Below, in pieces: positions 1 to 27,303 of a stretch of DNA of 27,303 nt. The translations under genes and the position numbers were made by a program. Every line of letters begins with the position of its first letter. Position 1 is the stretch's first letter. Source of the DNA: a virus; IMG/VR virus record IMGVR_UViG_3300031974_003072, positions 1 through 27,303 of that record; one strand, 5' to 3'. Below the pieces are notes generated by a model. It ran no database searches, was not told the DNA's origin, and saw nothing but the letters and a program-made list of their open reading frames with translations.

Positions 1-76
1 CCGCTACTTCAGTAGCAGTCTCATCAGCATCTAAAAATGCTGAGTGAATTAATGTATACCTTTTTAATGCTTTCAT
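1..76 (-). CDS. Start of an unidentified protein (partial, cut by window edge)
   Basis: The first 25 codons are visible, beginning MKALKRYTLIHSAFLDADET, and the frame runs off the window. The ATG at 76 is preceded by a strong ribosome binding site (AATAAGGAG) and by a promoter-like sequence at 110-137. The RBS contains the 10-mer TAATAAGGAG that is complementary to the hairpin loop of the non-coding RNA at 1164-1882. It is the last gene of the minus-strand run in this window. Product not recognised. Confidence 0.7.
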   Translation of the reverse strand, partial: MKALKRYTLIHSAFLDADETATEVA

Positions 77-109
77 ATTTTTCTCCTTATTATTTAAAAA
101 CATAATATA

Positions 110-137
110 ATTGTATACTCATTAGAATAAAATTCAA
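110..137 (-). promoter_or_regulatory. Sigma70-like promoter for the gene starting at 76
   Basis: On the minus strand TTGAAT (137-132) and TACAAT (115-110) are separated by 16 bases. It overlaps the stop codon of the gene at 134-316 and lies about 35 bases before the next start codon. Confidence 0.45.
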
Positions 138-316
138 CTAGTTTTAGTTAAATAATCAAAATGATGACCGCCCTGACTTAAGTACTTAAACTCACGATCA
201 AACGCGCAAGCCTTACACCATTCTTCTTTTGTCTTAAAGCCATTCTTTTCCCATTCATCTCGAGTATCCTCAAGTTCAAGTTCTAGTTGTTTTGCGTTTT
301 CAAAATCCCAGTTCAT
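134..316 (-). CDS. Small acidic hypothetical protein, 60 aa
   Basis: A charged soluble 60-residue protein, rich in Glu/Asp/Lys in its first half, with a W-C-K-A-C segment near the middle; no known family recognised. The start at 316 has an excellent Shine-Dalgarno (AAGGAGGT) and overlaps the stop of the upstream membrane-protein gene by ATGA, so the two are probably translationally coupled. It ends within the promoter proposed for the gene at 76. Confidence 0.75.
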   Translation of the reverse strand: MNWDFENAKQLELELEDTRDEWEKNGFKTKEEWCKACAFDREFKYLSQGGHHFDYLTKTS

Positions 317-471
317 TTTCTACCTCCTTTTTGTTCTGAAACAAGTATTGAAGAGCCAATTGCAAATGCAGCAGCTCCTATTAATAATAACATACCAAAG
401 AAGTCTAATCCTGCGATTAGACCCACCACTATAAAGATGGCTGACGCCACCATGAATATTTTAGTTCGCAT
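313..471 (-). CDS. Small membrane protein, 52 aa, two TM segments
   Basis: Begins MRTKIFMVAS and contains two hydrophobic stretches (about residues 5-22 and 25-46) followed by a short polar tail ending QKGGRK, so it is predicted to be a two-span inner-membrane protein. A G-rich RBS (GGGGG) lies just before the ATG. Its start overlaps the end of the preceding gene and its stop overlaps the next start (ATGA). Function unknown; small membrane proteins of this kind are common in early regions of T4-like phages. Confidence 0.7.
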   Translation of the reverse strand: MRTKIFMVASAIFIVVGLIAGLDFFGMLLLIGAAAFAIGSSILVSEQKGGRK

Positions 472-598
472 AAAGCACCCCCATTAATAAAAACCAAGCA
501 AGCAATACAAAGCCACTTCCTAAAACAACCCACTCATATGGATCATTTCTATCAAATGGGCCCCAAATTGCTTCCATTATCTTATTCTTTCTTTTCAT
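461..598 (-). CDS. Small membrane protein, 45 aa, one TM segment
   Basis: Begins MKRKNKIMEA, has a polar N-terminal half and one hydrophobic C-terminal segment (about residues 22-43), so a single-span membrane protein is likely. The RBS GGAGGAG precedes the ATG at 598. It is the first gene of a three-gene coupled unit (598 to 134). The stop overlaps the start of the next gene by 11 bases. Function unknown. Confidence 0.7.
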   Translation of the reverse strand: MKRKNKIMEAIWGPFDRNDPYEWVVLGSGFVLLAWFLLMGVLYAN

Positions 599-631
599 GT
601 TCTCCTCCTATTTAATTTTGAACATAATATT

Positions 632-660
632 ATTTTAATTACTTTTTAACTTTATTACAA
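632..660 (-). promoter_or_regulatory. Possible promoter for the small-gene operon 598-134
   Basis: TTGTAA (660-655) and TAAAAT (637-632) on the minus strand, 17 bases apart, in a gene-free stretch directly upstream of the first gene. The boxes are imperfect and the surrounding AT-richness makes chance matches likely. Confidence 0.35.
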
Positions 661-668
661 CTTTGCTA

Positions 669-696
669 TTGATCGTAAGGAAGAATTCATTATAAT
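669..696 (+). promoter_or_regulatory. Sigma70-like promoter, plus strand
   Basis: TTGATC (669-674) and a perfect TATAAT (691-696) are separated by 16 bases. It would drive the plus-strand gene at 758 and is divergent from the minus-strand operon starting at 598. The stretch 599-757 otherwise contains no gene. Confidence 0.5.
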
Positions 697-757
697 AAAT
701 GAAAGGTTATTGTTACTGCAGAGACATAAGCCACATTCTAAAGTCAGGAGTGAATAA

Positions 758-853
758 GTGGAATGGGTACGAGAGAAATTAAAAGCAATAATAGACACAA
801 TTAATATTATAATCTGGTTCATAGGACTAGCTACAATAATAGGGTTTATCTGA
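758..853 (+). CDS. Micro membrane protein, 31 aa, GTG start
   Basis: A 31-residue frame reading (V/M)EWVREKLKAIIDTIN followed by a hydrophobic segment rich in I, F, L and ending GFI. The GTG at 758 has AGGAG seven bases upstream. The charged head plus one hydrophobic helix resembles small phage membrane proteins; no family assigned. It stops just before the promoter at 857, so it and the next gene are separately or jointly transcribed. Confidence 0.5.
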   Translation: MEWVREKLKAIIDTINIIIWFIGLATIIGFI

Positions 854-856
854 GGG

Positions 857-884
857 TTGCATTTTTGTAAAAAGGGTCTATAAT
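857..884 (+). promoter_or_regulatory. Strong sigma70-like promoter, plus strand
   Basis: TTGCAT (857-862), 16-base spacer, perfect TATAAT (879-884). The expected start of transcription is near 891, only about four bases before the ATG of the gene at 895, giving an almost leaderless transcript. Confidence 0.65.
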
Positions 885-894
885 ACTCCGTATT

Positions 895-1029
895 ATGGAT
901 ATTTTAATTATGGGTGCAGGTTTTTGGATAGCGATGAGGGTACTTACTCTCATGGAAGTTCTATTCGGTGTTAAACCTAAACGAACATATAACAGACCAT
1001 CTAAGAAAGATCCTTTTAGGTGGACCTAG
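895..1029 (+). CDS. Small membrane protein with basic tail, 44 aa
   Basis: Starts MDILIMGAGF, with a hydrophobic segment over residues 1-26 and a basic C-terminus (residues 27-44, many K/R). No Shine-Dalgarno is visible before the ATG at 895; the promoter at 857-884 places the transcript start only a few bases upstream, so leaderless initiation is possible. An internal ATG at 910 is an alternative. An intrinsic terminator follows at 1075. Function unknown. Confidence 0.5.
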   Translation: MDILIMGAGFWIAMRVLTLMEVLFGVKPKRTYNRPSKKDPFRWT

Positions 1030-1074
1030 TCATCAACTTTTAGTATACCACTCCTTACTAAAGTTGGGCCAAAG

Positions 1075-1100
1075 GGGCAGCGAGCAGCTGCCCTTTTTTT
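1075..1100 (+). terminator. Intrinsic terminator ending the plus-strand small-gene unit
   Basis: GGGCAGC (1075-1081), loop GAGCA, GCTGCCC (1087-1093), followed by seven T residues. A textbook Rho-independent terminator on the plus strand, convergent with the minus-strand RNA gene whose own terminator lies at 1161-1191. Confidence 0.9.
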
Positions 1101-1121
1101 GTGTGTATGAAAAAAGCCCCA

Positions 1122-1150
1122 ATATTATAAAATTCCCCCACAAAGTGCAA
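1122..1150 (-). promoter_or_regulatory. Promoter-like copy of the TTGCAC/TATAATATTG family
   Basis: On the minus strand TTGCAC (1150-1145) is followed after 15 bases by TATAATATTG (from 1129), the same arrangement as at 1952 and 3051. It lies just beyond the terminator of the non-coding RNA and would fire towards the 3' end of the plus-strand gene at 895-1029. No gene is visible downstream, so it may make an antisense transcript. Confidence 0.4.
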
Positions 1151-1156
1151 CTGTTT
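1144..1156. repeat. 13-bp direct repeat flanking the non-coding RNA gene (copy 1)
   Basis: AGTGCAACTGTTT occurs here and again at 1911-1923, one copy on each side of the non-coding RNA. Each copy contains a -35 hexamer (TTGCAC on the minus strand), so the repeat may reflect shared promoter sequence or a cassette boundary. Confidence 0.6.
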
Positions 1157-1160
1157 TTTT

Positions 1161-1191
1161 AAACAAAAAAAAGCAGCTCTTGCGAGCTGCT
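1161..1191 (-). terminator. Intrinsic terminator of the non-coding RNA
   Basis: Perfect 8-bp stem AGCAGCTC (1172-1179) / GAGCTGCT (1184-1191) with a four-base loop. In the minus-strand reading it is followed by a run of T, visible as an A-tract at 1165-1172 on the plus strand. Confidence 0.9.
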
Positions 1192-1882
1192 CTTCCCATC
1201 AATTATCTAATAAGGAGGTAATATGATGTAAAAACTTAGGTGGCAGGATACTTTTCACCCCTGCCGTATTTCAATTACTCGCTAAAGCAATTCAGGATCC
1301 AGGTCCGCGCGAAGATAGGGGTACTTCAGTTATCGTACGTTCTGATATCACCTACTACTGCCTTTCGGTGTAAGTTCGCATCTACAAGGGAGCTCTACTT
1401 ACGCTTTCAACGCTTATAATTTGCTGTCCTGTTACGAGGATAACCTCTTAGCTCGCTAAAGTCAAGAGGGTCCTAATAAACTCTCAAGGGGGGCCTATGT
1501 AGTAAGATTCTTTTCTATTTCGAATCGACTAGTAAGCTCAATCGCGTTTATGCTGAGCTGCTGTCAATGCTGTATCATTAAGATCGGCATCGCTACTAAT
1601 ACGGTGTACGTGTATCCAGCTCTTCGGCGTACTCTTTAAACCTGCTTTAGGTCCCGCTTTAACTTTCGATTCTAATAGATCACCTACGACCTACATCTTA
1701 GCACCTACTACCACCTACGTCATCGTCTCGGATATGCTAGTCCGTCTCTGTTGACTACGGCCCATGGGGTGTGGCAAACATCAAGCCCTCCAGCTCTAAC
1801 GTCCTGACTCTTTGTATTTCAACTCAAGTTTAAACGTTAAACTACCTTCAGCGCGCCCCAGTAATAGTGGCCCCATCTAAGT
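1164..1882 (-). ncRNA. Large structured non-coding RNA candidate, about 720 nt
   Basis: No plausible protein is encoded here, yet the segment has a promoter (1889-1917), an intrinsic terminator (1161-1191) and visibly higher G+C than the genes around it, as expected of a structured RNA in an AT-rich genome. Many helices can be read in the minus-strand RNA: AGUUUAA/UUAAACU near the 5' end, UAGUC/GACUA, ACCU/AGGU, AGCUCA/UGAGCU, GAUUC/GAAUC, AAUUGCU/AGUAAUU, GGCAGG/CCUGCC, and a bulged 9-bp hairpin at 1197-1228 displaying CCUCCUU. GUAGGU is repeated five times. In size and setting it recalls the giant phage-associated RNAs GOLLD and ROOL, but I cannot show membership. It does not match tmRNA or rRNA by eye. 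Confidence 0.72.
1197..1228 (-). other. Anti-Shine-Dalgarno hairpin in the non-coding RNA
   Basis: In the minus-strand RNA, CAUCA-U-AUUA pairs with UAAU-UGAUG (9 bp, one bulged U). The 13-nt loop (1206-1218) reads CCUCCUUAUUAGA. CCUCCUUA equals the 3' end of bacterial 16S rRNA. The loop 10-mer CUCCUUAUUA is perfectly complementary to TAATAAGGAG in the ribosome binding sites of the genes starting at 76, 2334 and 11355. It lies directly before the terminator hairpin. Confidence 0.7.
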
Positions 1883-1888
1883 GTTCAT

Positions 1889-1917
1889 ATTGTACGCCCT
1901 TTTTTATTCGAGTGCAA
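1889..1917 (-). promoter_or_regulatory. Sigma70-like promoter of the non-coding RNA
   Basis: On the minus strand TTGCAC (1917-1912), 17-base spacer, TACAAT (1894-1889). Transcription would start near 1882. Confidence 0.7.
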
Positions 1918-1923
1918 CTGTTT
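1911..1923. repeat. 13-bp direct repeat flanking the non-coding RNA gene (copy 2)
   Basis: Second copy of AGTGCAACTGTTT (first at 1144-1156). It overlaps the -35 box of the RNA promoter. Confidence 0.6.
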
Positions 1924-1930
1924 ATTTATA
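1923..1930 (-). promoter_or_regulatory. Possible T4-type late promoter
   Basis: TATAAATA on the minus strand, the T4 late promoter core, about 40 bases upstream of the proposed start of the non-coding RNA. It could allow late transcription of the RNA, but in this AT-rich spacer a chance match is possible. Confidence 0.35.
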
Positions 1931-1951
1931 AAAATATAATTAAAAAAAAGG

Positions 1952-1980
1952 TTGCACTTTACTACAAAATATTATAATAT
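1952..1980 (+). promoter_or_regulatory. Promoter P1 of the C-free cassette
   Basis: TTGCAC (1952-1957) followed by TATAATAT (1973-1980); spacing is 15 bases to TATAAT or 17 to TAATAT. The 19-bp palindrome at 1987-2005 lies at the expected start of transcription. Apart from C2000 a transcript starting at about 1987 contains no C until 2854. Confidence 0.65.
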
Positions 1981-2009
1981 TGCGCGAATAAGAATGATTC
2001 TTATTTAGA
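1973..2009 (+). repeat. 37-bp direct repeat bounding the C-free cassette (copy 1)
   Basis: Bases 1973-2009 and 2844-2880 are identical over 37 bp (offset 871). The unit comprises TATAATATTGCGCG plus a 19-bp palindrome. The C-free tract lies almost exactly between the C residues of the two copies. Confidence 0.95.
1987..2005 (+). promoter_or_regulatory. 19-bp perfect palindrome, operator candidate (copy 1)
   Basis: AATAAGAATGATTCTTATT, a perfect 9-1-9 inverted repeat just downstream of the -10 box, the classic place for a repressor site. By eye it matches the E. coli Fur box consensus at 12 of 19 positions and has the Fur 6-1-6 form (AAGAAT-G-ATTCTT), but a phage repressor is equally possible. 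Confidence 0.6.
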
Positions 2010-2074
2010 TTTAATTAATTTGTATTTGTAGTAGTAATGGGTTATAATTAGATTTTAATTAAATAAGGAGTATT

Positions 2075-2281
2075 ATGTATTATTTTAAATTTGTTTATAA
2101 TTTTGTTTATATTAGTTTTGTTTTTTTAAAATTGAAATTAAATAATAATAAAAATGATATATTTTTGGATTTTGAATTAGATTATAATAAATTATATATT
2201 GATATGAATATTGATGATGATTATAATAATATAATTGGTTATGAGTTTTTTTTAAATTGTTTAGATTTTTTTAATTTGTAA
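2075..2281 (+). CDS. C-free gene, 68-aa hypothetical protein
   Basis: Starts MYYFKFVYNFVYISFVFLKL; the first 20 or so residues are hydrophobic and aromatic, the rest is Asn/Asp/Tyr-rich. The ATG at 2075 has a good RBS (AATAAGGAG). Because the coding strand lacks C, the protein uses only 15 amino acids and has no Ala, Pro, Thr, His or Gln. The N-terminus could be a membrane anchor. First gene after promoter P1. No homologue recognised; composition bias would hide distant similarity. Confidence 0.7.
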   Translation: MYYFKFVYNFVYISFVFLKLKLNNNKNDIFLDFELDYNKLYIDMNIDDDYNNIIGYEFFLNCLDFFNL

Positions 2282-2333
2282 TTAATTTAAATTTAGTATA
2301 TAATTAGATTTTAATTTTAATAAGGAGTAAATT

Positions 2334-2717
2334 ATGTTTAGAGTATTTTTTTATGAAAATTGTAGAGGTTTTGAAGATATAAAAGATATTAGTGATGATT
2401 ATAAAATTGATGATGTTGAATTATTGAAGAAGAAATTGTTTGATGATTTTGTTGATGTAGAGATTATTAGTAGTTGGTTTAATGAAAATATTAATGATGT
2501 TAATGTTGATATGGTTGTTGATTATGATAATGAAAAGGGAATTGGTTTATTAAATATTAGTGAAGAGTTGGGTGTTTGGTTTTATAAAAATGAAGATAGT
2601 ATTTTTGAAAATAAGAATTTAAGTGATAGTGATATTGTATTAGTATTAGAATGTTATTTGTATGATTTAAATTTAGAAGATATTAATAAAAGAATATTTG
2701 ATATAGTAGAGAGTTAA
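2334..2717 (+). CDS. C-free gene, very acidic 127-aa protein, possible DNA mimic
   Basis: Starts MFRVFFYENCRGFEDIKD and has 32 Asp/Glu against 12 Lys/Arg by hand count, spread along the protein. It contains no Ala, Pro, Thr, His or Gln, as forced by the C-free coding strand. The acidity is not forced, since Lys codons are also C-free. The ATG at 2334 has the RBS TAATAAGGAG (2318-2327). Small, strongly acidic early phage proteins are often DNA mimics (Ocr and ArdA families); a segment around residues 58-82 (VVDYDNEKGIGLLNISE) loosely recalls ArdA, but this is only a suggestion. The uninterrupted 127-codon frame, despite TAA/TAG being favoured by such composition, argues that it is translated. 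Confidence 0.8.
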   Translation: MFRVFFYENCRGFEDIKDISDDYKIDDVELLKKKLFDDFVDVEIISSWFNENINDVNVDMVVDYDNEKGIGLLNISEELGVWFYKNEDSIFENKNLSDSDIVLVLECYLYDLNLEDINKRIFDIVES

Positions 2718-2728
2718 TTAATTAATAG

Positions 2729-2779
2729 GTGGGAAAAATAATTGATAAAGTAGTTGATTTATTTAAAGAAAGAATATAA
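2729..2779 (+). CDS. Possible 16-aa amphipathic peptide
   Basis: A GTG-started frame reads (V/M)GKIIDKVVDLFKERI and stops within the -10 box of promoter P2. It is C-free, amphipathic in pattern, and resembles the peptide at 2795-2842, which lies in the second 69-bp repeat unit. The RBS is weak, so this may be chance. Confidence 0.25.
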   Translation: MGKIIDKVVDLFKERI

Positions 2780-2784
2780 TATTG
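2747..2784 (+). repeat. 69-bp tandem promoter repeat, unit 1
   Basis: AAAGTAGTTGATTT (2747-2760) followed by TATAATATTG (2775-2784). The same two blocks recur 69 bases downstream at 2816-2829 and 2844-2853. Confidence 0.75.
2754..2780 (+). promoter_or_regulatory. Promoter-like element P2
   Basis: TTGATT (2754-2759), 15 bases, TATAAT (2775-2780), the same geometry as P1. Its -35 is C-free (TTGATT instead of TTGCAC). It lacks the palindrome. Confidence 0.45.
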
Positions 2785-2794
2785 GGGGATTTGG

Positions 2795-2842
2795 TTGAGT
2801 GAGAAAATAAATGAAAAAGTAGTTGATTTTTTAGTTGTTTGA
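2795..2842 (+). CDS. Possible 15-aa peptide
   Basis: A TTG-started frame reads (L/M)SEKINEKVVDFLVV, preceded by a G-rich stretch (GGGGGA) at suitable distance, and stops just before the -10 box of P3. It shares the K-x-V-V-D-(L/F) core with the peptide at 2729-2779. Too short to be certain. Confidence 0.22.
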   Translation: MSEKINEKVVDFLVV

Positions 2843-2853
2843 ATATAATATTG
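2816..2853 (+). repeat. 69-bp tandem promoter repeat, unit 2
   Basis: Second copy of the AAAGTAGTTGATTT / TATAATATTG pair, ending where the C-free tract ends. Confidence 0.75.
2823..2849 (+). promoter_or_regulatory. Promoter-like element P3
   Basis: TTGATT (2823-2828), 15 bases, TATAAT (2844-2849), followed by the second copy of the palindrome. It would transcribe into the AGTCTCC repeat region; no gene lies downstream on this strand. Confidence 0.5.
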
Positions 2854-2880
2854 CGCGAATAAGAATGATTCTTATTTAGA
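2844..2880 (+). repeat. 37-bp direct repeat bounding the C-free cassette (copy 2)
   Basis: Identical to 1973-2009. It marks the downstream edge of the C-free tract. Confidence 0.95.
2858..2876 (+). promoter_or_regulatory. 19-bp perfect palindrome, operator candidate (copy 2)
   Basis: Same sequence as at 1987-2005 and at the same distance from its -10 box. Confidence 0.6.
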
Positions 2881-3023
2881 ATATTTATATATTATTTTTA
2901 TGTTTATTTTATTTTAATTTTATCCCAATTTCATTCTAATCGGGGGTCTTCTGAGGGCGCGAGTCTCCCCCGGGGGGCAACTTTTTGCAGGAGACTTTCT
3001 GAGGGGAGCGGTGGTTTGCCAGA

Positions 3024-3038
3024 TAAGAATGAGTCTTA
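3024..3038 (-). promoter_or_regulatory. Variant copy of the operator palindrome
   Basis: Plus-strand TAAGAATGAGTCTTA differs by one base from the core TAAGAATGATTCTTA of the 19-bp palindrome. On the minus strand it lies downstream of the TATAATATTGCGG box at 3056-3044, mirroring P1. Confidence 0.55.
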
Positions 3039-3050
3039 ACTAGCCGCAAT

Positions 3051-3077
3051 ATTATACTATCTCGACCAAAAGTGCAA
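3051..3077 (-). promoter_or_regulatory. Minus-strand promoter of the TTGCAC/TATAATATTG family
   Basis: TTGCAC (3077-3072), 15 bases, TATAAT (3056-3051) followed by ATTGCGG and an operator-like palindrome. It fires towards repeat copy 2 and the C-free cassette, so it could produce an antisense RNA. Confidence 0.5.
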
Positions 3078-3231
3078 CTTCTGAGGGTACTAAAAGTCTC
3101 CCGAATGTAGGAGACTTAGGAACGGGGGGCTAGCAGTAGCGTAGAGCTCTAGCTGATATCATAGGACATGCCTAATTCGACAGCGCCTGAAGCCCGCCTA
3201 GAAAGTCTCCTCAGAGTCTCCCGAAAAGTCT

Positions 3232-3298
3232 CCTAGAAAGTCTCCCGATTCTACTCTTAGCGGTTCGGTTAGGAACCAAAGTAGGAGACTTTCCTAGG
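3232..3298 (-). other. Long hairpin at the start of a proposed minus-strand RNA
   Basis: CCTAG-AAAGTCTCC (3232-3245) pairs with GGAGACTTT-C-CTAGG (3284-3298), 14 bp with one bulged C, enclosing an inner GGTTC/GAACC hairpin. The promoter at 3302-3330 would start transcription near 3295, inside the first arm. Confidence 0.6.
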
Positions 3299-3301
3299 TA
3301 T

Positions 3302-3330
3302 ATTATAACCTATTCTCGAGGAGATATCAA
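3302..3330 (-). promoter_or_regulatory. Sigma70-like promoter facing the repeat array
   Basis: On the minus strand TTGATA (3330-3325), 17-base spacer, perfect TATAAT (3307-3302). It lies just after the stop codon of the gene at 3333-3587 and points into the gene-free repeat region, suggesting a non-coding transcript. Confidence 0.55.
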
Positions 3331-3332
3331 CT

Positions 3333-3587
3333 CTATAGAGCTGTTATATCTTGCCCATCGACAACAATCTTCTCGACCGTGTAATGGTTTCCAAGATGAT
3401 CTCTAGTAACCGATCCGTCCTCGTCGACATAAACATTACAACCAATGCGCTCGGCAATAGAGTCAAAGGCCATCTCCATAGCATCATTACTGCCATTAAG
3501 TAGAAGCTGACACTCTTTGCCATTAAGAGCTTCAGTATGTACAATGGTTGTTGCGATATGTTCTAATTCTATATAATGTTGTTTCAT
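3333..3587 (-). CDS. Hypothetical protein, 84 aa
   Basis: Begins MKQHYIELEHIATTIVHTEA; soluble, mixed charge, ends QDITAL. No family recognised. It has its own strong promoter (3608-3636) and RBS (AAGGAG) before the ATG at 3587, and it is the last protein gene of the minus-strand run before the non-coding accessory region. Separate promoter and RBS suggest early, independent expression. Confidence 0.75.
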   Translation of the reverse strand: MKQHYIELEHIATTIVHTEALNGKECQLLLNGSNDAMEMAFDSIAERIGCNVYVDEDGSVTRDHLGNHYTVEKIVVDGQDITAL

Positions 3588-3607
3588 AGTATTCTCCTTA
3601 TCACTCT

Positions 3608-3636
3608 ATTATAGGGGCGTTAAGTCTAGAATGCAA
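3608..3636 (-). promoter_or_regulatory. Strong sigma70-like promoter for the gene at 3333-3587
   Basis: TTGCAT (3636-3631), exactly 17 bases, TATAAT (3613-3608) on the minus strand, about 20 bases before the start codon. Confidence 0.8.
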
Positions 3637-3680
3637 CGGTTTTATCAGCGGAGAACTTCAGAAAAAATAGTTGCCTTTTC

Positions 3681-3713
3681 TTAGCGAGGGCGCTTAGACC
3701 CCCTGTCGAACAT
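3681..3713 (-). CDS. Possible 10-aa peptide or leader ORF
   Basis: ATG at 3713 with a good RBS (GGGGAGA) reads MFDRGSKRPR then stops. It lies in the 250-base gap between the oxygenase gene and the gene at 3333-3587. The RBS is better than expected by chance, but so short a frame cannot be proven coding; it may be a leader peptide or a remnant. Confidence 0.25.
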   Translation of the reverse strand: MFDRGSKRPR

Positions 3714-3735
3714 ATATTTCTCCCCTTATCTACCT

Positions 3736-3758
3736 GTGTCTCTCCTATTATTAGACAC
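3736..3758 (-). other. Hairpin displaying AGGAG in its loop
   Basis: In the minus-strand RNA GUGUCU pairs with AGACAC (6 bp) around an 11-nt loop AAUAAUAGGAG. It lies downstream of the oxygenase gene. It could act as an RNA element exposing a ribosome-binding-like sequence; role unknown. Confidence 0.35.
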
Positions 3759-3839
3759 CTCTTTATGATACACCGTAGTATTATTTATTTAATTATTTAA
3801 AAAATAACGAAATTACGCTCTCTGTGGGTTTGCGCGGTC

Positions 3840-4406
3840 TCATGACTCCACGGTATCTACAAAGAATTGTAGTGATCTCCGTACTTTATCACGTTCCCAT
3901 ACCGGTGTACAACCATGAAGTCTAGGTGCGTATAATACTATTGTTCTATTGAATGTCGGTATGTTTATGTCTATACCATCGTTATCGTTATATACATAGT
4001 TCCATGCACCCCAGTCCTTATCCCAATACTGATTCATAAACAGAGTAACACCTATATAATGACCTCTATCACTATGAGGAGCTATACCACCTAGTCTATC
4101 TACATGATGTCTTATCTCATGAGCACCGTATATTACTTTACATTGTTTAGGAAAGTCTTTATCATACTCTCTTATTGTATTGATTACCTTACGGCCTATC
4201 TCTTTGACTAGGTCATTAGGTTTATATTGATTAATATGGAAGTGATTATGTTTCTCAGGCCAATCTACAACTGTCTTATAGTTAGACTTATGAAACATTG
4301 AGTCTATATTGTATTGTTCTAAGTCTTTTACTGTGTTATCTATTATTAGACACTTTCCACAGTTCGGAATAGTTACAATGTCTGATATGTCCTTCTTCTG
4401 TTTCAT
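3840..4406 (-). CDS. 2OG-Fe(II) oxygenase family protein, 188 aa
   Basis: The C-terminal half carries the double-stranded beta-helix signature of Fe(II)/2-oxoglutarate dioxygenases: HSD at residues 111-113 (metal ligands), a distal His at about 164 (RLHG) and an Arg at 176/177 (KVRRSLQFF) for 2-oxoglutarate binding. Members hydroxylate proteins or small molecules; such genes are widespread in marine T4-like phages, usually with unknown substrate. The start at 4406 lies inside the preceding gene (71-base overlap) in another frame. Target cannot be inferred. Confidence 0.8.
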   Translation of the reverse strand: MKQKKDISDIVTIPNCGKCLIIDNTVKDLEQYNIDSMFHKSNYKTVVDWPEKHNHFHINQYKPNDLVKEIGRKVINTIREYDKDFPKQCKVIYGAHEIRHHVDRLGGIAPHSDRGHYIGVTLFMNQYWDKDWGAWNYVYNDNDGIDINIPTFNRTIVLYAPRLHGCTPVWERDKVRRSLQFFVDTVES

Positions 4407-4518
4407 ATATAAATTGCATTCCTAATAGTTGAATGACTTTACCGGTTGACTCTCTCTGGAAAGCCGGCTCTTTATGTACTATAATGTCGCCTATGTTAGG
4501 TTTCTTAGTCTTCGCCAT
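4336..4518 (-). CDS. Hypothetical protein, 60 aa
   Basis: Begins MAKTKKPNIGDIIVHKEPAF; the spaced hydrophobic/glycine pattern over residues 8-40 suggests a small SH3-like beta barrel, which is a guess. Its start overlaps the previous gene by 14 bases and its end overlaps the oxygenase gene by 71 bases. No known family assigned. Confidence 0.6.
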   Translation of the reverse strand: MAKTKKPNIGDIIVHKEPAFQRESTGKVIQLLGMQFIYETEEGHIRHCNYSELWKVSNNR

Positions 4519-4615
4519 TGTTTACTACGTTTCTAAGGAGTTCTATGAGCTCTTGTACGGTAGCTATGTCTTGGCTATTCTCTGTATCTATTTCTGCTTC
4601 TATCTTTATTTTCAT
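4505..4615 (-). CDS. Small hypothetical protein, 36 aa
   Basis: MKIKIEAEID continues to a helix-forming C-terminus ending VNNGED. The ATG overlaps the stop of the preceding frame by ATGA, the style used throughout this genome, and its own end overlaps the next gene by 14 bases. The chain of couplings on both sides supports it as a real gene. Function unknown. Confidence 0.55.
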   Translation of the reverse strand: MKIKIEAEIDTENSQDIATVQELIELLRNVVNNGED

Positions 4616-4833
4616 GATAATATATCGGGCTCCCATGACTCTATCGTCGATACCTCTATGTCTATCATTGGACCTTTAGCTGATTTAACGATGAGCTTGT
4701 CGCCTTGTTGTTTGTTAATAAGTACGCCCTGTAATGTAACGTTCTCCTTATGCGTATTTTCCGGTGTGGTTAACGAGCGAAAGGTTATAGTAACGTATCC
4801 GTCTTTGAGCGCTTGTTCTAGTTTCTTATCTAT
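4612..4833 (-). CDS. Hypothetical 73-aa protein with apparent AUA start codon
   Basis: An open frame reads (I/M)DKKLEQALKDGYVTITFRS and ends SWEPDILS. No ATG, GTG or TTG occurs in frame before codon 53 or so, and an in-frame TAA lies just upstream. AAGGAG (4844-4839) sits five bases before an ATA (4833-4831) which overlaps the upstream stop codon as ATAG, just where this genome normally has ATGA. The simplest reading is initiation at AUA (ATC just upstream is an alternative). The sequence looks like a small beta-rich phage protein, similar in style to DUF2693, not confirmed. Its stop is coupled to the next gene by ATGA. Confidence 0.55.
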   Translation of the reverse strand: MDKKLEQALKDGYVTITFRSLTTPENTHKENVTLQGVLINKQQGDKLIVKSAKGPMIDIEVSTIESWEPDILS

Positions 4834-5099
4834 GATTGCTCCTTACTCTTTATATGGCTTACTACCTGGGGTTCGAAGTATACTTCGCTTCTCTCTGCGG
4901 CGGCGGGACCTTCGGTCATATAATTAAATAACCACATCTTTCTGATGGTTGCTAGTACAAAGAAGATCAAGGTACATAACGTTGCAAAGATTAAGGGGTC
5001 GGCGTCGTTAAGTAGTACGAAGAGTATGTAGTTGGCCGGGAAGTTGATAGCTGTTCCTATGATAGTATCGTACATAGAGAACTTAAACCCTTTGTTCAT
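4830..5099 (-). CDS. Membrane protein, 89 aa, two TM segments
   Basis: Begins MNKGFKFSMYDTIIGTAINF; hydrophobic segments at about residues 11-30 and 35-52, then a charged C-terminal tail. The pattern FKFSxxDTIIGTxINFPxNY is typical of a small membrane protein family of marine phages (I think DUF7220, uncertain). It overlaps the preceding gene by 17 bases. Role unknown; possibly membrane modification during infection. Confidence 0.7.
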   Translation of the reverse strand: MNKGFKFSMYDTIIGTAINFPANYILFVLLNDADPLIFATLCTLIFFVLATIRKMWLFNYMTEGPAAAERSEVYFEPQVVSHIKSKEQS

Positions 5100-5403
5100 A
5101 CGTTACTCCATAAACACCACGCATCTGTGGTTTAGTATCTAGCGTCTTCTTATTGATATTATCGTACTTCTCATTAAGTCTAGGTAGATACTTATCGATA
5201 AGTCTATCTTCGTACTGAAGCACTTCTATTTCAGTACGCATTGCCGGATATACTAACCATTCAAACGTAAAGTTCTCAGGCTCATTCTCTAGTGCCTTTC
5301 TGAACTTAGTCATAGTATAATTAAGCTCTCTTGCCCCTCTATGGTTCATCTCAAGCTTAGTTAAACCACATGACGTTGATCCTACGTATACTATATTGTT
5401 CAT
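5083..5403 (-). CDS. GIY-YIG-like nuclease-fold protein, 106 aa
   Basis: Residues 3-9 (NIVYVGS) followed by a helix with Arg resemble the second half of the GIY-YIG motif; the first half (GIY strand) is missing or degenerate at the N-terminus, so catalytic activity is doubtful. The start overlaps the stop of the S21 gene (ATGA). GIY-YIG proteins in T4-like phages are often homing endonucleases or their relatives. Could instead be a structural homologue without nuclease function. Confidence 0.55.
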   Translation of the reverse strand: MNNIVYVGSTSCGLTKLEMNHRGARELNYTMTKFRKALENEPENFTFEWLVYPAMRTEIEVLQYEDRLIDKYLPRLNEKYDNINKKTLDTKPQMRGVYGVTYEQRV

Positions 5404-5648
5404 CTTCTTCTGTATACCATTCTTTCAGATCTTAGCTGCTTGGCTAGTCTCTTTTCTGCTTCTGCTTTCTTTCTCTTACGTTTGGCCGTTGGCTTCTCGT
5501 AAAACTCTCTCTTTCTGCATTCTTGAATAATACCAGATCTCTCTGTCTTCTTCTTGAACTGACGCATCAGCATATCAAACGTAGGTTCTCTACGCTGTTT
5601 GTTTTTGTTGAAGCTCTTCTGAAACTTCGGTCTTGGTCTTCTTATCAT
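5400..5648 (-). CDS. rpsU: Phage-encoded ribosomal protein bS21
   Basis: Residues 24-60 match the bS21 core: FDMLMRQFKKKTERSGI, then ECRKREFYEKPTAKRKRKK, against the bacterial FDxxLRRFKRxxEKAG and RRREFYEKPTxxRKRxK. The tail is very basic, as usual. The 82-residue length is close to bacterial bS21 with an N-terminal extension. bS21 binds the 30S platform beside the 3' end of 16S rRNA and affects translation initiation; viral copies are known from marine phages and may replace host bS21. It overlaps its upstream neighbour by 59 bases and is coupled to the next gene (ATGA). Confidence 0.92.
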   Translation of the reverse strand: MIRRPRPKFQKSFNKNKQRREPTFDMLMRQFKKKTERSGIIQECRKREFYEKPTAKRKRKKAEAEKRLAKQLRSERMVYRRR

Positions 5649-6114
5649 ATTTTTCTATCTTTAAGTTAAATAATGAATATTTAAAAATATTCTCCCAATA
5701 AGAATCATCACTTTCTACATACATAGTATCTTTGAAGTAAAGATCCTCAATCTTTATTATAGTACCAGCGTCCATAAAAGTCAAGTTTAATCCTGTCTTT
5801 TTTAATCTCTCATAGCATTCATAATCGTTAACAACAAGTATTTTTATATCTTTGTCGATTAACTTAACCTCCTGCATAAGCTGATCGTTGTATTCATCGT
5901 CTCTAGTTATTACAATACCATCAACAGGCTTATATAACGTTCTCTGTATAGATGGATGCTTATATAGATCTTGTTCTATATTATATACACCTGGAATACC
6001 ATTAGGAAACTTAGGGTCTTTCATAAACACTCTATTATGAGGAGTAAGGCATTGCCATATTTGATACCCTAAGGGATTATATACTCCATATATTATAAGA
6101 TTGCGTTTATTCAT
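5590..6114 (-). CDS. Hypothetical protein, 174 aa
   Basis: Begins MNKRNLIIYGVYNPLGYQIW; AAAGGA lies eight bases before this ATG, so it was preferred to longer versions. The N-terminal beta strand followed by a glycine turn (IIYGVYNPLG) suggests a Rossmann-like fold, and another strand-like segment (DIKILVVNDYE) occurs near the middle. It lies downstream of a GlcNAc-transferase-like gene and may act in the same sugar pathway, which is inference. Its end overlaps the S21 gene by 59 bases. Confidence 0.65.
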   Translation of the reverse strand: MNKRNLIIYGVYNPLGYQIWQCLTPHNRVFMKDPKFPNGIPGVYNIEQDLYKHPSIQRTLYKPVDGIVITRDDEYNDQLMQEVKLIDKDIKILVVNDYECYERLKKTGLNLTFMDAGTIIKIEDLYFKDTMYVESDDSYWENIFKYSLFNLKIEKYDKKTKTEVSEELQQKQTA

Positions 6115-7096
6115 ACTTAACATCCTTTGCAAAGGATACATCTATTGTAGCTTTAGATGAGTCAACAACAGTAACGTTTCTTACATCTAAACCTGTTTCA
6201 TTTTCAAATTGCTGTAGATTTCTCTTCTCACCTAGCCTATAATGCTTACCCATGTTACTACTATCGTTAATCATCTCTTTCATTCTATTATGACTGCTTC
6301 TTCTCATCTTACCAGCTTGAGCATGATCATCCCAATGTTGAGGTCTATATTTGGTTTCATCAGTCGTATAAAGATGGTATGTAGGGTTATTAGGTATATG
6401 ATATACATCTATATTATGCGTAAACAACTTAAGAGCTATGGAGAGCTCATCTTCTTCAAAGTAATAATGGTTATCATAAGGGACTCTCTTTACAAATTCA
6501 GAAGATGCAAAGATCATACCTCCGCTTACAAAGTGCCCTCTAATAGCAGAAGAGCTATCAGTTTTATTAAGAATTTGCCTACAATAATATCCATCTATAA
6601 AAGCTTTACCTTTTATAATTTTTATTGTAGTAGTATCAGTAGAGTATCTATGTTTACCCTCTTCTGTAAAAGAATTAGGATATGAAGATAGTACTATATC
6701 ATCAGGTTTATGTTGTTGATTACTAAATTTTACTTTAGTTTCATGGATATTAAAATATTGTTGAAGGAGATTATAATCCCATGCTTTATCAAATAATGTA
6801 TGTGAGTCTATTTGAAAATAGAATGGCTCATCTAGATATAATTGTTGACATACTGCTCTTGCCCATGCACACCCTCTTGCACACTTTGGAGGCATATGAA
6901 TATATCTTAACTCAGCTCCATACTTTTCACACAGTCTTTTTAGTCCTTCTGTTTGATTTTCTGACTGCTCTACTATTCCTACAACTAATAAATCTGGCTT
7001 TGATGCGTTCTCAAGCAAATTATCTACAGTTTGATACAATAATTTATCTCTGTAGCTTACGATTGATACAAATATCTTATTCGGTAATGTACTCAC
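6107..7096 (-). CDS. GlcNAc-transferase-like glycosyltransferase (GT60/PF11397 type)
   Basis: The N-terminus (KIFVSIVSYRD), the Cys-rich CARGCAWARA segment at residues 72-81 and FYFQIDSHTLFDKAWD (residues 92-107, with a D-x-H metal motif) are typical of the GlcNAc-type GT-A family related to Skp1 glycosyltransferase. It probably transfers a sugar from a nucleotide sugar to protein, such as a virion component. The GTG start at 7096 has AGGA in front and overlaps the epimerase end by 20 bases. Length 329 aa, normal for the family. Confidence 0.8.
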   Translation of the reverse strand: MSTLPNKIFVSIVSYRDKLLYQTVDNLLENASKPDLLVVGIVEQSENQTEGLKRLCEKYGAELRYIHMPPKCARGCAWARAVCQQLYLDEPFYFQIDSHTLFDKAWDYNLLQQYFNIHETKVKFSNQQHKPDDIVLSSYPNSFTEEGKHRYSTDTTTIKIIKGKAFIDGYYCRQILNKTDSSSAIRGHFVSGGMIFASSEFVKRVPYDNHYYFEEDELSIALKLFTHNIDVYHIPNNPTYHLYTTDETKYRPQHWDDHAQAGKMRRSSHNRMKEMINDSSNMGKHYRLGEKRNLQQFENETGLDVRNVTVVDSSKATIDVSFAKDVKYE

Positions 7097-7829
7097 TTAT
7101 GTCCTCAGTTAAAATGTTATGCTTAGGCTTCCATCCTAATGACTCTAGTACGAAAGAGTTAGCACAAGTATATGTTGCTTCACCTTCTACTTCTTTATAC
7201 GGGTATGGACCTTTTCCATAGTATTCTACTACTTCTTCTACAGTACAAGGCTGGCCTGAACCTACATCGATAGCTCCAGTTATATCTTCTCCTTCTTCTA
7301 GTAGTAGCATAATAGCATCTGTTACGTCATCTACATGAGTCCAATCTCTAGTATGATCAGTTACATACTTAATTCTATCTTTAAGTAGTTTATCAAAGAA
7401 CATATCACCTCTAGAGCCTGGTCCATACACAGTAAAGAAGCGTAATCCTAATGATCCTTCTGGTGCAATAGCTTCCATAGCCTTTTTAGTCATTGAATAA
7501 GGTGACTTCCACCATTGATAGATAGACGATGAGGAGGCATACAGTATCTTAGTATTGGGTCCCCACACAGTCTCAAAGACTTTCTTAGATCCATCTACAT
7601 TTACCGACCAATACTCATCAGGTTGAAGATGTGATTGTCTTACACCCGCCATGGCAGCAAGATGAATAACAAAATCGTAACCATAAGGCTGTACATTATT
7701 AGCACATGACTCATCTATATCTCTTATATCACCTATGTGCTTATGAACTTCATGACCTGCATTTAATAACTTATCATTTAAGTTAGATCCAATAAAGCCT
7801 TCTCCTCCAGTTAAAAATATTTTAGCCAT
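7077..7829 (-). CDS. NAD-dependent nucleotide-sugar epimerase/dehydratase
   Basis: Extended short-chain dehydrogenase: nucleotide-binding GGEGFIGSN at residues 8-16, DFVIHLAAMAG around 53-63, and a catalytic-type Y-S-M-T-K motif near 111-115, plus LRFFTVYGPGSRGD. At 250 aa it is shorter than GalE-type enzymes (about 330), the C-terminal substrate region being reduced. It likely interconverts UDP- or dTDP-sugars for the neighbouring glycosyltransferases. Exact substrate cannot be assigned. Confidence 0.88.
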   Translation of the reverse strand: MAKIFLTGGEGFIGSNLNDKLLNAGHEVHKHIGDIRDIDESCANNVQPYGYDFVIHLAAMAGVRQSHLQPDEYWSVNVDGSKKVFETVWGPNTKILYASSSSIYQWWKSPYSMTKKAMEAIAPEGSLGLRFFTVYGPGSRGDMFFDKLLKDRIKYVTDHTRDWTHVDDVTDAIMLLLEEGEDITGAIDVGSGQPCTVEEVVEYYGKGPYPYKEVEGEATYTCANSFVLESLGWKPKHNILTEDISEYITE

Positions 7830-8109
7830 ATAGCTTCTCCATTAAATTATTTACCAATAGGATTAAACCTACACCATTGACTGTAATAAGAGCTCTATCG
7901 TTCCAGATAATAGATACAATAAGCCATAAACCAATACCAACAATAGAAAGATATAAATCTATATCTGAATTAATACCTCTATATGACATTGCTACTAATA
8001 CAAATATAGATGCAACCCATTTAAGATACCAATCAACAGTATACTTAGGTGTTGCTGACTTAAATATTCGCTTACTATTTTCTATCTCTTCTTTACTAAA
8101 CTTCGTCAT
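7822..8109 (-). CDS. Membrane protein, 95 aa, about three TM segments
   Basis: A charged N-terminus (MTKFSKEEIENSKRIFKS) is followed by hydrophobic segments near residues 29-43, 53-68 and 73-88. It overlaps both neighbours by a few bases, indicating coupled translation. The arrangement resembles small membrane proteins found beside phoH/nuclease genes of marine T4-like phages. Function unknown. Confidence 0.65.
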   Translation of the reverse strand: MTKFSKEEIENSKRIFKSATPKYTVDWYLKWVASIFVLVAMSYRGINSDIDLYLSIVGIGLWLIVSIIWNDRALITVNGVGLILLVNNLMEKLYG

Positions 8110-8509
8110 AAAACATCTCCACGAGTTTATCTTCCATTAAATATGCTTCTTTTTCCCAAGGTGAGCCTCTATATGATACGTTAGAGTAGTTTATACCCTT
8201 CCATACAGGCTTGCTTGGATTAATTTGACCTTTTATATATTGTTTTGCATGAATAAGCTCATGCGCTATAGTAAGAGCTACGTCTCTGATAGGAACTCTT
8301 TCTCCATCTATCTCTTTAGCTATAGTTATGTCAGCAAAGTTTCTATCACCTACACATTCTCCAGCATTTTCTAAATCTTTAGAGAACTCTATAGCAATGA
8401 ATATCTCTCTTTTATAGGGATAAGGAAGAAGATGCATAATAACATCTTCTACAAACTTAACTATTTTCTCTTTTTGCTTTATTTTACCAAAGACTTCAAA
8501 CGCTATCAT
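8096..8509 (-). CDS. Zinc metallopeptidase-like protein, 137 aa
   Basis: Contains the zincin motif HExxH as TIAHELIHAKQY (His-Glu-Leu-Ile-His near residues 83-87) and a downstream EKEAYLMEDKL where a third ligand Glu could lie, as in SprT-like or putative phage peptidases. The 137-aa length suits a minimal domain. Substrate unknown; phage proteins of this type may process virion or DNA-bound proteins. Start overlaps the nuclease stop (ATGA). Confidence 0.75.
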   Translation of the reverse strand: MIAFEVFGKIKQKEKIVKFVEDVIMHLLPYPYKREIFIAIEFSKDLENAGECVGDRNFADITIAKEIDGERVPIRDVALTIAHELIHAKQYIKGQINPSKPVWKGINYSNVSYRGSPWEKEAYLMEDKLVEMFYDEV

Positions 8510-9186
8510 GATCCATATTCTAATTTATATTGTGCTCTCCATTTCTGGAATTCACCTATCCATTTATCTCTATTAGTCTTAAATATTTGAGTTTCACCTG
8601 AGGTACATGATATAATAGTTACCAATTGAGTAATTGGTATTGAAGTGTTCTCTTCGAACATAACAGCATAAGCTGCTTCTTGCATAAAATATCCGGTAAC
8701 CCACTCTTCTTTTTTAGGAGCTTTAGAGGTTTTCCAGTCAATAATACTTATCTTACCTTCATAATCAGCTATAAGGTCAACAGTACCTGCACATTCAAGA
8801 TAATTAGACATCATTTGACCTTCTATAGATCTAATGTTATCTATTCTATCATCAGCTACTTCTTTAAACCTTGTGAACAGATCATACTCATTAGGCATAT
8901 AAGTAGGGAGCTCATCACTAACCAAATAATGTTCAATTAGTTCATGAGCTTTAGTCCCTTGTCTTGTTGCCTTAGTAGTTATTTTATTAGCTTCTTCTGC
9001 TCCTACTCTCTTACGCCATGCTTTTATTGCATCTTTAGACTTTAGCGACGTTATTGATGTTACTGACGGGTAGGCTGGAGCTGTTGTATCCTCGCTTAGC
9101 CTGTAATGTCTTTTCCCATTTATAGTAACGCGCTTGAGCGGAGGAAACTCCACTGGATCTATCTTGAATGTCTTCTGATCTAACAT
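8506..9186 (-). CDS. PD-(D/E)XK exonuclease (RecB/Cas4-like)
   Basis: The segment YPSVTSITSLKSKDAIKAWR (residues 39-58) and GTKAHELIEHYL are the conserved front of a phage RecB-like nuclease family; GTVDLIADYEG followed by SIIDWKTSK gives the catalytic Asp and D-x-K of the PD-(D/E)XK fold. It probably degrades or processes DNA ends in recombination or repair. RBS GAGAGAG precedes the ATG at 9186. The first 50 codons also encode the PhoH C-terminus in another frame. Confidence 0.85.
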   Translation of the reverse strand: MLDQKTFKIDPVEFPPLKRVTINGKRHYRLSEDTTAPAYPSVTSITSLKSKDAIKAWRKRVGAEEANKITTKATRQGTKAHELIEHYLVSDELPTYMPNEYDLFTRFKEVADDRIDNIRSIEGQMMSNYLECAGTVDLIADYEGKISIIDWKTSKAPKKEEWVTGYFMQEAAYAVMFEENTSIPITQLVTIISCTSGETQIFKTNRDKWIGEFQKWRAQYKLEYGS

Positions 9187-9895
9187 ACTCTCTCGCTATA
9201 ATATACTCTTTTACAAATCCAGATCTTACTATATCTTCTTTTCTGAATTGTATCATTGACAGAGAATCCATCTTAGAGAATATCTCTGCAGTCATTTTAA
9301 AACCAGACTCTTCTTTCCATAAGTCTGATTGTCTTAGATCACCACATACTATTAATTTAGAGTTATTACCTAGCCTAGTAATAATAGAATGCATCTCATG
9401 ATCACTCATATTTTGACATTCATCAACAATAACTATACAGTTATCTAGAGTAATGCCTCTTATAAAAGATGTCGTCATGAAATCAATAGTCATCTTTTGC
9501 TTTAATATTTGATAAGCATCTCCTCTATTAAAGAGCTTACCAAACGCCTCATTATAAGGCTCTTCGAAAACAGCGGTCTTATCTTCAAGCTTACCTGGAA
9601 GATGACCTACATCACGACCAGCTACTGCTGATCTAACGATAACAAGCTTATTATATCGATTGTTATCTAATATGTCTTTTATGGCTAGGTAGCAGGATAA
9701 GAATGTCTTACCTGTGCCTGCGTAACCATATAAAAATAAATGTTGTCCTTTATCGTACTCAGCGAATACATCATCCTGAGTATCTGTAAGGGGATTTACT
9801 TCTTTTGGTGAGAATTTGCTCGTAAAGTTTGCTTGCTGGTCTAATATTTCCTGCATAGCTAATCTTCTTTTCTGTTTTCTTGTAAGTTTTGGCAT
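9035..9895 (-). CDS. phoH: PhoH-family P-loop ATPase
   Basis: Walker A GYAGTGKT at residues 57-64, Walker B IVIVDECQNM at 154-163, and SKLIVCGDLRQSD further on match the PhoH core, an ATPase/helicase-like domain common in marine phages, with a debated role (phosphate stress, RNA metabolism). The core ends near residue 236; the last 50 residues lie inside the nuclease gene in another frame and have no clear family match. The RBS AAGGAAAC precedes the ATG. Length 286 aa. Confidence 0.92.
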   Translation of the reverse strand: MPKLTRKQKRRLAMQEILDQQANFTSKFSPKEVNPLTDTQDDVFAEYDKGQHLFLYGYAGTGKTFLSCYLAIKDILDNNRYNKLVIVRSAVAGRDVGHLPGKLEDKTAVFEEPYNEAFGKLFNRGDAYQILKQKMTIDFMTTSFIRGITLDNCIVIVDECQNMSDHEMHSIITRLGNNSKLIVCGDLRQSDLWKEESGFKMTAEIFSKMDSLSMIQFRKEDIVRSGFVKEYIIAREYVRSEDIQDRSSGVSSAQARYYKWEKTLQAKRGYNSSSLPVSNINNVAKV

Positions 9896-9913
9896 ACGTT
9901 TCCTTATATGTCA

Positions 9914-10231
9914 TTACTTGCTCCCTTTCCTATATCCATATTTGTGAGCTATCTTATCGACAGCTACACGCTTACTTGTTCTTCTGTTGTATTTTTTTTC
10001 TACTGCAGATCCTGGGTTTGCATCACCTATTCTTTGCATCATATCATTGAACCCTGAATCATTCTTAGTTACACCAAGAGACACTGTATCAAATCCCAAG
10101 GAAGGGGCTTGAGTAATGGTTGATTCAAGTTGTGGGTTAGTTTTAAGATATTCTTCTTTTGCAGAATAAGATTTAAGGAATAGATCATGGATCTCTCCTG
10201 TCTCCTTATTCTTAAATGAATAAGTAGGCAT
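9914..10231 (-). CDS. Conserved phage protein, FmdB-like without zinc ligands, 105 aa
   Basis: Begins MPTYSFKNKETGEIHDLFLK, the form of FmdB-type zinc-ribbon starts, but no Cys residues follow, so zinc binding is lost. The remainder is polar with a basic C-terminus (KYGYRKGSK). Such proteins are common in T4-like marine phages next to phoH. RBS GAGAGG. A CTAAATACT element upstream resembles the late promoter near 25450. Role unknown. Confidence 0.65.
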   Translation of the reverse strand: MPTYSFKNKETGEIHDLFLKSYSAKEEYLKTNPQLESTITQAPSLGFDTVSLGVTKNDSGFNDMMQRIGDANPGSAVEKKYNRRTSKRVAVDKIAHKYGYRKGSK

Positions 10232-10261
10232 TAATTTATACCTCTCATAGTAGTATTTAGC

Positions 10262-10849
10262 TTAATCAATTATCATCTCGTATACTTCTTTCCAATTCTT
10301 TACTCGAGTGACATCAGGATGACTGAAGTCTCTATTGTATGGATGATCAATTAGAATAGACTGTAATCCCATCTCTGCTCCTAGCACAGCATTCTCTGGT
10401 TTATCTTCTACCCAGAGACGTCCTGAGTCTCTCCACTCTTCTAATGCTTCATCTTTATCTTCACCAGTATCTAAACATACAATTCTATCTATAGCATCAC
10501 CATAGACCTTTCTTAAATTATATTTTCTTAGCTTTTGTGTCTCAGGATCTAATGAAAGAGATGTTACTACATCAAAGGTAACTCCATGCTCTTCATATAT
10601 CTTCTTAACATATTTAACTGAGTCACGAAGAGGCTTTAAGCTAGCTATTCTACTTGAGTTACAAAAGATTCTAGGTACATAAAACTTATTATCCTTTCTC
10701 AAATTAGGATCATCTGATTGATATCTCTTAGCAATATCATACTCAGTTTGATCAACAACAGTCATATCAAAATGGAACTTCATCCATTTCTCAAAGGAGT
10801 ATGCCCAGTCGAGCAATACTCCATCACAATCTGTTAATATTTTTTTCAT
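10262..10849 (-). CDS. HAD-family 5'(3')-deoxyribonucleotidase-like phosphatase
   Basis: The N-terminal DCDGVLLDW (residues 7-15) is the HAD motif I DxDG with the nucleophile Asp; DVVTSLS near 93-99 fits motif II (Thr/Ser), and LWVEDKPENA near 145-154 fits the acidic motif with a Lys. Length 195 aa suits the nucleotidase subgroup, which removes phosphate from deoxynucleoside monophosphates. It fits the phage's nucleotide-metabolism genes. It is coupled to its upstream neighbour by ATGA. Confidence 0.8.
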   Translation of the reverse strand: MKKILTDCDGVLLDWAYSFEKWMKFHFDMTVVDQTEYDIAKRYQSDDPNLRKDNKFYVPRIFCNSSRIASLKPLRDSVKYVKKIYEEHGVTFDVVTSLSLDPETQKLRKYNLRKVYGDAIDRIVCLDTGEDKDEALEEWRDSGRLWVEDKPENAVLGAEMGLQSILIDHPYNRDFSHPDVTRVKNWKEVYEMIID

Positions 10850-11355
10850 GCAACTAGCTCCTCTCTAAGCTTTTCATCTTTATAATCAAACCATCCATTC
10901 TTAGTTTTATACTGTTGCTGGAAGTTATTTCTACCGCCTTCTGGCTCACATACCCATTGCTGAGCTCTAGCTATAATACCTTTATTCCACATTGGAAACT
11001 CATCATCATCAGTTTTAAAAGTTCTAGCCTTCCACTGATTATCAGATCTATCATACCATAACTCTACTGGTGTTTCCCATTTCTCACAAATAGGACCATC
11101 ACCTTTACCTGGCTCTCTAAGCTCCCAATCTAAGATATACTCTCTAGAGCCAGCATTGTCATAAGTAATAAGAGATTCGATATTAGGAATACCTTTCTCT
11201 ACAATAGCGTTGATATCTTTCTCAGAAAGATCACTTACATAGTAAGTAGTACCGCCTTTAAATTTCCAATACGGCTCATCTATACCATGCTTATAATTCT
11301 CATTATGAGCTGCGTAGTTTTCTTGATACTGAGTTTGAATTACTAATATTGTCAT
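10846..11355 (-). CDS. Hypothetical protein, 169 aa
   Basis: Begins MTILVIQTQYQENYAAHNEN; Trp/Tyr-rich and acidic, no recognised domain. It starts a transcript from a strong promoter (11388-11416) with RBS TAATAAGGAG, the 10-mer complementary to the anti-SD loop of the non-coding RNA. The nucleotidase gene is coupled at its end. A conserved marine-phage protein of unknown function is likely. Confidence 0.75.
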   Translation of the reverse strand: MTILVIQTQYQENYAAHNENYKHGIDEPYWKFKGGTTYYVSDLSEKDINAIVEKGIPNIESLITYDNAGSREYILDWELREPGKGDGPICEKWETPVELWYDRSDNQWKARTFKTDDDEFPMWNKGIIARAQQWVCEPEGGRNNFQQQYKTKNGWFDYKDEKLREELVA

Positions 11356-11387
11356 ATTTATTCTCCTTATTAATTAAATATAACTAT

Positions 11388-11416
11388 ATTATAACCCAAA
11401 ATACTAATTATTGCAA
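11388..11416 (-). promoter_or_regulatory. Strong sigma70-like promoter for 11355-10262
   Basis: TTGCAA (11416-11411), 17 bases, TATAAT (11393-11388) on the minus strand in the gap between two genes. Confidence 0.8.
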
Positions 11417-12217
11417 CCTTTCGTAATCTAAACTTACCCACATTTCCTTATGCTTTTCATCATCAGTCCAGGTAAAATCTTGTTTATCATGAGGACATCT
11501 ATACCCATATCCTTTCTCTTCTAGCTCTATCATAAGATTGTGAAAACGTTTAACCTCTTCCATTCTTTTCTTTTCATCAGGATCAACAACATCTTGTTCT
11601 AATCTATGAAACCAAAAGAAATCACTGTAATTATATGGCTTATTATATCTAAGTAAAGAATAATCATTACCATGATAACCTATAAAGGCTTGATCATAGC
11701 CTCCTCTTTTTAAATACTCAGTACGAGTCACTAGATATGAATTACGTCCTACTTTTGGACCAAAGTTACCAGGAAAATACATAAACTCACTATCTAAAAA
11801 TACTATATTATTTGATATACTTTGTAAGCATCTTGCAGAAATAACCCAATCTGAATCCATCATTAGATTCCATTCGTTTCGAGATTCTTTTATCAAACAA
11901 TTTCTAGCACCTTCATTATTCCATCCATGATCTTTATCTATTCTCCATACAGTCCACCAAGCTGGTATGTCCATATCAGTAATAGGTTTATCTTGAGAGC
12001 CGTCATCTATTATAGAATAATCATATAGCTCTCCGCCTGGATCTATCTTATTATACCAATCTATAATTCTCTGAGTGATTTCAGGGCTATTATAATAAGT
12101 ATAATTGAGTCTTAGTTTTGTTTCATGTATAGGAGCGAACCAACCTTTGAGTCTGTTGGAATGATTCTTTATCCCAGTATACTCGTCAAAGTACTGGTGA
12201 TCCGCCTTAGATGACAT
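11408..12217 (-). CDS. GT-A glycosyltransferase (family 2-like)
   Basis: GT2-like features: YSIIDDGSQDKP near residues 67-78, WNNEGARNCLIKE near 99-111 and NLMMDSDWVI with the D-x-D metal site at about 118-120. A later GGYDQAFIGYHGNDYSLL resembles the acceptor-side GGxDE region. Probably transfers a sugar from a nucleotide sugar, perhaps to virion proteins, together with the other sugar genes. TAATG overlap with the upstream stop. Length 269 aa. Confidence 0.75.
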   Translation of the reverse strand: MSSKADHQYFDEYTGIKNHSNRLKGWFAPIHETKLRLNYTYYNSPEITQRIIDWYNKIDPGGELYDYSIIDDGSQDKPITDMDIPAWWTVWRIDKDHGWNNEGARNCLIKESRNEWNLMMDSDWVISARCLQSISNNIVFLDSEFMYFPGNFGPKVGRNSYLVTRTEYLKRGGYDQAFIGYHGNDYSLLRYNKPYNYSDFFWFHRLEQDVVDPDEKKRMEEVKRFHNLMIELEEKGYGYRCPHDKQDFTWTDDEKHKEMWVSLDYERLQ

Positions 12218-12636
12218 TACTCAGGTAAGATACTTGGAAAGGCTTTTTTAACGAGTGCTTTAGTAATACCTTTAGCAGGGTTCTTTTTGTTAACCATGTT
12301 AATAAGTATTTTTGAATCTTTAGGATGGATAGACTCTAGTAACTCAATAAACAAAATCTCTCTTTGAGTTTGAGATCTAACTGGTCTTCCTCCCTCAATA
12401 AAAATGTCTAGTTTCTTAGCCATAGAAAGAAATCTAGTCTCAACTTGTGTACCATCTGCTTCGTTATAAGGAGGTACGCTATCTGGTAAAAGGAATTTAA
12501 TGTCAGGATGATAACAGCCTTGAAGCACAGTCTTAAGAGCAAAGCTCTCATTCTGTTGTAAGTACTTTACTTTATTAGCAGTAGTACCTTGCTTAGCTGT
12601 TTCTTCTAACACTTCGAATACGCCTAATGTGTGCAT
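12217..12636 (-). CDS. Conserved T4-like phage protein, 139 aa (DUF6433-like)
   Basis: The segment NESFALKTVLQGCYHPDIKF followed by LLPDSVPPYNEAD is characteristic of a family found next to RNase H or replication genes in T4-like marine phages; I associate it with DUF6433 but cannot verify. Soluble, basic C-terminus. GGAG precedes the ATG at longer than usual distance. Function unknown, replication-related by position. Confidence 0.65.
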   Translation of the reverse strand: MHTLGVFEVLEETAKQGTTANKVKYLQQNESFALKTVLQGCYHPDIKFLLPDSVPPYNEADGTQVETRFLSMAKKLDIFIEGGRPVRSQTQREILFIELLESIHPKDSKILINMVNKKNPAKGITKALVKKAFPSILPE

Positions 12637-12638
12637 AA

Positions 12639-13496
12639 TTAAAATTCTCCAATGTGTTGCATAAGACCTTTCAGTCTTTTATCAACAAAATAATTAAATA
12701 AGTTATCTCTCGAGGGAGCAGGTTGTTGAAACTGCTCTAATATATTTAGCTGTATATCAGAAGGGGTTTCTGTAAGATCAACAAGCTGTTTATTTCTATG
12801 ATAGTTTCTTCTAATCTCTTCGTCAGGTACGTCCGGTTCACCTCCTTTAAGACCTACCTTCTCTATAAAAGTTTTTCGCAGCGGTTTCTGCCTACCATTA
12901 ATAAAACAGTCATCTTTAGATAGAACATTTGGTATACCATCACCTCTATCTCCTCTGAGTATATGCTCAGCTAAAAATTCAACAGGATTACTATGCTTAA
13001 TCCATTTCTTTCGAACTGGATCGTACTGACTAACGTTTGCATATACATGCAATTGTATAAAGTCTTTATCACCCGAGAGAATAAGTATAGGCTCACCTGT
13101 ATTAAGCTCTCTACCATAGTTATGACAGATGGTACCTATTACATCATCTGCCTCAGCACCATCAACATGTATATATTTGTATGGAAATACTTTTTTAAGC
13201 TCAGCTTTGATAGTATTTAAACTAGTCCAGATTTGATTCCAATCCATTCCAGATTGATCTCTCCAGGCTTTTCTATGAGCTTTGTAATAAGGGAATACAT
13301 CTCTACGCCAATAATGTTTATCATCACTTGCTATAACAAAGTTACCATACTTATCACCAAACTTAGTAATGTAACCTCTTATGGCATTAAGTACCATATG
13401 ACGTAGAAGGTCTTCATTAACATCAACACCTTTCTGACCACCAATCTGGGCCATTAGGTTTGATATCATCGTTTGGTTTAAATCACATATAATCAT
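12639..13496 (-). CDS. rnh: T4-type RNase H (FEN-1-like 5'-3' exonuclease)
   Basis: The order of motifs follows T4 RNase H: MIICDLNQTM at the N-terminus, RHMVLNAIR, then DDKHYWRRDVFPYYKAHRKA (compare T4 GYWRRDFAYYYKKNR), VDGAEADDVIG, LSGDKDFIQLH and LRGDRGDGIPN with clustered metal-binding Asp. It removes RNA primers from lagging strands. Length 285 aa against about 305 in T4. No Shine-Dalgarno is seen and the promoter -10 box ends 12 bases before the ATG, suggesting a near-leaderless transcript. Confidence 0.92.
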   Translation of the reverse strand: MIICDLNQTMISNLMAQIGGQKGVDVNEDLLRHMVLNAIRGYITKFGDKYGNFVIASDDKHYWRRDVFPYYKAHRKAWRDQSGMDWNQIWTSLNTIKAELKKVFPYKYIHVDGAEADDVIGTICHNYGRELNTGEPILILSGDKDFIQLHVYANVSQYDPVRKKWIKHSNPVEFLAEHILRGDRGDGIPNVLSKDDCFINGRQKPLRKTFIEKVGLKGGEPDVPDEEIRRNYHRNKQLVDLTETPSDIQLNILEQFQQPAPSRDNLFNYFVDKRLKGLMQHIGEF

Positions 13497-13507
13497 AACT
13501 ATCTTTT

Positions 13508-13536
13508 ATTATAGTCGCTTTTTATATAAAAGGCAA
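13508..13536 (-). promoter_or_regulatory. Strong sigma70-like promoter for RNase H
   Basis: TTGCCT (13536-13531), 17 bases, TATAAT (13513-13508) on the minus strand. The predicted transcript start is about five bases from the ATG. Confidence 0.75.
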
Positions 13537-13848
13537 CTAGTCTTGAAATTTAATGTCTGTAAGTTTTTCTAAATCTAACTCGTTTGCAGTCTTCTGTAAA
13601 GGGTGTTCTAAGCCATACATTCTTAATAAACATGATTTAATTGATTCATGAATCATAACCATATCTTGCTGATGATGCTTACCAAGAGCTTTAGCTGCTA
13701 TTGGGTTAACATCTAGCTTATTAAATACACCTATTGACATATCTAAAGCAACATCAATACAATAGTTTCTAGTTTGCTCTTCTTCAGACTCCATAAAGGG
13801 TTTTAAAGTCTCAGGGTCTATACCTGGGAATGGAATAATTTTAGCCAT
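13537..13848 (-). CDS. Hypothetical protein, 103 aa
   Basis: Begins MAKIIPFPGIDPETLKPFME; the start at 13848 is fixed by a strong RBS (AAGGAG). Acidic N-terminal half, helical C-terminus; no family recognised. A late-promoter-like CATAAATA lies 20 bases upstream, suggesting late expression. Confidence 0.75.
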   Translation of the reverse strand: MAKIIPFPGIDPETLKPFMESEEEQTRNYCIDVALDMSIGVFNKLDVNPIAAKALGKHHQQDMVMIHESIKSCLLRMYGLEHPLQKTANELDLEKLTDIKFQD

Positions 13849-13868
13849 TTTGTCTCCTTGTATAGACA

Positions 13869-13876
13869 TATTTATG
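13869..13876 (-). promoter_or_regulatory. Possible late promoter (NATAAATA)
   Basis: CATAAATA on the minus strand, about 20 bases before the start codon at 13848. It fits the late promoter form of T4-like marine phages. Confidence 0.45.
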
Positions 13877-14014
13877 CTATGTATTATCCCCGTCTCTGTA
13901 CTTGATGTTTGACTTATCAAATAGCCTATTAGCTTTTCTTTGCCAAGACTTCTCTATAAGTTTATCAAACCAGTCTCTAAGCCATTTAAAACTTAAGTAT
14001 CTAAATTGCATCAT
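13877..14014 (-). CDS. Small basic hypothetical protein, 45 aa
   Basis: Begins MMQFRYLSFKWLRDWFDKLI; basic and aromatic-rich, amphipathic N-terminal helix. The ATG overlaps the upstream stop as ATGATG. No family known. Its stop lies right at the late-promoter-like element for the next gene. Confidence 0.6.
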   Translation of the reverse strand: MMQFRYLSFKWLRDWFDKLIEKSWQRKANRLFDKSNIKYRDGDNT

Positions 14015-14511
14015 TTCTTTTTCTTATTTCTTCCAGCATGAGGGTAAGGAGGCAGATTATATGCAGCTCTTTCCATATCATCATCCTCAATTGTCCATTC
14101 TTTACGTACATCAGGATACCAAACACCTATGTTTCTTTTAGGTCTACCATCAGAGTAGTATGCCATTGATATACATTTATATTTAGTAAGCTGATCCATA
14201 TTAGGGCCTTGGAATTTACTAACATAACTTCCTGATCTTAAATAACTCTCTAATTGAGATTTATAGCCTTGAAACTGAGCCATCTTAGCTTGAGCTTTCT
14301 TATCACCTGCTCGCCATTGATGTCTAAATGCAGATATTTGACTTTGTACTTCTTTAATCCATCCTCTAACAGTCTTAAGGCTAAGAGGATCATCATCCGG
14401 TAAGCTAACTACATGCTTTGAATACATAGAGTACTTCGGAGGACCAGCTTTAGCAGCTTTTGCTGCTCTTGCTTTTTCTAATCGTTCAAGTAATACTTCT
14501 TTATCTGTCAT
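14011..14511 (-). CDS. Hypothetical protein, 166 aa
   Basis: Begins MTDKEVLLERLEKARAAKAA; the N-terminal Ala/Lys helix is followed by a basic region (FRHQWRAGDKKAQAKMAQFQ) that could bind nucleic acid, and a tail of Lys residues. No known domain recognised. Coupled by ATGA overlaps on both sides to small genes. Confidence 0.75.
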   Translation of the reverse strand: MTDKEVLLERLEKARAAKAAKAGPPKYSMYSKHVVSLPDDDPLSLKTVRGWIKEVQSQISAFRHQWRAGDKKAQAKMAQFQGYKSQLESYLRSGSYVSKFQGPNMDQLTKYKCISMAYYSDGRPKRNIGVWYPDVRKEWTIEDDDMERAAYNLPPYPHAGRNKKKK

Positions 14512-14657
14512 AATCTGTTATCTAACCCGTCAAGTAAACTCTCTAGTCTTTCGATAACTCTACTTTGAGCTTCTACTAGATCTGTAAGAGTAGATATTTT
14601 ATTATCCACATCGTTCTCTAAAGAATCTAATTTATCATACACATCGTTTATACTCAT
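14508..14657 (-). CDS. Small coiled-coil protein, 49 aa
   Basis: Begins MSINDVYDKLDSLENDVDNK; heptad-like spacing of L/I/V over the whole length predicts a short coiled coil. The RBS TAGGAGGT before the ATG at 14657 is excellent, and the stop overlaps the next start (ATGA). Possibly an oligomerisation partner of a neighbour; function unknown. Confidence 0.75.
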   Translation of the reverse strand: MSINDVYDKLDSLENDVDNKISTLTDLVEAQSRVIERLESLLDGLDNRL

Positions 14658-14665
14658 AATACCTC

Positions 14666-14812
14666 CTAAAATAATATAACAATGAAAAATAGAATGACTA
14701 ATAAAAATAAAGCAGGAAGTATTTTTTTAAGTAACCACAACGCAAATACAAAAGCGTTATAGGCTATATAAACTATGCCTCCTAAAAATAATAATACAAT
14801 TAACCATTCCAT
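14666..14812 (-). CDS. Small membrane protein, 48 aa, two TM segments
   Basis: Begins MEWLIVLLFLGGIVYIAYNA; two hydrophobic segments separated by LWLLKKILP, so a helical hairpin in the inner membrane is likely. No clear Shine-Dalgarno precedes the ATG at 14812; other nearby ATGs are out of frame. The stop lies inside the RBS of the next gene. Function unknown. Confidence 0.55.
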   Translation of the reverse strand: MEWLIVLLFLGGIVYIAYNAFVFALWLLKKILPALFLLVILFFIVILF

Positions 14813-14843
14813 ACATACATTATATGAACTTAGGAACTATAAA

Positions 14844-15878
14844 TCAACTCTTAGGTTCTATCATCGACTCTAATAACCCTTTCCATTCTACTGATCTAGT
14901 AGCCCAACTATAGAAGCTATCAGCATATACCTTCTGCATGTGTAGACGTTGATCTAACATAGGTTTCTTTTCAGGTTTATTAAATAATTCAATTGCTTCA
15001 ATAAGACATTGACCAAATGCGTTAGCATGTGCTTGAGGATCTTCATTAAACTGATACATATAGGTCCAGTTAGCAGCTGTCTCAGGAAGAGCACCTAAAT
15101 TACTATGAACACACATAGTTCCTGCAGACATAGCTTCCATCATAGCTATGCAAGAGGTCTCTTGCCATATTGAAGGATATGCAAATATATGAGCAGATTT
15201 AAGAGCTTCTCTTACTTCTGAATTAGGCTTAAACCCATGATATGTCATCTGAGGATGTTCTTCTACAGCATCAAATAACGGCTGGTAAGGCTTATTCCTT
15301 TCTGCCCATTCAGGACCATAGATATCAAAGGAGCTGTATACATGTAAGTGAATATTATCATACATCTTAGATATTTGCTCAAAGACAGGAACTAAGATTT
15401 CTAAACCTCTATGAGGAGTAGTATGATAGATTAAATTTATACCATCTTGAGGATCAGGCTTTTCATGTGCTTCGATAGGTTCAATAGCATTTTTAAGAAC
15501 TACAGACTTACCATATGGTACTCCTAAGAAATTAGCATACTGTTGCATTTGCCATTGAGATACACATACAATCTTATCAAACTTGTCTTGATTCTCTGGT
15601 TCTTTTAAATGAGCTGATTCTGGATCTAATGGTAGGTCATGAAGCCATAATATCTTTTTCTTATCTTCGTCTAATTCTCTTACTCTAGAACAGATAATTT
15701 GAAATTGCTCTAATAGCTCTTTAGGAAGCCTCTCATGCAATCCATATTTCATCTGCTCTGTGCCTCCTTGAGCATCTTTATCAACTTCGTTAGTTTCTAT
15801 AGCAGCACCATCAAGCCCTACTATTTTTTTCTCTTTTGAAAGAGGAGCTCCATCTGAGCCTACAATTTTTAAATCCAT
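14844..15878 (-). CDS. GT-B glycosyltransferase (family 4-like)
   Basis: A GT4-type C-terminal domain is visible: NLIYHTTPHRGLEILVPVF (residues 149-167), then HIFAYPSIWQETSCIAMMEA and MSAGTMCVHSNLGALPET, with the family's conserved Glu residues for the nucleotide-sugar donor. The N-terminal domain has the QGGTEQM start common in phage GT4 enzymes. 344 aa. RBS GGAG. Likely glycosylates a phage component; sugar unknown. Confidence 0.85.
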   Translation of the reverse strand: MDLKIVGSDGAPLSKEKKIVGLDGAAIETNEVDKDAQGGTEQMKYGLHERLPKELLEQFQIICSRVRELDEDKKKILWLHDLPLDPESAHLKEPENQDKFDKIVCVSQWQMQQYANFLGVPYGKSVVLKNAIEPIEAHEKPDPQDGINLIYHTTPHRGLEILVPVFEQISKMYDNIHLHVYSSFDIYGPEWAERNKPYQPLFDAVEEHPQMTYHGFKPNSEVREALKSAHIFAYPSIWQETSCIAMMEAMSAGTMCVHSNLGALPETAANWTYMYQFNEDPQAHANAFGQCLIEAIELFNKPEKKPMLDQRLHMQKVYADSFYSWATRSVEWKGLLESMIEPKS

Positions 15879-15880
15879 AA

Positions 15881-16102
15881 TTAATTCTCCAGTTTAGCTA
15901 CTAAGCTATCATATCCACCTATATTTTCACCATCAAACTTAATTTGAGGGAATGTTCTTGCTCCAGGAAATTGTTCAAAGAGCTCTTCTCTAGTAAAATC
16001 TGTATCTAGTTGTTTATATGTGAACTCTAAATCTTCTCTTTCACATAGTTGTTTTGCTTTATCACAAAAGGGGCAATTAGTTTTTCCATATATCTCAATC
16101 AT
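15881..16102 (-). CDS. Glutaredoxin
   Basis: Begins MIEIYGKTNCPFCDKAKQLC with the redox-active CPFC at residues 10-13, followed by TFPQIKFDGENIGGYD containing the cis-Pro and the glutathione-binding GG. 73 aa, a minimal glutaredoxin. RBS GGAG before the ATG at 16102. It probably supplies reducing equivalents to the phage NrdAB reductase encoded nearby, as T4 NrdC does. Confidence 0.92.
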   Translation of the reverse strand: MIEIYGKTNCPFCDKAKQLCEREDLEFTYKQLDTDFTREELFEQFPGARTFPQIKFDGENIGGYDSLVAKLEN

Positions 16103-16529
16103 TTTTTCTCCATAGTTTTTCAATCTTTTCTCTTTTATTATCTGCATCTTTTAAGAAAATAAATTCTTTAAAGTTTTTACGAGCATAATTAATAGTGCCT
16201 CTATGCCTATTTACTGATGATATCTTCCCATCAAATATTATACTATTAAAATTATTCATTATTGATTCTGCTAATATATTTAAAGTTAAAATATGTACAA
16301 CAACAACATCATAATTAGCATAAATGTTTTCTTTAAAGCTGTCTTCTAATTCATATCCAGGTCCGTCTGAAATAAGCTGATCATATAAAGGAAAATCATA
16401 ATTATGTAACAAATTGTATGCTTTTTTATAATCTTGAATAGCAATAGACTTCTTACTTTCTTTGCTTAATAAATTAACTATCGGAATTATATCTGAATTT
16501 TCGTTGGTGCTAATAATAATTTTATTCAT
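16095..16529 (-). CDS. Hypothetical protein, 144 aa
   Basis: Begins MNKIIISTNENSDIIPIVNL; alternating beta-strand (NKIIIST, YDVVVVHIL, FNSIIFDG) and helix pattern suggests an alpha/beta, possibly P-loop-free Rossmann-like fold. Overlaps both neighbours by 8 bases. More AT-rich in its codons than the nrd genes. No family assigned. Confidence 0.65.
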   Translation of the reverse strand: MNKIIISTNENSDIIPIVNLLSKESKKSIAIQDYKKAYNLLHNYDFPLYDQLISDGPGYELEDSFKENIYANYDVVVVHILTLNILAESIMNNFNSIIFDGKISSVNRHRGTINYARKNFKEFIFLKDADNKREKIEKLWRKND

Positions 16530-16953
16530 TTATTTCTTTCAATATCTTTTGTAAGTTATCTGATTGACCAATTCTTACATTGATAATACCATTATAATAA
16601 TCATCTGAAGCCAATACATTTCTATCAAACTGCTCCTTAGCTTCTAAGTAACCAGCGCTTCCTTTACTAGGACAGAAATATAATATCTCTCTTGTAAATT
16701 TATCTTCCCCTAGATCCATTACATCGTTTTTAAGATGATCAGATGAACCCCAATAAGTTCTCCAATCACTTTCTTTAAACGATTTTCTCTTTCTCTTCTT
16801 GCCTTTAAGAGGTGGTCTAGTTACTTTAAACTTAGCTAGTTTTTTACCAACATACTTTCTATTGTTAGTAGTATTGGTAATTATATAAACAAAAGCTTCA
16901 CAATCATCTGGTAGCTCATTTACTACTTTACCTTTATAGGTCCAGATGCTCAT
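16522..16953 (-). CDS. GIY-YIG nuclease-domain protein, 143 aa
   Basis: Begins MSIWTYKGKVVNELPDDCEA. FVYIITNTTNNRKYVGKKL is the GIY-YIG core (FVY...YVG), followed by a basic KGKKRKRK stretch and SDWRTYWGSSDHLK with a candidate catalytic Arg, and EAKEQF with the Glu. This is a family frequent in phages, possibly a homing or repair nuclease. The start was placed at the second internal Met because the family begins there; the upstream zinc-ribbon gene overlaps by 20 bases. Confidence 0.75.
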   Translation of the reverse strand: MSIWTYKGKVVNELPDDCEAFVYIITNTTNNRKYVGKKLAKFKVTRPPLKGKKRKRKSFKESDWRTYWGSSDHLKNDVMDLGEDKFTREILYFCPSKGSAGYLEAKEQFDRNVLASDDYYNGIINVRIGQSDNLQKILKEINE

Positions 16954-17086
16954 CTTCATAATCTTGTTCGTCTCTATACTCAAGCTGTTCACCACAGCTA
17001 GGACAGAATTTCACTTTAAAAATTTTATCTTCATGATTAACTTCACCTTCGAAGTCACATTCCATGCATAAAACTCTTGTGATCAT
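16934..17086 (-). CDS. Zinc-ribbon protein, 50 aa
   Basis: Two Cys pairs, CMEC at residues 7-10 and CPSC at 28-31, form a classical zinc ribbon; the C-terminal tail is strongly acidic (EYRDEQDYEDEHLDL). ATGA overlap with the cytochrome gene. Could bind nucleic acid or a protein partner; no partner can be named. Confidence 0.7.
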   Translation of the reverse strand: MITRVLCMECDFEGEVNHEDKIFKVKFCPSCGEQLEYRDEQDYEDEHLDL

Positions 17087-17526
17087 TGCATTGTCTCCTC
17101 GATAAATTTACCTATAGTTTGAATATCATCATCAGAAAGCATTCCAGCTTGAGCCCACATTGTTGAGCTCATGTTTCCTACTGTTTCTCTGTTCTTGTAG
17201 GCGTATAATCTTTGAGATACATATTCACTATCTCTTCCGGCCAGCGCAGGGAAGGCTCCCATCCCTTGGCCTTGTTGTCCATGGCACGCAGCGCATCCCG
17301 CCCAAAGTCCTCTAATGGAACTATATGGATCTGATGCGGCCTCTGCTTTTTTTGCTTGAAGGATTTCAACCACTGTACCATTAACTTTAACATATTCTTC
17401 ATAACATTCTCCATAACATGATCCAGTACTACTATACCCTGAGTACTCTAAGTCTGGATATATCTTAAAACCAAAGAACAATGCTATTGCCATTGTTCCA
17501 AATAAAGCCATTCCTAATTCTTTCAT
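17083..17526 (-). CDS. Phage-encoded c-type cytochrome
   Basis: A hydrophobic N-terminal segment (about residues 4-22, MALFGTMAIALFFGF) serves as signal or membrane anchor. The heme c site CAACH is at 78-82 in GLWAGCAACHGQQGQGMGAF, and a distal Met is available near NMSSTM (119-123), followed by the C-terminal helix typical of class I cytochromes (SDDDIQTIGKFI). It would act in the periplasm in electron transfer, after host heme attachment. Two further Cys (37, 41) precede the domain. An unusual auxiliary metabolic gene between nrdB and a zinc ribbon. Confidence 0.88.
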   Translation of the reverse strand: MKELGMALFGTMAIALFFGFKIYPDLEYSGYSSTGSCYGECYEEYVKVNGTVVEILQAKKAEAASDPYSSIRGLWAGCAACHGQQGQGMGAFPALAGRDSEYVSQRLYAYKNRETVGNMSSTMWAQAGMLSDDDIQTIGKFIEETMQ

Positions 17527-18603
17527 TTATAAACTTAATCCCTTAAACGTATCCTTATCAACGTCTTTTTTAACTCCTCCAACAATATAGGAAGATATTT
17601 CTGTTTCTTGAGGAGCAACTTGAACATCACCTCCGCTAATCCATTTCTGAGTCCATGGAAGAGGGTTACTCCCACCTTTAAAATTATGTTTTACTCCAAT
17701 AGCAGAACATCTTTTAGCTGCTATCCATTCAACATAATCTTTTAGCACATTAGCATTTAAACCAATCATTGAACCGTCTTTAAATAAATATTCAGCCCAT
17801 TTCTTTTCCTGGTCTACTACTTCTTTAAATATTTCTAATACTTCTTCTTCTGACTGTTTAGCTATTCTAGCCATCTGCGGATCGTCTTTAACAATTAACT
17901 TAAGTATAGATGTCGTTGACCCTAAGTGTAGATTTTCATCTCTTGCAATAAACTTAATAATCTTAGCATTACCTTCCATCTTCTTTAACTCAGCAAATGC
18001 CCAGCTACAAGCAAATGAAACATAGAATCTAACTCCTTCTAAAGCATTAACAGCATTTAAGCATAACCATAGAGCTTTCTTGTGCTGTAAAGTCCCGTAA
18101 CTTCTGGGATCATCATTGTATCTTATTAGATTATCATAGTAACGTGAAATACTATCAGAACAGTCTGTGATCTCTTTTATATTAAGCATGTTATCAAATA
18201 CAATAGAAGGATCAGAGTAAATATTCCTAATGATGTGAGTATAAGATCTACTATGAATAGTTTCAGAAAAGGACCACGTCTCAATCCACGTCTCCAACTC
18301 TGGAAGCGAGACGATAGGTAAGAACGCCAAATTAGGAGCTCTGCCCTGTACAGAATCGAGTAGTATTTGCCTTTTAAGGTTAGAAGTAAATATATGTTGT
18401 TCGGCATCTGATAAGTCCTTAAAGTCTTTGTTATCCCGAAGTATGTCAACTTCTTCTGGTCTCCAGAAGAACCCTAATTGTTTATCTGTAAATTTATCTA
18501 ACTGTGGATATTTTATATCATCATAACGAGCAATATCAACACTTCCATCGAAGAACATCGCTCTATTCTTAGAACTGCTTTTATTTATTTTGAAAACGGA
18601 CAT
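17527..18603 (-). CDS. nrdB: Ribonucleotide reductase class Ia, small subunit
   Basis: All key residues of class Ia NrdB are present: Asp83 (LLDS), Glu114, His117 and the radical Tyr121 in SETIHSRSYTHII, Glu189 (LEGVRFY), and Glu223/His226 in ARDENLHL. 358 aa. RBS GAGGAAAG. It holds the di-iron tyrosyl radical that activates NrdA. Separated from nrdA only by the methyltransferase gene. Confidence 0.97.
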   Translation of the reverse strand: MSVFKINKSSSKNRAMFFDGSVDIARYDDIKYPQLDKFTDKQLGFFWRPEEVDILRDNKDFKDLSDAEQHIFTSNLKRQILLDSVQGRAPNLAFLPIVSLPELETWIETWSFSETIHSRSYTHIIRNIYSDPSIVFDNMLNIKEITDCSDSISRYYDNLIRYNDDPRSYGTLQHKKALWLCLNAVNALEGVRFYVSFACSWAFAELKKMEGNAKIIKFIARDENLHLGSTTSILKLIVKDDPQMARIAKQSEEEVLEIFKEVVDQEKKWAEYLFKDGSMIGLNANVLKDYVEWIAAKRCSAIGVKHNFKGGSNPLPWTQKWISGGDVQVAPQETEISSYIVGGVKKDVDKDTFKGLSL

Positions 18604-19493
18604 TTCTTTCCTCTTGTGTATGGGTTTTTGTTAGTTCCAAATCGTATATTTTCTTTAAATCTATTCCAATGCTGACGGCCAGCTGGCATAGGGCCCCAAT
18701 TATTATTAGGTCTTACTATGTTAGAGAAGAAGATTTCATCATCTAAGTAAGCGTGCCATCCATATAGTTCAGCATTTTTTTTACCAATTGGAATTGTATA
18801 ATCTTCCAAATTTACTGCTTCTGGAACAAAAGACATATTATCTATTTTAGTAAGGTCAGTTGAACCTAATTCAATAAAATTAGTACCGCTTTGATCTTCA
18901 AAATATGGCTCGTATTTTATATTAGTTTCATTAAAATTTTCAACACGCTTAATATATAGCTGATGAAATTCTTGAGTCTGATCAGGAAAGTCATCTTTTA
19001 CATATAATCTATGTTCTGGAGCAGGACCGTTATAGGTTCCATTATATTTTAACCAATCAATTCTTCTTGGAGTAGTTTTATGTAATAGTTTTTGATTATG
19101 AAGATTAAGACTAATATTATAAATATATTCATCAAATACGTTATGACCAAATATTTCATGTATTATTATATCTGCTTCAGGAAATATTAAATTTCTTGCA
19201 TCTCCTTGAATAAATTCTACATTATCAAAGTCAGCTAACATTGTTTTAGCTACGTCTAAGTACTGCTTAATATAATCAATGCAATAAACTTTTTTAGCTC
19301 CATTTTTGAGAGCAAGATATCCCATTATCCCAGGGCCTGTTCCTAGATCAATAATTACTTTATCTTTGGCATGCTTTTTAAAATACTTTTCATACGCATG
19401 CATTTTATTATCATCTAAACAGCATCTTAATTCCCAACAAGCGAAATCATTATTTGTTCCTCTTAATCTAGGACTATTAGATTTTGCAGGCAT
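18585..19493 (-). CDS. SAM-dependent methyltransferase, PRMT-like
   Basis: Motif I VIIDLGTGPGIMGYLALKNG with the glycine-rich SAM loop, an acidic post-I residue (VYCIDYIKQY), GDARNL, and DIIIHEIFGHNVFDE resembling the double-E loop of protein arginine methyltransferases; a beta-barrel-like C-terminal part follows. About 302 aa from the Met at 19493. It could methylate protein or a small molecule; substrate unknown. It overlaps nrdA by 17 bases and nrdB by 19, so it was inserted neatly into the nrdAB operon. Confidence 0.75.
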   Translation of the reverse strand: MPAKSNSPRLRGTNNDFACWELRCCLDDNKMHAYEKYFKKHAKDKVIIDLGTGPGIMGYLALKNGAKKVYCIDYIKQYLDVAKTMLADFDNVEFIQGDARNLIFPEADIIIHEIFGHNVFDEYIYNISLNLHNQKLLHKTTPRRIDWLKYNGTYNGPAPEHRLYVKDDFPDQTQEFHQLYIKRVENFNETNIKYEPYFEDQSGTNFIELGSTDLTKIDNMSFVPEAVNLEDYTIPIGKKNAELYGWHAYLDDEIFFSNIVRPNNNWGPMPAGRQHWNRFKENIRFGTNKNPYTRGKKCPFSK

Positions 19494-21774
19494 CGCAGTC
19501 ATCATCCTCAAAATCTTCTTCTACGCCTGTACCTTCTGCATAAGGGTGTGCAGGCTCTTCAAAATCATCAGTAGCACCATCATAAGTATTAAAGTAATAT
19601 AATTGTTTACCTCCATACTTATAAAACATTAACATATGTTGTAGCATTAAGCTCATAGGTATCTTTTCATCTTCAAAATGAACAGGGTTATAAGATGTAT
19701 TAACACTTATACCTTGATCTACATATTTCTGTAAAACGGCCATAATTTTTAAGTATCCTTCTGGTGACTTCTGGTCCCATAGTAACTCATATTTGTTCTT
19801 TAAATGGTGTATTCCAGGAACCACTTGCTTTAGTATACCATCTTTACTTTGCTTTACAGAGACTAAAGCTCTAGGGGGCTCAATACCGTTTGTAGAGCTA
19901 GATACCTGGCTAGACGTCTCAGAAGGCATAAGCGCCATAAGAGTACTATTAGATATACCAGAGAATTTTAACTGTTTTCTTAGCTCATCCCATGGCATTC
20001 TTTCTTTATGCGGTATTAGTTCATCTACATCTTTCTTGTAAGTCATGTTAGGAGTAATACCTAAATGATATTTTGTTTCCATAGAACCAGGACACATACC
20101 TTGTTCTTGAGCTAGGTCAGCAGATGCTTTAATTAAATAGTAAGACCAGGCTTCTGCCCATTCATCTACCATCTCTAAGTTAGGTTCAGAATATGTCATA
20201 TTATTCTTAGCCATCCAATAAGCAAAGTTAATAATACCAACGCCTAATGGTCTTCTCCACATTGTACCTTTATAAGCTGCAGGGACCGGATAATCTTGGT
20301 AATTGAGTAAGGCATCTAATGCTCTTACTGCTAGGTTACATGGCTTTTCAAAATCTTTAGGTTCTTTAATGTTACCCCAATTAATAGCAGCTAATGTACA
20401 TAATGATATCTCACCATCTTTATCATTAATATCTTCTAATGGGGTAGTTGGAAGATCAATCTCACAACATAAATTACTCATCCTTATAGGAGCTTTCTCC
20501 TTTATAAAAGATCCATGATCGTTAGCATGATCTACATTCATAAGATAAATTCTACCAGTATCTTTTCTCTCTTGCATAAAAGAAGAGAATAAATCTATTG
20601 CAGGTATTTTCTTTTTAGGAATAGAGGTCTTTCTCTCTGCTATTTCATATAGCTCAGTAAATTTTTCTATATCTGTAAAAAACGGCTCATAAAGTTCAGG
20701 AACATCAGAAGGAGAAAAGAGAGTAATATCTTCTCCTGCAAGAAGTCTTTCATAAAATAGTTTATTAAACTGAACTCCATAATCTAGATGTCTTATTCTA
20801 TTATTTTCTGTACCTTTATTATTTTTTAGAACTAATAGATCTTCTACTTCATAGTGCCATATAGGGTAATAAAGGGTAGCAGCTCCTCCTCTCACTCCTC
20901 CTTGAGAGCAAGATCTAACAGCTGATTGAAAGTGCTTAAAGAAAGGTATTACGCCAGTATGAGTAGCATGACCTCCATTGATAGGTGAACCTAAGGCTCT
21001 TATTCTACCTGCACCAATCCCAATACCAGCTCTTTTACTTACATACTTAACTATAGAACTTGCTGTAGCGTTTATACTTTCTAAACTATCATCAGCTTCA
21101 ATAAGAACACAACTACTAAACTGTCTTACTGAAGTTCTAACACCAGCCATGACAGGAGTAGGAAGATTGAGATCAAAGTTAGAAAGAGCGTTATATAATT
21201 CTCTGACATAATGTAATCTATCACCGTTATTATACTTATGGAATAAAGTAGCAGCTATCAGCATAAATGCCATTTGAGGTGTTTCAAATATCTCTTTAGT
21301 AGCTCTATTTTGAACTAGATATTTACCTCTTAACTGCTCCATTGCTGCGTATGTTAAATTTTCATCTTTAGAATGATCAATCCAAGAGTCCATTAAATCA
21401 AACTCTTGTCTAGTATACCACATTAGAAGGTTTTCATCATAGAATCCTAAGTCAACTTTATCTTTAACATGTTCGTATATTGATTCGGGTTCAAAGCTTC
21501 CATAAACTTCTTTACGAAGACTATACGCTATTAACCTACCTGCGACATATTGATAGTTAGGAGTATTTTCTGAGATAAGATCAGCAGCTGCTTTAATAAG
21601 AGTTTCTTGAATCTCTATAGTAGTCATACCATCGTAAAATTGTAACTGTGATTTTAACTCTACCTCAGAAGAAGATACACCTGCTAAACCATAGCAAGCA
21701 AACTCAACTACTTCATGCAGTTTTTCTATATTGATGGCTTCTTTTTTACCATTTCTTTTTATTACTTCAATCAT
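19477..21774 (-). CDS. nrdA: Ribonucleotide reductase class Ia, large subunit
   Basis: An N-terminal ATP-cone (residues 1-90) precedes the catalytic barrel with Cys222 (FSSCVL), Asn434-Cys436-Glu438 (SNLCCEI), Cys459 (SLCTLAAIN), the Tyr pair in QLYYFNT, and the C-terminal redox pair in DDCDACKI. 765 aa, full length. Makes deoxynucleotides for phage DNA synthesis with NrdB and the glutaredoxin. Overlaps the nuclease gene at its start by 8 bases. Confidence 0.98.
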   Translation of the reverse strand: MIEVIKRNGKKEAINIEKLHEVVEFACYGLAGVSSSEVELKSQLQFYDGMTTIEIQETLIKAAADLISENTPNYQYVAGRLIAYSLRKEVYGSFEPESIYEHVKDKVDLGFYDENLLMWYTRQEFDLMDSWIDHSKDENLTYAAMEQLRGKYLVQNRATKEIFETPQMAFMLIAATLFHKYNNGDRLHYVRELYNALSNFDLNLPTPVMAGVRTSVRQFSSCVLIEADDSLESINATASSIVKYVSKRAGIGIGAGRIRALGSPINGGHATHTGVIPFFKHFQSAVRSCSQGGVRGGAATLYYPIWHYEVEDLLVLKNNKGTENNRIRHLDYGVQFNKLFYERLLAGEDITLFSPSDVPELYEPFFTDIEKFTELYEIAERKTSIPKKKIPAIDLFSSFMQERKDTGRIYLMNVDHANDHGSFIKEKAPIRMSNLCCEIDLPTTPLEDINDKDGEISLCTLAAINWGNIKEPKDFEKPCNLAVRALDALLNYQDYPVPAAYKGTMWRRPLGVGIINFAYWMAKNNMTYSEPNLEMVDEWAEAWSYYLIKASADLAQEQGMCPGSMETKYHLGITPNMTYKKDVDELIPHKERMPWDELRKQLKFSGISNSTLMALMPSETSSQVSSSTNGIEPPRALVSVKQSKDGILKQVVPGIHHLKNKYELLWDQKSPEGYLKIMAVLQKYVDQGISVNTSYNPVHFEDEKIPMSLMLQHMLMFYKYGGKQLYYFNTYDGATDDFEEPAHPYAEGTGVEEDFEDDDCDACKI

Positions 21775-22174
21775 TTAAAATAACCTTTTCTCTATTAGCT
21801 AAATGTCCTTCTTCAATTTCTTCTTTAGATTGCCCGTGATAGGCTACTGCATGATAATTATTAATCATTAGCTGGTTAAGAGAAAGGTCACTTGACCCAT
21901 CAATAAATAGTTCACCTAAAATTCTTCCGAACTTACCTTTATCATGACTATATAATGTTATTACTTTTGCACTTTCTATTTTTTCTTGTAAAAACTTTTT
22001 AGCTGCTTTACCATATTTCTTTTCTACTAAATCTCTAGTTCTGGATTCTGGAGTATCTATACCATACAATCTTACTCTTTGCTTTTTGTATGTCATTCCA
22101 AAACCTAAATCTATATCTACATCGACGGTATCACCATCAACTACTCTTGTTACGTCTACTCTATATTTGTACAT
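21767..22174 (-). CDS. Staphylococcal-type thermonuclease (SNase)
   Basis: Begins MYKYRVDVTRVVDGDTVDVD; DGDT, then RVRLYGIDTPESR and KGKFGRILGEL supply the Asp, Arg, Asp-Thr-Pro-Glu and Arg of the SNase active site. 135 aa. The start at 22174 has AGGAGATAA in front. No signal peptide, so it probably acts in the cytoplasm, perhaps in host DNA degradation or DNA repair. Confidence 0.9.
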   Translation of the reverse strand: MYKYRVDVTRVVDGDTVDVDIDLGFGMTYKKQRVRLYGIDTPESRTRDLVEKKYGKAAKKFLQEKIESAKVITLYSHDKGKFGRILGELFIDGSSDLSLNQLMINNYHAVAYHGQSKEEIEEGHLANREKVILND

Positions 22175-22175
22175 T

Positions 22176-23192
22176 TTATCTCCTATAAGCTGATAAAGCA
22201 AGCTTTGCTTCTAAGTCTTTTTTACTGTTGTTATCTATAATTAATTTAAGGTCAGCTGCTTTCATCCCGTTCATTATCATATCATTAATATCTTTCTCAG
22301 CTATAAAAGAAGGCCACACACAGACTTTATAACCTAAATCTATAGAGGTATCTATCTTCTTTGTGATTGTCTGTGAGCGCGGTTCGTTATCATATACTAT
22401 TATCGTGTTATCTTTGTTTAGCTCAGGTACTTGACTTAGAGCTTGAATTATATCTGATCCGCATACTGCAATAGAGTTCGGGATAAACATTGAATCAAAA
22501 GGTCCTTCGAATACATATACAGGTTTACTGTAATCTACTCTATCTAAGCCATAAATTTTAGGCTTACTTTCATCCAACAGTATAGTTATATAGCGGATAG
22601 AATCCTTAGAAATCGATCTTCCTTGAAATCCATATAAGTTTTTTTTCTTATCAATAAATGGTATAATCACACGAGGGTCTTTAGTACCTTCTTTAAGTTT
22701 TTCAGGTATTAAATCGTTAACAAAACTAGTAAAATCAGATGTATAAAAAAGGCTAGCATGAAACGGATTAGGTATCATTCTATTTCTAATAAACATCTTA
22801 GCTGAATGACTATGAAGAAGGCTTGATATCTTAGATAATTTCTTTAAAGGCCATAAACCAGTAGTAATCGGTAAAACCTTATTTTTAGGCTCAGACAATA
22901 CATCATCCTTTGTCTCCCCTTCAGAGAGCAATTCGAACATGAACTCTTTATAAAGTAATGGGGAGTGCTTTTTCATGAAGTTAGATAGGTTAGTTCCATA
23001 GCCACAATTATGGCATTTATAAAACCATTTACCTTCTCTTAAATAAAAATAACCTCTAGCTTTAAATTTATTCTTAGTACTATCTCCACAGTCGGGACAA
23101 CGAACATTATAAAGCTTATCAGACTTTCTCTTAAACACAGAGAACTGATTAGACATTAGGTTAATATATTTAGATTCTAGCCACGCAGACAT
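22176..23192 (-). CDS. 61: T4 gp61-type DNA primase
   Basis: A zinc ribbon with Cys32/Cys35 (RCPDCGDS) and Cys60/Cys63 (YKCHNCGYG) is followed by a TOPRIM domain with VYVFEGPFDSMFI (catalytic Glu) and IIVYDNEPRS (Asp). The order and the text NKFKARGYFY match T4 gp61. 338 aa. It makes RNA primers with the replicative helicase. The promoter -10 box ends only six bases before the ATG and no RBS is visible, so the mRNA may be leaderless. Confidence 0.93.
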   Translation of the reverse strand: MSAWLESKYINLMSNQFSVFKRKSDKLYNVRCPDCGDSTKNKFKARGYFYLREGKWFYKCHNCGYGTNLSNFMKKHSPLLYKEFMFELLSEGETKDDVLSEPKNKVLPITTGLWPLKKLSKISSLLHSHSAKMFIRNRMIPNPFHASLFYTSDFTSFVNDLIPEKLKEGTKDPRVIIPFIDKKKNLYGFQGRSISKDSIRYITILLDESKPKIYGLDRVDYSKPVYVFEGPFDSMFIPNSIAVCGSDIIQALSQVPELNKDNTIIVYDNEPRSQTITKKIDTSIDLGYKVCVWPSFIAEKDINDMIMNGMKAADLKLIIDNNSKKDLEAKLALSAYRR

Positions 23193-23198
23193 AGTATT

Positions 23199-23227
23199 AT
23201 TATAGTGGCTTAGGGGGTGAGAATCAA
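23199..23227 (-). promoter_or_regulatory. Strong sigma70-like promoter for primase
   Basis: TTGATT (23227-23222), 17 bases, TATAAT (23204-23199) on the minus strand. Predicted start of transcription is at or within a few bases of the primase ATG. Confidence 0.75.
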
Positions 23228-23640
23228 CTCATATGCATTAATTCACCGGCCATTTGCATAAGGAAGGATATGACCGTAACTGCTCCAATTATGAACCATT
23301 TATATTGTTCAAGAGTAGACATTCTTTCTTCTATAGCTTCAAATCTTTTAGCAGATCTTTCTTCTATTCTATCTAATTTATTAAGAAGCTCTGTATCTTG
23401 TTTAAGATTGCTTCTTCTTAGATCTTCAATATCTTCATGATTATGCTTTAACTCTTCTAACATACGACCCATTCTCTCGTCTTGAACGGCTGCTTTTGAT
23501 TTAAGTTCGCTTGTAAGCTCTGCTATATCAGATATAATACTTTCTGTTCTTGCCATTAACGTTTCTTGAAAACGTAATTCAGCTGCTACAGAATTAACTT
23601 TAGATTCTATCTCCGCGATTTTTTGAGCTTGCGTGGCCAA
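23224..23640 (-). CDS. Coiled-coil protein with C-terminal TM, holin/XhlA-like
   Basis: A long coiled coil (about residues 5-110) ends in one membrane segment (YKWFIIGAVTVISFLMQMAG, about 113-133). The layout is that of XhlA-type lysis proteins, and the next genes upstream in the transcript are a spanin pair, so a holin-like lysis role is likely but unproven. It starts at TTG (23640) with AAAGGA seven bases before. 138 aa. Confidence 0.65.
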   Translation of the reverse strand: MATQAQKIAEIESKVNSVAAELRFQETLMARTESIISDIAELTSELKSKAAVQDERMGRMLEELKHNHEDIEDLRRSNLKQDTELLNKLDRIEERSAKRFEAIEERMSTLEQYKWFIIGAVTVISFLMQMAGELMHMS

Positions 23641-23642
23641 TA

Positions 23643-24161
23643 TTATTCCTTTGGTTCATTAGTGGTTACATTTTTATAATAAATAACTACTTCTTGAACT
23701 TCACGAATATATCTTCGAAGTTCTTGTAAATTAGCTGACATCAATTCATAATCTTGAGTTGAATGCGCGTAAAACACAACATCACCATTATTTAGTTTTT
23801 TCATATCGTCTAGAAATCTATCTAGATATGTATAACCAACAGGCCATTCAGGATTTTCTCTTTCTTCTAACTCACATGACTTAGGTCGTGTTAATTGATG
23901 TGTACCATCTTTTTTAACAATGTGATTACCATTCTCATCAAGTTTCATTACTTGCTTACAAGGGTTTGTAATAACAGCTTCAGAAACTACATAATATCTC
24001 GGAACTCCTAAAGAGATTTCTCTAGGCATTTCTGGATGTATAATTTCTAATTGAATAGGTTTACTTACTACCTCTATTTGTTTAGTAGGTATAAGTGAAC
24101 AACTACTCAGTACTATTACTAGACTTAGGATCGTCGAGTTTGTCAATAACTTTTGTATCAT
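23643..24161 (-). CDS. Outer-membrane lipoprotein, o-spanin (Rz1-like) candidate
   Basis: Begins MIQKLLTNSTILSLVIVLSS followed by Cys21, a typical lipoprotein signal with lipobox LSSC. The mature part is 150 residues, longer than most Rz1. The start overlaps the end of the i-spanin-like gene by 59 bases in another frame, the usual Rz/Rz1 arrangement. It would join the inner and outer membranes at lysis. Alternative: an unrelated lipoprotein. Confidence 0.65.
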   Translation of the reverse strand: MIQKLLTNSTILSLVIVLSSCSLIPTKQIEVVSKPIQLEIIHPEMPREISLGVPRYYVVSEAVITNPCKQVMKLDENGNHIVKKDGTHQLTRPKSCELEERENPEWPVGYTYLDRFLDDMKKLNNGDVVFYAHSTQDYELMSANLQELRRYIREVQEVVIYYKNVTTNEPKE

Positions 24162-24495
24162 TTTCAATTGTCTCAAATACTTCTTTTGTTGCTTTATTTG
24201 TTCTTAGTTCTATTAGTCCAGGCTTTGCAATTGCTAGCTTATTAAGATCATGTCTTCTAAAAATATCTAAATATTTTTCTTTCTCAGCTTCAATCTGAGC
24301 ATTTTTTCTAGAAAGGTTATTAAGAGCTTTACCTTGTTTCTCAAAACTCTCTTTCATTATTGCCATAGTTTGCTTTTGCTCTTCTACAGCTGCTTCTAGT
24401 TTAATATTATTTGCTTTTAGAGTTTCATTCTCATTATATAACCAATAGCCTCCTAGTCCTAGGACTAAAATTATTGCTATAAAGAATTGTTGCAT
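24103..24495 (-). CDS. i-spanin (Rz-like) candidate
   Basis: One N-terminal membrane segment (residues 3-18, QFFIAIILVLGLGGYW) followed by a long periplasmic coiled coil (about 22-90), the hallmark of Rz. 130 aa. It overlaps the lipoprotein gene and is coupled to its upstream neighbour. It would span the periplasm with the lipoprotein and fuse the membranes at lysis. Confidence 0.7.
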   Translation of the reverse strand: MQQFFIAIILVLGLGGYWLYNENETLKANNIKLEAAVEEQKQTMAIMKESFEKQGKALNNLSRKNAQIEAEKEKYLDIFRRHDLNKLAIAKPGLIELRTNKATKEVFETIENDTKVIDKLDDPKSSNSTE

Positions 24496-24728
24496 TACTG
24501 TACCTCTATTCTATAATTAAGCCCTGCAGCGCTTCTTATTACAACTCTGTTCTTATCTTTATCTGTAAACATTAATATTTTATCTGTTGTCTTGATAATT
24601 TTCCTAACATTAGTATAGGTTTTATCATCAGCATCTCCCCATTGAGAGTTATAAGACACAGAAACTATATAACGAGTTCTAAATAAATCTAAGAACGAGT
24701 TCCATAAGTTTAATAGCGCTTCTTTCAT
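24495..24728 (-). CDS. Hypothetical protein, 77 aa
   Basis: Begins MKEALLNLWNSFLDLFRTRY; an amphipathic N-terminal helix is followed by a beta-rich domain (IVSVSYNSQWG, ILMFTDKDKNRVVI). No recognised family. TAATG overlap with the upstream gene. Probably a late conserved phage protein. Confidence 0.7.
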   Translation of the reverse strand: MKEALLNLWNSFLDLFRTRYIVSVSYNSQWGDADDKTYTNVRKIIKTTDKILMFTDKDKNRVVIRSAAGLNYRIEVQ

Positions 24729-24991
24729 TACTGAGCTTTATATACTTGGTCTACAAGTTTGGCTTTAACGAGTCTTCTATCTAACTCAATACCAAGCTCT
24801 CTACCTTTTGCTTCTAACTGTACTTTAGTAAGCTTACCTAACTTGGCTTTGCTTATCTTTGTACTTTTTACGGGCTTTACGACCGACTTTGATGTCGTCG
24901 ATACCTTTGTATCCACCACCGGCGATTTCACCTGAGCCGACTGCGTTAGTGGGGGCGTCGGATTCAGGAAGTTCTTTAGCCAATTTAACAT
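24728..24991 (-). CDS. HeH/SAP-like domain protein, 87 aa
   Basis: Starts MLNWLKNFLNPTPPL; a Ser/Thr/Val/Lys-rich linker leads to LGKLTKVQLEAKGRELGIEL, the helix-extended-helix (SAP/HeH-like) pattern found at the ends of phage structural proteins. The start at 24991 is chosen for its GAGGAG RBS. Its first 53 codons overlap the gene at 24834-25028 in another frame. DNA- or protein-binding role is inference. Confidence 0.7.
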   Translation of the reverse strand: MLNWLKNFLNPTPPLTQSAQVKSPVVDTKVSTTSKSVVKPVKSTKISKAKLGKLTKVQLEAKGRELGIELDRRLVKAKLVDQVYKAQ

Positions 24992-25028
24992 AATTTTTCT
25001 CCTCAATAAATTCTAAATAATTTTTCAT
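24834..25028 (-). CDS. Conserved-type small phage protein, 64 aa, dual-coding
   Basis: Begins MKNYLEFIEEKNYVKLAKEL; the middle (APTNAVGSGEIAGG) and basic tail (GRKARKKYKDKQSQVR) have the form of small proteins seen in T4-like virion gene clusters (PTNxxGxGxIAG plus a basic end). AGGA of the upstream gene's last codons serves as RBS seven bases before the ATG. It shares 158 bases with the HeH gene in a different frame; this stretch has raised G+C, as expected if both frames are constrained. Confidence 0.65.
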   Translation of the reverse strand: MKNYLEFIEEKNYVKLAKELPESDAPTNAVGSGEIAGGGYKGIDDIKVGRKARKKYKDKQSQVR

Positions 25029-25032
25029 AGGT

Positions 25033-25431
25033 TTATCCTAATTCTTGTTGTAAAATCTCTGCTACTTTAATATTTTGTTTAATATTATCAGTAACAATAT
25101 CTTTTACTGGAAGTCCTATCTTAGGGACTAAATCCGGGCATCTGTTTAAATATTTAAGAAATGGAATTATTTCACCATGATACCCATCAAGCTTCAAAAA
25201 CAATAAACGTGTTCCTGCCTCTTGACCAAACTGGTTATAAATCACAATAATATGATTCATTATTAATCTGTACTTCAGTATGTCAGTTTCTCTAAATTTA
25301 TTAAGTAATCTTTTTATATACTTAAATCGTTTTAGATCATCATAAAATTCAAGTGTATCTGTGCATCCAGGATTATCGTAATTCTTGGCGGCGTATAAAC
25401 TTGCGTTAGCTGAGTGTAAAATTTCAACCAT
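25033..25431 (-). CDS. Hypothetical late protein, 132 aa
   Basis: Begins MVEILHSANASLYAAKNYDN; helical, with basic segment FKYIKRLLNKFRETDILKYR. It resembles a family of unknown function encoded among virion genes of T4-like marine phages. It follows a clear late promoter (25450-25457) and has AGGAAAG as RBS. Confidence 0.7.
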   Translation of the reverse strand: MVEILHSANASLYAAKNYDNPGCTDTLEFYDDLKRFKYIKRLLNKFRETDILKYRLIMNHIIVIYNQFGQEAGTRLLFLKLDGYHGEIIPFLKYLNRCPDLVPKIGLPVKDIVTDNIKQNIKVAEILQQELG

Positions 25432-25449
25432 AAATCTTTCCTATAATAG

Positions 25450-25457
25450 TATTTATA
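25450..25457 (-). promoter_or_regulatory. T4-type late promoter
   Basis: TATAAATA on the minus strand, 19 bases before the start codon at 25431, in a 35-base gap. This is the exact T4 late promoter core. Confidence 0.7.
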
Positions 25458-25466
25458 TTACTAATA

Positions 25467-26081
25467 TTAGAAGGCTGATAATTGAATTCTTTTGATTTCT
25501 GTATTAGATACTGCAACATAAATGTAATTTGAGTCGTAGAACATATCGCCCTGGACTGCTTCAAATGTAGAGTTAACATATGAATTGTTAGCTGGAGTTG
25601 CTGCTCCAGAAAAATTCACCTTAGTCGCTCTGACTGTATTGTATATCGGGTTTTGGATTATATCTTCAGATGAATCAATTGTTATAACAGGAACTCCGTT
25701 CGCATCATTAGCAACGGAACCTTTAATTGATCCATCGAAAGAAAGTTTTAATGTTGAGCTATTAGCTGTGAATACTGCATTAGAACCTACACTACTAATA
25801 GTATTAGCATAAGGTGCAGTATTTGATTGTGATGTTACCCTTTGATCAGCTACGTCGATCTTACTGATTACGGGTGCAGATAAGCTGATTGTTAGTGCGT
25901 TACCGGATATACTCGCTGAAACCGAGTTTGATCCAGTAACCCCTAATGAATTGTAAAAGTTATTAACAGTTACTTTTTTTGTTTCTATTGCTGAAGAATT
26001 GGCTACCTCATCAACAACGACTAGGAGATCATCCCCTGTAACCGAAGTTGTAGCGTTAAGCTCACTTATCTTAGTAGCCAT
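25467..26081 (-). CDS. Virion structural protein candidate, 204 aa
   Basis: Begins MATKISELNATTSVTGDDLL followed by VVVDEV, a start often seen in tail-fibre or neck-type proteins of marine myoviruses (KISEL...T...DDLLxVVD). The rest is Ser/Thr/Asn-rich and beta-strand rich, with no charged clusters, as in extended virion proteins. No specific virion part can be assigned. Followed by the late operon at 25431. Confidence 0.65.
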   Translation of the reverse strand: MATKISELNATTSVTGDDLLVVVDEVANSSAIETKKVTVNNFYNSLGVTGSNSVSASISGNALTISLSAPVISKIDVADQRVTSQSNTAPYANTISSVGSNAVFTANSSTLKLSFDGSIKGSVANDANGVPVITIDSSEDIIQNPIYNTVRATKVNFSGAATPANNSYVNSTFEAVQGDMFYDSNYIYVAVSNTEIKRIQLSAF

Positions 26082-26093
26082 TATAAAATCCTA

Positions 26094-26606
26094 TTAACTA
26101 TCAGCAAATTCTGTATCGTCACCGAGTGATCCATCACCTGATTGTTCACCTATATCACCAGAAATGCCACCAGCTACTAATACTTCGTATTGTACTCTAC
26201 CAGCTCTTCCGCCTGATCCAGGCATTCTTCTTACCCAACCAGTATGACCGGCGCCTTGTGTTACGCCAACCTCATCAGTATCGACACCAAAGACAGCTTC
26301 AGGGTTACCTGAAATATTACCTTTATGTACTTCTGATACTGTTAGTGATTTAGGTTTCTCAGATAATGCATATGCATTGGTTGCTCCAACAGCTGCAATA
26401 GTACCACCAGCTGTTCCTGCAATTACTTGTGCAACTGTATTTGATGTAATAGACTTAATTAAAAAATTATCATCGTTAGCTACGATATAATTTCCTACTT
26501 TTGCTTCTGTATCAAATAAAGTTGATGACCCAGTCACTAAGCCGTTAGCAGCAATAGTTACTGTACCTGTTGATGCTTTATCGTCTTTGTTTCCCCAAAG
26601 TGCCAT
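26094..26606 (-). CDS. Virion structural protein candidate, 170 aa
   Basis: Begins MALWGNKDDKASTGTVTIAA; Gly/Ala/Val-rich beta protein with HTGWVRRMPGSGGRAGRVQY near residues 121-140, a pattern known from conserved structural proteins of T4-like marine phages. Acidic C-terminus. RBS AGGAG; a GATAAATA late-promoter-like element lies 20 bases upstream. Confidence 0.7.
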   Translation of the reverse strand: MALWGNKDDKASTGTVTIAANGLVTGSSTLFDTEAKVGNYIVANDDNFLIKSITSNTVAQVIAGTAGGTIAAVGATNAYALSEKPKSLTVSEVHKGNISGNPEAVFGVDTDEVGVTQGAGHTGWVRRMPGSGGRAGRVQYEVLVAGGISGDIGEQSGDGSLGDDTEFADS

Positions 26607-26625
26607 ATCTTTCTCCTATATGTTC

Positions 26626-26633
26626 TATTTATC
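26626..26633 (-). promoter_or_regulatory. Possible late promoter (NATAAATA)
   Basis: GATAAATA on the minus strand, 20 bases before the gene starting at 26606. It overlaps the stop region of the preceding gene. Confidence 0.5.
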
Positions 26634-27153
26634 TAGACTTACTAATCAAGTGTCTTAATAAATCTAGTTTATCAGAACTTTTAGTTAAATCTTCCCCTAA
26701 CTCTTTTTTTCTTTTAGCAACAAGTTTTTCAATTTCTTTTTTAGACATGTTGCCGCCTTTGACTTCAATGTAATCTTCTACACCTTCTTTAATTTTTTTT
26801 GAAGCTGCATGATCTTGAGCCATTTTAATTAACCCATCGTGCTTATGTAGATCATATTTTCCGTCTGATCCTTTTTTATACTGATGAAACATTAAATGTT
26901 TAGTGTTAACTTCTCCTTTTCCATTTTTAGGATAAATACCTTTAGCTATTCGAGCCTTTCTATCTGAAACTGAAGAAATTTCTTCTGTAGTATATTCAAC
27001 CTCTTCAACTCTTATAGAACTAGCTCCAGCTTTTCTTAACTGGTCTTGCTTCTTAGCAAGTTCTTGTTCATCTCTTGCATATCTATAAGTTCTTCTTCCA
27101 TCTGCTGTTACTGCAGCGATTTTTTTGGGTTGATCAAATGCTTCTTTAATCAT
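26629..27153 (-). CDS. Hypothetical protein, 174 aa
   Basis: Begins MIKEAFDQPKKIAAVTADGR; highly charged, Lys/Glu-rich with helical segments, probably nucleic-acid or virion associated, but no family recognised. The start overlaps the previous stop (TAATG), and GGGAG serves as RBS. It lies among virion-type genes. Confidence 0.7.
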   Translation of the reverse strand: MIKEAFDQPKKIAAVTADGRRTYRYARDEQELAKKQDQLRKAGASSIRVEEVEYTTEEISSVSDRKARIAKGIYPKNGKGEVNTKHLMFHQYKKGSDGKYDLHKHDGLIKMAQDHAASKKIKEGVEDYIEVKGGNMSKKEIEKLVAKRKKELGEDLTKSSDKLDLLRHLISKSR

Positions 27154-27303
27154 TATTTCTCCCTGTATGTACCGCCGATATGACCTGTTGCTTTTTCATA
27201 GTCTCCGGCTGTAAAAGCTTTTTCAGCTTTCTTTCTTTCTGTTTTATTTTCGTGTGATCTAATTCTATCTGCTAGATCATCTTTGTATTCGTTTGATTCT
27301 TTT
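27153..27303 (-). CDS. C-terminal part of an unidentified protein (partial, cut by window edge)
   Basis: The last 49 residues are visible, ending GHIGGTYREK; very charged (KTERKKAEKAF). The 5' end lies outside the window. Coupled by TAATG to the next gene. It resembles small charged proteins next to T4-like virion genes; not assigned. Confidence 0.65.
   Translation of the reverse strand, partial: KESNEYKDDLADRIRSHENKTERKKAEKAFTAGDYEKATGHIGGTYREK

Follow-up and report, generated by a model that had tools for sequence, protein, structure and literature searches.

A marine T4-like phage carries an 853-b tract in which two genes, with their leaders, spacers and promoter-like sequences, contain no C on the sense strand. 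Coding tracts of this kind recur in other phages, and the absence of C is maintained in homologues while the encoded proteins diverge; both conclusions are well supported. We tentatively interpret the tract as a selectively maintained three-letter transcription unit, whose message could be transcribed when CTP is scarce or poisoned.

An 853-b tract without C

The window, which is the whole 27,303-nucleotide stretch of DNA analysed here, is a linear IMG/VR fragment of a T4-like phage whose primase is 43-44% identical to the primases of Sinorhizobium phage phiM12 and of cyanophages. Relatives at ~93%, 85% and 70% DNA identity exist; their contigs stop short of the tract, all of the related contigs L006, L007, L002 and L003 ending before it.

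A base count bears out the original prediction that the plus strand lacks C throughout 2001-2853: the tract has 380 T, 321 A, 152 G and no C, and the second-longest C-free run in the 27.3-kb window is 52 b. The chance of an 853-b run is ~10^-80 at the window's C content of 19.4% and ~10^-60 when its lowest-C 500-b block (15%) is used. The chance first proposed, 0.95^853 or 10^-19, is correct as arithmetic but greatly overstates what chance could do. TRF gave only short, weak repeats, so the tract is no tandem array and differs from the tandem-repeat or low-complexity C-free DNA of hosts. Equal-length stretches elsewhere hold a mean of 24.4 G:C-containing palindromic 4-mers and the tract holds none, in line with the predicted loss of such palindromes. 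We took the kind to be at least 400 nt of C-free, non-repetitive sense strand with ORFs; here it comprises 853 b and two ORFs. Within window positions 1-4500 there is no second copy of the tract, only of its 37-bp flank, and Rfam returned nothing above gathering score for window positions 1-6000.

Table 1 Features in and around the C-free tract of the window.
Feature	Coordinates	Strand	Basis
Promoter-like P1, TTGCAC-N15-TATAAT, with C, outside tract	1952..1978	+	Sequence; activity inferred
Left copy of 37-bp direct repeat TATAATATTGCGCGAATAAGAATGATTCTTATTTAGA (-10 box and 19-bp palindrome)	1973..2009	+	Repeat search
Palindrome AATAAGAATGATTCTTATT; as RNA a predicted 5' hairpin	1987..2005	+	Sequence, folding
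C-free tract: two genes, leaders, spacers, tandem promoter-like boxes (sense strand)	2001..2853	+	Base count
C-free promoter-like TTGTAT-N17-TATAAT upstream of gene 1	2020..2048	+	Read from sequence; weak consensus match
C-free gene 1, 68 aa; no family match above curated cut-off	2075..2281	+	ORF list, family searches
C-free promoter-like TTGTAA-N17-TATAAT upstream of gene 2	2276..2304	+	Sequence
C-free gene 2, 127 aa, net charge -20	2334..2717	+	ORF list, charge count
C-free tandem promoter-like TTGATT-N15-TATAAT, first	2754..2780	+	Sequence
C-free tandem promoter-like TTGATT-N15-TATAAT, second; -10 inside right 37-bp repeat	2823..2849	+	Sequence
Right copy of 37-bp direct repeat	2844..2880	+	Repeat search
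Facing promoter-like TTGCAC-N15-TATAAT	3051..3077	-	Sequence

Both genes (Table 1) are preceded by AAGGAG, at 2065-2070 and 2322-2327, and the 127-codon frame is intact behind its ribosome binding site, as had been noted; at the tract's stop frequency of 12.3% per codon, the probability of that given frame staying open is 7e-8. Ala, Pro, Thr, His and Gln are missing from both proteins, as the original prediction said and as follows necessarily from the missing C. The protein of gene 2 has no Pfam or PHROG match at a meaningful E-value, and these searches gave no sequence match to DNA-mimic families of the Ocr/ArdA/Arn type; its AlphaFold2 model (pLDDT 48) is too poor for a fold reading of this highly charged protein. 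A protein search of IMG/VR with gene 2 and its 84-aa neighbour returned no relatives. Isolated phages hold no protein relative of gene 2 and no DNA-level relative across the tract, the only matches being short and AT-rich (E ~0.1-0.4).

The reported contrast between TTGATT boxes inside the tract and TTGCAC in P1 holds, and C is present in the TTGCAC-type promoter-like sequences that lie outside the tract. On both sides the tract is flanked by a perfect 37-bp direct repeat, absent from the original prediction. The palindrome AATAAGAATGATTCTTATT within this repeat is a candidate operator or stabilising stem-loop, and a third, diverged palindrome lies at 3024-3038 beside the facing promoter-like sequence. 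The promoter-operator pattern had no match in IMG/VR. If P1 is used, with a start near 1986, the message would contain a single C, C2000, which lies in the palindrome and is predicted to be paired (0.92).

Two neighbouring regions have few long ORFs. On the minus strand, 1160-1925 has ~740 b without long ORFs and is a possible large noncoding RNA (folding z -1.55), with a promoter-like TTGCAC..TACAAT on one side, near 1920, and on the other, near 1195-1165, a strong hairpin resembling a terminator; it has no Rfam match above gathering score. The ORF-poor region 2940-3300 contains many mutually pairable GTCTCC/GGAGAC and CTGAGG repeats and may be a structured RNA (folding z -1.65).

C-free coding tracts recur in phages and, nearly C-free, in a mobile element

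The search for long one-base-free tracts that had been proposed was run on IMG/VR as two pattern scans, one for a ribosome binding site and ATG followed by C-free DNA, and the other, without the ribosome binding site, for C-free DNA downstream of three short motifs. They added ~20 contigs whose C-free tracts, roughly 400-1,900 b long, are coding and non-repetitive; these contigs derive from numerous different metagenome data sets and from different phages. Tract lengths include 1890 b (L045), 1493 b (L011), 1487 b (L059), 1354 b (L070), 1140 b (L012), 1121 b (L054), 1077 b (L064), 746 b (L010), 735 b (L072), 652 b (L069), 544 b (L013), 537 b (L063) and 497 b (L067); L080 (563 b) and L081 (1079 b) were found later by homology search. 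Ten flanking proteins were tested, and five of them had a match to a phage portal, terminase, baseplate or ribonucleotide reductase family. Some tracts have Shine-Dalgarno leaders and others, such as L045, have none. Many of the encoded proteins are small, strongly acidic and without a known family, as expected for counter-defence or takeover genes. Isolated phages hold no protein relatives of the L010 or L045 proteins. In L011 a second, divergent unit of 252 b is C-free on the other strand; at 870-1187 of this contig the divergent units, each without C on its own sense strand, have a shared promoter region between them.

Repeats and noncoding or generally skewed sequences (L044, L052, L047, L051 and L058) were left out of the list of coding tracts, and L066 was set apart as skewed overall, though used below as one terminator example. 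L044 (1-2410) and L052 (6919-9451) are C-free over 2.4-2.5 kb, G- and T-rich, with repeated motifs and no long ORFs. L047, L051, L058 and L066 are contigs or loci with a very strong C/G skew (6-11% of one base and 25-27% of the other), in which single C stand between C-free genes. Both groups possibly represent different phenomena.

The element L053 is circular and 8.3 kb long (1-8409, with a 99-bp terminal repeat) and has 34 C in all. Its larger genes all lie on one strand and are nearly without C there, with several C kept within single genes. Two of its proteins are serine recombinases matching Pfam Resolvase (9e-19 and 9e-35); plasmids hold no relatives of its 556-aa protein. Fourteen of its 18 coding C fall in Gln, Thr, Ala or His codons, at the residue-making position or beside it, and some occupy conserved positions, one being the Q in YCRISSEMQ, which aligns to YTRVSTTNQ of TP901-1 integrase. 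That a few C are tolerated, in graded fashion, where the residue requires them suits a cost paid for each C better than a complete ban.

In host genomes the picture is different, within the sensitivity of motif-based scans, so that the C-free coding kind looks specific to viruses and mobile elements. The ribosome-binding-site pattern gave 27 matches in 84,980 host genomes, nearly all of them tandem repeats; the rest were L025 and L033, classed as artefacts, and L038, a generally AT-rich clostridial contig. In 296 genomes of one bacterial phylum, the 200-base C-free runs among the matches listed were short-period repeats, and the L045 family (see below) was not found in 395 genomes of one bacterial phylum. 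L033, in the Mangrovicoccus ximenensis genome, has patches like bisulfite-converted foreign DNA in which C occurs mostly only before G. L025, in the Streptomyces stelliscabiei genome, is a purine-rich 7 kb, nearly C-free and with no evident ORFs, that adjoins a normal GC-rich stretch; this C-poor, noisy contig end is probably a sequencing artefact. Such cases exist, and we therefore considered bisulfite-treated DNA, base-calling failure or chimeric assembly as sources of the tract. An artefact of this type is very unlikely, and would surprise us greatly: in contrast to L033 and L025, the tract has ordinary C on both flanks and intact ORFs with ribosome binding sites, C-free genes from different data sets share protein homology, and L053 has true recombinases.

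The positions of the tracts bear on another explanation, stealth DNA: first-entering DNA that carries anti-restriction genes and lacks every site containing both G and C would escape most restriction and cytosine-directed attack. On contigs of at least 20 kb, 11 of 17 tracts are no more than 3 kb away from a contig end, against 2.5 expected; assembly may account for this excess, and permuted ends are expected in a T4-like phage such as the present one. The loss of all G:C palindromes, where about 24 4-mers would be expected, and the many acidic proteins, possibly DNA-mimic-like, also speak for it. Site avoidance does not need the loss of every C, however, the remainder of each genome is ordinary, and several tracts end at terminators. 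We consider this explanation unlikely.

Homologues stay C-free while their proteins diverge

We next considered whether C stays absent when these genes diverge. Gene 2 of the window has a single relative, a distant C-free homologue encoding a 110-aa protein in L011 (29% identity over 82 aa). The L045 family is more informative: a search with degenerate codons that permit C found six loci (L078-L083), three of which re-find L045, L064 and L072, and all six have no C in the gene. These relatives are 41-89% identical, and homologue pairs differ at 71-167 positions, none of them involving C, so the alignment of homologues suggested in the original prediction shows substitutions that stay C-free. 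Homologues with ordinary C, which would have spoken against the prediction, were sought and none was found, the contigs of the nearest phage relatives ending before the tract. Homologues elsewhere thus stay C-free, gene 2 by one distant relative and the L045 family strongly. The family's fold model is of moderate quality (pLDDT 69), and nothing in the PDB matched it with an E-value better than 0.2.

The L045-family proteins are under purifying selection, with pN/pS of 0.18-0.32 in the three closer pairs (C left out of the count). At conserved two-fold sites of the family, A<->G changed at 21 of 120 and T<->C at 0 of 164 (P 5e-9, approximate as pairs share sequences). T<->C changes freely in an ordinary gene, at 15 of 63 sites between PhoH of the window phage and of its relative L007, and therefore a factor other than the protein excludes C. 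The proposal of a natural, functional C-less cassette is in this way supported, and both the independent cases and the continued lack of C in homologues make it much stronger.

That factor could be mutation instead of selection: a deaminase or a copying error that directs C-to-T change to the non-template strand would keep a transcribed unit C-free. By base counts, the tract has the composition of the usual sense strand of the phage genome with C turned to T, and the constraint follows the sense strand, silent sites included. The coding content argues otherwise. C-to-T conversion of ordinary window genes gives 3.8 stops per 100 codons, so that 4.8 would be expected in 127 codons, where none is seen. 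In the L053 recombinase, consensus Ala or Thr is replaced by Leu, Gly, Asn, Ser, Val, Cys or Glu, and never by Val from Ala nor Ile or Met from Thr, the outcomes of a simple C-to-T change (10 positions, one of which kept Ala; a small sample). C persists in terminator stems, and the cytidine deaminase family PF00383 is absent from 19 records, most of them fragments. The open frames and substituted residues disfavour a simple C-to-T product, one of the options first raised, and we regard mutation as an improbable cause.

The C-free unit resembles a transcript

Spacers, leaders and internal promoters are C-free as well as genes, and this excludes a codon or tRNA explanation. The tracts of L050, L059, L066, L067 and L069 end at a hairpin with a U-rich tail, their first C lying within the stem; those of the L045 family end at a long, strong hairpin (GAGAGGATATTATATATA...TATATATAATATTCCTTCTC) with the first C in the 3' arm, and L010 has a terminator-like hairpin made of A:U pairs only. 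Mean folding energy at the tract ends is lower than in 200 of 200 swapped-flank controls. As several tracts end at a terminator hairpin, the C-free unit looks like a transcript.

These features would also be expected if a host defence or a phage shut-off cut or deaminated single-stranded C in RNA, messages being immune where C is absent or hidden in stems. Besides the transcript-like shape and the C in terminator stems at several 3' ends, the C at 5' ends are predicted to be paired: C2000 of the window is one example, and the four C of the L010 leader GGGCGAAGCCC are paired at about 1.0. The strong claim that the only C sit in hairpins is weakened by the swapped-flank control, since pairing of boundary C is moderately raised, at 0.856 against 0.777 (sd 0.030), a modest excess. 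L053 moreover keeps several C within single genes, to our knowledge there is no C-specific defence RNase, and our literature search named none. Attack on unpaired C is thus somewhat unlikely.

A message that is unstructured or proof against Rho is a further candidate: without G:C pairing and without a C-rich Rho loading site, transcription and translation would run uninterrupted. Rho needs C in RNA, and the genes are small and stand behind host-type promoters. C-free RNA, however, folds no less than its own shuffles (z 0.02), which goes against the unstructured mRNA of the original prediction, and a lower C content would do; total loss of C, at the cost of five amino acids, is unneeded. This explanation seems to us a poor prospect.

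A proposed message made without CTP

The original prediction listed several meanings and expressed no preference among them; our favoured reading is transcription without CTP. Host-type promoters would drive two small accessory genes, the second strongly acidic, and the whole body of the mRNA would be C-free, with the pressure acting on the RNA and not on protein or codons. CTP may be scarce or poisoned through, for example, chain terminators of the ddhCTP type, a CTP-depleting defence or the phage's own takeover, and counter-defence or takeover genes could thereby stay transcribable. Several findings count against this reading. The C in leaders (C2000 of the window if P1 is used, and the four of L010) argue against a strictly CTP-free message and suit attack on unpaired C better. 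In L011 the C-free stretch extends over the promoter, upstream of the presumed start. These phages also show no tie to a gene of CTP metabolism, there being no cytidine deaminase in the 19 records, from which the C5 methylase family is absent too.

The G-less and C-less cassettes of in-vitro transcription are laboratory constructs on which RNA polymerase runs without one NTP. They resemble the phage tract in being a transcribed stretch that lacks one base; they are man-made, whereas the phage tract is natural, protein-coding, conserved and recurrent. Prokaryotic viperins are defences that make ddhCTP and poison transcription at C, and a defence of this sort would be expected to select exactly such C-free messages; phage escape from viperin by loss of C was not found in the literature searched. 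ACA-less mRNA, used with MazF, is free of an RNase motif and likewise evades an RNase by its sequence, but it loses the motif only, whereas C-free tracts lack one base altogether across 0.4-1.9 kb, spacers and promoters included. Phage genes also undergo base-specific, directed change through diversity-generating retroelements; these act on adenines of a short variable repeat, and they retain both a template repeat and a reverse transcriptase. Here it is C that is absent, and no template/variable repeat pair was found near the tract (window 1-4500). AvcID is a toxin-antitoxin defence with a dC deaminase, and is alike in acting on cytosine nucleotides. It targets deoxycytidines (PMC10511110). 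Loss of C from one DNA strand would not spare the other strand.

Full-text searches of the open-access literature found no description of natural C-free genes. Of the four bases, only C is dispensable to a bacterial gene, since A, T and G are required for ATG, the stop codons and GGAG. It is possible, though we put this forward with reserve, that a CTP-free expression programme is maintained by phages from several groups of hosts and by one or more circular mobile elements; its C-free counter-defence or takeover operons would mark a widespread immunity or shut-off that targets CTP or C in RNA. Genes that give up five amino acids, yet are kept so while their proteins diverge, point to a strong force, selective or mutational, that acts on viral messages. 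Identifying the agent behind the loss of C could bring a new form of immunity or takeover to light and would make long C-free sense tracts a simple signature for hunting counter-defence genes, and the genes themselves offer natural proteins built from 15 amino acids.
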